Below, one piece after another: positions 1 to 64,000 of a stretch of DNA of 64,000 nt. The stretch is taken from contig CALFSX010000012.1 of the NCBI GenBank assembly GCA_937916515.1, forward strand, positions 1 to 64,000. The letters run 5' to 3'. A model generated the notes under the pieces. The model searched no databases. It saw nothing but the letters and a program-made list of their open reading frames with translations, and was not told the origin of the DNA. Both the position numbers and the translations under genes were made by a program. The DNA comes from an uncultured Planctomycetaceae bacterium. Lineage in GTDB: Bacteria; Planctomycetota; Planctomycetia; Planctomycetales; Planctomycetaceae. The first letter of the stretch is position 1. Each line of letters begins with the position of its first letter.

Positions 1-1767
1 CTGCACGCCCTGTCCCTGCACGCCCGAAACTGCAGGCTGCATTGGGGGCAGCATCTGAACCTGACCTCCTGGATAACCAGCATGGGCATACCCAGCGTCG
101 GCGTACTGAGGCAGCATATTGGCACTTTCCAGACTGTAACCGGAAGCGATGCCTCGATTCTGACCGGTCCCAAAAGGCTGTACCTGATACACATTTGTAT
201 CGGGATTTCCTTCGCTGCGTCCGTATTTATACAGGTCGTCATCGTTTGGATGAGTCACGTAGAAATTCGGTAAAGGCGGCACTTCGTCGGGTTCCATCGC
301 TCGCACAATTTCCGGTGTCACAAGTACCAACAATTCCACTTCGTCTTCCGACGAATTTTTACTGTGAAACAGCCGACTGCCAATGAAAGGAATGTCGCCA
401 AGCAACGGGATGCGGCTAATCTGAGTCGACATTTGGCGAGAGATCAAGCCACCAATCGCCAGCGTCTGTCCTTCTCGCAGTTCGACAGTGGTCTGAACAC
501 GTTTCACGGTGGTTCCAGGGATTCCATTCACTGAACTATTGCCGTCGATGGCACTGAATTCAGGTACAATCTGCATACGAACGAGATCATGATCGATGAC
601 CGTCGGCGTCACCACCATGCTGGTACCGACACCTCGAAACGAAGTATTCTGACCGCCGCCCAATCCGATAATTGTGGGTACGGCAAATTCACCGCCAGCC
701 AGCAAACTGGCAGAATGACCGCTCATGCAGACAATTGTTGGTTCTGCCAGCAATGTGGCGGTGCCGTTTGTCGCCAGCCACTTCAACAACACGTTGATTT
801 CACCGTTTTCGAAAATGCCGCTTAGCGTGGCTCCACTGGCGCCACCCAGGGATGCACCAATACTGTGTCGACCATTGTTGAATAAGGTGTTCCAGTCAAT
901 GCCCATATCTCGCAACTGACTGCGGCTGATCTCCGCAATCACCACGCGCATCTTGATGTTGTATTCGCCGGGAACTTCCAGCATGTTGACGATCGAATCC
1001 TGAAACTGAATGCCTCCACTCTGAAACTGATTCTGCCCCTGACCACCGTTGTTGTACAGATTCGAAGCGTTTCCCGAATTACCACCGTTGCCGCCAAACT
1101 GATTCAACGAACGAAACACTTCCGATCTCACGACCTGCAGAATCTGATCTGCTTCCTCTGGATCGTAAGCCTGCCCCTTCACCAGCACCTGACTACCAAC
1201 CGGAACCAGATACACGTTCGAATTCGGAAACAGCTCCGAAAGACGTCGTTCAAGTCGAGAAAAATGAGCACGCCGCTGCTCTTCCAGATTTTCGTCACGT
1301 ACCACCGTTACTTCATAAATGGCCGGCGCGGCGTGACCTTCAAACCAGATCATCAGGTCGGTTGTTCCCAGTTCCAGACCAACAATCGCCAACTCAGAAG
1401 GACTGTATTGAACATAATTGCAAACTGTGGAATCCGTAACGGCCAGGCGTCTTACGTTACTTCTGGTTAAGACCAACTGGCTATGTCGGCGCTCAACAAC
1501 AAGTTTGAATTCGGGCTTCAAAACGGTTTCGATGTTGGGACTATGCTGAGCCGCCACCTGGCCGGAAATACCGGATCGTTCATAAAACTGCCCTGCCGAT
1601 GCCAAGCGCGTCGCAGAAACCTGAGGTGAACCAGTCAACTGAAGCTGACCAAACACTGAACCAGGAAAACAGGCAAAAACAGCCGCAGCAACAACCAGCA
1701 CACAACTGCGTGCAGTTGTGTGCTGTAAATTTTGAGATTGAAAAAAGTGGTTCATTCCAAATTGCAT
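1..1767 (-). CDS. Secretin (type II/III secretion or pilus-assembly outer-membrane channel), 3' end outside window
   Basis: Outer-membrane secretin of the CpaC/RcpA/GspD type, forming the channel of a pilus or type II-like secretion system. The minus-strand frame stays open from ATG at 1767 to the window edge, giving 589 codons. An AAGGAG-like ribosome site lies about 10 nt upstream. Residues 1-45 read as a signal peptide ending near FPGSVFGQ. A pilus-assembly N-terminal domain follows (around VLKPEFKLVVERRHSQLVLT), then a BON-like segment (GSQVLVKGQAYDPEEADQIL). A Gly/Asn/Gln-rich linker leads into the secretin core, with VELREGQTLAIGGL, ISRIPLLGDIPFIGSRLF and ELLVLVTPEIV, the usual C-terminal secretin block. 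A Gly/Pro/Gln-rich tail runs off the window. No partner secretion genes are visible inside the window. Confidence 0.93.
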   Translation of the reverse strand, partial: MQFGMNHFFQSQNLQHTTARSCVLVVAAAVFACFPGSVFGQLQLTGSPQVSATRLASAGQFYERSGISGQVAAQHSPNIETVLKPEFKLVVERRHSQLVLTRSNVRRLAVTDSTVCNYVQYSPSELAIVGLELGTTDLMIWFEGHAAPAIYEVTVVRDENLEEQRRAHFSRLERRLSELFPNSNVYLVPVGSQVLVKGQAYDPEEADQILQVVRSEVFRSLNQFGGNGGNSGNASNLYNNGGQGQNQFQSGGIQFQDSIVNMLEVPGEYNIKMRVVIAEISRSQLRDMGIDWNTLFNNGRHSIGASLGGASGATLSGIFENGEINVLLKWLATNGTATLLAEPTIVCMSGHSASLLAGGEFAVPTIIGLGGGQNTSFRGVGTSMVVTPTVIDHDLVRMQIVPEFSAIDGNSSVNGIPGTTVKRVQTTVELREGQTLAIGGLISRQMSTQISRIPLLGDIPFIGSRLFHSKNSSEDEVELLVLVTPEIVRAMEPDEVPPLPNFYVTHPNDDDLYKYGRSEGNPDTNVYQVQPFGTGQNRGIASGYSLESANMLPQYADAGYAHAGYPGGQVQMLPPMQPAVSGVQGQGVQ

Positions 1768-2440
1768 TTCGAAGGTGCTCCTTCAAGGTTGCATCTTCGG
1801 CATAGGCACAGCCGCACCGATGGTATCCCGCTCAAAGCGCACGCATGCAGCAAACTCCGGGGATACGGATACACTTCCCTCCATCGACTAAAGCAGAACT
1901 TCAACTTTTCACCGGTCTGCCGATATATTCAATTCGGTTGAAACAATTTCTTCGGTTAGGCAAGCTGCACAAACATGGGGGATTCTCGGAGAGAGCGGGC
2001 TGTAAAGTAAACCGACAAAAACTGAGCAAATGCATAACAGTAATGTCGTTGACCGCGCAATTCTGCAACCAGCGGTTTGTCTGCGGCTATTGCAGTAGCC
2101 GCAGTCGCCAGCCTTTGAGATTCAAGGGCAAAGCAACTGAAGCTCTGTCGAGTTGCGAGACCGTCCACCTCAAAGATTTAGCCCCGACAAAGGCACGGGA
2201 AGCAAAATCACAGAAACGCTTAGACGCCGGTCAATGAGTGATGCTGGATGTGCAACCTTAACGGTTAGGCAGAACGGATAGTTCCATTTACAACGATCCC
2301 TCTGAAGCCAACACTTTTTCAGGTTAGGAAAAAGAAGCCGCCAAGGACGTCCGATAGCTGAGGCAAAGGCCGAGCCCTTGCTCGCCATTTTGTAAATTCG
2401 ACTTCAGAGATCGGCCATCCCCGGCAGGAAGCAAGTCGCG
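1768..2440. other. Non-coding stretch between divergent genes
   Basis: About 670 bp separates the secretin start from the start of the plus-strand secreted protein, so it should hold both promoters. Open frames of 60-130 codons exist here but resemble no family, have low-complexity mixed content and lack ribosome sites. A TTAACGGTT motif lies at 2258-2266; it recurs in two other intergenic regions of the window. I see no RNA gene here. Confidence 0.5.
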
Positions 2441-3118
2441 ATGCGAACTCACACACCAGTAAATGGTTCCACCAGCCAAAGTGAACGTAACTTCGAAAGA
2501 AGAACCGATGTCGGAACGTGTGCATCAATCGCCTGCCGCAACACGCTGGTCACTATGGTATTGACTTTTGCATTCGCAATGACAAGCACTGCCTGGGCTC
2601 AGGAATGCGGTTGTTCACCTGCGGAATCGTATGCTGGCGGTTATTACTCAGGTGGATCAGCCGGGCAACTGTTTCCGTACGACCAACAGGACACCTGGCT
2701 TCACGGACAACATCAGCGAGTTCCATCCTACGGCGGCTACGGCAGTTTTCGACCGTATAACTATCGCCATGTCGCTCCACAGGCACAGATCGCGTCAGGC
2801 TGGGGAGCCACACATGGCATGACGTATTCTCAACAGTTCTTCAACAAGTATCGCAATTCGTACCTTGATGGAAATCTTCAGGCGAACGTCGGTAACAACG
2901 CACACGGCCAGAACGTACAAACCGGGCAACCTCAAACTGGAACGCCACCGTTTGCTGGCCTTGTCAGCTTCCCACGCGTTCAACCTAACACTGAACACGC
3001 TGCTCCTCTGCTATCCCCAATACTCCAGCAAAGCTCCCTGAAACCACAACGATCGGTGGCAGTTCCCAGTGGTCCACCGATTCACGTTTACCCTGCGTCT
3101 GCGACCCTACGAAACTGA
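2441..3118 (+). CDS. Secreted Gly/Tyr/Gln-rich hypothetical protein
   Basis: 225 aa, family not recognised. The ATG at 2441 is preceded by an AGGAAG ribosome site. The first 38 residues are polar, then a hydrophobic stretch (TLVTMVLTFAFAMTSTAWA) ends at an AQE cleavage-like site near residue 53, giving a signal peptide with an extended n-region. The mature part begins with CGC and is rich in Gly, Tyr, Gln, Asn and Ser, with patches such as GGYYSGGSAGQ and YGGYGSFRPYNYR and no catalytic motif. It looks like a structural or surface-exposed low-complexity protein. It is divergent from the secretin gene and followed by a strong terminator at 3303-3342, so it is probably monocistronic. Confidence 0.7.
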   Translation: MRTHTPVNGSTSQSERNFERRTDVGTCASIACRNTLVTMVLTFAFAMTSTAWAQECGCSPAESYAGGYYSGGSAGQLFPYDQQDTWLHGQHQRVPSYGGYGSFRPYNYRHVAPQAQIASGWGATHGMTYSQQFFNKYRNSYLDGNLQANVGNNAHGQNVQTGQPQTGTPPFAGLVSFPRVQPNTEHAAPLLSPILQQSSLKPQRSVAVPSGPPIHVYPASATLRN

Positions 3119-3302
3119 AAGCGTTCAGCCATCGACCGCGACAGCCGCGATCGTGGCGTGCAGCATTTGTCTCGTTGAAATCACATTGCAAAAGTCGGAT
3201 CGCATTCCGGCACACTGTGCATGAACGGTTTCACACATCCAACGAATTCTGAAACTTCTTCGCATACCGGAACCGTGCCTGCAGACCTGTGTTCGCAAAA
3301 GC

Positions 3303-3342
3303 AAACGTGTCACCGTCCCAATCGATGGATCGTGACACGTTT
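3303..3342 (+). terminator. Rho-independent-type terminator
   Basis: A perfect 11-bp inverted repeat (AAACGTGTCAC at 3303-3313, GTGACACGTTT at 3332-3342) with an 18-nt loop, followed by a T-rich run (TTCTGTTT). It lies about 185 nt after the stop of the secreted-protein gene and 60 nt before the next start. A long form of the next reading frame would run through it, which argues for the shorter start at 3403. Confidence 0.75.
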
Positions 3343-3402
3343 TTCTGTTTGAATGCGGACAGTTGCGCCCGTAAGTTCTTTCCATTCAATGAAAATTCCA
3401 CG

Positions 3403-4209
3403 ATGAAAATTGCCCGCCTTTTGCTATCCGACAGTTCAGAGTGTTACGCTAGCGTGCAGCCTGATGGATCCTACAATCAACTGGATGGTTGCTTGTTTGA
3501 AGGTCTTTCTGAAACAGGTAAGACAGTCACAGGAAAACTGTTAGCTCCACTGGTTCCGGTAGACATCCTGTGCATCGGTCTGAACTATCGGAAGCACGCA
3601 GCAGAAGGCGGTTCAGCTCCGCCGGAAAATCCGATCCTGTTCATGAAGACCGTCAGCACGCTGCAGAACCCCGGCGACCCAATTGTGTTGCCAACGAAAC
3701 TTAAGAGCAACAAAGTCGACTATGAATGCGAATTAGCAGTGATCATTGGCAAGCGATGCCTCAACGTATCGAGAGCGGACGCTCTTGACTATGTGCTGGG
3801 CTACACTGCCGCTAACGACGTAAGCGCCCGCGACTGGCAAAAAAACGGAGGAGGAGGCCAGTGGTGTCGCGGCAAGACATTTAACACGTTCTGCCCATTA
3901 GGACCGCACCTGATCACTGCCGACGAAATCCCCAATCCCAACTCGCTGTCGATCAAGACGATTCTTAACGGCAAAACAATGCAGGACTGGAACACCGATG
4001 ACATGATCTTCGATGTTCCCACACTGATTGAATTTTTAAGCGCGAGCACCGTCTTGCTGCCGGGCACGGTCATCTTAACGGGCACTCCGCATGGAGTCGG
4101 CTTCGCTCAGGATCCTCCCGTGTTTCTTAAACAAGGCGACAGCGTAACCATTAAAATTGAAAACATTGGCTCACTCACAAACCCTGTCGTGGATGAAGTA
4201 CTTTCATAA
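3403..4209 (+). CDS. Fumarylacetoacetate hydrolase (FAH) family protein
   Basis: 268 aa. Members of this family hydrolyse or decarboxylate/isomerise 1,3-dioxo acids using a divalent metal, in aromatic or sugar-acid breakdown. The family core is clear: CIGLNYRKHAAE, NPILFMKTVSTL, the metal-binding DYECELAVIIG block, YVLGYTAANDVSARDWQ, GKTFNTFCPLGPHL and the C-terminal LLPGTVILTGTPHGVGF with GDSVTIKIENIGSLTNPV. Length and order match 2-hydroxyhepta-2,4-diene-1,7-dioate isomerase-like FAH proteins. I chose ATG 3403 over an in-frame upstream start at 3289 because the upstream stretch contains a terminator hairpin and the family homology begins at MKIARLL. Substrate cannot be told from sequence. 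Confidence 0.92.
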   Translation: MKIARLLLSDSSECYASVQPDGSYNQLDGCLFEGLSETGKTVTGKLLAPLVPVDILCIGLNYRKHAAEGGSAPPENPILFMKTVSTLQNPGDPIVLPTKLKSNKVDYECELAVIIGKRCLNVSRADALDYVLGYTAANDVSARDWQKNGGGGQWCRGKTFNTFCPLGPHLITADEIPNPNSLSIKTILNGKTMQDWNTDDMIFDVPTLIEFLSASTVLLPGTVILTGTPHGVGFAQDPPVFLKQGDSVTIKIENIGSLTNPVVDEVLS

Positions 4210-4223
4210 GTCCGGCGCTCTGA

Positions 4224-4256
4224 TCGTGGGTCGAATCCGACAGAACCGACCCACGA
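4224..4256 (+). terminator. Hairpin after FAH gene
   Basis: A 10-bp perfect inverted repeat (core CGTGGGTCG at 4225-4233 and CGACCCACG at 4247-4255, plus a flanking T-A pair) with a 13-nt loop, 15 nt after the FAH stop. There is no clear T-tract. It sits just before the first codon of the short GNAT frame, so that frame is probably not in a simple operon with FAH. Confidence 0.5.
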
Positions 4257-4262
4257 ACAGAT

Positions 4263-4661
4263 TTGTCAGACATCATAGATGTGAGCCCCGAAACGCCGCA
4301 TTCACCCGGGACGACGCCGCACCGAAGTCAGCTAATTTATGTGGCTGAAGATGCGAACCTGATGGCCGGATTCATGAGCCTTACCCAAGGCGGGTGTATC
4401 GACTTCACCTACATTCGATTTGAATACCGAGGTCACGGATTATTCCGCCGGCTTTATGAAAAAATCGAATCTCATGCGCTCGCCAGCGATGTTGCTGAGC
4501 TATGGGTGCACGCGAGCTTAACTGCTCAACCAGCATTTTCCACATTGGGATTTACGGTCGTCATGCAGGAAACCGTCAACATCGGCGACCAGAAACTGAA
4601 ACGTTTTGAGATGCGAAAACTACTGACCAACAACACCGCAGAATCTGCTGTACGGCAGTAA
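4263..4661 (+). CDS. GNAT-family acetyltransferase, N-terminally short (possibly a remnant)
   Basis: 132 aa from a TTG codon; no ATG is available in frame upstream. Residues 24-125 fit the GNAT core: LIYVAEDANLMAGFMSL (strand 2-3), IDFTYIRFEYRGHGLFRRLYEKIESHA with the acetyl-CoA pyrophosphate-binding RGHGLF motif, then ELWVHASLTAQPAFSTLGFTVV and a closing FEMRKLL strand, closest in style to YafP-like GNATs. The usual first 40-50 residues (helices alpha1-alpha2, acceptor-side elements) are missing and replaced by a Ser/Pro/Thr-rich stretch. It is either a truncated gene or one whose start is not visible. It converges on the TauD-type gene. Confidence 0.6.
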   Translation: MSDIIDVSPETPHSPGTTPHRSQLIYVAEDANLMAGFMSLTQGGCIDFTYIRFEYRGHGLFRRLYEKIESHALASDVAELWVHASLTAQPAFSTLGFTVVMQETVNIGDQKLKRFEMRKLLTNNTAESAVRQ

Positions 4662-4687
4662 GAAAGTCGCTCAGCCCGCCGAAGACA

Positions 4688-4716
4688 CCGCGATTCCAGC
4701 GAGGCAGGAATCGCGG
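4688..4716. terminator. Bidirectional terminator hairpin between convergent genes
   Basis: Perfect 10-bp inverted repeat CCGCGATTCC (4688-4697) / GGAATCGCGG (4707-4716) with a 9-nt loop, in the 70-bp gap between the 3' ends of the GNAT gene (plus) and the dioxygenase gene (minus). No long T-tract on either side. Confidence 0.6.
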
Positions 4717-4731
4717 CAGCCAGGCCAGAGG

Positions 4732-5706
4732 CTAAGACGCAACCAGCGAAGCCAGTACTTTGCGAGTTCCCGTAAACGTGCGACGACCATGCATGGCCAC
4801 ATAGTTGTCAACCAACGCAACGTCGCCGGTTTGCCAGGGAATGTCGAACGAGATCTCATCGGCCAGCTCAATTACCTTGGCCATCACAGCCTTATCAAGT
4901 GCAGAACCGTCGCCGAACGTGATCGATTTTGAAGGGTCGTTTCGAACATCCTTCCAGCCACGAAATGCGGCGATCAATTGATTGAAGAAGGCCGTTCGAC
5001 CGTCACCAAGATCTCGCACTGCCGGCAACCTCGGTGTCGTTACCTTCAGGCAGCCATTCGACTGCCATTCCCAGGTGTATCCCAACGACGACATTCTGGC
5101 CTCCGCCTGTTCGGGCGTGGTTGCCTTCCACGTACTTTGCCAACTTCGCCCCATGCCGGACGCGGCATCATCGGCTGCTGGCATAATATGAGAATACAAC
5201 AGGCCTTTTGTTGTGCAATCAGCGGCGAATTGCGGAAGTTCGCGTTTCAATCTCGCAAAAAGTACATCGCTACGACAAATGGGAGTTGCCCCACCCTGCT
5301 GAGCTGCCATTTCACAAAAGAAGAACAACTTGCTGGGAAAGATGGGCGTTTGCGCCATTTCGTGATGCAGAAAGATGCTGACATCTGCGGGCGCTTCATT
5401 CGCTGTAAAAACGCGAGGTGTCCGGTTAGTTCTGACCGCGTTGGACAAGGAGTCTTCGTAGGTGAAATTCGGCAACCCGAAAGCTGCAATAAACTGATCA
5501 AAGTCCTGTGCCGTTTGCACGGGAAACCCACGAAACAGAATCGCGCCATGATCAAACGCTTTCCGGCACAGCGAATCACTATTTTCGGTCAGCCAAACAG
5601 CAGCGCCATCCAGACTCAACGCATCTTCACACTGCAAAATCAGTGGAAACAAAGAACTGCCATCGTCTGTGCGTAAACCATCAACTTGAATTTCAGAAAC
5701 CTGCAT
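4732..5706 (-). CDS. TauD/TfdA-type Fe(II)/2-oxoglutarate dioxygenase (SyrP-like)
   Basis: 324 aa. Cupin-fold non-heme iron dioxygenase family that hydroxylates small molecules using 2-oxoglutarate. Visible hallmarks: GAILFRGFPV near residue 55, the iron-binding H-x-E of FLHHEMAQ (H114, E116), FFCEMAAQQGGATPICRS, the distal iron ligand in VDNYVAMHGRRTF (about H306), and an Arg cluster (RRTFTGTR) where the family binds 2-oxoglutarate. The layout resembles the SyrP/clavaminate-synthase-like branch rather than taurine dioxygenase. A longer in-frame start 16 codons upstream adds a hydrophobic stretch absent from the family, so the ATG at 5706 is preferred. Neighbours do not reveal the substrate. 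Confidence 0.88.
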   Translation of the reverse strand: MQVSEIQVDGLRTDDGSSLFPLILQCEDALSLDGAAVWLTENSDSLCRKAFDHGAILFRGFPVQTAQDFDQFIAAFGLPNFTYEDSLSNAVRTNRTPRVFTANEAPADVSIFLHHEMAQTPIFPSKLFFFCEMAAQQGGATPICRSDVLFARLKRELPQFAADCTTKGLLYSHIMPAADDAASGMGRSWQSTWKATTPEQAEARMSSLGYTWEWQSNGCLKVTTPRLPAVRDLGDGRTAFFNQLIAAFRGWKDVRNDPSKSITFGDGSALDKAVMAKVIELADEISFDIPWQTGDVALVDNYVAMHGRRTFTGTRKVLASLVAS

Positions 5707-5860
5707 TGCGTCCACCTGTTGAACTGAAAAAAAGATCAGTACGGGAATTAACATCGACGGATCTTAGCAGACTTCAGTCCGTGAGTCTTAGTCACCAGGC
5801 AGCTCACAATGTGCTGTTACTCACTAATTGGCGGCAGGGCAATTAATGGAGCAACAATCA

Positions 5861-7387
5861 TCATTCGTAGATCGGAAGAAACGTATTGAAGGCAGCCTCA
5901 CCAAAATGACCGGGATCGTTGAATCGACGATTTTGATCAAGAGCAGAGATCGCCGCCATTTGAGCATCGCTTAGCTCAAAATTAAATACGTTGATGTTTT
6001 CGATCATACGTTGTTTGCTGGACGTCTTTGGAATAACGGCCGTTCCTCGCTGAACACCCCATCGCAACAACACCTGAGCGACAGTTTTTCCGGTTGCATT
6101 GGCAACTTCCCTGACGACCGGATGCTCCATGACGGCCTCTGACGGATCCGCCATTCCTAAACTAAAATAGCTTTGAGCACCCAATGGAGAGAATGCGGTG
6201 TAGGTAATTTTTTCCTGCTGGCAGTACCGCAGCAACTTTTCCTGCGTCAGATAAGGGTGCGTTTCAACCTGCAAAACCGCAGGGCGAATATGAGCATAAG
6301 TCAGCAAGTCACGAATCTGGCTGGTGCCGAAATTGCAAATTCCAATATTTCTAACCAAACCACTCTTCGCCAGTTCTTCCATGGCCTGCCATGTTTCGCT
6401 GACTGGAACTCGAGCTTCTTCGATGGTCGGATTTTTTGCGTCTGGATCAAACAACCAACCTGGTGGGTAGCTCTTTTCGAAAGGCACAAATCGCTGTGCA
6501 ATCGGAAAGTGGATCAAATAAAGATCCAGATAGTCCAGCCCCAGATCTTCCAACGATCGTTCGCACGCTATTCGCACGTGATCAGCCGCGTGATACGTAT
6601 TCCACAGTTTTGATGTAACCCAAAGGTCCTCGCGGTCGCACACTCCATCGCTGATTGCGCTGGCAATGCCCTGCCCGACTTCGACTTCATTGCCATAGTC
6701 GCAGGCACAGTCCAGATGTCGATATCCGACCTCAATTGCCGTGCGGCAGACTTCAGCAGTCTTGTCTTTATCGACCTTCCAAAAACCGAAGCCAACCTTG
6801 GGGAACCGTGCGCCCCACTTCATGTTGAAGCAGTCTACCTGATCTGCAAAACCAGCTGCTGGAACGTCACTATTTTCATTACTCATGCTTGAAACTTCCA
6901 CATCGGAAACGACCGTCTTCGGTGCCCGATTCTTAACCTTCACCGTGGGCTGAACAGCTTCGACAACACCTGGCTCAGCCACCACAACTGCCGACTCGCG
7001 ATCATCTGCAACGACGATGTCACTCACAACGGGCTGCAAGCTCAAGACATCATCGGCAACCAATTCGTCTGGCGGCGCAATTTTTGTTGCAGTCACAGAT
7101 TCCTGCGGAACAGGCCTGACAAACTTACGCGAAGCTTTCTTCTTTTGCTTTTTCGCAACTGCGGTCGCAAGCTTCACTGTCGCCGACGGCTTTTGAGCCT
7201 TCTTTTTGACGCTGGCGGACTTCTTCCGCTTTTTCGTCGTTTTTGCTTTGGCCGCCTTCTTCAGCTTTTTGACGTCAGCCATATCGTCACTCGATTCATC
7301 ACGCACTGCATCTGCCTGCGGCTGATCTTCATCGCCCCAGAAAAACTGCATTTGCCCCGGCAAGACAACGTTGTTCTCTTCCACCAC
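5861..7387 (-). CDS. Aldo/keto reductase with a Lys/Ala-rich, histone H1-like N-terminal extension
   Basis: 508 aa from GTG. Residues 185-508 form a complete aldo/keto reductase barrel with the catalytic tetrad visible: D226 (RHLDCA), Y231 (CDYGNE), K260 (VTSKLW) and H293 (LIHFPI). The nucleotide-binding end is WGVQRGTAVIPKTSS. This enzyme class reduces aldehydes or ketones with NAD(P)H in the cytoplasm. Residues 38-92 are a run of Lys, Ala and Ser (KKLKKAAKAKTTKKRKK and similar), followed by an acidic/Val-rich linker to about 165. The frame is open throughout, so this is a real in-frame fusion or a long 5' extension. An internal ATG at 6886 has GGAAG eight bases upstream and would give a standard 341-aa reductase. 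Other possible starts are ATG at 7351 and 7282. Confidence 0.85.
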   Translation of the reverse strand: MVEENNVVLPGQMQFFWGDEDQPQADAVRDESSDDMADVKKLKKAAKAKTTKKRKKSASVKKKAQKPSATVKLATAVAKKQKKKASRKFVRPVPQESVTATKIAPPDELVADDVLSLQPVVSDIVVADDRESAVVVAEPGVVEAVQPTVKVKNRAPKTVVSDVEVSSMSNENSDVPAAGFADQVDCFNMKWGARFPKVGFGFWKVDKDKTAEVCRTAIEVGYRHLDCACDYGNEVEVGQGIASAISDGVCDREDLWVTSKLWNTYHAADHVRIACERSLEDLGLDYLDLYLIHFPIAQRFVPFEKSYPPGWLFDPDAKNPTIEEARVPVSETWQAMEELAKSGLVRNIGICNFGTSQIRDLLTYAHIRPAVLQVETHPYLTQEKLLRYCQQEKITYTAFSPLGAQSYFSLGMADPSEAVMEHPVVREVANATGKTVAQVLLRWGVQRGTAVIPKTSSKQRMIENINVFNFELSDAQMAAISALDQNRRFNDPGHFGEAAFNTFLPIYE

Positions 7388-8164
7388 TGCAACCTGAATT
7401 AAGAAGTCGTTTGCGAAATTACGAATCTCCGAACCTGAATCAGGTCAAACGACCTGGTCACGTCTTCAGCTTCAAGGACCAACGTCCGCAAACATCAAAA
7501 AGTACAGGGAATATACGTCTTCCCAGCTTACACCTGAAGGCTCACTTCATTGTCAGCAGCAGCAGAGGATTCGCAAGAATTTGAGGATTTTGCCGCCCAA
7601 AGGTCGGGTTAATTCACGTAAATCCGCACCATCTTCAACAGAACCCTGAGTCAGCACATCTACCACCACTCACGCGACAAGCCGCATTCATTTCTGCAGC
7701 CCCTCTGAAAAAGCCGCAAAACAAAGGACACCAACGGCGATCGAACCGATTTCCAACAGCCTTCCATCGTTCAAGCTTTGCGAATCGAAGAAAGTGTTTT
7801 CAATGACGTCTGCCCGAATTTACTATGAAAAACGTGCATTAAACGGCCCCGAACGCCTTTGCTGAAGCCGCTTTGACATAAGACGTGCCCAAGAAAACCT
7901 GATCACTGGATCTGCCAGCGACATGTTCTTGAATTTCCCAAATGCGTTTGTGATTCGGCCGAATTCCGTAGATCATAGGTCAAGAGGCAAGTCCGCATTC
8001 GCAAACGCGACTACGATTCGTGCAGACTGATGTCGAGCTGGTATTTTCCACCTTGAAAGATCGGCTCCAAACAACGTCCGTGCATTCTCCGTAAGCCACG
8101 ATCCTCCAGAGACTTCGAATAACGAATTAACATCACACAACTCAATTCGAAAGACCATAAGACG
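7388..8164. other. Long non-coding stretch between divergent genes
   Basis: About 780 bp between the starts of the reductase (minus) and the peroxiredoxin (plus). I find no credible open frame in any phase. A short hairpin-capable AGGTC-AAACG-ACCT element lies near 7439-7455. The length is well beyond what two promoters need, so an untranslated RNA or long leaders are possible, but nothing in the sequence identifies one. Confidence 0.4.
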
Positions 8165-8644
8165 ATGACAAACTGGGTACAAGTCGGCAACGACGCTCCT
8201 GAATTTTCGCTGCAAGCCACCGATGGCAGCACTGTGCAACTTTCAAAACTTAAAGGCCAACCGGTTGTTCTGTACTTTTACCCCAAAGATGATACTCCCG
8301 GATGCACCATCGAAGCCTGTGCATTCCGAGACCGCAAGTCTGAACTTGCCGACCTGGGAGCTGTTGTGCTGGGAGTCAGCCCGGACGACATCGCAAGCCA
8401 TGGCGCGTTCACCGAAAAGTTTGATCTGAACTTTCCGCTGCTCGCCGACACAGATCACAAAGTCGCCGAAGCCTATGGCGCCTGGCGAGAGCGAACTCGT
8501 GATGGAAAGACGTTCATGGGAATTCAACGATCTACGTTTGTGATCGACGCAACGGGCAAGCTTGCCAATGTCTGGGAAACCGTCAACGTCGAAGGACACG
8601 ATGCAGAAGTGATCGCTGCATTGCAGAAAATCACAGGCAACTAA
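8165..8644 (+). CDS. bcp: Thioredoxin-dependent peroxiredoxin, PrxQ/Bcp type
   Basis: 159 aa, the normal length of bacterioferritin comigratory protein. It reduces hydroperoxides in the cytoplasm. Family landmarks: APEFSLQATDG, VVLYFYPKDDTPGCTIEACAFRD with peroxidatic C47 and the nearby resolving C52 (spacing of five, the alpha2-type PrxQ layout), VVLGVSPDD, FPLLADTD and STFVIDATGKL. The start fits the family exactly. It lies 60 bp upstream of a co-oriented sulfatase gene, with no terminator between them, so read-through is possible, though the functions are not obviously linked. Confidence 0.96.
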   Translation: MTNWVQVGNDAPEFSLQATDGSTVQLSKLKGQPVVLYFYPKDDTPGCTIEACAFRDRKSELADLGAVVLGVSPDDIASHGAFTEKFDLNFPLLADTDHKVAEAYGAWRERTRDGKTFMGIQRSTFVIDATGKLANVWETVNVEGHDAEVIAALQKITGN

Positions 8645-8705
8645 TTCAACGCACACAGCCCATCAAGAATCAAACCTCCACTTTATTTTCCCCGTGGATT
8701 GCCAA

Positions 8706-10307
8706 ATGCTTAGCCTCATTCGCTACATCTTTATCGCAGCCGTTTTCGTAGCATCACAGTCGGCAAGTATCGCTGCTGACCGTCCCAACATCCTGTTGAT
8801 GATGGTGGATGACCTGGGATTTTCAGACTTCGGCTGCTATGGCAGCGAAATCGAAACTCCCAACGTCGATTCGCTGGCCAGCAACGGACTGCGAATGAAT
8901 CAGTTTTACAACACAGCCAAATGCCACTCGTCACGTATCTGCCTGTTGACCGGAAAATATACGTTTCAGGCTGGTAACGAAGCCATGGACAAGGCACTTA
9001 CGATTGCCGAAGTCATGCAGCACAACGGATACTTCACGGCAATGGCAGGCAAATGGCATCTGGATAAGCAGCCTACCGATCGAGGATTCATGAGGTACTG
9101 GGGCCACCTTTCCGGAGCCACGAATTTTTTCAAGGGAGACGAAACCTTTCGCCTGAACGGCGAAAAATGGGCGAACTTCGATGACGACTTCTATACAACG
9201 GACGCCAACGTTGACTTTGCGATTAAGTTTATTGACGAAGCTTTGGAAACCGAAAAACCGTTCTTCCAATATATTGCCTTCAACGCACCACACTATCCTT
9301 TGCAGGCTAAACAAAAGGACGTTCTGAAATACAAAGGTCGCTACTCCGCCGGTTGGGACGAAATTCGCAAACAGCGTTATGCAAAGCAAACCGCCATGGG
9401 TTTGATTGACGCAAAGCACAAACTCAGCGAACGCCCGGACTATATTCCGGGATGGGAACAACTAACGCCGGAAGAACGTCAATGGGAAGAAGCCAGAATG
9501 GAAGTCTTCGCCGCGATGGTCGACTGTGTTGACCAGAACATCGGTCGCCTGGTCACTCACCTCAAGGGGAAAGGCGTCTATGAAAACACACTGATTTTAC
9601 TGTGTTCAGACAATGGAGCATGCCCCTTTGACCGAACCCGCGGTAAACAATTGAAACCGTGGGATCCGGAATCATATTGGTGCTACGACGTCGGCTGGGC
9701 TCACGTAGGCAACACTCCCTTTCGGTGGTACAAACAGAATCAGCACGAAGGCGGCATTTCGTCACCATTGATTGCTCACTGGCCGCACGGACTTACCGCC
9801 GACAAAGGTTCAATCAGCGAACAACCGGGACACCTGATCGACCTGCTGGCCACCTGCGTTGATGCTTCATCCAGCAGGTATCCGTCGCAGTTCAAGGGCC
9901 AGCCAACAACTCCGATTCAGGGAAAATCGTTGCTGCCAATCCTGCAGGGCAAACAGCGTGAAGGCCACGATTGGCTGTACTTTCAATTTGCAAACAATCG
10001 AGCCATTCGCAAAGACAACTGGAAAGCCGTCTCTGCAATCGGCGGCAAGTGGGAACTCTACAACCTTGCCGAAGATCGTACTGAACTAAAGGACCTTGCC
10101 GACAGCAAACCTGAACTGACAGCAGAACTTTCAAAGTTGTGGGACAATGTTGCTCAGAACATTGACCAGGCTCCCCCAAACGTACGGAAGCCCACCAACA
10201 ACAAACACATGACATTCCCTTCAAACCAAATGACTCAACGAGAAGCCGGTCCCAAGGGAACGCCAAATCCAGCATCAGGCAAACGCCGAAAACAGAAAGA
10301 CGAATAG
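8706..10307 (+). CDS. Secreted formylglycine-dependent sulfatase (arylsulfatase family)
   Basis: 533 aa. Hydrolyses sulfate esters, in planctomycetes usually on algal polysaccharides. ATG 8706 opens a signal peptide ending around ASIAADRP; an in-frame GTG four codons upstream is less likely. Residues 27-36 carry the metal-binding PNILLMMVDDLG, and C73-H-S-S-R77 is the C-x-S-x-R motif whose Cys is converted to formylglycine. Further motifs are AGKWHL, FFQYIAFNAPHYPL, the second metal site CSDNGACP and YKQNQHEGGISSPLIAHWP. The tail is Lys/Arg-rich and polar. No dedicated formylglycine-generating enzyme gene is in the window. Confidence 0.95.
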   Translation: MLSLIRYIFIAAVFVASQSASIAADRPNILLMMVDDLGFSDFGCYGSEIETPNVDSLASNGLRMNQFYNTAKCHSSRICLLTGKYTFQAGNEAMDKALTIAEVMQHNGYFTAMAGKWHLDKQPTDRGFMRYWGHLSGATNFFKGDETFRLNGEKWANFDDDFYTTDANVDFAIKFIDEALETEKPFFQYIAFNAPHYPLQAKQKDVLKYKGRYSAGWDEIRKQRYAKQTAMGLIDAKHKLSERPDYIPGWEQLTPEERQWEEARMEVFAAMVDCVDQNIGRLVTHLKGKGVYENTLILLCSDNGACPFDRTRGKQLKPWDPESYWCYDVGWAHVGNTPFRWYKQNQHEGGISSPLIAHWPHGLTADKGSISEQPGHLIDLLATCVDASSSRYPSQFKGQPTTPIQGKSLLPILQGKQREGHDWLYFQFANNRAIRKDNWKAVSAIGGKWELYNLAEDRTELKDLADSKPELTAELSKLWDNVAQNIDQAPPNVRKPTNNKHMTFPSNQMTQREAGPKGTPNPASGKRRKQKDE

Positions 10308-10390
10308 ACGTTCTATAGAAACCCACATGTTCGCATTGAATCGGTACGCCTTGGGGATCGCCAACGAAGCCCCGTTTTCGAGCTACCGCC

Positions 10391-10656
10391 TGAGAACAGG
10401 GGCTTCGCCATTGACCAGATAGCGTGGCTCGCGAGGGAAAGTGGAAAGCTCCAATCGCCGAACCGCTCCGTTGTCGCTATGAATGGTCTGCAACATCTCA
10501 AGCACGGGTTGGAGATCGTTGCTGGACTCGGCAGAGTGCAGTCAAAGGCCAGTGGAACCCGATGCCTGGTGACTCCCGGCTACGCCGCAAATTAACGTAC
10601 CACGCCGCTTCTAGTAATGCGCACCGTGCACGCATCATTTTGAGTGAGACTCGAAA
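10391..10656 (-). repeat. Dispersed repeat, copy A (split by about 130 bp)
   Basis: Read on the minus strand, 10656-10612 matches the left part of the 134-bp repeat (AGTCTCACTCAAAATGATG then GTGCACGGTGCGC). 10481-10391 matches its right part (GCGACAACGGAGCGGTTCGG, CCACGC, GGTCAATGGCGAAGCC). About 130 bp of unrelated sequence separates the two halves. An adjoining 8-bp hairpin, GAAGCCCC (10366-10373) / GGGGCTTC (10399-10406), could terminate transcription. The whole element fills the gap between the convergent sulfatase and di-heme protein genes. Confidence 0.65.
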
Positions 10657-10673
10657 CACTGCGTGTAAAGACG

Positions 10674-12497
10674 CTATCGCCCGCCGCTTTGCAGAAACGC
10701 CTGCCCCACAATCGCCGCGCTCTGACCATATGTTGCCTGGACGGCGCGACCGGCGTTACGGTTGGTCTGCATTTCCTGAGCAAACAGACTCAGTTTACCC
10801 ACGCCTCCTCGCGTCATCAAAAACTTCGTCAGAAGGTAGCCCACTGGTCCAACTTCTTCCGGAGCGAACGTACCGTTATCAAACAGTGTGGCGGGGTTGG
10901 TAACAGTCGATAACGCTTCGCCGGCTTTCTGAGGCAGCGATTTGATATACAGAGATTCTGCGCCAGCGCCCGATTCCAGCAAACCAAAGCCCTGTTCCAG
11001 CCAATCCGGCAACGCGGCGCCCGATCGAGACAGGTAAGCCTGAGCCAGCAACGATCCCAGTAACTGTTTCGCATTTAGCGAATCAACACTTTCGGTGTCA
11101 CCCACATCGTACATGGCAATATACGACTCGTTGAAGTTACCCGTCACAACCGAATGACCGGAAACACCTCGAGGAGTTCTTCTGTTCATCAGGACAGTGT
11201 TGAATTCTTCGTAGTCAAAGCGAGCCTTCGCAACAAATACAATCAGTCGCCCGCGCCAGGGCTTTTGCCCTGCAGGAAGCTTGTACTTTGATGCCAGACT
11301 GGACACCAGTTCTTCACCCCAGACTCCAATTTCATCAAGGCGGCTTTGCGGAACGCTTCCATATACATACAGATTCTCTGTCGTTGCGGAAGCCGTTTCT
11401 TCACGCGGAGCAACTCGCTTCCAATGAGCGGCGGCCTGTTCTTTGCGCCGATCTGCGAACTCAGTGTCAGACATTGCGGCCAGCTTTGCTGCTTCGATTT
11501 CTGCTTCCGTTGGGACAAGGCTGCGCAGAGTCGCTTTGGGATCGGTTCCGTCGAAGTGTGCGCCTTCCTTGATCCATTTTTCCAGGGCCTGAGCTTCTGA
11601 CCGCTTAATCTGAGTCTGATTGCCTGCAGGCATTTTGATCGGATCCTGACGCAACACCAAATCCACGATGTAACTGCCATTCGGATCACCGGGGACCACG
11701 GTATTGCCGGTGTCTCCGCCTGCCAGTAACTGTTCGAACGTCGTGATATTGAAGCCGCCGCGTGGATTATTACCACTGTGGCATCCCAGACAGACGTTCA
11801 CCATCCAAGGCGCGACGTGGTCTTTGAACGACACGGTTTCAGTGCCATCCGCCATCACAACTTTAACGGGCGGCTTTTCGGGTTTCTTTTCCGCCAAAGA
11901 ATCGCCAATCATGGACGTCACATCCGCGCCATCAAACGCGGCACCGCCTGCGATCCAGCGACCGATAATTCCAATCTCGTCATCTGATAATTTTTCGCCA
12001 CCTTTGGGCATTCTGGCGGCCCCGTCAACTGTCAGTCGAGCCATGATGAGACTGCGTTGAGGATTGCGAGGCAGCAATAAAGCACCACTTTGACTGCCGC
12101 GTCCCATGTAAGCGTACGTGTCCAGTCGAAGATTCGCACTGGAACGCTGCTCTCCGTGGCAGCCTAAACACTTGCCTTTAATGATGGGAGCAACCTCAGC
12201 TTCAAAGCTGACGGGAATCAGGTTCTTCGATTTTGCCAGAGCAAGTTGTAGTGATGTGAAGCTGCGATCTTTTTCATCTTCAGCGATTGCCAATTCCTTG
12301 ATGCGATCTTCCACCTTCTGAATGATGGCCTTCGCTTCGTCGATTTCTTTCTTACGAACCATCCCAATAATCGGTCGCAACTCTGAAGACAAATCAGAAA
12401 GCTCTTTCCGAACTTCAGGCGGCAACGCGGCGGTAACGGGAACAGCCGGAGCACAGAAGCAAACAGCCGAAATCAACAGAGTGAGAATGAAACGCAT
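10674..12497 (-). CDS. Exported di-heme planctomycete cytochrome (PSCyt1-like) with a metalloprotease-like C-terminal domain lacking its zinc motif
   Basis: 607 aa from ATG 12497 (a TTG four codons upstream is the alternative). Residues 1-24 are a signal peptide. A helical, charged segment follows, then two PSCyt1-type units, each with a heme-binding CLGCH (VAPIIKGKCLGCHGE and MVNVCLGCHSGNN) and its downstream MP-K/A-G motif and IxRWIxxGA or LEKWIKEGAHFDG closing helix. The C-terminal 230 residues resemble a DUF1570/peptidase-MA-like fold: WRGRLIVFVAKARFDYEEF, then ALPDWLEQGFGLLES. The HExxH position reads LLAQA, so catalytic zinc binding appears lost. Probably periplasmic. The domain assignment of the tail is inference; the two heme motifs are seen directly. 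Confidence 0.8.
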   Translation of the reverse strand: MRFILTLLISAVCFCAPAVPVTAALPPEVRKELSDLSSELRPIIGMVRKKEIDEAKAIIQKVEDRIKELAIAEDEKDRSFTSLQLALAKSKNLIPVSFEAEVAPIIKGKCLGCHGEQRSSANLRLDTYAYMGRGSQSGALLLPRNPQRSLIMARLTVDGAARMPKGGEKLSDDEIGIIGRWIAGGAAFDGADVTSMIGDSLAEKKPEKPPVKVVMADGTETVSFKDHVAPWMVNVCLGCHSGNNPRGGFNITTFEQLLAGGDTGNTVVPGDPNGSYIVDLVLRQDPIKMPAGNQTQIKRSEAQALEKWIKEGAHFDGTDPKATLRSLVPTEAEIEAAKLAAMSDTEFADRRKEQAAAHWKRVAPREETASATTENLYVYGSVPQSRLDEIGVWGEELVSSLASKYKLPAGQKPWRGRLIVFVAKARFDYEEFNTVLMNRRTPRGVSGHSVVTGNFNESYIAMYDVGDTESVDSLNAKQLLGSLLAQAYLSRSGAALPDWLEQGFGLLESGAGAESLYIKSLPQKAGEALSTVTNPATLFDNGTFAPEEVGPVGYLLTKFLMTRGGVGKLSLFAQEMQTNRNAGRAVQATYGQSAAIVGQAFLQSGGR

Positions 12498-12707
12498 AAG
12501 TCGGCTCAATCAAATATCTGGAACGAAGCACAAAACGTGCATTGCCGGGCGAATATCGAACACACTTTGACAAAGAACAGCGCCAGGGCGGAGACTTCAT
12601 CAACACAATTCTGGAACATGGTAACGCGCAGCACGCTGCAAATGTTCGCAAAAATCCGGCGATTACGGATCAATCCCACACAGCACGAACGAATATCGGC
12701 AACGTGA

Positions 12708-14006
12708 TTATTCTTCGGAATGGCGGAAAAACCGGCGTCCCTTGAGCTCAAAACGCGGTAATTCGCCGGGAGCAGCCAACAAAACTTCACAGGCAAATCC
12801 CAGGCGTTTTCTTAACGCATCCTTCACTCGGTGCTGCAGGCTTTCACCGGTTTCCGCCGTTTTCGGTTCCACTGTAATGCTTAATTCATGCATCGCACGA
12901 ACGGTTTTCACGTCGATTCTGAATTCTGCCAGATCATCAATTTCCCGCAAAACGGCTTCAACACTGGATGGAAACACGTTGTTGCCTCGAACAGTCACCA
13001 TGTCATCAGAGCGACCAAGAATTCCACCCGGCAGCCAAAGCAACTGTCGCCCGGACGGGTCCTCTTCAACGCTGGCTTTCACGAGATCTCGCGTGCGATA
13101 TCGAATCAAGGGAGAACCAAGCCGGCCCAGATTTGTGATCAGCAGTTCCCCCACCTCGCCGGGCGCGACGGGTTCCAGAGTTTCCGGATCAACGATCTCT
13201 GGAATCAGCTCTGTTTCCAGCAGATACATACCGCCCGGACGATCTTCACTTTCGGTTCCCAGTGACGCAATTTCCGTCATGCCCCAATGATCAATGACGC
13301 GAGCATCCCAGGCTGATTCGATGCGACTGCGAGTCGCCGGAATCGCACCACCAGGTTCGCCAGCGACAATCAACATTCGCACGCTGGATTCCTGCAGGTC
13401 GATTCCTTCTTCCTGAGCCACCTCAGCCATTCGCAGGGCATACGTCGGCGTGCAACACACGATCGTGGCTTCGTTTTCGATAATGGCCTGCAGTCGAATT
13501 GAAGTCGTCATGCCGCCGCCGGCAATCACAAAATTGCCAAGCCGCGTGGCCCCTTCAAACGCCGCCCAAAAACCGATGAATGGGCCAAACGAAAACGGAA
13601 AGAAAAAGCGATCGTACTTGTTGACGCCAGCCAGAATATAAATCTGACGCCAGCACTCCATGATCCAGTTCCAGCTGTCCGCCGTGTCCATCCAACGCAT
13701 TGGTCGACCGGTGGTGCCGGATGTCTGATGCAATCGAGTATACGCGGTTGATGGATACGACAGATTCGCTCCATAAGGAGGCTGCTGCGTCTGAGAATCA
13801 ACAAGTTCCTGCTTGGTTGTCACGGGCAGTTGACGAAGATCCTCAAGACTCCGAATCTCAGCAACGTTGATTCCAGCGTCCTTGAACTTCGACGTATAAA
13901 ACCGATTGCGAGGAATGATGGCTTCCAGCATTTCCGCAAGTCGCCGTTCCTGAATCTGCTGAATCAGGTCTCGGCTTTTCCAAACATTTTCGATCGTCTG
14001 ATCCAC
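12708..14006 (-). CDS. Phenylacetate-CoA ligase-like AMP-forming enzyme
   Basis: 432 aa, typical PaaK length, from a GTG start with an AAGAAG-like site upstream. PaaK activates an aryl or acyl acid to its CoA thioester through an acyl-adenylate. Core motifs: RNRFYTSKF, LPVTTKQELVDSQ, the phosphate-binding HQTSGTTGRP, the nucleotide-binding DHWGMTEIASLGTE, GELLITNLGR and IRYRTRDLV, and the C-terminal lid GRSDDMVTVRGNNVFPSSVEAVL. The substrate is unknown; no phenylacetate pathway genes adjoin it. The next gene downstream is the di-heme protein, 210 bp away. Confidence 0.9.
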   Translation of the reverse strand: MDQTIENVWKSRDLIQQIQERRLAEMLEAIIPRNRFYTSKFKDAGINVAEIRSLEDLRQLPVTTKQELVDSQTQQPPYGANLSYPSTAYTRLHQTSGTTGRPMRWMDTADSWNWIMECWRQIYILAGVNKYDRFFFPFSFGPFIGFWAAFEGATRLGNFVIAGGGMTTSIRLQAIIENEATIVCCTPTYALRMAEVAQEEGIDLQESSVRMLIVAGEPGGAIPATRSRIESAWDARVIDHWGMTEIASLGTESEDRPGGMYLLETELIPEIVDPETLEPVAPGEVGELLITNLGRLGSPLIRYRTRDLVKASVEEDPSGRQLLWLPGGILGRSDDMVTVRGNNVFPSSVEAVLREIDDLAEFRIDVKTVRAMHELSITVEPKTAETGESLQHRVKDALRKRLGFACEVLLAAPGELPRFELKGRRFFRHSEE

Positions 14007-14106
14007 GTCGTTACTTCTTTTGATTTAGCAAAGCCCAACCGAGCTCGGTGACACGTGCAATCTTTAGCGCACGTACAAATGAAACGAATTCTCTTCAATC
14101 GTGCAA

Positions 14107-14832
14107 CTAATAGCCCGACGGTGCGCCCGCATCGCCAGCGACAATGGGTTCCAGACCAAGCCGTTTGCGGCATTCGTCAAGAATAGTCCTGGTCGCACTC
14201 GCGCCAACTCGCGTTACTCCCAAAGCTCTGACTTCCAGCAACTTGTCCAGTTCTCGCACGCCACCAGCCGCTTTAACCTGCAGATCAGAACCGGACGCCT
14301 TCCGCATAAGCGTCAGGTCTTCGATGGTCGCTCCACCAGTGCCGTAGCCCGTGGATGTCTTAACCCAGTCGGCGTTCAACTTTGTGCAGATTTCGCAAAG
14401 CTTTGTTTTCTGGTCGTCGTTCAAATAACAGTTCTCGAAAATCACTTTGACCTTTCGACCTGCCGCATGAGCAACTTCGATGACGGCTTTGATGTCGGCT
14501 GTAACGTAATCCCAATCTGCGCTAAGCACTTTGGAGATATTCACAACCATATCAAGTTCTTCGCAACCATCGGCAATCGCCTGCTGAGCTTCTGCTTTCT
14601 TGATGGCTGTTGTATGGCCACCGTGAGGAAATCCGATTGTGGTCGAAACCTTAACGGTGCTGCCCTTCAATAGTTCGGCACATCGCTTCACGTAGTAGGG
14701 CATAATACAAACGCTGGCTGCGTCGTAGGCCAAAGCCAGCTGAATGCCGGACTCCAGCACTTCCTGATTCATTGTTGGCTGCAACAATGAGTGGTCAATC
14801 ATTTTGGAAATATCAGTGTACGAATAGTCCAT
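14107..14832 (-). CDS. deoC: Deoxyribose-phosphate aldolase
   Basis: 241 aa TIM barrel of the DeoC/FbaB superfamily. Cleaves 2-deoxyribose-5-phosphate to glyceraldehyde-3-phosphate and acetaldehyde in nucleoside salvage. Signature segments: IDHSLLQPT, VSTTIGFPHGGHTT, ELDMVVNISKVLSADWDYV, VKVIFENCYL, the Schiff-base lysine in ADWVKTSTGYGTGG and VKAAGGVRELD. ATG 14832 is used rather than the TTG one codon upstream. The order on the minus strand is deoC then the CoA ligase, with a 100-bp gap containing a small ACGTGC/GCACGT hairpin. Confidence 0.96.
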   Translation of the reverse strand: MDYSYTDISKMIDHSLLQPTMNQEVLESGIQLALAYDAASVCIMPYYVKRCAELLKGSTVKVSTTIGFPHGGHTTAIKKAEAQQAIADGCEELDMVVNISKVLSADWDYVTADIKAVIEVAHAAGRKVKVIFENCYLNDDQKTKLCEICTKLNADWVKTSTGYGTGGATIEDLTLMRKASGSDLQVKAAGGVRELDKLLEVRALGVTRVGASATRTILDECRKRLGLEPIVAGDAGAPSGY

Positions 14833-14912
14833 CAAAGCTCTTTACCAACTTAACAATTACAAAAACATAAAACGGCGCAATCAGACAACACACCAAGTCT
14901 CAGTTCACAGCC

Positions 14913-15836
14913 CTACCCCATCTTCGGGATAAAGTTCCGAAGATAAGTGTGACTCTGCACCAACGCCAGCTTGCGAGATTCCAGAGTATGTTCATATGCT
15001 CGATCTTCAACTTCAACGCAGACAGGCCCGTCATATCGAGTGTCTGTCAGAACCGAGAAGAACTTGCCCCAATTGACATCGCCCATTCCCGGAAGTTTGG
15101 GAGAATGATAATCGTTGGGATGAGCCAGAATGCCCAGATCGTCCAGCAAAAACTGGTCAACTCGAACATCTTTTGCATGCACATGAAACAACTTATGCGA
15201 AAATTCTCGCATCGGCTTCAGATAATCCATCTGCAACCACAGCGGATGAGAGGGATCGTAGTTTAATCCAAAATGATCGCTGGGAATTGCGGCAAACATC
15301 CGCCGCCAGATCGCCGGACAGTAGGCCAGATTCTTTCCACCGGGCCACTCGTCGTTCCCAAACAGCATCGGACAGTTTTCAATACCAACTTTCACGTCCT
15401 GCTGTTCTGCAAATTCAATAATCGGGCCCCACGTCGCTTCGAACAACGGGAAATTTTCATCAACCGATTTAGTCCAGTCACGACCGATAAACGTGTTCAC
15501 CGTATTTACGCCCAGCCTTGCCGCCGCTGCAATGACGGCTTTAATCTGAGCCACGGCCGTCGCCGCCTCATCGGCATCGCCCGACAATGCGTTGGGATAA
15601 TAGCCCAGACCACTGATAGACACTCCATACTTTGCCGTCAATTCAGCGATACCAGCAACACCGGACTCATCAAGATTCGCCGCATCAATATGAGTGACAC
15701 CAGCATAGCGCCGAGTCGCTTTGCCCACAGGCCAACACATCACTTCAACACAGTCGTAACCAATGGTGGCAGCTGTTGACAGAACTTCTTCAAGGCTGAG
15801 TTCCGGCAGTATCGCGGAAACGAATCCAAGTTGCAT
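14913..15836 (-). CDS. Sugar phosphate isomerase/epimerase (xylose isomerase-like TIM barrel)
   Basis: 307 aa. Member of the AP-endonuclease-2/xylose-isomerase superfamily, which isomerises or epimerises sugars and inositols using a metal. Visible metal-site elements: VGIENCPM (Glu), [13 protein letters not shown] (Asp/His), LFHVHAKDV (His, Asp) and VCVEVED (Glu). The first residues [19 protein letters not shown] fit the family start, so ATG 15836 is preferred to GTG 15845. It lies 80 bp upstream of deoC on the same strand and downstream of a Gfo/Idh/MocA oxidoreductase. That pairing is common in planctomycete sugar or inositol catabolism. The actual sugar is unknown. Confidence 0.88.
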
Positions 15837-15960
15837 GAATGTCACTTTCAGAAGGGGTTAGAGTCCTAAAGCCGCAAACTTGTTCACATTGAGTCAAGTT
15901 TTCAGAGCGACAACGGAGCGTTTCTGAGCGGTAGCTCAAATGGTCTGAGGCACAGCCTCA

Positions 15961-16094
15961 TTAGAGTCTTACTTAAAATGATGCACACCGTGCGTGAATG
16001 TTGATCGTAGCGACAACGGAGCGGCTCGGCGCTTCGAACGTCCTATGTTTTCCAGCCAACCACGCCACGGGGTCAAGGGCGAAGCCTTTGTTAG
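15961..16094 (+). repeat. Dispersed 134-bp repeat, copy B
   Basis: Bounded by TTAG at 15961-15964 and 16091-16094. Aligns end to end without gaps to copy D (53821-53954), both 134 bp, sharing AGTCTTACTTAAAATGATG-like, CGTAGCGACAACGGAGCG, CGAACGTC, CCACGCCAC and a terminal CAAGGGCGAAGCCTTTG hairpin. A stray extra core GCGACAACGGAGCG lies at 15907-15920. The 3' end of the repeat abuts the stop of the oxidoreductase gene (minus strand, ending at 16098). Confidence 0.85.
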
Positions 16095-16097
16095 GGG

Positions 16098-17258
16098 TTA
16101 GGCAACGGGAATCCAACGTTGCTCCTGATGGCTTTTCAGAATTGCGTCACACAGCAGTATTTCGCGATGTCCGTCTTCGAACGTGGGAAAGCTGCGAGGT
16201 GCCGCAAAATCTCCCGCTGCAATATAGCCATAGAAATCTCTAAACAGCTGTTTGAATGTATCAGGAAATCCCTGATTGTGCCCTCCGGGATAATCGGCGT
16301 GCTGTTTGGCCAGGTTTCCCATCAATGCGGGATCTCGCAACAAATTTTCGTTCGCACGATCTCGATGCCCCAGCCACAGTTCGTTGGGGCGTTCGCTGCA
16401 CCATTCCATTGCCTGCTTCGATCCGGCAAGCTCAAAACGCAGACAGTTCTTGCGGCCTGCTGTTACCTGAGACACCCACATTATTCCGCGACCGCCGCCT
16501 GCAAACTTCAGCATTACACTTCCAGCGTCGTCAGTTGTAATCGGAACCGACTCTGTCGGCACCTGCGCGGCCAGCTTTCCGCTGAAAGTCTCCACCCCGC
16601 CAACAGGCCGATCTCGCTCAGGGTAAACAGTTTGCAAATCTGCACAGACTGCTGACACTTTACGATTGGTTATAAACTGAATCAGGTCCAGCCAATGCGT
16701 TCCAATATCCGACACAGCTCGCAGCTGGCCGCCATCTTCCGCAACAACTCGCCAATTGAAGTCTGTTTTATGGAACAACCAATCCTGAACATAACTTCCA
16801 GAAACATGAAACAACTCGCCCACCTCTCCACGGCGAACTCGATCAGCGGCTTCCAGACACAAAGGATAGTAACGAATGTTGTAGTTAACTGCGGCAACTC
16901 GACCAGACTCCGCAGCTAGCTTCACAAGTTCTGCAGACTCGCTGGAATTCATAGCCAATGGCTTTTCGCACAGCACGTGCTTACCTGCCTTAAGAACCTT
17001 TGACGCCTGATCAAAGTGATAGCGATTCGGTGACGTAATGTGAACGACATCCACACTTTCGTCTTCCAGAAGCTCCTCCAACGAAGCATACGCCCGCGGC
17101 ACACCTAACCGCATTGCAGCCTGCTTAGACTGTTCCGCGGATGATCCCAACATTCCGGCAACACGAACCCCGGCACGAATCAATCCTTCGACATGAACCG
17201 GTCCAATGAAGCCGGTTCCCACAACAGCAGCTGTCAGTAATGGTAATTCGTGAGTCAT
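16098..17258 (-). CDS. Gfo/Idh/MocA-family oxidoreductase
   Basis: 386 aa. NAD(P)-dependent sugar or inositol dehydrogenase family. The N-terminal Rossmann domain shows [40 protein letters not shown] and [15 protein letters not shown] (the family EKP motif). The C-terminal substrate domain contains [14 protein letters not shown], the position of the catalytic Asp/His pair, and [21 protein letters not shown], common in planctomycete/Verrucomicrobia members. It is first in a minus-strand run with the isomerase and deoC, but copy B of the repeat and about 260 bp separate it from the isomerase, so co-transcription is uncertain. Confidence 0.92.
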
Positions 17259-17398
17259 CTCGTCTACGTTTCTGTTCCCGAATCACGTCGTATTGGAAGG
17301 CCACCGTGCTTGCCTTACCCAAAGTCCACACATCTCGCTGCATTTGCTAAGTGCAACATCAACCGCTGCACGAAATTCATTGCGGAACAAAACGCTCA

Positions 17399-18382
17399 CT
17401 ACTTCATCCAGCCAATGCGTTTCAACCAGACTTCGCAGCGTTCCGGCCACATGGTCACAGGCTTGGAATCCACGGGGCGCAAGCCATAACCATGTCCGCC
17501 GGTATCGTAGACATGCAATTCTGATGGCACGTTGGCATTCTTTAGTGCCATGGTGAGCAACAGACTGCCCTGCACTGGAATGGGATCGTCAAACGCGTGC
17601 ACAATAAACGTTGGCGGCGAATCTTTGGTGACTGCCAGTCCTTCAGGCAACTTAGTGTTGTCTTTGTTGCTTAGATAAGCCGGATAAACCAGCACCGACG
17701 CGTTAGGAAGAAACGATTGATTATCTGCGTCGTCAACGGCTTCATACAGACGTTCCGTTGTTAATGCTGTTCGAGCCGCCGTGTGGCCACCTGCAGAAAA
17801 ACCAAGCACGCCAACCTGTTCGGCATTCAGGCCCCACTCTTTCGCTCGACTACGAACAATACTGATGGTTCGCTGAGCATCCTGAACGGGTTGCAGCCAT
17901 TTCGGTTCAATCTGGCTGGTGGGCACTCGATACTTCAGCACGATCGCCGTCACACCAACCGAATTCAACCACTCGGCAACTTCAGTTCCTTCCAGATCCC
18001 ATGCCAGAATGTGAAATCCGCCGCCCGGACAAATCACCACAGAAGCTCCCGTGCGTTGATCGGCTGGCGGCAGATAGACGTGAGCTTCCGGAACTGAAAC
18101 ATTTGCCAGTTTGATAATGCGTCGACCACCAACCAGGTTATCTTCAGGCTTGGTTGTATCCCGCTCTTCACCAACTTCGCGAGCAGGACCAGGCGGCGTT
18201 CCGGGCCAAAGCTTAATCACCTCATTCGGCTCAGCAGCCATAATAAATGCCCCCGGCAATACCAACAGAATAACACTCATCAAAAGACCGAATACAACCA
18301 CCCGACACGCCGGGACCAATCGTGAACACGGTGATCGTCTTTTTCGCAGATGAATCGCATCGCCCTGAAGTCTGTTAAGCAT
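17399..18382 (-). CDS. Exported alpha/beta hydrolase, acetylesterase/BD-FAE type
   Basis: 327 aa from ATG 18382, which has AAGGCG upstream; a TTG 14 codons earlier is less likely. A basic N-terminus and hydrophobic segment (VVVFGLLMSVILLVLPGAFIM) form an export signal. The hydrolase core has the oxyanion-hole motif VICPGGGFHILAW, the nucleophile motif GFSAGG, the acid in IVHAFDDPIPVQ and the catalytic His in TGGHGYGLRP, followed by the usual TMWPERCEVWLKRIG. Planctomycete relatives are annotated as xylan or pectin acetylesterases. Deacetylation of plant or algal glycan is a plausible role but not proven by sequence. Confidence 0.9.
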   Translation of the reverse strand: MLNRLQGDAIHLRKRRSPCSRLVPACRVVVFGLLMSVILLVLPGAFIMAAEPNEVIKLWPGTPPGPAREVGEERDTTKPEDNLVGGRRIIKLANVSVPEAHVYLPPADQRTGASVVICPGGGFHILAWDLEGTEVAEWLNSVGVTAIVLKYRVPTSQIEPKWLQPVQDAQRTISIVRSRAKEWGLNAEQVGVLGFSAGGHTAARTALTTERLYEAVDDADNQSFLPNASVLVYPAYLSNKDNTKLPEGLAVTKDSPPTFIVHAFDDPIPVQGSLLLTMALKNANVPSELHVYDTGGHGYGLRPVDSKPVTMWPERCEVWLKRIGWMK

Positions 18383-18826
18383 CTGTCGCCTTTTTAATTG
18401 GGATTGCCTTGTATTCCGTACCAAACGTTTCTTCGATGCGGAAGTCCTCCGTTTTACCGCACAACACCAGCGGGGAAAAGCAAGTCAGCCATTTTCCGGC
18501 TATCCCACAGCGATTGCATCGAATCCAGTTCCGCTATCTCAATGCGATTTGATGTCGCCGTCAAGAAACTCGCCCGCTTGAATCCCACCAGACGGCGATC
18601 GGCAGACATCTTTTCATGCCGGATATACGCTAACCAAGCCACTGAAATCGACGAAGGCACTTGCCTTGTCGGCAGTTTCCGCCGATTCTTTCCACAATGC
18701 CAAACTGCAATTATGCTTGTGCCTCATCAGACGTTTAGGCGATCTGTCGTCGAAGCCACATTCACGCTTAAAGTGCGAGCAATTGCGGAACATCTTTAAC
18801 GGTTGAAGTAAACGCGGCCCGGAAAC
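18383..18826. other. Intergenic region between divergent genes
   Basis: About 440 bp. Short frames exist on both strands (for instance a 68-codon minus frame at 18454-18660), but none has family resemblance or a ribosome site. A TTAACGGTT motif lies at 18796-18804, about 25 bp upstream of the next start; the same 9-mer occurs in the intergenic regions at 2258 and 36472. Confidence 0.4.
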
Positions 18827-19822
18827 ATGCAACTCATCCAGCGTCCGATCCAAATCGCTCTGCTGCTTTTGCTGGCAGGCCCGATCTGCGCTGACGACGT
18901 TGCCCACGACTTTGGACATTCTCTGCTGGCCGACCTTACCGAATCGGGCGACGACAACGGCACACCAATAAAGACAATCAGCTTTGGTGCAGATTCCGAC
19001 GTAAAGGCAGCCACAACCGAAGAGATTCCTCTGACGAAATACAAACAAGGTGCTATCCAAAAAGCGACGGTCACAGGTGGCTGGCTTAGCAGCTTAAAAA
19101 GCAACAGTCTCAGCACCACTTACATCGAAGTCTCGTTGACTTCGGGAATTCCACTGGGCAGCTTCGACAATATTCTGGGCATCACTCCGTTCTTCAGAAC
19201 GGATTTCCTGAACGCCCCACCCAACATCGATGTGCCGTCCGAACTGTTCGAAACGGGAGTCAGCTTTTTTCTGACTCGAAAAATGTCCGATCGCTGGTCG
19301 GCGATGGCGATCTTCGCACCAACAATTCGCAGCGACTTCACCACCAGCGAACAAGCGTTACGATTCTTTGGGCTCGGCCTGCTGACATGGCAAGCCGTTC
19401 CGGACCGCGTGGGCCTTTCGTTTGGGGCCTTGTTTTTGGGGCGAGCTGACCTGCCGGTGCTGCCAGCTGTCGGCCTGAAATACACTCCCACTCCCTGCAC
19501 CACTTACGACCTGCGTTTTCCGGAATCTCGCATCTCCTGGCGACTGGCCAAAGATGGCGGGAAAAGCGAATCGTGGCTATACGTTTCCGGCGGCTTTGGA
19601 GGAAACACGTGGGCCATCACTCGAAACGACCGTTCAAGCGATCTGATGACACTCAGCTATCTGCGACTGCTGTTCGGCGCCGAACACCTGCTGGATGGTG
19701 GTGGTCGCATGTTTATTGAATCCGGCTGGGCATTCAATAGAAAACTGAAATACGATTCTGACCAGTCCGCAGAGCGCTCATTCGCGAATGCTGTAATTTT
19801 CCAGGGCGGATTAAGCTATTAA
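18827..19822 (+). CDS. Putative outer-membrane beta-barrel protein (DUF6268-like)
   Basis: 331 aa. Signal peptide MQLIQRPIQIALLLLLAGPICADD. The mature part lacks enzyme motifs but alternates polar and aromatic residues in strand-like blocks: TYIEVSLTSGIPL, GVSFFLTRKMSDRWSAMAIFAPT, LGLLTWQAVPDRVGLSFGALFLG, SWLYVSGGFGGNTWAI, LSYLRLLFGAEH and MFIESGWAFNRKLKY. It ends in a short aromatic C-terminus (QGGLSY), as outer-membrane barrels do. It resembles the planctomycete DUF6268 group, whose function is unknown; that match is from memory of the pattern, not a search. It stands alone between divergent and co-oriented neighbours. Confidence 0.65.
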   Translation: MQLIQRPIQIALLLLLAGPICADDVAHDFGHSLLADLTESGDDNGTPIKTISFGADSDVKAATTEEIPLTKYKQGAIQKATVTGGWLSSLKSNSLSTTYIEVSLTSGIPLGSFDNILGITPFFRTDFLNAPPNIDVPSELFETGVSFFLTRKMSDRWSAMAIFAPTIRSDFTTSEQALRFFGLGLLTWQAVPDRVGLSFGALFLGRADLPVLPAVGLKYTPTPCTTYDLRFPESRISWRLAKDGGKSESWLYVSGGFGGNTWAITRNDRSSDLMTLSYLRLLFGAEHLLDGGGRMFIESGWAFNRKLKYDSDQSAERSFANAVIFQGGLSY

Positions 19823-20056
19823 CGCTCCGGCTTGACAAAGCGCGTTCCCGAGATTGTGGCCGAAGTCGCCAGAATTCGGTGGTCATAGACGCCTGCCCGA
19901 AGCCTGACGACTCCGGCTAATGGGATTTCATTTTCGCGTGGCTGCGTTCAATGTTTGACACGTTGAGTGTCAGAAGTCTTTGCCGCAGTATATTATGCGA
20001 GCATTAGATGCCGCAAAACTCACCGCACTTTAGTTTTGCAAAACCGCTCCACTGGA

Positions 20057-21928
20057 ATGCCCGTCATGCTTCGAACGCCCCGCCCCATCATGTTGACGCT
20101 GTTCGCAACAGTTTTCATAAACCTGACATCGCTGAACATTGGCATCGCCGAAGACGCCACATCCGTCACGTCGCTTGCCGACGGATTGCGACCATTTGTA
20201 AAAATTCTGACGGGTAAAGAATCTCAGTTTACGCTAAGCGGCACATCGGTCGTTCAAATCGACGGGAAGCCTCAGTCAATCACTATGCAGCTGACGCGGC
20301 ACAGCGATGAATCATTCGACCTTTCGCTGGCTCATCCGGAATACGCCGTGGAAATTCGTCGCCGCGAAGAATCCACGATCATGATTCTTCCGCTTCACAA
20401 AGTTGCTTACAAAGGCACGGGCGATGTTCCAGCCGAATATCGCTTGAACCCCGATGGCATTCTTCAACGAATCATCAGCGATGCATCGACCGTCAAACCC
20501 GCCGTCGCCATTTTGTCATCCGTAACATCAGAGTTTATCGACCCGATGATTTCACTCGTCGCCGAACCACTAAAGCCAAAACGCGACCCGCAAACAGCCA
20601 GGTGGATGCTGACCGCCGAATCTCCCATTCGCTTTTCCATGAGTGGCAAAGTGCAGATACGTGGTGATTTTGGAGAGGTACAATTAAGCGTCGCATCGTC
20701 CCCCGAAAAACCACTGACTCAGATTCAATCCGACATAAACATCGTAGAGCTATCTCGCAGCGAACTTGAACAGACGCTGGTACGAGGCATCCACCGAGCG
20801 ACCGAAATTCTGGCTCCAGCAGCGGTTTTGAAGAAACCAGAACCTCAGGGGAAGAAAGTCGCAAACGGCGAACTACGCTGGATCGAAGGCCAGCGAGTTG
20901 CCATTTTGCAGGGCACACCAGAACAGATCGGAACAGCTCACGGCCAGCTGCTTCACGACGAAGCAACTCGCTGCATCGAATCGGTGTTGTACACCTTCGG
21001 CACAGCTCACGTCATCCGCACAGGCAAGTGGTTTCGACACGACATTCAGGAAGCCTACGCGCAGCTGTCGCCGCATATTCCCGAACGACATAAACGCGAA
21101 ACACGATCGCTGGCTGCAGCATTGAACCTTCCCGCCGAAACGCTGGAAGTACTCAACGTGTTTCCCGAGATGTTTCATTGCTCCGGCTTCGCAGTGTTTG
21201 GGTCAGCCACGACAGACGGCAAGCTGTATCACGGTCGAGTGCTCGATTACATGACAACGATCGGCCTGCAGGATGCTGCCACAACATTCATCGTTCAACC
21301 AGACGGACACCTGTCGTTCGCCAACGTTGGTTATGCAGCCTTTATCGGCAGCGTCAGCGGAATGAACACCGCAGCCATTTCACTGGGAGAAATGGGAGGC
21401 CGCGGCGAAGGCAACTGGAACGGCGTTCCCATGGCCACGCTGATGCGGCGCGCACTGGAAGAATGCAACACTCTGGACCAGGTGATCGAACTTTGGACAA
21501 ACAGCCCACGAACCTGCGAATACTATTACGTGTTCGCCGACGGAAAGACAAATCGCGCCGTGGGAGTTGCCGCGTTACCGGAATCGATCGATTTCATTCA
21601 ACCGGGCGAAGGCCACGAACGACTGGGGGAAGGCATTCCGGATACAGTTGTGCTGTCCGCTGGCAGCCGATTGGAAACTCTACGGCAACGAGTCACCGAA
21701 CAACACGGAAAGATCGACGCAGAAGTTGGCAAATGGTTAATGAGCCGTCCAGTGGCAATGCAATCAAACCTGCACAACGTGCTGTTTATTCCTGAAGACG
21801 GAATATTCTACGTGGCCAACGCCAGCCACTCCAAACCAGCGGCTGAGCAACCTTACGTGAAACTGAACCTGAAACAATTGCTGCCAGCAAAAGAACAGCT
21901 TCCGCTGAAAGCCGCAGCTGCTCAGTAA
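20057..21928 (+). CDS. C45-family Ntn-hydrolase/acyltransferase with an extra N-terminal domain
   Basis: 623 aa from ATG 20057. An N-terminal hydrophobic segment (MLTLFATVFINLTSLNIGIA) suggests export. Residues of roughly 30-270 form a beta-rich domain of unknown family that recalls periplasmic lipid- or polymer-binding domains. The C-terminal 330 residues match peptidase C45/phospholipase B-like autoproteolytic hydrolases: AILQGTPEQIGTAHGQLL, the processing-site Cys375 in FHCSGFAVFG, DGKLYHGRVLDYM, ISLGEMGGRG and the closing NLHNVLFIPEDGIFYVANA. The family self-cleaves before the Cys and hydrolyses amides. C45 enzymes are usually near 350 aa, so the N-terminal domain is an addition. Substrate unknown. 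Confidence 0.85.
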   Translation: MPVMLRTPRPIMLTLFATVFINLTSLNIGIAEDATSVTSLADGLRPFVKILTGKESQFTLSGTSVVQIDGKPQSITMQLTRHSDESFDLSLAHPEYAVEIRRREESTIMILPLHKVAYKGTGDVPAEYRLNPDGILQRIISDASTVKPAVAILSSVTSEFIDPMISLVAEPLKPKRDPQTARWMLTAESPIRFSMSGKVQIRGDFGEVQLSVASSPEKPLTQIQSDINIVELSRSELEQTLVRGIHRATEILAPAAVLKKPEPQGKKVANGELRWIEGQRVAILQGTPEQIGTAHGQLLHDEATRCIESVLYTFGTAHVIRTGKWFRHDIQEAYAQLSPHIPERHKRETRSLAAALNLPAETLEVLNVFPEMFHCSGFAVFGSATTDGKLYHGRVLDYMTTIGLQDAATTFIVQPDGHLSFANVGYAAFIGSVSGMNTAAISLGEMGGRGEGNWNGVPMATLMRRALEECNTLDQVIELWTNSPRTCEYYYVFADGKTNRAVGVAALPESIDFIQPGEGHERLGEGIPDTVVLSAGSRLETLRQRVTEQHGKIDAEVGKWLMSRPVAMQSNLHNVLFIPEDGIFYVANASHSKPAAEQPYVKLNLKQLLPAKEQLPLKAAAAQ

Positions 21929-21968
21929 TGCGTTCTCATCACAATTGCGGGCTCTGCTGCCAATCGCG

Positions 21969-22370
21969 TCAACGCAACAGATAACGAATCAGCTGAGAGA
22001 TCCAATCGCTTAGAAATGCGGCTCCGACAACGAACGAAAAAATGTTCGCCAACACAATCACAATCGCATCGCGATCCGGGGCAGCGAACAGTTTCTTGTT
22101 CAACACAAACCGAAAGAACAACACTTCCGCAACGGGAGCGTATGTTTCGGCGATCACCAAATACGCCACCTGCCCCCAGGCAGGAAGAATAGTTGCAGCC
22201 ATTAACAACACAACAACTGGATAGGTAAACGCTGTCAGCAGAAAACCAAACATCAGTCTTGCCTGCGTGCTGTGTTGTTCGCTTAGGCCTAACATCAATA
22301 CCGGCGTTTCCAACGCTACGGTGGCGACATACCCAAACAGAAAAAACAGAAACAGTTCCGGAGTGCTCAT
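21969..22370 (-). CDS. Small polytopic membrane protein of unknown function
   Basis: 133 aa, about four transmembrane segments: LFLFFLFGYVATVALETPVLML, ARLMFGFLLTAFTYPVVVLLMAA, VAYLVIAETYAPVAEVLFF and AIVIVLANIFSFVVGAAFL. Acidic residues inside predicted helices (ALETP, IAETYAPVAEV) hint at ion or metal handling, but no family was recognised. Its start is 3 nt from the stop of the 338-aa membrane protein upstream, so the two are almost certainly translated together. It converges on the C45 gene with a 40-bp gap. Confidence 0.7.
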   Translation of the reverse strand: MSTPELFLFFLFGYVATVALETPVLMLGLSEQHSTQARLMFGFLLTAFTYPVVVLLMAATILPAWGQVAYLVIAETYAPVAEVLFFRFVLNKKLFAAPDRDAIVIVLANIFSFVVGAAFLSDWISQLIRYLLR

Positions 22371-22373
22371 CTG

Positions 22374-23390
22374 TTACAGCAACCGCAGCAGGAAGGGTAT
22401 TTCAGCCAGCACATGTAACATCGCGACGGTAAAATAAACGTCTCGCGTGGTTGTATAATCCGCCGTGAAACAAACCCACAGCAGAACTACGACAGCTGCC
22501 GAAGCAGCCAACAGAACTCCAATCAGGCGACGAGAAAAATCGGATCGCTTCATCAAAGGAATACTGCGAAAGCCTTCACTGAACACTCGCCCACTGGCGA
22601 CCGGCACAGCCAGCATCCACACACCATAGTGCAGCAGTTCCAGGAACGCGTGCGTGGCAACCAACCTGTTAGCGTCCACTATGGTCACTATTGTGGCTCC
22701 GGCGTGATGAATAACCTGAGACTTCGCAGCCTGAGCCTGTTCCGGCAATAGAGCATCTGCTGCTGCTGCGGGACCGAAAGTCCACAGCAATACCAGCAGA
22801 ACTGGAACGCTACCAACACAGCATCGATAAGCCGTCTGCCACTCTTGGCGAGACTTTGCAATCTCACGGTCCAGAACCCACAGCCCCATCAGCGGATGCA
22901 GAAACACCATCAGCAGGGGCAACAAAATCGGTTGCAGCCACGCCAGCCCGGCAAACGCCAGTCCAATCGGCAAAGCATAGTCCCAGTTCTTTTTCGGCGG
23001 CTGAAGACTTCGCAACCAGACCAACGATGTCACCCACAGAATCAACGCGGTATTCCAGAGCCCAATCGTCCATAACACCGATTGCGGTGACCACCGCATC
23101 CAGCCCGCCAAACGCGTCAACAACGGAAAGGCAATCGTCAGGCTGATCACTCCCACAGCGGAGACCATAAAAAACGGTTTCAGTCGCCCCATTCTGGCAG
23201 GTAAGCGAGTCAGAAAGTATCGCGACTCAACATAGTTGTGTGGCCCCGCAAACAGAAACACGATTCCAATCGACATCGTCACAGGAGCCGTCGCCGTCAG
23301 AACCCAGGCCATCACCATAAACACGGATGCCGCTGCGGCAAACGTCTGGCGCGAACAATTCTCAGCAGGTTGTTTCAGGACTGTCGACAC
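22374..23390 (-). CDS. Polytopic membrane protein of unknown function
   Basis: 338 aa from GTG, eight to nine hydrophobic segments. Striking, likely conserved motif: FLFAGPHNYVESRYFLTRLPARMG after the second helix, with His, Asn, Glu and Arg at the membrane face. The C-terminus carries YFTVAMLHVLAEIPFLLRLL. Cysteines and further His lie in loops (YRCCVG, QVIHHAGATIV). I recognise the AGPHN-type motif as a recurring feature of uncharacterised membrane proteins but cannot name a function. It is tightly coupled to the 133-aa membrane protein downstream and preceded by two small membrane protein genes on the same strand. Confidence 0.75.
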   Translation of the reverse strand: MSTVLKQPAENCSRQTFAAAASVFMVMAWVLTATAPVTMSIGIVFLFAGPHNYVESRYFLTRLPARMGRLKPFFMVSAVGVISLTIAFPLLTRLAGWMRWSPQSVLWTIGLWNTALILWVTSLVWLRSLQPPKKNWDYALPIGLAFAGLAWLQPILLPLLMVFLHPLMGLWVLDREIAKSRQEWQTAYRCCVGSVPVLLVLLWTFGPAAAADALLPEQAQAAKSQVIHHAGATIVTIVDANRLVATHAFLELLHYGVWMLAVPVASGRVFSEGFRSIPLMKRSDFSRRLIGVLLAASAAVVVLLWVCFTADYTTTRDVYFTVAMLHVLAEIPFLLRLL

Positions 23391-23450
23391 AAGAAAATCC
23401 AGACGTGCAATTCAGGTTCGCCATCTACGCCATCAGCCGTTAAAAGAGTA

Positions 23451-23699
23451 TTAACCAGGCGGATTCTCACGCACGTCACGTTCCCGCGTTGACTCATTTT
23501 GCAGCTTGCGACGCTTGATGAACCCGGCAATCACTGTTGCGACGGCAAAGAAAACGCCCCCGACAATCAACATGATCACGCCGCCGGATATAAGCAGGAC
23601 CTCAAGTGAAACCATATCGGCAAGCAATTGAGGGAAGCCATTAAGAACCAGCATGACCAGGCTTTCTGAGCAGGACCTTCCGAGAACAAGCAACAGCAT
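23451..23699 (-). CDS. Small membrane protein, one or two helices
   Basis: About 82 aa; start uncertain (ATG 23699, TTG 23705 or ATG 23615). A strong transmembrane helix (VLLISGGVIMLIVGGVFFAVATVIAGFI) is followed by a positively charged cytoplasmic tail (KRRKLQNESTRERDVREN). The positive-inside pattern supports a real protein. It lies between two other membrane protein genes on the same strand, 25-60 bp from each. No known family. Confidence 0.5.
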   Translation of the reverse strand: MLLLVLGRSCSESLVMLVLNGFPQLLADMVSLEVLLISGGVIMLIVGGVFFAVATVIAGFIKRRKLQNESTRERDVRENPPG

Positions 23700-23729
23700 T
23701 TGCAAATCGAACAGCTGTGCTTACAACCA

Positions 23730-24161
23730 CTAAGGACCGGATGAAGCAGAGGAAAGCGGTTGAGAAACCGGGTCAGAACCGACTTCCGAATCATGGGGCA
23801 ATCTACGTCCAACCGGCCCCACAGGTCGCCAGTTGGCGACGGACTTTGCGTGCTCAGCATGCGAGCGATACGCGAATGTCGTGGCTACGATTGTCGCAAG
23901 AACAAGTGCAGAAGCGACGCTCAGGGCCAATTTCTTCCTTGCTCCGTTTCCAGCCTTTCCAGCCAAAACCCCGGCTATTGCCACAGCAACAGACAGCAAA
24001 ATCCCCGCCATCGCGACCGTGGGAGCTGTGGGAAGTTCCATTTGAGTGCCCGGAATCTCCGGAGGCAACGGTGGGATATCGCCAAGTGCGGTTCCGTGCA
24101 GAGCAACCACAACTAAAAACATCATCAAAATGCGGATCAAAAGCTCTATTACCTGCGTCAT
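23730..24161 (-). CDS. Small membrane protein with signal peptide
   Basis: 143 aa. An N-terminal helix (LLIRILMMFLVVVALHGTALG) reads as a signal peptide or anchor, then a short Pro-rich segment (IPPLPPEIPGTQMELPTAP). Two further helices follow, VAMAGILLSVAVAIAGVLAG and LALSVASALVLATIVATTFAY, then a polar Ser/Pro-rich tail. Family not recognised. It is the first gene of a four-gene minus-strand run of membrane proteins (24161 to 21969) and is separated from the upstream glycan cluster by a hairpin at 24212-24232. Confidence 0.6.
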   Translation of the reverse strand: MTQVIELLIRILMMFLVVVALHGTALGDIPPLPPEIPGTQMELPTAPTVAMAGILLSVAVAIAGVLAGKAGNGARKKLALSVASALVLATIVATTFAYRSHAEHAKSVANWRPVGPVGRRLPHDSEVGSDPVSQPLSSASSGP

Positions 24162-24211
24162 GAATCACCACCTGCAAGAAATCAAATTTCGCTGTTCGTT
24201 CAAGAGAAACA

Positions 24212-24232
24212 GCTTCAACTAACAGTTGAAGC
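24212..24232 (-). terminator. Terminator-like hairpin at the end of the glycan cluster
   Basis: Perfect 9-bp inverted repeat GCTTCAACT (24212-24220) / AGTTGAAGC (24224-24232) with a 3-nt loop, preceded by GGGG and followed on the minus strand by TGTTTCTC. It lies about 85 bp after the sulfotransferase stop and before the membrane-protein genes. Confidence 0.65.
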
Positions 24233-24317
24233 CCCCGAACAACGGCATTCGTTCAAGCAATTTAGCAAATCAGTGAAGTTCTGAACATTTCGAATCACAC
24301 AGATCGACAGGCGCCAA

Positions 24318-25373
24318 TCACAACGTAATGGCGGCGGCGGACATCAATTCGTATTTCGCCTGCCCACCGGACAGGCATTCACGAACTCGGACCTGTTCTT
24401 CCTCTGAAATGGATAGCTTTTGCGACACCTTAAAAGGAGGAAGTTCGGCAACGTTTAGCCGCGGATTCAGCTGCAACCCATCGAACTTGTCGGCGATCGA
24501 CTTAATTGACTTTCCAGGGTTTTCGCAGAATCCCTCATAGGTCAAATTCAGGATTCGACTATCCGCTACGGTTGCCAGTTGACGATCCATTTCCACATCG
24601 ATATCGATCACCTGCCGACAGACTTCGTCAACATAGGCCAGCGGATCACCAGCTTCCGTGATGGACGCACTCTGCAATCCCCACGCCAAAGACTTGTCTC
24701 CCTGAATATTTTCTCGAGCCACAATCAGCGACTGAGCCACAAACATCGGATTGCGACGCTCAACAACAAACCTGGCGTTCGGCAGAGCTTTTCCAAGCAA
24801 CTCAACGGCAAATGCATTTCGATTATTCTTGTTCAGCAGTGGCTTACCAAAGACTGAAGTCCAGGCATCAAAAAAGCTGCACATTTCCGTGGCAGCATCA
24901 TCAGAAATATCCTGAGCAGGCAGGTAACGATCTTCGCCCAGCCATCGATTCCACAGATGAAAGGCATCGTTGGGGCCACGAAAACGAGTTGTCTGACCAT
25001 AAAAGTTTTTGAAGTCCGGACGAGCGGCCCATGGAATCAGCCTTTGAAGCCTTGCGGCAGTCAAAGGAGACTTGGGGAACATGGCTGTCAGATTGGTTGG
25101 ACACGTCACATCCAGAAAGGCTGACAACGCCTGATAAACCAACGTTGTGCCACTTCGAGGAGCTCCAACAATGAACACCAAAGGGAGCTGCGAACTCGCA
25201 CACTTTGCCTGAATGCGTTTTTCGAAAACGCTAAGCACAGAATCTACCGGAATTGCGCCCAGCCGAAGACCTTCACGAAACAACGCAGCGTATGCCGCTG
25301 GGTGTCCAGACTTCAGCATTCGCCCCACAAGGCCAAATGGGTCGGTAAAATTCGAGAGCGGATTTTTGGACAT
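24318..25373 (-). CDS. Sulfotransferase (PAPS-dependent)
   Basis: 351 aa. Transfers sulfate from PAPS to a hydroxyl or amino group. The 5'-phosphosulfate loop is clear in FIVGAPRSGTTLVYQAL (about residues 67-83), and a 3'-phosphate-binding-like segment reads ARFVVERRNPMFVAQSLIVAR (RxxP-x12-S style). The fold's later segments, LNLTYEGFCENPGKSIKSI, also fit. It is the last gene of the glycan cluster and follows the WecB-type epimerase by about 160 bp, so the likely acceptor is the polysaccharide or glycolipid built by the cluster. That acceptor is inference. Confidence 0.88.
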   Translation of the reverse strand: MSKNPLSNFTDPFGLVGRMLKSGHPAAYAALFREGLRLGAIPVDSVLSVFEKRIQAKCASSQLPLVFIVGAPRSGTTLVYQALSAFLDVTCPTNLTAMFPKSPLTAARLQRLIPWAARPDFKNFYGQTTRFRGPNDAFHLWNRWLGEDRYLPAQDISDDAATEMCSFFDAWTSVFGKPLLNKNNRNAFAVELLGKALPNARFVVERRNPMFVAQSLIVARENIQGDKSLAWGLQSASITEAGDPLAYVDEVCRQVIDIDVEMDRQLATVADSRILNLTYEGFCENPGKSIKSIADKFDGLQLNPRLNVAELPPFKVSQKLSISEEEQVRVRECLSGGQAKYELMSAAAITL

Positions 25374-25529
25374 TAGGTACCTGCCACTGAAAGTCCCGGG
25401 GTGGCTAACCCGGACATTATATACTGATTAAAAGTTAAAGCCTCAGAGCACTTCGCGGCCAATGATCGTGGCAGACATATCTCACGTTGAAATAATCGAT
25501 CGTCGCGAACCCAACACATTGTTGACACT

Positions 25530-26693
25530 TTAAGACACATTCGCAGCGGCGTGTTGCAACTCCACCACCCCAAAACGTTCTGATGCCAGCTGCAGAATCC
25601 GATCAGCTGCACGCCCGTCGCCGTAAGGATTTTTTGTCACCTGCATTGCCGCATAAGCCGACTTATTGACCAGTAGTTCAGCAACCTCACTTACAACGCG
25701 TTGAGTATCAGTGCCAACCAATCGAGTTGCGCCCACTTCCAGAGCTTCCGGTCGTTCGGTGCTGTCTCGCGTGACAAGCACTGGCTTACCCAGAGAAGGA
25801 GCTTCTTCCTGTACGCCACCGGAATCGCTTAAAATCAGAGTCGCACGATCCATCAACCAGACGAATTCCGGGTATTCCGCCGGTGCGATCAAGTGGACGT
25901 TGCCGAAACCGGCCAGAATCTCTTTCACTGGTTGTTGAATATTGGGATTCAGGTGTACGGGATAAACAAATTGAACTGTCGGGAATTGTCCGGCAAGTTC
26001 AGCGATCGCTTTGCAAAGACGGCGAATTCCATCGCCATGATTCTCGCGACGGTGAGCGGTAATCAACACAAGCCTGGCGTTCGCGAGTTCCGGATGTTTT
26101 TCAATCCAGCGATGTCCGTCCGCTCGCTCTTTTTCAACCGTCCAGTTCAACGCATCAATGACCGTGTTCCCCGTAACAATCACGTCAGAAGCCGAATAGC
26201 CTTCTCGAAGAAGGTTGTCGGCAGCTGTTTGCGTTGGCGCACAATGCAAAGCAGTCACCAATGAACACACTCGCCGATTCAGTTCTTCAGGAAACGGCGA
26301 ATTGATATCCGCCGTTCGAAGCCCTGCTTCCACGTGAATGAACGGTAAACGCTGATAAAACGCCACCATTCCCGCACACATGGCCGACGTGGTATCACCC
26401 TGCCCCAGAATGCAGTCGGGGCGATATTTTTCGACTGCATTACCCAGTGCCGTCAAACATTTTGACGTCAGACTGGTTAAGGTCTGGCCAGGCTGCATCA
26501 GACCAAGTTCGATATCCGGACGAATCCCGAAATGCTGCGTCACCTGATCCAGCATCTCGCGATGCTGTCCCGTCGAACACGCAATCACTTCGATATCGCG
26601 CCGTTTTTGGGCAGCCAGAATAATCGGAGCAACTTTAATGGCTTCTGGACGAGTGCCAAAGACACACATAATTCTGGTTGGTCGCGTTGACAT
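25530..26693 (-). CDS. wecB: Non-hydrolysing UDP-N-acetylglucosamine 2-epimerase (WecB/WbpI family)
   Basis: 387 aa from the ATG at 26693; a longer in-frame start adds only four residues. Interconverts UDP-GlcNAc-type and UDP-ManNAc-type sugars for cell-surface polysaccharide. Family signature present in order: MCVFGTRPEAIKVAPI, STGQHREMLDQVTQHFGI, LGQGDTTSAM, FIHVEAGLRT, FPEELNRR, VTGNTVID, LVLITAHRRENHG, FVYPVHLNPNIQQPV, LIAPAEYPEFVWLMDRA, LSDSGGVQEEAPSLGKPVLVTRD STERPE. WbpI (acting on a diacetamido uronic acid) belongs to the same fold, so exact substrate depends on context. Confidence 0.95.
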   Translation of the reverse strand: MSTRPTRIMCVFGTRPEAIKVAPIILAAQKRRDIEVIACSTGQHREMLDQVTQHFGIRPDIELGLMQPGQTLTSLTSKCLTALGNAVEKYRPDCILGQGDTTSAMCAGMVAFYQRLPFIHVEAGLRTADINSPFPEELNRRVCSLVTALHCAPTQTAADNLLREGYSASDVIVTGNTVIDALNWTVEKERADGHRWIEKHPELANARLVLITAHRRENHGDGIRRLCKAIAELAGQFPTVQFVYPVHLNPNIQQPVKEILAGFGNVHLIAPAEYPEFVWLMDRATLILSDSGGVQEEAPSLGKPVLVTRDSTERPEALEVGATRLVGTDTQRVVSEVAELLVNKSAYAAMQVTKNPYGDGRAADRILQLASERFGVVELQHAAANVS

Positions 26694-26795
26694 TGCGAAT
26701 ATCACTTTCTGCCCACTAGGCGGATCAAAGATTCATCAGGAATCAGGCCGCAGCATTTCAGGAAATACTGCCGCAAACTTTTTCGAACAGTGAAG

Positions 26796-28487
26796 TTATT
26801 TTTGTGAAGTCACACTTCGCCCGAACACCGCTCCGTCAATCGCCACGCTGGCGGCTTCCGGACCTGAATTCTGCTGGTTTAGATAGGTGTGTAATTCGCT
26901 GGCATTAACTGAAAACACCTTCAGATCGAAGGGCCGAGCATTCGGGAATCTCAGACTTACGGGCACCGTTTCAATCAAAGGAAATTGGTTGGGAAGCGAT
27001 TTGAGCAGTTCGTGCATTCGGTGAGAAATCGCGATATCGCCGAATGGCTGAGGATCTTCAAACACAACACATGTGGCTTTTGAATCCAGAATTGCCTGCA
27101 GAATCTCAGCGTCCGAATCCACAAGCGATTGAAAATCGACAGTGGGTACGTTCGTAAAGTCAAACAGAACTCGATCAGCTCTCACAACGTGTCGTGAACG
27201 CGATTTATCAAGATGCCTGATGTGGTATGTGAGGTTTCCATCCCACCAGCCGTCAATAAAAATCGATTCGCCGGCATTTGTATGCTGAAGTGCAACATCG
27301 CACGCTCGTGCGTACCCGGTTACTCGATACGAATCCAGAAACCAGGTGGACGCCGCTGTTCCGCAAACTAAAATTGAAAACACGATTCGCTTCACAGACT
27401 CCGAACGCTGAGGCCACAATCCTCCAGGCAATTCAGCGAATTGCATGGCACCAACAACAGAAAAATACGCAATCGCGGGCAGCCAGTAAATCGCGTGCCT
27501 TGGCTGAAGTTCAGCCAGGGGGGTAAACGTGACATAAGTAGCAATAAACATAGCAAAGAAAACAGCGGCGGTGGCTCGATGCTTTCGCTGAAACGCAGCC
27601 AGTAACCCAACACACAGCATCGCTGTCGCCACCCAACCCGCCTGATCCGGAACGGCGATCGGATAGTAATTCCACGAAGCCCACGATGCTGCTTCGTCGC
27701 CACGCCCCGAAACACTTTCAGTAGCCTGACGCAGGTGCAGTTGCCCCATTTCACGCCAGATAACCGCATAGGTCGGGCCTAGCACGATAATTGCCACCAA
27801 GGCGGCTCCCACAACATGCCACGAAAACAACTGACGCCAGTTCTTTTCAAATACGGCCATCAGCAGCAGCGTCGGCAGCAGCACAGCAGCATCAAAACGA
27901 GTCAAAGAAGCCAGAGCAGCAAACACAGCGGCGATATACAGATTGCGAGTTCGGCGTTCTTTCAGCCAAATATCAAAGCGTTCGATGCAAACCAGGCAAA
28001 ATGCCAGCGTCTGCATTTCGAGCATCACATAACGGCTGTATTCGAAAATCATCGGCAATACAGCAAACACGGCCACCACGAATTCGGCCTGTTCAATTGG
28101 CATCCTTCGGCGACAAAGCTTTAACAGGCTAAAGGCGGCCAGCACAAAACAGGCGAAGACATAGAATCTGGCAACCAATACAGACGTGCCAAATACTGTC
28201 ATCAATAGCCCAACAACACCGTGAAATAACGGCGGCCAGATCATCAGCCCCAGAGCCGGATACTGTTCGTAGTAGTCTTCCGCATACTGCTTAGGATTTG
28301 AAAGAGGCAAATCCAGAAGAAAATCGTGGAAGAAAACAGACGTCATCACATGACGATTGGCGTCACCATTGTAGACCGGTTCTGCAGGAGCCAGCACGAC
28401 AAGATGCAACAACACCGGCAACGCGGCCAGCAATAGCCAGCGACTGTACGACCTGCCCGGACTTTGAGTAATGATATTTTCGGGCAT
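26796..28487 (-). CDS. Integral-membrane glycosyltransferase, GT39/ArnT-like
   Basis: 563 aa. Uses a polyprenyl-phosphate sugar to glycosylate a lipid, polysaccharide or protein on the outer face of the inner membrane. Ten or more hydrophobic helices; the first loop carries PVYNGDANRHVMTSVFFHDFLLDLP with the acidic residue expected of GT-C enzymes. YYEQYPALGLMIWPPLFHG and the SRYVMLEMQTLAF / LASLTRFDAAVLLPTLL segments are characteristic of the ArnT/PMT group. A C-terminal soluble domain of about 180 residues follows (IFIDGWWDGNLTYHIRHLD onward). It sits 100 bp upstream of wecB within the glycan cluster. Confidence 0.87.
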   Translation of the reverse strand: MPENIITQSPGRSYSRWLLLAALPVLLHLVVLAPAEPVYNGDANRHVMTSVFFHDFLLDLPLSNPKQYAEDYYEQYPALGLMIWPPLFHGVVGLLMTVFGTSVLVARFYVFACFVLAAFSLLKLCRRRMPIEQAEFVVAVFAVLPMIFEYSRYVMLEMQTLAFCLVCIERFDIWLKERRTRNLYIAAVFAALASLTRFDAAVLLPTLLLMAVFEKNWRQLFSWHVVGAALVAIIVLGPTYAVIWREMGQLHLRQATESVSGRGDEAASWASWNYYPIAVPDQAGWVATAMLCVGLLAAFQRKHRATAAVFFAMFIATYVTFTPLAELQPRHAIYWLPAIAYFSVVGAMQFAELPGGLWPQRSESVKRIVFSILVCGTAASTWFLDSYRVTGYARACDVALQHTNAGESIFIDGWWDGNLTYHIRHLDKSRSRHVVRADRVLFDFTNVPTVDFQSLVDSDAEILQAILDSKATCVVFEDPQPFGDIAISHRMHELLKSLPNQFPLIETVPVSLRFPNARPFDLKVFSVNASELHTYLNQQNSGPEAASVAIDGAVFGRSVTSQK

Positions 28488-28574
28488 TGTAGTCAGCTCT
28501 CAGTCGCGACCATCGAGATTGAGTCTTGCAAAGAAAGTTTGGGGTTCACGAGAGTTTGCACAGCTCGCAAATTC

Positions 28575-28710
28575 CTAACAAGGGCTTTGCCCTTGACCAG
28601 GTGGCGTGGCACGCAGAAAGACGTGGAATGATCGAATCGCCGAACCGCTCCGTTCTCGCTACGGACAACATGCACGCACCGTGCGCGCATCATTTTACGT
28701 AAGACTCTAA
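28575..28710 (-). repeat. Dispersed repeat, copy C
   Basis: 136 bp on the minus strand, bounded by TTAG at 28710-28707 and 28578-28575. Same landmarks as copies B and D: AGTCTTACGTAAAATGATG, GCACGGTGCGTGC, CGTAGCGAGAACGGAGCGG, CGGCGATTCG, CCACGCCAC and a terminal CAAGGGCAAAGCCCTTG stem-loop. The first TAG of the repeat is the stop codon of the upstream deacetylase gene (28707-28709). It therefore lies inside the glycan cluster, between the deacetylase and glycosyltransferase genes. Confidence 0.85.
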
Positions 28711-29708
28711 TTGGGTTGCGAATCCAGTGCGACGCCTTGGCTGGGTACAGATTGGCGAACATTGGGCTTCGCATTAACGTTCGAGCAAAGCGAGGCAGCG
28801 TGTTCTTTCATCGGACGAACGTCATAGTGCTTCGACATTTCCGCTATCATCCACGACACCAGTTCAACCTTGGGTTCCGCTGGTTTTCCCATCGCCGGAA
28901 AGAAGGCCAGATCGCTGTCGTCATCGCAGCCCATAAAGTCCAGTGGATGCAGCAGCAATGACGGGGCAATCCCCGTCATGCGACACATCGTCAAGGCCAT
29001 CTTCCAGTAAGTCTTTGCTGTCAGCATTGAAAACTGAGCAAGGTACAGAATATAGCTGGCATGAATCGGTGTCTTGAAGATCGGCATCGTCGTAACAGGA
29101 ATCTCAGACAATTCGCCTTCCGGAAACTTCCATTGAAACGGACGCAACGGGCGAAAGCCTTCTTTGAACTGACCAAACAGCTCTTTACGTTCGGCTCGCT
29201 GTTCTTTGTCCAGCCGAGTCGACATGAAGTAGTACAGCCGAGCCAACGGGCCCAGAAACGTCGGAAACGTGGAGCAATCGTACTTATAGCCCCGACGCAC
29301 AAGGATCTGCAGCAGCCCTTCTGTAAAGCTGAAACCCGGACCACGAAAACCGATCGGACACTGTCCAGTCACACGCTCAAGATGCTCTTCAGTCGTCGCC
29401 AGTTCGCGGACAAGTTGCTGCTCCGAGTACAAGTGCAACCAGGGTTCGTGGTTAAATGAGTGATTGCCGATTTCGTGACCGGCTGCTGAAATCGAAGCCA
29501 GCGCTTCAAAGTTTTCTTCGCGAGAAGCATCCTGTCCGACAACAAAGACCGTCATCTTCAGATCCTGCTGATGCAGCGTCTTCAGAAATCGCGGAACGAC
29601 CAGATCAAGGTAGGTTGGGTACTGATCCCAACCCGTGTCGCCATGAGTTTTCATGTACGACCATTTGTTGTCGAGATCAAGTGACAGACTGGCGATTGGC
29701 TTTGACAT
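28707..29708 (-). CDS. Polysaccharide deacetylase (NodB-type, CE4-like)
   Basis: 333 aa from ATG 29708; a 24-codon longer form is possible but lacks homology. Removes N- or O-acetyl groups from glycans using a metal. Motifs: SLDLDNKW (D11, D13, catalytic and metal Asp positions), GHEIGNHSFNHEPW with an intact H-x3-H (H83, H87), CPIGFRGPGFSFTEG (motif 3, RGPG-F) and a late SLLLHPLDFMG His motif. No signal peptide is seen, so it probably acts in the cytoplasm on a lipid-linked or nucleotide sugar. The stop codon is the first TAG of repeat copy C. It lies 80 bp downstream of the FAD oxidoreductase. Confidence 0.88.
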   Translation of the reverse strand: MSKPIASLSLDLDNKWSYMKTHGDTGWDQYPTYLDLVVPRFLKTLHQQDLKMTVFVVGQDASREENFEALASISAAGHEIGNHSFNHEPWLHLYSEQQLVRELATTEEHLERVTGQCPIGFRGPGFSFTEGLLQILVRRGYKYDCSTFPTFLGPLARLYYFMSTRLDKEQRAERKELFGQFKEGFRPLRPFQWKFPEGELSEIPVTTMPIFKTPIHASYILYLAQFSMLTAKTYWKMALTMCRMTGIAPSLLLHPLDFMGCDDDSDLAFFPAMGKPAEPKVELVSWMIAEMSKHYDVRPMKEHAASLCSNVNAKPNVRQSVPSQGVALDSQPN

Positions 29709-29789
29709 GTTTCCAAATTCCAATTCAGCAATGAGCGAAACTGAATGCGGCAGAACGAAAATCAGCCGCAGCGTATACAACCTGCACGA

Positions 29790-31175
29790 CTAAGCAGGTT
29801 GAAGCGATCGTTCGCGAACAACTGCGGCAGGTTTGTTCCCAAACTGTTCAACAAAGTCATTGGCCAGCTTCACGCTTTCGTTGACGTTCAGCGTTCCATT
29901 AACAATGTGAGATGAGTTAACAGCAAATACGTTGGCAACATTCGTTTCGACTGGTGGCACTCGCTCCGAATAGCCCAGCGTTGGAAGCGCGAAGACATGA
30001 CGAACTCGCGACACCCGAAACGCCAGAACGTCGTCCTTTGAAAAGTGTGGGTACATCCGATCGAGCGCTGTTACAAATTCGTCTTCGATTTCCGCGTCCG
30101 ACTTATTGAAGGCCTCGTCGTCAGGAGTCACGTACTTGGGCAGATAAATCAGATGGTTGCCACCCAGTTGCTCGGGATCCACTAAAGCCGTCATTTCGAT
30201 AACGGCCGTAAATGGCACTCCGCTGTCTGTGATATTGGTGACGTAATACGATGAGATGGCATTCTTCAACACGACGGACGCACAAATAATTCCGTGATAA
30301 CGAATCCCGTCGTGCAACGCCTTCTGCTGTGCGTTAAGTGCTGGCAGCGCAGATGAAAGAGCGGGTGATGGCAACGTCGAAACAACACGGTCAAAGACTT
30401 CGTCGCCATGCTGAGTCTCAACAATAACTTTGCCTTCGGGCGTAGAGTGAATCTGCTTCACCGACGTTTCGCACTGTACGCGTACATCGTTCGCATTCAA
30501 CTTCGATTCAAACGCCGACAGCACCCGATCGTATCCACCGCGAACATAACCGAACATTTCTTTCTTCAGCCCGGAACGCCGAGCCGCATACATGCGAGCA
30601 ATGGTCGCCCAGATAAATGCGGCAGATGTGTCTCGCCAGCATTCACCCAGTTTAGCTCGGAGCAGCGGCAGCCACATCTTTTGAAACGTACGTTTTCCGG
30701 AAAGCTTTGTTAGCCAGTCGGCGACAGGAACCTGCTCCAGTTTTTTCCAGTTTTTGACTTTCGAAGCCCAGAAAATAGTGCCACCCAGTCGAAATTTATC
30801 AATCAGACTTAGCGGAGGAAACTTCAAAAACTCCAGAGTGTTCGACATCGAATAAAGTTGACCATCGGTATAGAAACCGGTTCGAGTTTCCACCCAGTCC
30901 ATTTCCGATTCGACGCCCAGTTCTTTCCACAATTCTCGGACGTACAAGTCGGACAGCAAAGTCACGTGATAGTGACGATCCCAGGTAACATCGCCGATCT
31001 GCCACGCATCTGCCAGTCCGCCCAGATTAGATCGACCTTCGATCAACGTCACATCGTGGCCCTGCTGCGACAGCCGATGAGCGATTGTCATTCCCAGCAT
31101 TCCACCGCCCAGCACGGCCCATTTTTTAGGGGAACCCGCCTGTCGTGATGGCTTCTTTGCCGCTAATTGATTCAT
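29790..31175 (-). CDS. FAD-dependent oxidoreductase of the protoporphyrinogen-oxidase/amine-oxidase superfamily
   Basis: 461 aa. N-terminal dinucleotide-binding motif KWAVLGGGMLGMTIAHRLSQQGHDVTLIEGRSNLGG(LADAW), with the amine-oxidase-type GG and a WDRHYHVTLLSD substrate-side motif. A FAD-contact segment follows (DEVFDRVVSTLPSPALS). The C-terminal FAD motif reads VANVFAVNSSHIVNGTLNVNESVKLANDFV. Relatives in polysaccharide loci are often annotated as UDP-galactopyranose mutase-like or NAD(P)/FAD oxidoreductases of unknown substrate. Embedded in the glycan cluster, 70 bp downstream of the acyltransferase gene, so a sugar substrate is plausible but unproven. Confidence 0.85.
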   Translation of the reverse strand: MNQLAAKKPSRQAGSPKKWAVLGGGMLGMTIAHRLSQQGHDVTLIEGRSNLGGLADAWQIGDVTWDRHYHVTLLSDLYVRELWKELGVESEMDWVETRTGFYTDGQLYSMSNTLEFLKFPPLSLIDKFRLGGTIFWASKVKNWKKLEQVPVADWLTKLSGKRTFQKMWLPLLRAKLGECWRDTSAAFIWATIARMYAARRSGLKKEMFGYVRGGYDRVLSAFESKLNANDVRVQCETSVKQIHSTPEGKVIVETQHGDEVFDRVVSTLPSPALSSALPALNAQQKALHDGIRYHGIICASVVLKNAISSYYVTNITDSGVPFTAVIEMTALVDPEQLGGNHLIYLPKYVTPDDEAFNKSDAEIEDEFVTALDRMYPHFSKDDVLAFRVSRVRHVFALPTLGYSERVPPVETNVANVFAVNSSHIVNGTLNVNESVKLANDFVEQFGNKPAAVVRERSLQPA

Positions 31176-31244
31176 CTTTATTACCTGACTAAATTGTATT
31201 GTTCACCAAACCCGTGGCACAGACTTGCTCGCACCCGTGACGAT

Positions 31245-31910
31245 CTAGTGCGCAGTTACCGTTGAACTGGCCGCTTCCAGACTTACGTCCGGTGAACACA
31301 ACTCGGCAACATTCTGCCCATCAATTTCGTACGCCAGCCCGCATTCACAGGTTGCCGGAACGGGGCCGATCACTTCAGTCGCCTCGTTGAATCGATGAAC
31401 GGGCTGTCCGCATCGACACACGACTCCCACAGACTTCGCTGGACTACCAATGACCAGGTGAAAATCGGGCACTGATTTTGTAACAACAGAGCCCATACCA
31501 ACCATCGCAAAGCGACCGATGGTCAGGTCACAACCAACAATGCAACCGGCACCAATCGTCGCGCCTTCGCGAACTTGAGTTGTCAGAGTGTGTTCGTCTG
31601 GTTCAGAACATCGCAGTTCACGAAGGTCCGACGTGGCAGCTCGCGGAAATCGATCGTTTGTAAAGATCGTCCCAGCGCTGATCATCACGCCATCTTCAAT
31701 CGTCACACCGTTGCAGATATAGACGTTCGAATTGATCTTTACGCGGTGACCGATCTGCACTTCGTAAGCAATGATCGACTTACCGCCAACAATGCACTCA
31801 TCTCCAATTGACGTTCCATAGCGGACATGAACGTTATCCCAGATAGAAGTGTTCTTGCCCACAGAAACGTCAGCCTCCACGATTGCTGTGGGATGAATTC
31901 TGACTGCCAT
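31245..31910 (-). CDS. Left-handed beta-helix acyltransferase (WbpD/WlbB-like) with a cysteine-rich tail
   Basis: 221 aa. N-acetyltransferase of the hexapeptide-repeat group: repeated I/V-G-x-N/G motifs through residues 5-150 (VSVGKNTSIWDNVHVRYGTSIGDE, IGHRVKINSNVYICNGVTIEDGVMI, VREGATIGAGCIVGCDLTIGRFAMVGMGSVVTKSVPDFHLVIGSPAKSVG). The closing segment has two CxCG/CECG pairs (CRCGQPVHRF and TCECGLAYEI), a small zinc-ribbon-like add-on. WbpD/WlbB homologues acetylate the 3-amino group of UDP-sugar uronic acids, and the dehydrogenase and aminotransferase of such a route are directly upstream. ATG 31910 has AGGA about 9 nt upstream. Confidence 0.88.
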   Translation of the reverse strand: MAVRIHPTAIVEADVSVGKNTSIWDNVHVRYGTSIGDECIVGGKSIIAYEVQIGHRVKINSNVYICNGVTIEDGVMISAGTIFTNDRFPRAATSDLRELRCSEPDEHTLTTQVREGATIGAGCIVGCDLTIGRFAMVGMGSVVTKSVPDFHLVIGSPAKSVGVVCRCGQPVHRFNEATEVIGPVPATCECGLAYEIDGQNVAELCSPDVSLEAASSTVTAH

Positions 31911-32001
31911 TTAAAAATCCTGTTTCAAAGCGATTGGAAAAAAGTGCGTGCAAAACAAGGCCCGAAAACGGAACAATTCACTCCGTAACCAGCCGCTTAA
32001 A

Positions 32002-33039
32002 CTATTGAACCTTTACAGCGACACCAGGACGAACCCAGTCTTCAGTTGCCTGCTTCACAGCATGCCACTCGTTGGTTTTCAACGCCTGGTAAGCGGTTTC
32101 CATAGTCATCACAGAAGCCAGTGCGTCCGTTGAATCAATGATCAATTCTTCTTCGCCAAGAATTGCACCAGCAAAGTTCTTCAACTGATTCGAAAACGCT
32201 GCAACTTTGTCGTATCCGTTACCGAAGACCGTCCATTCGCTTTCGCCTGCAAGTTGGTACTTCGATTCTTTCCAACCGACCAGCAACGTTCCCTTGGAGC
32301 CATAGATGCTGATAAAGTGAGGCTGAACCTTGTTCATGCTCCACGACAGATCGATGCTGCCCATGGCTCCGGCTTCGTTGCGAACGAACAGGCGAGCGGT
32401 ATCTTCCACTGCCAGATTCTGAATTCGACGACCTTCAACAACCTGCAACTCAGTGACCGAGCCCAACAGGAATCGCATGATGTCGATACTGTGAGTTCCG
32501 TTGTCGATCAGAACTCCGCCGCCAGAAACTTCCGGATTCGAATTCCATCGCTTAGACATATCGCAGAAGCCAGCAAACGTGTTTTCAAACAAAACAACTT
32601 CGCCCAGCTTGCCAGATTCGATAATGCGTCGAGTTTCCTGGACATCTTCAACGAATCGAAACTTCGATCCCATGGTAAAGACAACGTTGTTGTTTTCCGC
32701 AGCGTTGATCATGCGTTTCGCATCGTGCGATGTCACTGCAAGCGGCTTTTCACACAGAACGTGAATACCAAGATTCATTAGTTCAATACAGATTGCCGCG
32801 TGTGTATTCGGAGGCGTGCAAACGATGGCTGCCGTTGGCTGAAGTTCAGCACACATGATTTCGATATCGTCGAAGGCCTGAGCTCCAACCATGGCAGCCA
32901 CTTCTTCAGCCGCTTGTTTGCGAACGTCTGCAACACCAACAAGCTTGTATTCCAGCCCATCAGCAAATGCCTGAGCGTAGGCTTTGGAAATTCCACCAGC
33001 ACCAATAAGTACGAACGTCGGCTGAATTCGATTGATCAT
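32002..33039 (-). CDS. Gfo/Idh/MocA-family oxidoreductase (nucleotide-sugar dehydrogenase-like)
   Basis: 345 aa from ATG 33039. A 62-codon upstream extension is open but has no family similarity and contains the leader region. Rossmann motif FVLIGAGGISKAYAQAFADG, then [38 protein letters not shown] (EKP motif), FTMGSKFRFVEDVQ, SGGGVLIDNGTHSIDIMRFLLG (DxGxH with catalytic His) and SIYGSKGTLLVGW. Lies between the aminotransferase and acyltransferase genes, the order expected for oxidation, amination and acetylation at a sugar carbon. It is separated from the aminotransferase by 190 bp with a GC-rich hairpin. Confidence 0.9.
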   Translation of the reverse strand: MINRIQPTFVLIGAGGISKAYAQAFADGLEYKLVGVADVRKQAAEEVAAMVGAQAFDDIEIMCAELQPTAAIVCTPPNTHAAICIELMNLGIHVLCEKPLAVTSHDAKRMINAAENNNVVFTMGSKFRFVEDVQETRRIIESGKLGEVVLFENTFAGFCDMSKRWNSNPEVSGGGVLIDNGTHSIDIMRFLLGSVTELQVVEGRRIQNLAVEDTARLFVRNEAGAMGSIDLSWSMNKVQPHFISIYGSKGTLLVGWKESKYQLAGESEWTVFGNGYDKVAAFSNQLKNFAGAILGEEELIIDSTDALASVMTMETAYQALKTNEWHAVKQATEDWVRPGVAVKVQ

Positions 33040-33177
33040 TTCAGGGAAACCTTTTGACAGGAACAATGTGTACGAACAAATAGATGACCGACTTAAAACG
33101 CCCGAAGCATTCGCGGTCGGATGTGTGCTGAACAGATCGCACACGGAAAATAACAAAACAGGTTTTAGACCCTGAAA

Positions 33178-33201
33178 GCCCCGGACATTGTCGTCCGGGG
33201 C
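33178..33201 (-). terminator. GC-rich hairpin inside the glycan cluster
   Basis: Perfect 9-bp stem GCCCCGGAC (33178-33186) / GTCCGGGGC (33193-33201), 6-nt loop, 28 nt after the aminotransferase stop on the minus strand and about 140 nt before the next start. There is no strong T-run after it. It could be a partial terminator, an attenuator or an mRNA-processing site that sets the ratio of upstream to downstream genes. Confidence 0.55.
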
Positions 33202-33228
33202 ACTTCGAATCTCGCTTAGCAGCAATAC

Positions 33229-34452
33229 CTAACCAACAGGCTGTGCAACCTTTTGAGTTGCTTCAACTGCACTTCGAATCGCGTCTGCGATGTAGTCAAC
33301 GTGCTCGTCGGTATAGAGTTCGTTGAACGGCAGTACCAGTACGTGTTCCAGAGCCTTATAGGTACCTGGAAATTTGTCTCGGCTGTAGTCCACTGCTTCC
33401 GGGCGAGCCAGACTGAACGGCCAACGGCTGGTTCCGAACGTCACCTGATCTCGAATCACCTGGCATTCGAAAGCTGGCTTCTGAATGTAACGCGGAGCAC
33501 ACGCGATTCCTCGCTCTCGCAAGGCGGCACCCAAACCAGGCGAACCACCTGCAATAACGCTGGCGTCTACATTCAGACAGTACTTCCAGTACGTGTGAGA
33601 ACTGCCCTGAGTTGCTCGTGGCGTTGAAATTCCGGCGATGCCGCTTAGCTTGGTCGTCAGCGAATCGGCCAATCGCGTGCGAGATGCAACGACGTCTTCC
33701 AGCTTGTCCAGCTGAGCCAGGGCGACAGCTCCCTGCAGTTCGCTCATTCGATAATTCAAAGCCGCAAAATAGTGGTCTGGCTTGGCATCGCCATAGCCCC
33801 ACGCTTTGTTGATGTACAAAAACATGTGGCGAGCGAACGCTTCGTTGTTAGTTAGAACAATTCCGCCTTCACCAGTGGTGATGTGTTTGCCCTGCTGCAG
33901 GCTGAAGCAACCAATGTCGCCGATTGTGCCAACACACTGTTCCTGATAGGTCGACAGAAACGCCTGAGCACAGTCTTCGATAACAGGAATACCGTGCTTC
34001 TTTGCCAGCTCCATAATCGGAGCCATGTCGCATGGGTTACCAAACAGGTGAGTAACAATGATGGCTTTGGTTTTTTCGCTGATGCACTTTTCAATGCTGC
34101 GAGCCGTCACGTTGTAGGTTTCCGGATCAACGTCACAGAATACCGGTACCGCACCTTGATAAATGATCGGAGTCAAACCACCCATGTCGGTAATCGACGT
34201 GGTAATAATTTCATCGCCGGGTTCAGGATTGATGGCAGCGACTGCGCAGTGAATGGCCGCGGTTCCGCTGGCACAGGCGTATGCATACTTGGCGCCCAGT
34301 TTCTTTGCGAACCCAGCTTCCAGCTGCTTAACAAATTCACCTTTGGTGCTGGTCAACGTGCCTGATTCGATAACCTGACGCAGAAGTTCAAGTTCTTCGG
34401 CGCCGAGTGTTCGTCCGGTTGAGTCCTGATCTGACGGCAACTGCATGTTCAT
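33229..34452 (-). CDS. DegT/DnrJ/EryC1/StrS-family PLP aminotransferase
   Basis: 407 aa. Transfers an amino group to a keto-sugar (usually nucleotide-activated) with pyridoxal phosphate. Motifs: YAYACASGTAAIHCAVAA, GDEIITTSITDMGGLTPIIYQGAVPVFCDVDPETYN, AIIVTHLFGNPCDM, IPVIEDCAQAFLS (Asp to the PLP ring nitrogen) and FSLQQGKHITTGEGGIV with the Schiff-base Lys. NYRMSELQGAVALAQL is the family's conserved block. The start overlaps the stop of the upstream fusion gene by 4 nt (ATGA), so the two are translationally coupled. Together with the dehydrogenase and acyltransferase downstream this suggests synthesis of an acetamido-sugar. Confidence 0.93.
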   Translation of the reverse strand: MNMQLPSDQDSTGRTLGAEELELLRQVIESGTLTSTKGEFVKQLEAGFAKKLGAKYAYACASGTAAIHCAVAAINPEPGDEIITTSITDMGGLTPIIYQGAVPVFCDVDPETYNVTARSIEKCISEKTKAIIVTHLFGNPCDMAPIMELAKKHGIPVIEDCAQAFLSTYQEQCVGTIGDIGCFSLQQGKHITTGEGGIVLTNNEAFARHMFLYINKAWGYGDAKPDHYFAALNYRMSELQGAVALAQLDKLEDVVASRTRLADSLTTKLSGIAGISTPRATQGSSHTYWKYCLNVDASVIAGGSPGLGAALRERGIACAPRYIQKPAFECQVIRDQVTFGTSRWPFSLARPEAVDYSRDKFPGTYKALEHVLVLPFNELYTDEHVDYIADAIRSAVEATQKVAQPVG

Positions 34453-36326
34453 CGTAAAACTTCTTTCTTAACAAGGGTTGCCTCGGTTTTGGCTTCACCC
34501 GAATAGCTTCCACCCAGAACTCGCGACGATGCGATTCTTGCCAGAAGCCGAAGATGACTGAGAATGGCTTTGACTGTCTTCATCTTGGAGAGACCAAACA
34601 GTCGAACTTCCAGAGTCGCCGGATACTCGACGATCGGACGTTTATTAAGGACAAGCTGCGCTGCAAGTTCTGCTGTGCCAAGGAATCCGTCTTCCTTCAG
34701 TGGCAGGTCCAGAATGTCGCTTCGTCGATAGACTCGAAAACAACTGGTCCACGTGGCTAGTTGTTGTTTCAGCAATCGCTGATAGATCCAGGAAAGCCCT
34801 CGCGACAACACCAGTCGCCACGCCGGTACGTTGCGAACAAGTCCGTCAGCGTGATAAGGCGACGCGGTAACCAAAGACACGCCATCCGTCATCAACGGAA
34901 GCATGTTGAAAAGTTCATGAGGATCGTACGAACAATCGCAGTCCATCGAACAGACAATATCGGTTTCAGCGTGTAGCAGGCCGGTCAAAATCGCGGCAGA
35001 AACGCCTTTGTTAACTTCGTGGCGAACAACTTTCACAGCCGGCTTTTTTTTTCCGAACTGTTGATGCAGCATGTTGAACGTGTCGTCTGTACTGCAGTCG
35101 TCGACAAACAGAATATTCGGTGCGTAACGTTCTGATAGTTTGCGAATCACACTGTTTAGAGTGTTACCCAGATACTTCAAAGACGTTTCTTCGTTGAAGC
35201 ACGGAATCACGATCGTGACAGCCAGCTTTTCAACGTCGCCGTATGACGACCGGTCAGCTTCACCAGCATTGGCAACGATAGAGCCAGCGGCGTTAGAATC
35301 TGCGGCGTCCGCGAGTGCTGACTTAGCGGCAGCCTTGCGGGCGGTTTCCAGCGCGGTCAGTAATTCTCGCGATGATTGCAACTGAGCCGGTGTATGAGGT
35401 TCCATCAGTTTGCACAATGGACTTCCATCCAGCGTGGCATGATGTTTGACGGACGTGAATTGATATCGGTCAAGATACTGAGGCAGAATACGGCGATACT
35501 TGCCCAACTTGCGATAATGTCGCACTGTTGTCAGGCGGTCAGCCATGCTTAATCGAGGTTGCTCGGTATCCAGTTCCCAGACCTGAAAGTACATCACAAA
35601 CGGGTCGGTTTCGGCATCAACAGATCGATCGACCAGTCGTCTCATGACGAAGTCCGGTAGCTGGCGTTGATAATTCCCGCCAGCAATCGGCAACCAGCCG
35701 CCCGGTGTGGGCATTGTGGAAAGCGGTATTTCCAGCAATGGACCATTCACTGTCTGAACTTCGCGAATTCGTCGCCATTCCGGAGCATCAGCGAAGTCTC
35801 GCTGCTTTGGCATCAAACTGGAATCATAGCGATACCCAGCAGCAGCCACTTCATCCAGAAGCCACAGTGTTTCTTTGCTCAACCAGCCGTCGGACAGGCG
35901 AAAACCATCCACAACCTGTCCGGTTGCATCTTCAATCGTCAGCTTTGCGCGAAGCAAATCTTCACGAATGACGTCTTTAGGCTGCTCAAGCAGTGAGCGA
36001 TGCAGAAAGCCGCGACTGGCGACTTCGTGCCCTGCCTCAACAATACTGCGAATCAGTTCCGGCTGCTGTTCTGCCGTCCAGCCCAGCACGAAAAAGGTGG
36101 CTTTCGCATTGTGGTTGTGCAGCAGTTCCAAAACCTGTTCAACGTTTTGCTGCAGCCGCGATTCAAACCGGTACCAGTTGTCCGTTTGGATAAACTTCTG
36201 GAACACGCCGACCTGAAAATAGTCTTCAACGTTAACCGTCAACAAGTGACGTCGCGCACTGGCAACGTCGGAAGAACGCTCTTCCAGCGATGTGTGCCCC
36301 GGCTGTGGTAACGTCTGAAGGACCAT
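34449..36326 (-). CDS. Fusion of polysaccharide deacetylase-like domain and GT2 glycosyltransferase
   Basis: 625 aa. Residues 27-310 match the EPS/PEP-CTERM-associated deacetylase group (HLLTVNVEDYFQVGVF, ATFFVLGWTAEQQPELI, then the late PFVMYFQVWELDTEQPRL and KYRRILPQYLDRYQF blocks). A linker of about 60 Ala/Ser-rich residues joins it to a dolichyl-phosphate-mannose-synthase-like GT2 domain (VTIVIPCFNEETSLKYL, ILFVDDCSTDDTF, VNKGVSAAILTGL, the DxD-type SMDCDCSYDPHEL and CFRVYRRSDILDLPL). The deacetylase half looks inactivated: the H-x3-H site reads S-R105-G-F-L-H109, and the usual RAPSF-like motif reads RLSDG. It is the first gene of the nine-gene cluster and has no signal peptide. Confidence 0.88.
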   Translation of the reverse strand: MVLQTLPQPGHTSLEERSSDVASARRHLLTVNVEDYFQVGVFQKFIQTDNWYRFESRLQQNVEQVLELLHNHNAKATFFVLGWTAEQQPELIRSIVEAGHEVASRGFLHRSLLEQPKDVIREDLLRAKLTIEDATGQVVDGFRLSDGWLSKETLWLLDEVAAAGYRYDSSLMPKQRDFADAPEWRRIREVQTVNGPLLEIPLSTMPTPGGWLPIAGGNYQRQLPDFVMRRLVDRSVDAETDPFVMYFQVWELDTEQPRLSMADRLTTVRHYRKLGKYRRILPQYLDRYQFTSVKHHATLDGSPLCKLMEPHTPAQLQSSRELLTALETARKAAAKSALADAADSNAAGSIVANAGEADRSSYGDVEKLAVTIVIPCFNEETSLKYLGNTLNSVIRKLSERYAPNILFVDDCSTDDTFNMLHQQFGKKKPAVKVVRHEVNKGVSAAILTGLLHAETDIVCSMDCDCSYDPHELFNMLPLMTDGVSLVTASPYHADGLVRNVPAWRLVLSRGLSWIYQRLLKQQLATWTSCFRVYRRSDILDLPLKEDGFLGTAELAAQLVLNKRPIVEYPATLEVRLFGLSKMKTVKAILSHLRLLARIASSRVLGGSYSGEAKTEATLVKKEVLR

Positions 36327-36584
36327 TGGAACTCGGAAACCAGATGTTGACGAAATGCAAAACCGCTACGGTTGCGGTAAATGATTCGTCTAAAAGCTAG
36401 TTTCCTTTTTTCAACGCCGACGTTGCTATTTTCCCATGGGGGCTTTCTTTCACCGTTCGAGGCCATGGACCTTAACGGTTATATTGGTCTGGTAACTTTC
36501 GCAAACAACTTTAACGATTATAAGGCCAAATTCTTATCTCCTTGGTACTAAACACTTGTGTACCAATTCGCCCCACTCGAAGCT
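36327..36584. promoter_or_regulatory. Upstream region of the glycan cluster with an inverted-repeat site and AT-rich direct repeats
   Basis: About 260 bp between the sulfatase stop and the glycan-cluster start, both on the minus strand. It holds TTGGTAC (36542-36548) / GTACCAA (36560-36566), a 7-bp inverted repeat with 11-bp spacing. This is either an operator or the sulfatase terminator. Two related AT-rich elements, TTAACGGTTATA (36472) and TTAACGATTATA (36512), lie about 40 bp apart. No promoter hexamers are assigned. Confidence 0.4.
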
Positions 36585-38099
36585 CTAATTCTCAAACCTT
36601 GGAGCCGAATGCCCCTGCTCGCGAAGCTTCGTCAACATACTTTGAAGCTGTTTCACAACGTCCGGATACTTAGCCGCCAGATCATTGCGTTGCCCCGTAT
36701 CGACGGATAAATCGTATAGTTCAACGTCGCCACCGTCGTCTGCTGAATACCCATGCTTCTTTTCCCACTGTGCGTTTCTGCCACTGACATAACCGTTTGC
36801 GGCATCAATCAACAGCCAGTTTTGGTGCCGAATCGCATACTGGCCTTTGTTGGTATTATGAACGTGGCTCGTTCGCACCGAATTTACGTCGCCTTTCATC
36901 AGCGGCAACAAATCGTGAGAATCCTCCGCCGCGTCTGCGGGCAACGCAAAACCCAACGAAGATGCCAGTGTTGCCATGATGTCAATTTGTGAAACCAGCG
37001 CATCGCAGGTGGAACCGGCGCTGGTAATTCCCGGCCAGCGCACGATGAACGGCACGTGATGTCCGCCTTCGTAAATGTCTCGTTTCAGGCCGCGAAACGG
37101 CGTGCTTGACCAGTGGTCATACTTTTCATCTCGAGCGTAGGCATACTTTTCCGGGCCATTGTCTGCCGAAAAGATCACCACCGTGTTGTCCGTCTGACCA
37201 GACGCATCCAGCGCGTTCAACAATTGCCCGATGGCGTTGTCGGTTTCAAAGACAAAATCTCCGTACGGCCCGGCGTTGGACTTTCCGTCAAATTCGTCAT
37301 TCGGAATGATGGGAGCATGAGGCGACGGAAACGCAAAATACAGAAAGAACGGCTTGTCTGCGGTTTTTCGAGCATGAATGTATTCGACACCGCGAGCCGT
37401 GGTTGTCGGAATATTCTGGTACGGATCCCAGTCGGATGCCATTGGCCCCGGTCGACATTCCCAGTTGCCTTCCTTGATTTTCTTCCACTTTGTTGTGTCC
37501 ATCAAGACATCAGGAGCCTTCACAACTTTGTCATCTTCAATCCAGCAATACGGCGGAAAGTTGATCACCGTGTCACCAAAATAGTGATCAAAGCCATGAG
37601 CCAACGGGCCATCCGGAATGGACTTGCTCCAGTCAAAATCCTCCGGCCCCCAAACCGTATTCCGCCCCTGTTTTTTTGCAACGGCATCCGGCTTCCGAAT
37701 TGCATCCCAGTCCCAGCCCAGATGCCATTTACCAATCGCTGCTGTGTCGTAGCCCTGCTGTTTCATCATTTCCGGAAGTGTCAGGCGTTCCGGGACAAAC
37801 ACAGAACCACCAAACGCATTCACAATACCGTGAAAATCTCGCCAATGATGCCGGCCCGTCAGCAAGGCATACCGACTGGGAGTGCAAATCCCGGAGGAAG
37901 AATGCCCATCGGTAAACCTCATTCCCTGCTGAGCCAATTTGTTCAGATTGGGTGTCGGAATTTTCGAATCCGGATTATTGACTCGAAGATCACCATACCC
38001 CAGATCGTCAGCGTAAATAACAAGTACGTTTGGCCGATCGCCAGCAAGAACCGACGGCACCAAACAAGCGAAACCAAGCAAAATCAACAGACATTTCAT
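36585..38099 (-). CDS. Secreted formylglycine-dependent sulfatase (arylsulfatase A-like)
   Basis: 504 aa. Signal peptide MKCLLILLGFACLVPSVLAG, then DRPNVLVIYADDLGYGDL with the metal-binding Asp pair, and the FGly motif C72-T-P-S-R76-Y in GICTPSRYALLTGRHHWR. Other family elements: AAIGKWHLGWDWD, FFLYFAFPSPHAPIIP, the second metal site IFSADNGPEKYA, and FRGLKRDIYEGGHHVPFIVRWPG. A long plus-strand open frame lies over this gene but is only its antisense shadow. Acts in the periplasm or outside the cell on sulfated glycans. Gene lies upstream of the glycan cluster on the same strand, 260 bp away. Confidence 0.95.
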   Translation of the reverse strand: MKCLLILLGFACLVPSVLAGDRPNVLVIYADDLGYGDLRVNNPDSKIPTPNLNKLAQQGMRFTDGHSSSGICTPSRYALLTGRHHWRDFHGIVNAFGGSVFVPERLTLPEMMKQQGYDTAAIGKWHLGWDWDAIRKPDAVAKKQGRNTVWGPEDFDWSKSIPDGPLAHGFDHYFGDTVINFPPYCWIEDDKVVKAPDVLMDTTKWKKIKEGNWECRPGPMASDWDPYQNIPTTTARGVEYIHARKTADKPFFLYFAFPSPHAPIIPNDEFDGKSNAGPYGDFVFETDNAIGQLLNALDASGQTDNTVVIFSADNGPEKYAYARDEKYDHWSSTPFRGLKRDIYEGGHHVPFIVRWPGITSAGSTCDALVSQIDIMATLASSLGFALPADAAEDSHDLLPLMKGDVNSVRTSHVHNTNKGQYAIRHQNWLLIDAANGYVSGRNAQWEKKHGYSADDGGDVELYDLSVDTGQRNDLAAKYPDVVKQLQSMLTKLREQGHSAPRFEN

Positions 38100-38435
38100 T
38101 GATCTTTATCCAACGATCATGTGTTCAGAAACAAAGCAAACCGCAACAGGCCAGCGCAAGAAAACCCAAAAACAGACAGCCGAGACGAATCACGATCATG
38201 AAATTCAGACACCAAGTCAAGTAAAGACCTCCGCTTTAAGAAAACGAAGCCCGACACTCGCGTACGGCAACGCAGTCTAAAAGTTTTGACCACCGGCCCA
38301 TCGAACGACGACACCAACGCTCAATAATTCAAACGAAACACAGCCCGAACGCCGTCCGGACTGATCTCCCAAAACCCAACGCGGTGGTCGTCTCGCGTAC
38401 TGGCCTTGTTACTTATTGAACCAAAATCGGACAGT
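38100..38435. other. Intergenic region
   Basis: About 335 bp between the sulfatase start and the esterase stop (both minus strand). It should carry the sulfatase promoter. I see no open frame with family features, no long inverted repeat and no copy of the dispersed repeat. Confidence 0.4.
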
Positions 38436-40379
38436 TCAGTCTGGCTGTACAGGAGCCAAACGCCAACCAAGACTACGAAACTTCGGCGGGCTGCCTTTCC
38501 AGTTGGCCCCCAAAAGTCTTGCGGCTCCCGTTTCTCCTCGACCAGGCCGGAGGTGTTCAGCGGGACTAAGCTTTAGTTGACGAATACCGTTCCAGTCCTC
38601 AAGTGGAGCACCGGAAAAATTGTGGAAGTCACCAGCACGCAGCACAACAGATTGCCATTCCTCATCGCCGCTCAAGGAAACTTCAGCGGCGAAATCAGCA
38701 AGCCTGACAACCAGCTTATTGGAATCACCCGCCTGCACTTCAATCGACAGCACGGCGTCCAATGGAGCCTTCCATACGTCGGAACTCAGCTTATTCGTCG
38801 AACGTGCCCATTCATCGGGTCGATATGTGAACCATTCCTGTTGCCAGTCGCCCGCAAAGTCTTCAATCAACAAAGACGGCTGCAGCGTGGCCTGCACCGA
38901 AGCAGCCTTCAGCTCTTCTGAAGTGGCAACCTGCATCACCGATGAAAGATTAAAACGATCCGACGAGTAGCTTCCATAATAATAGCCGACGCCGGAAACA
39001 GGCTCATCCAACGCGTAACCAACGTTTGCATAAACCCATAGCGGCTTGTTGGTGCTGTTTAGCGGCAATGTTGCCACCCACTCACCATCCACCAGCGTGG
39101 CCGCCGCGTGATGCCAAAATCGATGCATCGTTTCCAGACGATCCTGAGGCGTTTCGTGAGACTTGCCCTGCAGAGTATAAAAAACGTGAACAGACTGAAC
39201 GGGCCTCGATTTGTCTGGACGAACACGAAACAAGGGCACTCCGTCAGCCCCGCTAAGCTGCAGCGACGTCTTCGGCGTTTGTGGCATCGTAAACGTTTGT
39301 TTCAGGTGCTGGTCAAACCACAACAACGTAGCAACTTCGTATGCCGGTGTATCCTGATGGTTATGATGAGGCGAACAGGTAACTCGCCAGTCTGTGCTGC
39401 GAATCTCATTCACGGCAACAGGAAGGTCGCCGATGCGTCCATGGAAGTCGTTTGCGGGACTAAGAAACATGATCGGGCACGAAATCTGTTTCAAGCTAAC
39501 ATCATCCCCCAATGTCGCTCGAAACAATTCACTATCATTGTAACGATCGCTGATGCCGCCGCATGATGGAGCTGCGGCTTTAATTCGAGAATCAACAGCC
39601 GTCATCACTGTTAGCTTGCCGCCCATGGAATGCCCGTAAACGCCAAGACGGTCGGGATCAACTTCCGGTTGTTCCTCCAGAAACGTAATGGCTCGCCGAG
39701 CCGCCAGTGCGCACAAAAACCAGCCACTGTTGCGAGGCGATTCAACATCATCCAACGTCCACGACGCCGACCTGGCACTGGGAAACTGATTGCCCGCATT
39801 ACGTCCAGGAGCATGGTAGCCATCCAAAATACCCCAATCCGTGGTCACCCGGTAATTGGGGTCGTCCGTCTTTCCGTCCCAGAACAGTTGAACACCAGCA
39901 GGATTCACCAGATAGTCTGAAGCACTGATTCGACCAGCCCACGCAATCGATACCGTGGCATAGCCGCGTTTGCCATTTGCAAGACACGCCTTGTAATCAG
40001 CGTACTGGCCACCGCCATGAATCTGCACCAATCCCGGCAGCCTTACACCGGCAGCGGTCGCCGCTTTCGGAAAACCGTAAACAGCCGCAAGCCTGGCTTT
40101 CACACCTTTGAAAACACCGATGCGGAATCGAACAACCCGCAACACCACACCCTCTTCTTCCCACTCTTTCAATATCTCCACTTCAAGCGGTTCCGCTGTG
40201 GGATCAAAGCCCTCCCACATCTGCTGAAAGTTTTCCGCCGCATGGTTACCGACCAATGTCGGCAGTGTTTCTGCGTCATCGGCTCCCGCAACAGAGGCAA
40301 GCAATCCAAAAACAATGACAACTGCAACCGCAGCCTGAACTGAAGAATGCATCCATGAAGTGAATCGAAACAAAATCAT
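38436..40379 (-). CDS. Exported alpha/beta hydrolase (acetyl-xylan-esterase/dienelactone-hydrolase-like) with C-terminal domain
   Basis: About 647 aa from ATG 40379; the start is not settled (GTG 40433, ATG 40397 and ATG 40352 are alternatives). A signal peptide is evident (VQAAVAVVIVFGLLASVAGADD). The catalytic part shows VRLPGLVQIHGGGQYAD (oxyanion loop), nucleophile motif VYGHSMGGKLT, acid-side FLSPANDFHG and a His-rich TCSPHHNHQDTPAYE. Residues 390-640 form a second domain with beta-sandwich character (WVATLPLNSTNKPLWVYANVGYAL and DWQQEWFTYRPDEWARS through VVLRAGDFHNFSG), reminiscent of carbohydrate-binding modules. Likely deacetylates plant or algal polysaccharide outside the cytoplasm. 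Substrate not proven. Confidence 0.85.
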   Translation of the reverse strand: MILFRFTSWMHSSVQAAVAVVIVFGLLASVAGADDAETLPTLVGNHAAENFQQMWEGFDPTAEPLEVEILKEWEEEGVVLRVVRFRIGVFKGVKARLAAVYGFPKAATAAGVRLPGLVQIHGGGQYADYKACLANGKRGYATVSIAWAGRISASDYLVNPAGVQLFWDGKTDDPNYRVTTDWGILDGYHAPGRNAGNQFPSARSASWTLDDVESPRNSGWFLCALAARRAITFLEEQPEVDPDRLGVYGHSMGGKLTVMTAVDSRIKAAAPSCGGISDRYNDSELFRATLGDDVSLKQISCPIMFLSPANDFHGRIGDLPVAVNEIRSTDWRVTCSPHHNHQDTPAYEVATLLWFDQHLKQTFTMPQTPKTSLQLSGADGVPLFRVRPDKSRPVQSVHVFYTLQGKSHETPQDRLETMHRFWHHAAATLVDGEWVATLPLNSTNKPLWVYANVGYALDEPVSGVGYYYGSYSSDRFNLSSVMQVATSEELKAASVQATLQPSLLIEDFAGDWQQEWFTYRPDEWARSTNKLSSDVWKAPLDAVLSIEVQAGDSNKLVVRLADFAAEVSLSGDEEWQSVVLRAGDFHNFSGAPLEDWNGIRQLKLSPAEHLRPGRGETGAARLLGANWKGSPPKFRSLGWRLAPVQPD

Positions 40380-41056
40380 TGGGTCTGCTATGCTCATACA
40401 AATCTTCAATTTCTGAATCATCAAATAACGCACTCAATTTGCACACGCCGATTTACAGGGGCCAACTGTTTCATAGGGGCCAACCCACGACACCCAAAAA
40501 AACGGAGGATGCGACGACTGTGAACGGAAAAAAAATTAACGCAGGCCAAACTGCTCAAGGCAAACGCTAACGAAATCAAATTGTAACGGAGCAACTTCAA
40601 TCAGCCACTATCACCGTCTTCGGCAACAACCACGGCTGCGATGAGGGATCGCCCAGATAAATCATCGAAGTTGCCCCGGGGTGTGAAGCCAGGCATGAGG
40701 GTAATTTTGGCCAATTCAGTGTCATGGATAAAATCCGGGGAGAATGCCGAATTCTGGCGACTGCGGCTACTACACTGTGAAGCTGTGGCAATCGGCCGAG
40801 AATCACGGTGCCGGTAGCTCCTCCTGCCTTCCAACCGCTGTAAAAGCTGCAACGGCGGGCGATATCAGCGACGTGCGACGGCACCCCAAAGCCGAGATTG
40901 TTCGGACCGATGTCGTTAGATTCAACGAAGCACCGTTGACGACACACTTTGTCAGCCGTTACCGTCTACATTCCCACCGAGCGATTTTCGCTCAATCTCC
41001 CCCCCCCCACGACTCACCCGCTTGAGCCGACCTGATCTGAATGAACAGGATTGTTC
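40380..41056. other. Intergenic region with a poly-C tract and a possible gene remnant
   Basis: About 680 bp between divergent genes. A run of ten C residues lies at 40999-41008, about 50 bp upstream of the next start. A minus-strand frame ending near 40601 reads FSPDFIHDTELAKITLMPG and GNFDDLSGRSLIAAVVVAEDG, which is protein-like in composition, but the upstream part of the frame degenerates into Arg/Ser-rich sequence. It may be a decayed gene end, or chance. No other features recognised. Confidence 0.35.
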
Positions 41057-44188
<3,132 letters not shown>

Positions 44189-44195
44189 CCAAAGC

Positions 44196-44256
44196 AGGGT
44201 GGGCATTGCCCACCGACAAACACCAGCCTGGTTCAATGGTGGGCAATGCCCACCCT
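44196..44256. repeat. Perfect 19-bp inverted repeat, each arm itself palindromic
   Basis: Arm AGGGTGGGCATTGCCCACC at 44196-44214 and its exact reverse complement at 44238-44256, 23-nt spacer. Each arm is close to a palindrome on its own (GGTGGGCA/TGCCCACC). It begins 8 nt after the DUF1553 stop and ends 27 nt before the DUF1501 start. It could be a REP-type element or an intercistronic processing/terminator structure controlling the partner gene. Confidence 0.85.
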
Positions 44257-44283
44257 ACAGCTCTCACATTTCCGGGGCTCATC

Positions 44284-45732
44284 ATGATTAATTCTGACCA
44301 ACACAATCGTCGAGCGTTCATCCGTCGTGGCTCACTGGGGATCGGTGGTCTGGCGGCGGCGTGGATGCTGAATCAGGACGCGGCGATTGCCAAACCGCCA
44401 TCGGTGACATTCAAACCGCAGTCGTTCGACCTGTCGCCGAAGCAGTCGCATTTTGCGCCGCGAGCCAAAGCCATGATTTCGCTGTTTCAGCATGGCGGCC
44501 CGTCTCACATGGACCTCACCGACCCCAAGCCGGAACTCACAAAATTTCACGGCACGGAATACAAAGGCGAAGTCGCCTACAGCTTTGCGAACGAAGCCAG
44601 CAAAAAACTCATGGGCACGCGCTGGAAGTTTCGGCCCCACGGCGAATGCGGCATGGAACTTTCGGAACTGCTGCCTCACACAGCCGACATCGCCGACGAT
44701 ATCTGCCTGATTCGCAGCATGCACACCGGAGCCAACGGGCATGAAGTTTCTATCCGGTATTTTCACGGCGGCCAACCGGCAGTGCTCGGTCGACCGCATT
44801 ACGCGTCGTGGCTGCTGTACGGCCTCGGTTCAGAAACTCAGGACCTGCCGTCGTACATGGTGCTGACTGATCCCGGCGGACACCCCGTCGACACGGTCAA
44901 CAACTGGTCCAGCGGATTTATGCCGCCACTGTTTCAAGGAACCGTGCTACGGCCTCAGGAACCTCGCATCCTGAACCTCGATCCTCCGCCCTTTCTAAAA
45001 GGCGATGCGCAGCAACAAAACCTGAACCTGCTGCAAACATTAAACCGACGTCACGCAGATCGCTTCCCGGCAGAAGCCGATCTGGAAGCTCGCATCGCCA
45101 GCTACGAACTGGCGGCTCGCATGCAGACCGCGGCAACCGAAGCTTTAGACATCAGCAAAGAAACCAAAGCCACTCAGGAACTGTACGGCATTCATCAGGA
45201 CGCGACTCGCGAATACGGAACCCGCTGCCTGATTGCTCGGCGACTTGTTGAACGCGGCGTCCGTTTTGTGCAGTTGTTTCTGGCCGGACAACCGTGGGAC
45301 AATCATTCGAACATCAGCACCGGTCTGCCATCGATCTGCAAGAAGACCGATCAACCGTCCGCGGCGTTGGTGAAGGACTTAAAACAGCGCGGCATGCTGG
45401 ACGAAACCATCGTGCACTGGGGCGGAGAAATCGGCCGTCTGCCGGTGACTCAAAATCAGGGTGCCGAAGCCAAACATGGGCGAGACCACAACGGCCAGGG
45501 TTTCAGCATCTGGTTCGCCGGCGGAGGCTTCAAGCCGGGAACTGTCTACGGAGCCACCGACGAATTTGGCCACAAAGCGGTTGAAAACATCGTCACGCCA
45601 AACGATTACCAGGCAACGCTGTTCCATTTGTTCGGACTCGACTGGAACAAACTCACCTACCATCACAACGGCCAACCACACATCGTCACGGCTGGCCGAG
45701 CTGCAAAAGTGGTCGACGGCGTACTGGCCTGA
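44284..45732 (+). CDS. DUF1501 protein (exported, sulfatase/alkaline-phosphatase-like fold)
   Basis: 482 aa. ATG 44284 gives a twin-arginine-type N-terminus (RRAFIRRGSLGIGGLAAAWML). The upstream open extension runs through the inverted repeat and is not coding. Family blocks: KAMISLFQHGGPSHMDLTDPKPEL, LPHTADIADDICLIRSMHT, WLLYGLGSE-QDLP, LIARRLVERGVRFVQLFLAGQPWDNHSNI, IVHWGGEIGRLPV, GRDHNGQGFSIWFAGGGFKPGTVYGATDEFG, and TLFHLFGLDWNKLTYHHNGQ. DUF1501 proteins almost always follow a PSCyt/DUF1553 gene, and the pair probably acts together in the periplasm. The reaction is not known. Confidence 0.92.
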   Translation: MINSDQHNRRAFIRRGSLGIGGLAAAWMLNQDAAIAKPPSVTFKPQSFDLSPKQSHFAPRAKAMISLFQHGGPSHMDLTDPKPELTKFHGTEYKGEVAYSFANEASKKLMGTRWKFRPHGECGMELSELLPHTADIADDICLIRSMHTGANGHEVSIRYFHGGQPAVLGRPHYASWLLYGLGSETQDLPSYMVLTDPGGHPVDTVNNWSSGFMPPLFQGTVLRPQEPRILNLDPPPFLKGDAQQQNLNLLQTLNRRHADRFPAEADLEARIASYELAARMQTAATEALDISKETKATQELYGIHQDATREYGTRCLIARRLVERGVRFVQLFLAGQPWDNHSNISTGLPSICKKTDQPSAALVKDLKQRGMLDETIVHWGGEIGRLPVTQNQGAEAKHGRDHNGQGFSIWFAGGGFKPGTVYGATDEFGHKAVENIVTPNDYQATLFHLFGLDWNKLTYHHNGQPHIVTAGRAAKVVDGVLA

Positions 45733-45734
45733 TA

Positions 45735-45800
45735 TTTCTGTAGTGGATCTTGTTAAAGGTCATGCAGATTCAGGATCTTTAACAAGATCCACTACAGAAA
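45735..45800. repeat. Perfect 24-bp inverted repeat after the DUF1501 gene
   Basis: Arms at 45735-45758 and 45777-45800 (core TAGTGGATCTTGTTAAAG and its complement), exact over 24 bp, 18-nt loop. It starts 3 nt after the DUF1501 stop. It can form a very stable stem in either strand and is flanked by A/T-rich sequence on both sides, so it probably terminates transcription before the second cytochrome gene. Its perfect arms suggest a recent, mobile-type repeat. Confidence 0.85.
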
Positions 45801-45930
45801 AAATATCGCCTTAGCAAAACGGCCCTTCCCAAATTCATGCCATTTTCGTGCTTTACTGCGAGTTACTTCGCGTTGACTCTTTACCTATCATAAGCATCCC
45901 GTGTGCACCGTTGTCCCTCCTTGAAAGCCT

Positions 45931-48900
45931 ATGACCATGCTTCCGCGTTCATTGGTTTGCACAGTTTTGTCCACCGCAGTGGTGGCATTAACGACGACAC
46001 CTGCCGCTGCTGACTCAAAGCTGGAATTCTTTGAAACGTCAATTCGCCCCGTGCTTATTGAACGATGCTCGCAATGTCACGGCGCTCACAAGCAAAACGG
46101 GGGGCTTCGAGTTGATTCTCTGGCCGCGTTATTGAAGGGCGGCGACACCGGGCCAGCCATCGTTGCCGGCAATGCGGCTGACAGTCTACTGATCAAGGCC
46201 ATTCAGCGCAGCGAAGAATTGGCGATGCCGCCGGATGAGTCGCTAACTAAGCCTGAAGTTGATTCGTTGACGCACTGGATCAACGACGGTGCTGCCTGGC
46301 CAGAAGGTCTGACGCAACTCGATTCTCGCAAAGACACGACATGGAAGCAACATTGGGCGTTTCAGAAGATTCAGCAACCAGCGGTACCGCAAATTGAAAA
46401 CGACTGGATTCAAACGCCGATCGACGCATTCGTTCTGCAGAAGTTAACGTCGAACGGCTTACAACATGCCGCCAGAGCAGATGCTCGCACACTTGTCCGG
46501 CGAGCCAGTTACGGGCTGACCGGGCTGCCTCCGACTTCGGAACACATCGAAGCATTCGCGTCTGATGAAAGTACCGAAGCCTGGCCGCGAGTCGTCGATC
46601 GCCTTTTGGAATCTCCGCAATATGGCGAACAATGGGCGCGTCACTGGCTGGACGTCGCTCGTTACGCTGACACCAAAGGATACGTATATGCTCGCGAAGA
46701 ACGCTTCTGGATTCATGCGTGGGCGTATCGCGACTGGGTGGTTCGTGTGTTGAACAACGACATCGCCTACGACCGCTTCCTGCAACTGCAGATCGCTGCG
46801 GATCAAGTCGAAGACTGTCAACCTGAAGACATGGCGGCGATGGGCTTTCTGACTTTGGGCAGACGTTTTCTAGGCATCAAGCACGACATCATCGACGACC
46901 GTATCGATGTCGTCTGCCGCAGCACCATGGGACTAACGGTCGCATGTGCTCGCTGCCATGACCACAAGTACGATCCCATACCGACAGCCGATTATTATTC
47001 CTTGTACGGTGTTTTCGACAGTTGCTACGAACGCGTAGTGCCGATCGGCGATGAAGCTTCCACCGACGAGGCGTTTGCCACAGAACTGCAGAAAAGGCAG
47101 ACGACGCTCACCAATGCAAGGCAAAAAGTCTGTGCTCAGGCGTCGCAACGACATCGCGACCGCATAGCAGAATATCTCATTGCTCAAACAGAATTGGCGA
47201 AGTATCCGCAAGCCGGATTCGATCAGATCATCCCGCCATCCGACATTCATCCTCAAATTGTGCATCGATGGAATCACTGGCTGCGCAACGCGGGACGCCG
47301 TCACGATCCCGTCTTTCGAGCCTGGGACGAATTTCGGCAGTTGGCGGAAGAATCCTTCGCCGAAGATGCCGTTAAAATTACCGAACAGCTGGCAACATTA
47401 ACGCCCGCGGATCTGAACCCAATCGTAGCTTCGTCGTTTGTTAAAACGCCAAGTTCTTTTGACGAAGTGGCTATACGTTATGGCGAATTACTTCAACGTA
47501 TCAACGAAAAATGGAAGGCTGAAATAAAAGCTGCGGCCGATCACAAGTCCGTGGTTCCGGAAAGGCTCTCAAATCCCGCTGAAGAACAGCTGCGTCAGGC
47601 GATATATGGCCCCACATCTCCATGCACAATTCCTGATGTGCACATTTCAAACACTGAAACTCTGCTGGCCAGCGACGAAGTTACGCAACTTTGGAAACAC
47701 CAGGGCGAAGTTGATCGCTGGATAATACAATCGCAACACAATCTTCCCCACGCACTCACACTGGCAGATCGGGCGGCACCGGTTGAACCACGAATCTTTC
47801 GGCGAGGCAATCCGGCGAATGTGGGAGAATCCGTTTCACGCCATTTTCTGACACTGTTTTCAGAAAGCCCGGGTACAGCGCATGAGTTCAACAGCGGTAG
47901 TGGGCGTCGCGAACTGGCAGACGCGATCATCAGCAAAGACAACCCGCTTACGGCTCGAGTCATCGTCAATCGCGTTTGGGCGCAGCATTTTGGACGCGGC
48001 CTGGTTCCATCACCAAGCGACTTTGGCCTGCGAGCGGACGAACCATCGCATCCGGAACTGCTGGACTGGCTTTCCGGATGGTTTATGAACAACGGCTGGC
48101 AGTTAAAGCGGTTGCATCGCCTCATCATGACGTCATCCGTCTATCAACAGGCTTCAGAAGGTTTGGATAAAGAGTCGTTACAAGCGGCTGTTGAGAAAGA
48201 TCCGGGCAACCGGTTGCTGTGGCGAATGACGCCGCATCGGTTGACGTTTGAAGAGTTCCGCGATTCGCTTCTGCAGGCCTCGGGAGAGCTACAAACAACG
48301 GCTGGCGGCAAACCATTCGATTTATTCGCTGCCGACGCTGTGCCTCGACGAACAATCTACGGCATGGTTGACCGCCAATACCTTCCCGGCGCGCTGCGGA
48401 CGTTTGACTTTCCCAATCCAGATCTTCACATCGCTCAACGATCACAAACAACGGTGCCTCAACAGGCGTTGTTCTTCATGAACCACGAACTGGTTTTGAA
48501 ACAAGTTCGTCTGCTGACCAAATCGACTGAAGATCTTCCGGACGTTGCTTCTCGAGTTCAGCAACTATTTCGAAGAATTCTGCAGCGAAACCCCACGTCC
48601 TCCGAAATCACGGATGCGCTTGGCCTGGCTGAATCCGGGGGTTCAAAGATCGAAGACGCGTTGTCCGCAACGGCGGCCGATTGGAGTTACGGATACGGCG
48701 AAGTTGACGAAACCAATCACAAGGTCATCAACTTTGAACCAGCACCTCACTTCACCGGATCGGCCTGGCAGGGAGGCCCCAACTGGCCGGACGCCAGGCT
48801 TGGCTGGGTGAATCTAACAGCGGTCGGCGGGCATCCAGGCGACACTCGCAAACACGCGTGTGTGCGACGGTGGACTGCACCGCGAGACATGACGATCCGG

Positions 48901-49263
48901 ATTGAATCGAAGTTCGTTCACGAACCTGCTGTCGGTGATGGCGTGCGAGTGTTCGTGCTGGCAGGTGACGGACAGGAATTGTACGCGGACATAATCCACC
49001 AAAAAACGGTCGATGTGAACGCTGACGAAGTGCAGGTCGCCAAAGGAGCCGTGATTGACTTCGTAGTCGACATTAACGAAGTCCTTAACAGCGATCAATT
49101 TCTTTGGAGAATTACAATCACCGACAGGTCCGCTTCGGTTGCAGACCACTCGGCATGGGATTCGGAAAAGGATTTCACTCACGATTCAATCAGTCCGCTG
49201 TCTCCCTGGCAGCAACTGGTTCACGTGCTGATCTGCACCAACGAATTTATGTTTGTCGACTAA
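45931..49263 (+). CDS. Second planctomycete cytochrome protein: PSCyt1 - DUF1549 - DUF1553 with C-terminal beta-rich module
   Basis: 1110 aa. Signal peptide ends near TTTPAAADS. PSCyt1: IRPVLIERCSQCHGAH, GLRVDSLAALLKGGDTGPAI, AMPPDESLT, WINDGAAWPEG. DUF1549: TPIDAFVLQKL, YGLTGLPPTSEHI, LLESPQYGEQWARHWLDVARYADTKGY, CARCHDHKYDPIPTADYYSL. DUF1553: GRRELADAIISKDNPLTARVIVNRVWAQHFGRGLVPSPSDFGLRAD, WLSGWFMNNGWQLKRLHR, LTFEEFRDSLLQASGEL, TVPQQALFFMNHELV. The extra module (about 910-1066: ADWSYGYGEVD, HFTGSAWQGGP, GGHPGDT, RRWTAPRDMTI, VIDFVVDINEV) is placed after the RNPTSSE helix, unlike in the upstream paralogue. Partner DUF1501 gene begins 40 bp downstream. Confidence 0.92.
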   Translation: MTMLPRSLVCTVLSTAVVALTTTPAAADSKLEFFETSIRPVLIERCSQCHGAHKQNGGLRVDSLAALLKGGDTGPAIVAGNAADSLLIKAIQRSEELAMPPDESLTKPEVDSLTHWINDGAAWPEGLTQLDSRKDTTWKQHWAFQKIQQPAVPQIENDWIQTPIDAFVLQKLTSNGLQHAARADARTLVRRASYGLTGLPPTSEHIEAFASDESTEAWPRVVDRLLESPQYGEQWARHWLDVARYADTKGYVYAREERFWIHAWAYRDWVVRVLNNDIAYDRFLQLQIAADQVEDCQPEDMAAMGFLTLGRRFLGIKHDIIDDRIDVVCRSTMGLTVACARCHDHKYDPIPTADYYSLYGVFDSCYERVVPIGDEASTDEAFATELQKRQTTLTNARQKVCAQASQRHRDRIAEYLIAQTELAKYPQAGFDQIIPPSDIHPQIVHRWNHWLRNAGRRHDPVFRAWDEFRQLAEESFAEDAVKITEQLATLTPADLNPIVASSFVKTPSSFDEVAIRYGELLQRINEKWKAEIKAAADHKSVVPERLSNPAEEQLRQAIYGPTSPCTIPDVHISNTETLLASDEVTQLWKHQGEVDRWIIQSQHNLPHALTLADRAAPVEPRIFRRGNPANVGESVSRHFLTLFSESPGTAHEFNSGSGRRELADAIISKDNPLTARVIVNRVWAQHFGRGLVPSPSDFGLRADEPSHPELLDWLSGWFMNNGWQLKRLHRLIMTSSVYQQASEGLDKESLQAAVEKDPGNRLLWRMTPHRLTFEEFRDSLLQASGELQTTAGGKPFDLFAADAVPRRTIYGMVDRQYLPGALRTFDFPNPDLHIAQRSQTTVPQQALFFMNHELVLKQVRLLTKSTEDLPDVASRVQQLFRRILQRNPTSSEITDALGLAESGGSKIEDALSATAADWSYGYGEVDETNHKVINFEPAPHFTGSAWQGGPNWPDARLGWVNLTAVGGHPGDTRKHACVRRWTAPRDMTIRIESKFVHEPAVGDGVRVFVLAGDGQELYADIIHQKTVDVNADEVQVAKGAVIDFVVDINEVLNSDQFLWRITITDRSASVADHSAWDSEKDFTHDSISPLSPWQQLVHVLICTNEFMFVD

Positions 49264-49302
49264 TCCATCGTTCAACAATGCATGTCGAATGGCAAGTAAA
49301 CA

Positions 49303-50706
49303 ATGACTCATCCTTCCCCAACTCAAACCGCCACTTCTCGCCGAACACTGCTGCAGCAATCCGCGCTGGGCGTTGGTGGGTTGGGGCTGATGAGTCTGCT
49401 GCAAAACGAAGGTCAGGCCGATTCTTTACAGACCCGGTCTGTACACTTTCCGCCTAAAGCGAAGCGAGTTATTCACTTCTTCCTGAATGGCGGCCCGTCG
49501 CATGTTGACACCTTCGACCCCAAACCGGCGCTCGCACGTTTTTCAGGACGGACTGTCTCCGACAACCTGGCGACGGAACGCAAGACCGGTGCTGCCCTGC
49601 CCTCGCCGTTTCGATTTCGTAAGTACGGCCAATCGGGTATCGAAGTCAGCGAACTTTTTCACAAGACGGCCCAGCATATCGATGACATTGCCGTCATTCG
49701 ATCTATGTATGCCGAAGTGCCCAATCATGAGCCATCACTAATGCTGATGAATTGCGGCGATTCTGTACAAACTCGCCCCAGTTTCGGTTCATGGACACTG
49801 TACGGACTGGGAGCAGAAAATCAGAACCTGCCTGGTTTCATCGCGATGTGTCCCGGAGGTCTGCCAATCAAAGACAACGAAAACTGGCAGGCCGGATTTC
49901 TGCCCGGCTCACTTCAAGGCACCTATGTCGATTCACAGCACAAAGACATCAGCAAGCTGATCGAAAACATCGAACACGCTCATATTTCAACAACCAGCCA
50001 AAGACGGCAGCTGGATCTGCTGGCCAAGTGGAATACTCAACACAAGTCCACTCGATCGGACCAGCGCCTTGACGCCCGCATCAATTCCTACGAACTCGCC
50101 TTTCGCATGCAACGCGACGCCGCAGAAGCGTTCGACATTTCCGGCGAACCAAAGTACGTGCAGGAACAGTACGGCGACGGAGTACACGGCCGTCAGACGC
50201 TTATTGCTCGAAGGCTGCTGGAACGAGGTGTCCGCTTTGTCCAACTGTGGCATGGCGCGGGGCAACCGTGGGACAATCACAGCAATATCGAAGCCGAACA
50301 TCGCAAGCTTGCCGGTCAACTGGATCAGCCCGTGGCGGCGTTGCTGGCCGATCTGAAACAGCGAGGAATGCTGGAAGACACTCTGGTACTGTTCGGCGGC
50401 GAATTCGGACGCACTCCAACGGTGGAACTTGCCGGCGACGGAAAGCCCATCAACGGTCGTGACCATAACCACTGGGGATTCAGCGTCTGGATGGCCGGAG
50501 GCGGCATTAAAGGCGGCACGGTTTACGGGGCCACCGATGAACTCGGCTTCAAGGCGGCCGACAAGCCAACCAGCGCCCACGACCTGCATGCCACAATGCT
50601 GCACGCCATGGGAATCAACCACGAAAAACTCACCTACCGTTACGCCGGTCGAGACTACCGTTTAACGGACGTTCACGGGAAAGTCATTCACGACATTTTA
50701 AGTTGA
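49303..50706 (+). CDS. DUF1501 protein (second copy)
   Basis: 467 aa. Twin-arginine-like N-terminus (SRRTLLQQSALGVGGLGLM). Conserved blocks: RVIHFFLNGGPSHVDTFDPKPAL, HIDDIAVIRSMYAE, WTLYGLGAENQNLPGFIAM, LIARRLLERGVRFVQLWHGAGQPWDNHSNIE, LVLFGGEFGRTPTVE, GRDHNHWGFSVWMAGGGIKGGTVYGATDELG and MLHAMGINHEKLTYRYAGRDYRLTDVHG. This copy has the common GGEFGRTP motif, while the first copy has GGEIGRLP. It lies 40 bp after its DUF1553 partner, probably one transcript. The 280 bp after its stop hold no further gene that I can see. Confidence 0.93.
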   Translation: MTHPSPTQTATSRRTLLQQSALGVGGLGLMSLLQNEGQADSLQTRSVHFPPKAKRVIHFFLNGGPSHVDTFDPKPALARFSGRTVSDNLATERKTGAALPSPFRFRKYGQSGIEVSELFHKTAQHIDDIAVIRSMYAEVPNHEPSLMLMNCGDSVQTRPSFGSWTLYGLGAENQNLPGFIAMCPGGLPIKDNENWQAGFLPGSLQGTYVDSQHKDISKLIENIEHAHISTTSQRRQLDLLAKWNTQHKSTRSDQRLDARINSYELAFRMQRDAAEAFDISGEPKYVQEQYGDGVHGRQTLIARRLLERGVRFVQLWHGAGQPWDNHSNIEAEHRKLAGQLDQPVAALLADLKQRGMLEDTLVLFGGEFGRTPTVELAGDGKPINGRDHNHWGFSVWMAGGGIKGGTVYGATDELGFKAADKPTSAHDLHATMLHAMGINHEKLTYRYAGRDYRLTDVHGKVIHDILS

Positions 50707-50986
50707 GCGAGGCCAGATCCGCCGGTCTACTCCACTCTTTAAAACTCGTTCCCCCGCATCCCGTTTGCGAATAGCCAGAAACATTCGTTTCCATAGAGGT
50801 GAACGCACAAAGACGACTGCCAGCGGCCTGCGTTAGCGCCGAAAACATTGCAGAATCAAGGCAGGCTTCACGTAAAGCTGATGTTTATAGTCCATCAAGC
50901 AGAAGTTTCAGGGTGGCATTTGGTAACCTTTGTGCCTTTCCAAAACTTCGATCCACAAAGCCATTCTGCTTGATTCGTGAATTCTT

Positions 50987-53824
50987 ATGGCCACGCAAAC
51001 TGACCTGTTTCCTGAACAGAAAAAACTTGTCCTGCTGGATGGCATGGCTCTGCTGTATCGAGCTCACTTTGCTCTGGTCCGTAGTCCCCGCATGACTTCC
51101 GGTGGACTTTGCACGTCCGGTGTGTTCGGGTTCGCCAACACTGTGCTGGATATCATCAAAAAGGAAAACCCCACGCACATTGCGGCGGCGTTTGATACTC
51201 CGGAACCGACTGAACGGCATAAACTTTTCCCCGAATACAAAGCTCAACGCGACGCACTGCCGGAAGACATTGGAGCTCAGTTTCCTTACATCGACAGACT
51301 GCTGCAAGGCTTCAATATCACCATCATCAGGATGCCGGGCTACGAAGCTGACGACATCATCGGCACACTCGCTCACCAGGCAACCGATCTGGGCTATCGC
51401 ACGTTGATGGTGACTCCCGATAAAGATTATCACCAGCTTGTCAGCGAAGACGCAGTGATCTTTCGACCAGGGCGACAGGGTGCAGCATATGAAACTTTGG
51501 GAATTCCCGAAGTGCTGGCTCATTGGGACATCGAACGCGTTGATCAGGTGATTGATATTTTAGGGCTGATGGGCGACGCCAGCGACAATATTCCTGGCGT
51601 TCCCGGAATCGGCCCCAAGACGGCTCAAAAGCTGATTGCGGAATTTGGGACCGTTGAAAACCTGCTGCAAAACACCGGCAAACTGAAAGGAAAGCAGAAA
51701 GAACGTGTCGAAGAAAATGCCGAACAGGCATTGCTATCAAAGCGTCTGGTTACCATTCAACTGGATGTGCCGCACACTGTCGACATCAATGGGTTGCAGC
51801 GGAAACCTCAAAACGACGAAGCGTTGCAGGCGTTATTCGAAGAACTGGAATTCGACGGTCTGGGCAAGAAACTGTTTGGCAACAAGTTTTCGTCATCCGC
51901 CAGTCGCACGGCAAGAATCCGTGAAAAGCGTGAAGTGCAGATTCAGGCCACGCTGTTTGATGATGCCGACGAAGTCGAACTAAAAACCATCAAAAGCGTG
52001 AAACACGAGTATCACGTCGTCAAAACCGCTGAACAGCGAGCGGCCTTGATTCAGCAATTACTAAGTCAAAAAGAAATCTGTTTCGATTCAGAAACAACCG
52101 GCCTGGACCCACGCACCGCTTTGCCGCTGGGACTGTCTTTCAGCTTTCAGCCAAACATCGCTTACTATGTTGTGTGCGACGCCTCCCAACCGACAAACGC
52201 TGCACCGAAAGAAACCAGCAGTGAAGCTCAGGCAATTCTGGATGAATTTCGAATCGTCCTGGAAAACGAATCCATTCGAAAAATCGGGCACAATCTGAAG
52301 TATGACGTATCGCTGTTGAAATGGCATGGAATTGATATCAAAGGCGAACTGTTTGACACCATGCTGGCGCATTCCATGAAGGAACCGGAAATGCGTCACG
52401 GGCTGGACTATCTATCCGAACTTTATCTCGCCTACAAACCAATTCCCACCAGTGACCTGATTGGCAAAAAGGGAGAAGAACAACGGAACATGCGCGACGT
52501 GCCGCTGGAACAGCTGGCCGAATACGCGTGTGAAGATGCCGACGTAACACTTCAGGTTGCGCGTGCGATTGAACCGGATATCAAAGCTCAGGGAGTCGCT
52601 CAGGTTTGTTACGAAGTGGAATGCCCGCTGGTTAACGTGTTGGTCGATATGGAATTCGAAGGCATTCGGCTGGACACCGTTGCTCTGGAAAAATACTCAC
52701 AACAACTGGAAGTCGACATCGCCGCGTTGAAGGACACGATTTACACAGCGGCAGGCCATGAATTCAATATCGATTCGCCAAAGCAACTAGGCGTTGTGCT
52801 TTACGAAGAACTGAAACTGGACAAGAACCCAAAGAAGACGGCCACCGGTCAATGGTCAACTCGCGAAACAGAACTGCAGCGGCTGGCCGGACGCCACCAG
52901 ATTGTGGCGGATGTCCTGGACTATCGAAACGCCGTCAAGTTGAAGTCTGTCTATGTTGATCAACTTCCGTCACACGTAAACCCGAAAACGGGGCGGCTGC
53001 ATACGCATTACAGCCAGACATGGACGGCGACGGGCCGTATGCAGAGCAACGATCCCAACCTGCAGACCATTCCGATTCGAAAAGCAAGAGGTCGGGAAAT
53101 CAGAGCTGCGTTTGTGCCACGCAATGAAGACTACTTGCTGCTGTCGGCAGACTATTCGCAAATCGAACTGCGAATTATGGCCGAACTAAGCGGCGACGAA
53201 GCCATGCTGCAGGCGTTCAGCGAAGGCACAGACATTCATCAGGTGACCGCAGCAAAGGTCTATGGTGTTTCGCTGGAAGAAGTTACTCGCGAAATGCGAG
53301 ACAAAGCCAAAATGGTCAACTTCGGCATCATTTATGGGATCTCGGGGTTTGGCCTGCAACAGCGTCTGAACATTCCGCGAACCGAAGCTAACGAGCTGAT
53401 AGAAAACTACAAAAAGGAATATCCGGGAGTTCAACGCTGGATTGACGCGACAATTGAATTTGCCAAACAGCACGGCTACGTGAAGACTCAAACAGGCCGA
53501 CGACGCTATTTGCGTGATATCGATTCACGCAACAAGTCACTGGCCAACGCGGCCGAACGCCTGGCGATGAACAGTCCGATTCAGGGCACCGCCGCCGACA
53601 TGTTGAAACTGGCGATGATTAAAGTCCACACGGCACTTCACGACGGCAACTTTCAGACAAAAATGCTGTTGACGGTCCATGACGAAATCGTATTCGACAT
53701 GCTGAAATCAGAAGAAGACAGCGTGAAACCTGTCATAGAACAGGCGATGAAAACAGCGTTGCCGATGCAGGTTCCGATTCTTGTGGAAATGGGCACCGGA
53801 TCGAATTGGCTGGAAGCTCATTAG
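50987..53824 (+). CDS. polA: DNA polymerase I
   Basis: 945 aa, standard full-length. 5'-3' exonuclease domain (LLDGMALLYRAHFAL, AAAFDTPEPTERHKLFPEYKAQR, PGYEADDIIGTLA, GLMGDASDNIPGVPGIGPKTAQKLI). 3'-5' exonuclease domain with the catalytic Asp/Glu still present (CFDSETTGLDP), KIGHNLKYDVSLL and YACEDADVTLQ, so proofreading is expected. Polymerase motifs: TATGRMQSNDPNLQTIPIR, motif A DYSQIELRIMA, O-helix RDKAKMVNFGIIYG (Phe at the sugar-selecting position) and motif C VHDEIVF. Ends in the typical NWLEAH. The TAG stop codon is the first TAG of repeat copy D. Confidence 0.98.
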   Translation: MATQTDLFPEQKKLVLLDGMALLYRAHFALVRSPRMTSGGLCTSGVFGFANTVLDIIKKENPTHIAAAFDTPEPTERHKLFPEYKAQRDALPEDIGAQFPYIDRLLQGFNITIIRMPGYEADDIIGTLAHQATDLGYRTLMVTPDKDYHQLVSEDAVIFRPGRQGAAYETLGIPEVLAHWDIERVDQVIDILGLMGDASDNIPGVPGIGPKTAQKLIAEFGTVENLLQNTGKLKGKQKERVEENAEQALLSKRLVTIQLDVPHTVDINGLQRKPQNDEALQALFEELEFDGLGKKLFGNKFSSSASRTARIREKREVQIQATLFDDADEVELKTIKSVKHEYHVVKTAEQRAALIQQLLSQKEICFDSETTGLDPRTALPLGLSFSFQPNIAYYVVCDASQPTNAAPKETSSEAQAILDEFRIVLENESIRKIGHNLKYDVSLLKWHGIDIKGELFDTMLAHSMKEPEMRHGLDYLSELYLAYKPIPTSDLIGKKGEEQRNMRDVPLEQLAEYACEDADVTLQVARAIEPDIKAQGVAQVCYEVECPLVNVLVDMEFEGIRLDTVALEKYSQQLEVDIAALKDTIYTAAGHEFNIDSPKQLGVVLYEELKLDKNPKKTATGQWSTRETELQRLAGRHQIVADVLDYRNAVKLKSVYVDQLPSHVNPKTGRLHTHYSQTWTATGRMQSNDPNLQTIPIRKARGREIRAAFVPRNEDYLLLSADYSQIELRIMAELSGDEAMLQAFSEGTDIHQVTAAKVYGVSLEEVTREMRDKAKMVNFGIIYGISGFGLQQRLNIPRTEANELIENYKKEYPGVQRWIDATIEFAKQHGYVKTQTGRRRYLRDIDSRNKSLANAAERLAMNSPIQGTAADMLKLAMIKVHTALHDGNFQTKMLLTVHDEIVFDMLKSEEDSVKPVIEQAMKTALPMQVPILVEMGTGSNWLEAH

Positions 53825-53954
53825 TGTCTTACTCAAAATGATGCGTGCACGGTGCGCGTGTTGGTCGTAGCGACAACGGAGCGACTCGGCGATTCGAACG
53901 TCCCATGTCTTGCAGCTAACCACGCCACTGGGTCAAGGGCGAAGCCCTTGTTAG
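53821..53954 (+). repeat. Dispersed 134-bp repeat, copy D
   Basis: Bounded by TTAG at 53821-53824 and 53951-53954. The first TAG is the polA stop codon. Contains AGTGTCTTACTCAAAATGATG-like left end, GTGCACGGTGCGC, CGTAGCGACAACGGAGCGA, CGGCGATTCGAACGTC, CCACGCCAC and a terminal perfect hairpin CAAGGGC-GAA-GCCCTTG (53934-53950). It is the best-preserved copy and probably the reference for the family. Confidence 0.87.
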
Positions 53955-53978
53955 AGATTTGTGCAGTTGGAGATCAGG

Positions 53979-54047
53979 ATTAGCCGTTTGGGCGTTAGCC
54001 CCGATTTAGGCACCTGAAAAACCGGGGCTAACGCCCAAACGGCTAAT
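53979..54047. repeat. Perfect 25-bp inverted repeat between convergent genes
   Basis: Arms at 53979-54003 and 54023-54047 (beginning ATTAGCCGTTTGGGCG), exact over 25 bp, 19-nt loop. The right arm contains the TAG stop codon of the LysR-type gene (54043-54045 on the minus strand). It sits 25 bp after repeat copy D and forms a strong bidirectional terminator between polA and the regulator. I recall similar TTAGCCGTTTGGGCGTTAGC elements from other planctomycete genomes; this needs a search. Confidence 0.85.
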
Positions 54048-54942
54048 GCAGCAACAGGTCTTTGGCGCTTTCGGAAATTGCCAGCACAGCTGGGTGCTTG
54101 ATTCGTCGTTCTACGGAGATCGCGTAAAAGCATTCTCTAATTTCGACGGTGCGTCCCAGCACTTTCACGTTGTATTGGCTGCACACGTCTTTCTCAATCG
54201 CTGTTGGAGCAGGAAACACGCCCTCCCCTGCCTGACCAAATACTTTCATCAAAGCGCTGTCTTCAAATTCTGCGCGAGTTTGGGGCTGGATTCCGAGCTT
54301 GGTGAACCAATGATTCAGATTTCGGCGAATGGAAGTGGTTTCGATAGGCTGCAACAGAGGCAGCAGACCCAGACAATCTGGAAATGACGCACTGTGCTTT
54401 TCCACGACATCGCTGGTGGCAAAAAACGAAACGCCGGATTCACCCAGCAGATGATTATAAGCCTTCACATTCATAGTGGGACCAACGGGGCTATCGCTCA
54501 GCACAAGGTCCAGACGGTGCACGGCAAGTTCTGCCAGCAAATCGTCCAACTTCCCTTCGACGCAGGAAATCTGAAGTTTGTGAGGTAAGTTCAGCGTTGG
54601 TTTCAACAGCCGATAAGTGATCAGTTTGGGCATCGCATCCGGCGTTCCGACTCGAAAGCGAGACGGCTTGAAGGATAGATTGCCTGCCAGCAGATCCTGA
54701 AACTCCTGCCCGGATGTAAAAATCTCCTCCGCGTAACCGAAGGCAATTTGACCGAATTCCGACAACTTGATGCTGCGAGACGAGCGGTCAAACAGACTTT
54801 TCCCAAGCGTTGCTTCGAATTGCTTCAATTGAGCACTGATGGTCGGACGGGACAGGTTCAACTGTTTGGCGGCTGCCGAGAAACTTCCCAGGCGCGCAGT
54901 TGTCCAGAAATAATAAAAGTGGTGATAGTTGAACCAAGCCAT
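54043..54942 (-). CDS. LysR-type transcriptional regulator, NhaR-like
   Basis: 299 aa. Starts MAWFNYHHFYYFWTTARLGSFSAAAKQLNLSRPTISAQLKQFE, where the NYHHxYYFW opening and winged helix-turn-helix match NhaR rather than generic LysR proteins. The C-terminal effector domain follows (RVGTPDAMPKLITYRLL, RLDLVLSDSPVG, GEGVFPAPTAIEKDV). NhaR in enteric bacteria responds to sodium and controls nhaA and an exopolysaccharide operon. Here the regulator is divergent from a type I secretion operon, with 159 bp between start codons, so it probably controls that operon and itself. Signal unknown. Confidence 0.92.
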   Translation of the reverse strand: MAWFNYHHFYYFWTTARLGSFSAAAKQLNLSRPTISAQLKQFEATLGKSLFDRSSRSIKLSEFGQIAFGYAEEIFTSGQEFQDLLAGNLSFKPSRFRVGTPDAMPKLITYRLLKPTLNLPHKLQISCVEGKLDDLLAELAVHRLDLVLSDSPVGPTMNVKAYNHLLGESGVSFFATSDVVEKHSASFPDCLGLLPLLQPIETTSIRRNLNHWFTKLGIQPQTRAEFEDSALMKVFGQAGEGVFPAPTAIEKDVCSQYNVKVLGRTVEIRECFYAISVERRIKHPAVLAISESAKDLLLH

Positions 54943-54956
54943 GATCGTAGCTTTTA

Positions 54957-55010
54957 TCTACGGTTGAATTTAAAAAAAACAGTTTGTCTACGCTGATATT
55001 CTGCCGTAGA
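54957..55010. promoter_or_regulatory. Candidate LysR operator in the divergent promoter
   Basis: TCTACGG (54957-54963) and its reverse complement CCGTAGA (55004-55010) are 40 bp apart in the 159-bp gap, with a further TCTACG at 54987-54992 between them and an A-rich tract at 54970-54979. Repeated CTACG half-sites are the kind of array a LysR tetramer binds. Assignment is inference from position. Confidence 0.45.
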
Positions 55011-55101
55011 AGGAACAATAGCAACAGTCGCGTTACCGCCGGATCTTTGCAATCTTGACGGTTTTAAGCATTTTTAGCCCTGAATTTATTAAGTTCGCTC
55101 T

Positions 55102-57249
55102 ATGTCACAGGATTCACCAGACAGAATCGTCCCGGGATCGTGGATCCTGGAACAGCTGTCGTTGCAGCTTCCCGATGTAGAAATGGCGGCTGCTCGACGA
55201 GCATGGCACGAAGCGGAACTGGCCTGGCCTGGTGAAGAACGTCAATTGTGGTGGCGCTGGCTGACGGAAGCGTGTCAAAGCATCGGCCTGAAAACACGTA
55301 CAATTGACTGCACTGTCGCGGAAGTTCTGGAACTTGTGCGAAACGGTGCTCAGGTTATTACGTACTCTCAACAGCAGGACGGCGTCTGGCTGGGACTTCG
55401 CGAAGTGCGAGGCAAGCGAATTGGCGTGATGGAGGCACAAACGGAAGGTGAGACGACTTCCTTAAGTCTGCGGCAACTGAAACGCAGACTCAAAGACTTC
55501 GAAAAAGATGGCCGCGTACGATGTGTGATCATCCGCAATGATATCGATGCAGGTATGAAGGAAGCGGTTGGGATGTCTCCCTTCGGTCGGCTTCAGGCAT
55601 TGCTGCGACCGGAATGGTCGGACATCTGGATCGTGATTGTATTTGCCTTTGTCGTGGGATTGCTGACCCTGGCAACACCCATCGCCGTGGAAGCGTTGGT
55701 CAACACGGTGGCGTTTGGGCGATTACTGCAGCCCGTTGTCGTGCTGGCTATGATTCTGTTGACGTTTCTGGCCTTCTCGGCGGCCATCCGTGCCTTGCAA
55801 ACCTACGTGGCGGAACTTGTTCAACGGCGACTTTTTGCTCGAGTCGCCGGTGACCTTGCCTTCCGACTTCCACGAACCAAAACAGAAGCGATCGACGGCA
55901 TCTATCTGCCGGAACTCACGAACCGATTCTTCGATATCGTCACCGTCCAGAAAGTTTGTGCTCAGCTATTGCTGGACGGTGTCGGCCTGGTGTTAAGCGC
56001 GATTATCGGGATGGCGGTGTTGGCGTTTTATCACCCCTGGCTGCTGGGCTTTGACATTGTGATGATGTCGTCTATCGCATTCATTATTTTTGTGCTGGGA
56101 CGAGGGGCTGTTGGTAGCGCGATCAAAGAATCAAAGAACAAATACTATATGGCGTCGTGGCTGGAAGATATTTCTCGATGCCCCACAGCATTTCGAACCT
56201 ATGGCGGCAACGAACTGGCGTTGGAGCGAGCTGACCGATTGGTTCATGAGTACCTGGAAGCTCGCGACAAACACTTCTCCATTCTGATGAGACAGGTTGT
56301 GTTTGCGCTGGGCCTGCAGGCTGCTGCCAGCACTGTGCTGCTTGGCCTTGGTGGCTGGCTGGTGATCGATGGACAGCTGACGCTTGGTCAGCTGGTTGCC
56401 GCAGAACTTATCGTGACAGTCATTGTGAGCGCATTCGCAAAACTCGGGAAGCACCTGGAAAGCTTTTACGACCTGCTGGCGTCTGTGGATAAGCTGGGAG
56501 CATTGTTCGACCTGCCAACAGAACAACACGATGGCATTCTGGAAATCAATTCCACAAGCCCGGCAAATGTCATCATTGAAGGAGTGGCCTATAAAACTCC
56601 GCTGGGAAGAAAGCTGAACAGGCCTGTTACACTTCATATTGCAGGGGGGGCTTCAGTGGCCATCTGCGGTGGGTCAGGATGTGGAAAAAGCACACTGTTG
56701 GACTTAATGTACGGTTTGCGAAGCCCGCACGCCGGTCGCCTGACAATTGATGGATTTAATCCGCAGGACCTGAGATCTGATGTATTGCGGCGTCAGGTCG
56801 CGATTGTCCGCAGCGCAGAAATTTTTCATGGTACACTGGAAGAAAACGTACATCTGCATCGATCGACAGTAACATCGGCGGACGTTCGGCGGGCACTGGA
56901 AGAAACCGGGTTGTACGATGATGTACTGCAATTACCGAAGGGCTTTGATACACAGCTGAATGGCAATGGAGTACCTTTGTCGCGAAGTCAAAGAGACCTG
57001 TTGTGCCTTGCCAGAGCCATTGCAGGCAAACCTCGACTGCTGCTGGTCGATGGAATTCTGGATGGCCTACCGGACGACTCGCTGGAACAAACATTATCAA
57101 GCTTGCTGAGCAAAGACAGAGGCTGGACGTTGGTGATCGCCACTGGGCGAAAGTCGATTGCAGAACGCTGCGACCAGATTCTTGAACTACACGGTCCGAT
57201 TTCAACCAGGCCGGTAACAGGCACAGACGGCAACGAGGTGTCTAAATGA
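55102..57249 (+). CDS. Type I secretion ABC transporter (permease-ATPase) with degenerate nucleotide-binding domain
   Basis: 715 aa, HlyB-like layout. Residues 60-150 resemble a C39-like domain without a catalytic Cys at the expected place (WLTEACQSIGLKTRTID, VWLGLREVRGKRIGVME). Six-helix membrane domain at about 170-460 (VIVFAFVVGLLTLATPIAVEALVNTVAFG through GQLTLGQLVAAELIVTVIVSAFAKLGK). ATPase at about 490-700: Walker A CGGSGCGKSTLLD is intact, but the signature reads LSRSQRD instead of LSGGQ, Walker B ends LLLVDG (no catalytic Glu), and the H-loop reads VIATGRK (no His). First gene of a three-gene operon with adaptor and outer-membrane factor; the adaptor start overlaps its stop by 4 nt. 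Cargo unknown. Confidence 0.9.
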   Translation: MSQDSPDRIVPGSWILEQLSLQLPDVEMAAARRAWHEAELAWPGEERQLWWRWLTEACQSIGLKTRTIDCTVAEVLELVRNGAQVITYSQQQDGVWLGLREVRGKRIGVMEAQTEGETTSLSLRQLKRRLKDFEKDGRVRCVIIRNDIDAGMKEAVGMSPFGRLQALLRPEWSDIWIVIVFAFVVGLLTLATPIAVEALVNTVAFGRLLQPVVVLAMILLTFLAFSAAIRALQTYVAELVQRRLFARVAGDLAFRLPRTKTEAIDGIYLPELTNRFFDIVTVQKVCAQLLLDGVGLVLSAIIGMAVLAFYHPWLLGFDIVMMSSIAFIIFVLGRGAVGSAIKESKNKYYMASWLEDISRCPTAFRTYGGNELALERADRLVHEYLEARDKHFSILMRQVVFALGLQAAASTVLLGLGGWLVIDGQLTLGQLVAAELIVTVIVSAFAKLGKHLESFYDLLASVDKLGALFDLPTEQHDGILEINSTSPANVIIEGVAYKTPLGRKLNRPVTLHIAGGASVAICGGSGCGKSTLLDLMYGLRSPHAGRLTIDGFNPQDLRSDVLRRQVAIVRSAEIFHGTLEENVHLHRSTVTSADVRRALEETGLYDDVLQLPKGFDTQLNGNGVPLSRSQRDLLCLARAIAGKPRLLLVDGILDGLPDDSLEQTLSSLLSKDRGWTLVIATGRKSIAERCDQILELHGPISTRPVTGTDGNEVSK

Positions 57250-58718
57250 TCTCCCGATCTGAATTAATTAACACCGCAAAACCTGCTTCGGGGCGAATGC
57301 TTGGCCCTTCTGCCTACAGCGAAGCCCTACTGCCATCGCTGCGTCTTGCTCGATCATCACGATTGGCACGGCGGATTGGCAAGTTACTTTTGTTACTGCT
57401 GCTGGTCGGCTTCTTTCTGGTAGCGATCGCTCCCTGGCAACAGTCCATATCAGGCAGTGGCAACGTCATTGCATTCGACCCGCTGCAGCGAGAACAGACA
57501 ATTGAAGCACCAATTAAGGGGCGCATTATTCGCTGGGGAGAGAACATCTTTGAGAACGCTCATGTCAAAGAAGGAGACTTGATCGTTGAAATCCAGGACG
57601 TCGACCCACTGCTGATGAGCCGTCTTAATGACCAACTGGCGGCCTCTGCATCTCAAGTGCGTTCTAATGAACAGCTTGTGCTGGCCAGCGAACGAAACCT
57701 GGCAAACGCTCGAACATTGCAGGTTACGTTTGAGGCACAATTGCGAGCCTACCAGTCAGTGAAAGAACAGATACTGGCTTCCGCCGATGCCGCCATCGCA
57801 GGAGCAATCAATAAGGTCGAAGCCGAACAACAACAGCTGGAAGAAAATTTAGCCGCGTTAACGCAGGCAGAAGCCGATTACGAACGTCAAAAGAAACTGT
57901 TTCAGGAAAAGATTGTTGCTGAAGGAAAGTTTCAGCTGGCAGAAAGAAAATATCTGGAAGCGGCTGCCAAAGTCGCCAAGGCCGAAGCTTATGTGGAATC
58001 TGCCAAAAACGACCTTGAAGGAAAGAAGCGAGACAGAGGCGCCAAAGAACAAAAAGCACTGGTTGATATCGAATACGCCACAGCTTCGCTGGGAAAGGCG
58101 ATGGGAGATATCGCAAAAGCAGAAAGCGATGTCGCCAAAGCAGGTTCGGAACTGAACAAAGCGCAAAAAGATCTGTCCGAAATGCAAACCAAAGTGGCTC
58201 GACAGGAAAGTCAGATCATCACCGCTCCATTTGACGGCTTTCTGACTCGAATTTCATCAAATCAGGGAAGTCAGATTATTAAGGAAGGCGACTCACTGTG
58301 CGTTATCGTTCCGGATACAGCAGACCGAGCCGTTCAGGTTTGGCTGGATGGCAATGACGCTCCACTTGTCTCACCGGGCAGACACGTGCGTTTACAGTTT
58401 GAAGGCTGGCCTGCAATCCAGTTTGCCGGATGGCCATCTGTCGCGGTTGGCACCTTCGGCGGCACCATTGTATCAATTGACGCGACGGACAACGGCAAAG
58501 GAAAGTTTCGAGCTCTTGTGCGTCCGGATCACGGCGATACAGAAAGCTGGCCTGACGAAAGATACCTGAAACAAGGTGTCCGAGCAAACGCGTGGGTGCT
58601 GCTGGAACGTGTCCCTTTGTGGTACGAACTGTGGCGTAATATGAACGGCTTCCCGCCAGTTGTTACTCAGGATGACGATGGCAAGACAAAATCCAAGCCG
58701 CCAAAACTGCCGAAATAA
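57246..58718 (+). CDS. HlyD-family membrane fusion (adaptor) protein
   Basis: 490 aa. One N-terminal transmembrane helix (KLLLLLLLVGFFLVAIAPW) after a basic cytoplasmic stretch. The first lipoyl half follows (SGNVIAFDPLQREQTIEAPIKGRIIRWG...VKEGDLIVEI), then a long coiled-coil hairpin (about 120-320, rich in Ala/Lys/Glu with EKIVAEGKFQLAERKYLEAAAKVAKAEAYV). The second lipoyl half reads ITAPFDGFLTRISSNQGSQIIKEGDSLCVIVP, and a beta-barrel region completes it. It bridges the inner-membrane ABC transporter and the outer-membrane factor. ATGA overlap with the ABC gene indicates coupled translation. The C-terminus is charged and Pro/Lys-rich. Confidence 0.93.
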   Translation: MISRSELINTAKPASGRMLGPSAYSEALLPSLRLARSSRLARRIGKLLLLLLLVGFFLVAIAPWQQSISGSGNVIAFDPLQREQTIEAPIKGRIIRWGENIFENAHVKEGDLIVEIQDVDPLLMSRLNDQLAASASQVRSNEQLVLASERNLANARTLQVTFEAQLRAYQSVKEQILASADAAIAGAINKVEAEQQQLEENLAALTQAEADYERQKKLFQEKIVAEGKFQLAERKYLEAAAKVAKAEAYVESAKNDLEGKKRDRGAKEQKALVDIEYATASLGKAMGDIAKAESDVAKAGSELNKAQKDLSEMQTKVARQESQIITAPFDGFLTRISSNQGSQIIKEGDSLCVIVPDTADRAVQVWLDGNDAPLVSPGRHVRLQFEGWPAIQFAGWPSVAVGTFGGTIVSIDATDNGKGKFRALVRPDHGDTESWPDERYLKQGVRANAWVLLERVPLWYELWRNMNGFPPVVTQDDDGKTKSKPPKLPK

Positions 58719-58950
58719 ACCTGCCGGAACAATCGCCAAAAACGCCACGACAGTACTTAACAAGACAGGAATAACGTTCAACCACAAATCAGCGGAACGC
58801 AGGCTCCGTTACTCAATGACGTCCGGACGAAAACACAGACAGTGCGGTATTTCAACTGAAGGTCGTATCGTTACATCGTCAACATCAGGTTCCTGAAGTC
58901 GACATTGCCTGTTGCCATCTACGAACATTCTGCCAACGGATTGGCTGGTC

Positions 58951-60729
58951 GTGAGAATCATATTATTGACTACTGTGGCGCTTTGCGTCTGCGGCTGCCA
59001 GACGCAACAGCGAATCACACAACGCGGATCAATGTCAACAGCGGCGCAGGAAGTCGCGATGGCGCGTCAGGACCAATTGCCGAGCCACGACACCATTCGC
59101 CCGGAGCAGAACCTGTCGAACGACACGACGATCGTGAATGTCGAGGGAGACACCCACGAGCTGGAAAACCAGAACTCGTTTTCCGTTGTTTCAACGGTCT
59201 CACACTCCAAACCAATCCAGCCACCAACGGATATTCCTGAAGTTAATTTCGAGTCGGAAGTGGCTGATGCCACAACCGAAATCGGCATTGATGAAACACA
59301 AGCCGCTTACGACGCTGATCCAGGCTTCGCGGCCGATTCACCAACAGCAGCAAATCGATTGGAAAATCAGGTTTCACTGGACCAGGTCATCACTTCGCTG
59401 CATCAGTCGTATCCGCTGATCGAAGCCGCTTATCAGGAACGAGTCATCGCGAATGGAAATCGAATTTCCACCTGGGGTGAATTCGACACCAAGCTGAAAG
59501 GTTCCAGCGAAAACGGACCTCTGGGGTTCTACGAAACCTACCGCAACAGCGCGGGATTCACGAAGCCAATCTATAGTGGCGGTGAATTTTTTGGAGGCTA
59601 CCGCAATGGAGGTGGCGACTTTCAACCTTGGTACCAGGAACGCGAAACCAACGACGGCGGCGAATTTAAAGCGGGGGTTCGAGTTCCATTGATCAAAGAT
59701 CGTGACATTGATGGTCGTCGAGCGGCGCTTTGGCGAGCCACCTATGACCAGCAAATTGCCAATCCTGTCATTCAGTCGAATCTTGTAGGCTTCAGCCACG
59801 AAGCCGGTCTGGCTTATTGGAAGTGGGTTGCCGCCGGTCAAAAATATCGACTGGGGCTTCAATGGCTGGAACTTGCCGAAACAAGAAACGACAGAATCAA
59901 GCGACGAGTCGAACTTCAGGACCTGGATCCACCGGAACTGATCGACAACGAACGAGCGATCGCAAAACGTCGGGCCAAGTTGTCTGACGCAAGAAACGTG
60001 TTGCAACAATCGGCAGTAAAGCTGTCACTGTTTCTTCGTGACAGTAACGGATCGCCGTATCTGCCGAAACTGGAGGACCTGCCAGACTTCCCTCTGCTAC
60101 GAGATGTCTCTGATAATACAATTGCAACTGACATTCAACGTGCTCAACAGGCTCGCCCGGAACTTGCGGCTATTGATCTTCAACTGAAGCAACTACATGT
60201 GGATTATGCTGAAGCGTGCAACATGACTCGCGCCAGCCTGGATGCTCAACTGGTTGGCTCCCAGGATGTCGGAGAACCCACCAGCAAGAAACGCGACAAA
60301 TCAGAATTCGAACTGGAAGCGGCTCTGTTCTTCGAAGTACCTTTAGAACGCCGAAAAGGCCTCGGAAAGATGCAGGCAGTTCAGGGCAAGATTGCTCAGG
60401 TCACAGCCAAACGCCGAATGGTTCAGGACAAGGTGATAGCGGAAGTGCAAACCGCGTATGCAGGATTGATCCAATCTCGGCTGGAAGTCCTCAACGCCAG
60501 ACAAGCAGTGAGCCTGGCGACGAAAATGGCGGAAATCGAACGACGCAAATTCGAAGTTGGTGAAAGTGACCTGCTGAAAGTCGCGTTGCGTGAACAGTAT
60601 GCATTGGAAGCTGCGGAAGAAGAAGTATCAGCCACGTTCAATCACTTCACCGCGTTCAGTGATTACGCCGCAACTCTGGCAATCAGTCGTCCATCAATCG
60701 ACTTGCTGAAGGCCGACGTGGAACAGTAA
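58951..60729 (+). CDS. TolC-family outer-membrane efflux lipoprotein
   Basis: 592 aa from GTG 58951; the reading frame has no ATG near its start, and TTG 58912 is the alternative. The short N-terminus VRIILLTTVALCVCGCQT has a lipobox-like VCGC, so acylation and outer-membrane anchoring are likely. A 110-residue acidic, Ser/Thr-rich region precedes the TolC core (VSLDQVITSLHQSYPLIEAAYQERV, later KVIAEVQTAYAGLIQSRLEVLNARQAVSLATKMAEIERRKFEVGESDLLKVALREQYALEAAEE). It completes the tripartite type I export system, 230 bp downstream of the adaptor gene on the same strand. It converges on the TRIC-type gene with a 19-bp gap. Confidence 0.9.
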   Translation: MRIILLTTVALCVCGCQTQQRITQRGSMSTAAQEVAMARQDQLPSHDTIRPEQNLSNDTTIVNVEGDTHELENQNSFSVVSTVSHSKPIQPPTDIPEVNFESEVADATTEIGIDETQAAYDADPGFAADSPTAANRLENQVSLDQVITSLHQSYPLIEAAYQERVIANGNRISTWGEFDTKLKGSSENGPLGFYETYRNSAGFTKPIYSGGEFFGGYRNGGGDFQPWYQERETNDGGEFKAGVRVPLIKDRDIDGRRAALWRATYDQQIANPVIQSNLVGFSHEAGLAYWKWVAAGQKYRLGLQWLELAETRNDRIKRRVELQDLDPPELIDNERAIAKRRAKLSDARNVLQQSAVKLSLFLRDSNGSPYLPKLEDLPDFPLLRDVSDNTIATDIQRAQQARPELAAIDLQLKQLHVDYAEACNMTRASLDAQLVGSQDVGEPTSKKRDKSEFELEAALFFEVPLERRKGLGKMQAVQGKIAQVTAKRRMVQDKVIAEVQTAYAGLIQSRLEVLNARQAVSLATKMAEIERRKFEVGESDLLKVALREQYALEAAEEEVSATFNHFTAFSDYAATLAISRPSIDLLKADVEQ

Positions 60730-60748
60730 CACGCTTGACGTTGATGAC

Positions 60749-61378
60749 TTAGTCTTCTTCGCTGAGAATTGCTTCCGGATAATCCAGCTGAGGAAGCCGC
60801 CATTTGTATCGTATTGCCAGCAACCGAAAAACGACGATGAAAGCAATCGCTGCCGGCACCGCAAACTGATCGGGAATTGACCGCCACTGCAAAACAAACA
60901 GTAACCAGCAGCCAGTAAAAGAACACGTCGCATACATGGGAGCCGTACGAAACAGGCTGGGAACCTTGTTGCAGACGATGTCTCCAATTACACCGCCAAA
61001 CGTGCCGGTCACAACGCCCAGCAGCGACGCGATAAATAACGACGTGCCAGCTTCCATGGCAAACTTTGCCCCAACCACGCTGAACAGCCCCAATCCCAGC
61101 GCATCGGCGACGTCAACGACCTTTTCAAACCAGCCGGGAATTCGAGGCAAAAGCGAAACCGGCAACGCGATGCACAACACAACAACCGGATAATGCGATT
61201 CTCTAATCCAGAACAAAGGATGACGGTCTAAACAAAGGTCTCGCAACGTGCCTCCACCAAACGCGCAAATGAAGGCGACAGAAAAGACACCGATGAAATC
61301 CATTTGGTGACGCCTTGCCAGCAAAACGCCGTAAACAGCTCCGGCAATCACAGCGATAAACTCAACAACCTGGTACAT
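60749..61378 (-). CDS. TRIC-like/UPF0126 (YicG-type) cation channel family protein
   Basis: 209 aa from ATG 61378. Two tandem UPF0126 repeats of about 80 residues, each with three helices. The hallmark GGGTLRDLCLDRHPLFWI occurs in the first repeat, and GVIGDIVCNKVPSLF (GG-x-x-RD-type position, GGVIGD) in the second; DALGLGLFSVVGAKFAM links them. Bacterial TRIC homologues form trimeric monovalent-cation channels. Length and topology (seven helices) fit. No functional link to neighbours is apparent. Confidence 0.93.
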   Translation of the reverse strand: MYQVVEFIAVIAGAVYGVLLARRHQMDFIGVFSVAFICAFGGGTLRDLCLDRHPLFWIRESHYPVVVLCIALPVSLLPRIPGWFEKVVDVADALGLGLFSVVGAKFAMEAGTSLFIASLLGVVTGTFGGVIGDIVCNKVPSLFRTAPMYATCSFTGCWLLFVLQWRSIPDQFAVPAAIAFIVVFRLLAIRYKWRLPQLDYPEAILSEED

Positions 61379-61533
61379 GCAACGGATCCCTGACAACTAC
61401 AAACATTCAAACCACGGTGTCGCAAACGCTCTACCGCAGAAAACAGCATCAGCCCCAGTCTTCGCTACTGCTTTCCAACCAGATAAACTCAACAAGCCAA
61501 AGAGCACCAACGAAGCAGTGACGCATGCAGCAC

Positions 61534-62853
61534 TCAATCCGTTGCCAACAAAAACTGTTGTACCAGATTGTTCATCATCTGCTGCACTTCATCCTGAGAA
61601 TGTACGCGAGCGTCATACGACATTGTCACATTCTGCCTTTGATTGTGTTCCATAACGGCAAGTGAAATCGTCTGGAAAGGTCGCATGGGAGGGATCAGCT
61701 GAACATTGGCAACGACCAGCAAATGCTGAGTCGAATCACGGCAAGTCGCTGAAGAGAAATCCTGAAGAGGGCACCCCACATTCGTGAGCAAAAAAGTGGC
61801 CATACACTTATTGGCTTTGACAGTTCGTTCCATGGCCCCCGGAATTTTCGTCATCGCTTTTAAGGCCAGCAGAAACGTGGGCAAGTAATAGTCACGTCGA
61901 CTGGCGGTCATGTTCTGCTGAATCTGTTGCAACAAAGCCGTGTGGTCAGAAATCTGAAGCCCACTGAACGCCGGAAACGTCATACTAAATAAATTCGCAG
62001 CGGGAATATTATCATTCGTCTTACCGAAACGAACGTTGCCTGGTACTGCGATTCTCATCCAATCGTTTGCGGAGTATTCATCTAAGTTTTGTCGAAACTG
62101 ATCTACGGCAACAAAAGCATTTCGCAACAGCAAGGTATTCCGCGACACTGAAAGACGCCTGGCAAGAGCGTCCATCGCTTGAGTTTCTTCCTGCGAAAAC
62201 TGATGAGACAAGAAGTGGGGATAGCTGTCTGCAGGAGCATCATCACCGGTGGCCAGTTGATGCTGCTTCACGGGTACGAACTCACGCCCGGAAAATTCAC
62301 GAGACGCGTACAGCGCTTTTGCCTGGCGCCTGACCATGCTTAAAATCGAGTCTTTTTCATAACCGCACCAATGCCGTTCTTTTAATCGTGAGACACTTCG
62401 CGGTTCCCACTTTTCCAGACACGTTTCATCACTGGAATAGCACCGCAGGACGTCTTCAATAAAACCAAAAGCTCCAAGCCCATCGGTGGCCGCGTGGTGA
62501 AACTGAAACGTAACGACCGTACCAGGCTGCGATCTGCTGAACCAGCATTTCAAACCGGCATTCTGCTGGATATTAATAGCAGCAACGGTTCCCGAATCAG
62601 CTTGTTCCTGGAAGCTGATCTCCGCTGCTGAATCGCGCAAACACCATTTCAACTGACGCCCTGCTTCAGAAACGCGAGCTTGCAATAAAGGATGAAACGG
62701 CAGAGTGCGACCTATCGCTGCTTGAAACCTTTCGGGGCAAAAATCGCCTTCGAGTTCCAGTTGAACAAAGAAGTCCAACGGGTGCGATGGCCGATTGTCT
62801 CTGTAAAGATACGTTTCAATATGAGACAGCTGGGGGCTGATAATTGTATTCAT
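61534..62853 (-). CDS. Condensation-superfamily acyltransferase (HHxxxDG)
   Basis: 439 aa, standalone domain of the chloramphenicol-acetyltransferase-like superfamily (NRPS condensation, WS/DGAT, PapA5, alcohol acyltransferase). The catalytic motif is H119-H120-A-A-T-D124-G125 in VVTFQFHHAATDGLGAFGFI. The C-terminal half shows FLLTNVGCPLQDF and VANVQLIPPMRPFQTISLAVMEHNQRQNVTMSYDARVHS, which fit the family's closing strands and bridging loop. There is no carrier protein, adenylation or ketosynthase domain beside it, so it is unlikely to be part of a modular synthetase here. A lipid or glycolipid ester product is plausible. Confidence 0.85.
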   Translation of the reverse strand: MNTIISPQLSHIETYLYRDNRPSHPLDFFVQLELEGDFCPERFQAAIGRTLPFHPLLQARVSEAGRQLKWCLRDSAAEISFQEQADSGTVAAINIQQNAGLKCWFSRSQPGTVVTFQFHHAATDGLGAFGFIEDVLRCYSSDETCLEKWEPRSVSRLKERHWCGYEKDSILSMVRRQAKALYASREFSGREFVPVKQHQLATGDDAPADSYPHFLSHQFSQEETQAMDALARRLSVSRNTLLLRNAFVAVDQFRQNLDEYSANDWMRIAVPGNVRFGKTNDNIPAANLFSMTFPAFSGLQISDHTALLQQIQQNMTASRRDYYLPTFLLALKAMTKIPGAMERTVKANKCMATFLLTNVGCPLQDFSSATCRDSTQHLLVVANVQLIPPMRPFQTISLAVMEHNQRQNVTMSYDARVHSQDEVQQMMNNLVQQFLLATD

Positions 62854-63534
62854 GGAAACTCAAACGGCTTATTTGCACTTCGACAAAATCAACCAGTCAA
62901 TGCAACCTGCCAATCAGCAGGCGCGCGTAATTTCAGTAACGGCAGACTTCACAACTTCGACAGCAAATGCGGCAAAGCACGTTCGCCTGAACAGATTTGA
63001 TGACGCGGCAGTCTACGGCAAGTTGCAGAAACACGCGAATACATCAATCGTGAACGCTCGGCACTGCTCGAAGCGATCGTTTGGGGCAAAAACCCGTTCA
63101 GGAAAACGGAGGAATGTTGACTAACGGCAGATGAAACCTCAGCGATGACTGCCAGCATTCCAGCGATTCGGCTTAATTAGTCGGCAGTTTTCAGACATTT
63201 CCAAACTTGCGTAACACAAGAACTATTCTTCCAGCAAATAAATTTGGCACGGATTTTCGCAGGAATCACCCTTCTGACCGCCCCGACACGGCAAACGTCT
63301 TTATCGGTTTTGAGTAAACCATCGGTGCCACGATAGCTGCGTTGACCGGTCTGATTCACGCCGTATAGTTCGCTTTCTTCGATCTTGTTCGTTGGAAAAT
63401 CCTGCCTTTTGCAGGTGTTCCGTAACGCGTGTCGATCCCGCTTTTCTTCTTGTGGCGTTCCGAATTGGCGAAGGCCGATTTGTTGATTGCCGTGTCCCGC
63501 ACCTTGGCGACACTCCCCTTCCTGGTTAAATAAA
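62854..63534. other. Intergenic region between divergent genes
   Basis: About 680 bp between the acyltransferase start and the SulP start. Short frames are present on both strands (for example 62852-63124 plus) but none has family resemblance. No long inverted repeat or dispersed-repeat copy was found here. Confidence 0.4.
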
Positions 63535-64000
63535 ATGCTCGATTTCTTTCGTCAACGTTCCGGATCAACCAAAGACGACGTACTTTCCGGACTGACTGTT
63601 GCTCTGGCACTTGTTCCTGAAGCGATTGCTTTTGCTTTTGTGGCGGGAGTTTCGCCGCTGATCGGCCTGTACTCCGCTTTCTTTATGGGATTGATTACTG
63701 CCGTGCTGGGCGGACGTCCCGGCATGATTTCGGGAGCCACCGGTGCCATGGCGGTTGTTGTGGTAGCGCTGGTTGCTCAACACGGTGTGGCTTACCTGTT
63801 CCCAACGGTCATTCTGTGCGGGCTGATGCAGATCGCCATCGGGCTGGCAAGACTCGGAAAACTTATCCGCATGGTTCCCCATCCCGTGATGCTGGGATTT
63901 GTTAATGGCCTGGCGATTGTGATCGGCCTGGCTCAACTGGGCAGCTTCAAAACTTTGTCTCCGGACACATCGCTACCGGCAGCCGAACGACTTGTGTACC
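63535..64000 (+). CDS. SulP-family anion permease, 3' end outside window
   Basis: 155 codons visible from ATG 63535, still open at the window edge. SulP proteins transport sulfate, bicarbonate or other anions across the inner membrane. The N-terminal core is clear: [64 protein letters not shown], which is the family's conserved first-helix pair, then [48 protein letters not shown]. No STAS domain is visible because the gene is cut. Given the sulfatases and sulfotransferase in the window, sulfate is a possible substrate, but other anions are equally possible. Confidence 0.95.

Follow-up and report, generated by a model that had tools for sequence, protein, structure and literature searches.

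The Brp/Blh carotenoid dioxygenases (PF15461, here BCD) are multi-helix membrane proteins of about 300 aa with several conserved histidine sites, and carotenoid oxygenases have a four-histidine iron site. Conserved histidines and glutamates within membranes are found in transporters and haem proteins too. The CTERM sorting systems combine a polytopic enzyme with exported targets bearing a membrane helix and a basic tail (PMC11980579), a plan that the locus presented here resembles. The myxosortase MrtX of the CPBP family has the motifs EExxxR and HxxxN in its membrane helices (PMC11980579). We compared these systems with four adjacent genes of an uncultured planctomycete, found in a window of 64,000 nucleotides (the whole stretch of DNA analysed).

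Four membrane protein genes and their relation to described families

The genes are arranged in the order A, a second A-like gene, B and C, with three bases separating B from C (Table 1). The first-pass annotation had described a run of four minus-strand membrane protein genes without a known family, the two largest 3 bp apart; the spacing was confirmed, all four products are hydrophobic and none rises above a Pfam or NCBIfam cut-off. The annotation was also right about the genes themselves, and missed that the small ones look like a third, fast-evolving partner, which we call A.

Table 1 Features of the module and its flanks, in window positions
Feature	Coordinates	Strand	Remarks
A, 143 aa	24161-23730	minus	ATG; signal-like start, GDIPPLPP junction, two predicted membrane helices after it
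Second A-like gene, 84-aa ORF from TTG	23705-23451	minus	LLADM junction, one membrane helix, KRR tail
B, 338 aa	23390-22374	minus	GTG start; ten predicted membrane helices
FAGPHNYVESRYFLTRLPAR motif, B residues 47-66	23193-23252	minus	end of TM2 and the loop after it
C, 133 aa	22370-21969	minus	ATG; small membrane protein, about four helices (by reading)
653-aa protein	19967-21928	plus	converges on the module
Sulfotransferase family gene	24318-25373	minus	directly upstream of the module

Pfam held no family for B and C and gave the two small proteins sub-cut-off matches only, as NCBIfam did for all four. PADLOC anti-phage models returned no family for eight proteins including these four (E up to 0.1), and PDB sequences yielded eight matches to B, with a best E of 0.55, and none to C. 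Neither a transporter nor an enzyme family was thus found in the libraries searched, and literature searches on motif strings and on a combination of terms retrieved no paper. DUF7942 (PF25637) showed weak similarity to 20 of 68 C members (best E 4.7e-4), whereas it scored the C match of locus L066 below cut-off, at 17.9 vs 26.7 bits; its profile matched one of 20 genomes, again below cut-off, and none of 14 control genomes, and it is a possible, very distant relative of C. No family tested includes the proteins of the module, and any claim of novelty is limited to that.

Homologues of the small genes adjoin B elsewhere. For the 143-aa protein, L010 has one at 36% identity (E 6e-14) and L008 a weaker one; the second A-like gene matches a protein in L009 (39% over 54 aa, E 2e-5); proteins of 64-68 aa with LLAD[LI]SPLP, similar by eye, adjoin B in L008 and L009. 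Both window genes look like A-type proteins, and since these related proteins measure 64-68 aa, the true start of the second gene is likely the in-frame ATG at 23654, giving about 67 aa.

The module is flanked in the window by a convergent C45-type acyltransferase gene on one side and a sulfotransferase gene on the other. NCBIfam matches the middle of the acyltransferase protein to the C45 autoproteolytic acyltransferase/hydrolase family (E 3.5e-39); its long N-terminal part is unassigned. For the sulfotransferase (Pfam E 6.6e-21), the six related loci compared held no homologue beside B beyond a match at E 0.14. One promoter-like signal was counted (1.6 in shuffles) and seven terminator-like signals (4.6 in shuffles, sd 2.0).

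Conservation of the B-C pair and of an upstream exported protein

Seven genomes among 58 related ones contain B, that of the window being one of the seven, and a scan of GTDB contigs retrieved 82 relatives, from which 80 loci were kept, with some contigs shared between the two sets. Together with the small-gene-type proteins upstream of B described below, this recurrence indicates that the gene group is more than chance. The loci, picked through patterns over the B residues H51 and H165, are labelled Planctomycetota (among them the isolate Zavarzinella formosa), Acidobacteria, Melainabacteria and Cyanobacteria, Opitutae, Gemmatimonadetes and Myxococcales; one is labelled Actinomycetota, yet its scaffold name reads Acidobacteria. 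As 78 of the 80 are labelled MAG, phylum labels outside Planctomycetota are to be taken with care.

A match to the C profile lies downstream of B in 68 of the 80 loci, or in 68 of 74 if six of the 12 misses, in which the contig stops at most 255 bases from B, are set aside. C is on the strand of B in every case (68/68), and its domain starts between -60 and 200 bases from the B stop in 65. The identities of B and C correlate over the loci (r 0.58, against a maximum of 0.21 in 500 permutations). The first-pass annotation had made its proposed membrane complex depend on conservation of the pair, and B and C do stay together, both in loci labelled as several phyla and in a diverged B family. Six loci (L035, L043, L048, L050, L073 and L089) have B without a recognisable C although the contig continues.

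No neighbour other than A, B and C recurred in more than ten of the 80 loci. The three commonest extra neighbours (by reading, dehydratase and lipoate-type genes) sit in acidobacterial loci, ten of which have a dehydratase-like gene 3' of the module (L039, L042, L049, L052, L054, L060, L067, L069, L075 and L080) and most of these also a putative lipoate gene, again by reading and 3' of the module; this neighbourhood looks like clade synteny. Viral contigs gave no match to family 1 B (the family of the window protein), nor did plasmids to two family 1 B proteins and a second B of the other family.

The third component was sought as an ORF with a hydrophobic signal-like stretch closing in [AGS][DN] and followed soon by proline. 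Such an A-type ORF was found upstream of B in 66 of the 73 loci with at least 500 upstream bases, vs 17 of 119 same-strand control windows 3 kb away, a rate at which some of the 66 may be chance; a stricter filter retained 55 of 73. The junction reads D-I, D-V or D-L in 49 of the 66, a constancy that is partly built in because the ORFs were chosen by this tag, and the [DN] may partly stem from signal-peptidase preference. Mean identity over 250 random pairs from 57 loci was 0.28 for A vs 0.48 for B and 0.50 for C, a lower value that fits a substrate or passenger, which would be expected to vary.

This variability brings in the possibility, which we consider unlikely but worth weighing, that B-C sorts or processes proteins, with A as its dedicated substrate. 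By analogy with exosortase, rhombosortase and myxosortase acting on CTERM targets, B would recognise the [DN]-hydrophobic-Pro junction of A or its membrane anchor, and cleave or modify A. The range of mature lengths (32-366 residues among the 66 picks), the divergent sequences and the presence of one to three A-like genes per locus, such as three in L151, agree with a substrate role, as do several A proteins that terminate in a membrane helix followed by Arg/Lys. The A protein of L155 also scores barely above the NCBIfam LPXTG_anchor cut-off (16.0 vs 15.9 bits, E 0.015). Against this reading, however, we saw by eye no shared motif immediately ahead of the helix of A, and many family 1 A proteins extend past the first helix with a second helix and more residues.

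Conserved residues, predicted fold and a second branch of B

A second B family was traced from weak matches of the first B profile. Its own profile, through which the family 2 loci were picked, gave matches in 31 of the 392 Planctomycetota genomes sampled; a few of these matches are weak, and that in G165 arose via a family 1 protein. When the family 2 set lacked the family 1 protein L148, hhalign joined the two families with a probability of 98.8 and an E of 9.8e-17 over 295 columns, against 0.084 in the reversed control; the C proteins of both branches are likewise homologous (E 8.7e-11 vs 0.21 reversed). C lies downstream on the same strand in 17 of 20 family 2 loci and on the opposite strand in L151. 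The A pattern picked an ORF in 11 of the 20, of which three (L154, L158 and L163) are probably wrong frames; by eye most of the 20 show an A-type ORF, a judgement that yields no clean count. Two family 2 A proteins carry a LysM domain (L155, 2817-3602; L159, 4410-5606), which may link the module to peptidoglycan. By eye, these two proteins also share more sequence ahead of the membrane helix.

With one family 2 B (L120) as query, a single plasmid record was matched, from the cyanobacterium Aulosira laxa, on which B has an A-type protein upstream and a convergent C downstream, all annotated as 'hypothetical protein'. That C is convergent here indicates that the association of B and C outlives rearrangement. 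Used as plasmid queries in turn, the Aulosira A, B and C proteins each matched only themselves.

We aligned 105 B proteins, 77 of family 1 and 28 of family 2. The family 1 set comprises the window protein and 76 of the 80 loci; L016, L090, L091 and L093, which are a twin of L015 and incomplete or fragmented genes, were excluded. H165, H254, Y255, P263, Y319, H326 and E330 are present in all 105 proteins, H51 in 103 (two gaps), E or D at position 55 in 102 and R57 in 102. Four histidines and two carboxylates, placed on four helices, are thus invariant or nearly so. The first-pass annotation had drawn attention to a strong motif in the 338-aa protein, and this motif does hold H51, E55, R57 and Y58, part of the most conserved residue set; its use as a substrate or metal site is plausible. 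Within family 1, H51 and R57 occur in 77/77 proteins and E55 in 76/77, the counts for H51 and H165 being partly built in, since the loci were chosen by patterns over both. H247 and E251, each in 76 of 77 family 1 proteins, are replaced in family 2, which has no histidine at 247 and Q at 251 in 28/28; P166 is N there in 28/28. Given Q251 and the missing H247, the putative site as seen in family 1 is partly not universal. In C, aligned from the window and 67 of 68 loci (the partial L017 left out), E21, P51, E75, E82, F86, N109 and S112 are invariant in 68/68 proteins.

An AlphaFold model of B built from 77 sequences was confident (pLDDT 93.3, pTM 0.91) and has ten membrane helices, one of them short. 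It supersedes an earlier, weak model from seven sequences (pLDDT 68.7), with which a fold search found no match. Against the PDB, the best Foldseek E was 0.26 and the best VIA-align Z 6.8 over 88 residues, with none of at least 8, and a viral structure library gave nothing at E 0.001 (best 0.018); the absence of a clear PDB match does not prove a new fold. H51 is placed on TM2, H165 on TM6, H254 on TM8 and H326 on TM10. With the helix limits of the model and the positive-inside rule, by which the Arg/Lys-rich loops point to an N-terminus inside, the outer helix end is 14-15 residues away from H51, H254 and H326 and nine from H165. Since the histidines are at about equal depth, H165 somewhat outward, the model suggests one layer and a single buried site rather than two stacked haems.

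B-C might also transport ions or metals, A being a small accessory subunit; in keeping with this, B has ten helices and, within these or close by, conserved His, Glu and Arg, and its small companion C has invariant acids. We regard this as improbable: reading of the neighbour clusters gave no recurrent ATPase or transporter gene beside the module, the fold searches gave the B model no clear match to a transporter fold, and the single histidine layer deduced from the helix positions is more in keeping with a site than with a path.

There is good support for the existence of an A-B-C module. Our preferred reading, which we hold tentatively and at rather less than even confidence, is that the four genes form an old three-part envelope module in which B would be a metalloprotein embedded in the membrane that acts jointly with C, either on A or in concert with it. 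It starts from the gene content, conservation, diverged copies and predicted fold observed above, and from these proposes a metal, a chemistry, a complex and a role for A. A, represented here by two genes, would be exported, its mature part starting with Asp/Asn, a hydrophobic residue and soon a proline; it could carry a passenger such as LysM and would usually be anchored by one or two membrane helices. In B, the residues H51, H165, H254 and H326 with E55 and E330, plus E/Q251, would form a single buried site. That B holds a metal is plausible from its conserved residues, and by analogy the site may bind a transition metal in the manner of four-histidine non-haem iron centres, the model for this putative site, and carry out redox or hydrolytic chemistry. 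C would stabilise B or feed it protons, and A would be a dedicated partner or substrate offered to B from the outer face. A strict need for C or A may be doubtful, as 6 of 74 loci lack C and 7 of 73 lack A.

A bolder version, in which B-C is a membrane-embedded four-histidine metal enzyme of a new class that modifies or cuts dedicated exported A proteins at their [DN]-hydrophobic-Pro start, seems to us distinctly improbable. If true, it would describe an envelope protein-maturation system unrelated to sortases, exosortases, rhomboids and lipoprotein enzymes.

Comparison with Brp/Blh dioxygenases and CTERM systems

B resembles the Brp/Blh proteins in two motifs: GxPHxxx[DE], placed early in the sequence, and, in the last helix, an HxxxE-like one that only some Brp/Blh members have. 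One reading makes B a very distant relative of these proteins that oxidises a membrane lipid or isoprenoid, an idea to which we give little credence. Local comparisons of family 2 with the BCD profile do tend to align the GxPH motif, and the joint B profile reached a global E of 0.0022 vs 0.22 reversed. However, HHalign probabilities ranged from 0.2 to 27% over all comparisons, and the global E of 4e-4 came from the family 2 set that included the family 1 protein L148. With that protein taken out most of the support was gone, the global E being 0.23 vs 0.32 reversed and the local E 0.016 with a probability of 2.8%. BCD is not among the 23 families listed for the 77 family 1 B members at E up to 1, and at E 0.001 PF15461 matches nothing in the genome from which the window comes. 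We derived the BCD motifs GxPHGxxD, HFGxxD, HxxxH and PHxxL as the 80% consensus of 16 proteins (L110 gave no ORF through the filter and L119 fell below the cut-off). The second histidine after the PH histidine stands at +53 to +57 in 16/16 of these vs +114 in B, and HxxxH, present in 15 of 16, is missing from B. Unlike the Brp/Blh proteins, B also lacks HFGxxD and has the recurrent partners A and C.

Sortase, rhomboid and CPBP profiles are absent among the families listed for the 77 B members (E up to 1), and B has no conserved Cys. The myxosortase motifs EExxxR and HxxxN (PMC11980579) are missing from the conserved columns of B, which read H51xxxE55xR57, E/Q251xxH254 and H326xxxE330 instead. 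In A, the recurring tag lies at the signal-peptide junction, which sets it apart from CTERM targets. The three-gene module described here has two deeply diverged branches and was seen in planctomycetes, on a plasmid of a cyanobacterium and in MAGs labelled as several other phyla. The predicted fold of its B protein is confident and has no clear counterpart in the PDB, and the His/Glu set of that protein is almost invariant. Should B act on A, the module would provide an extra route of envelope maturation, independent of the known sorting enzymes.
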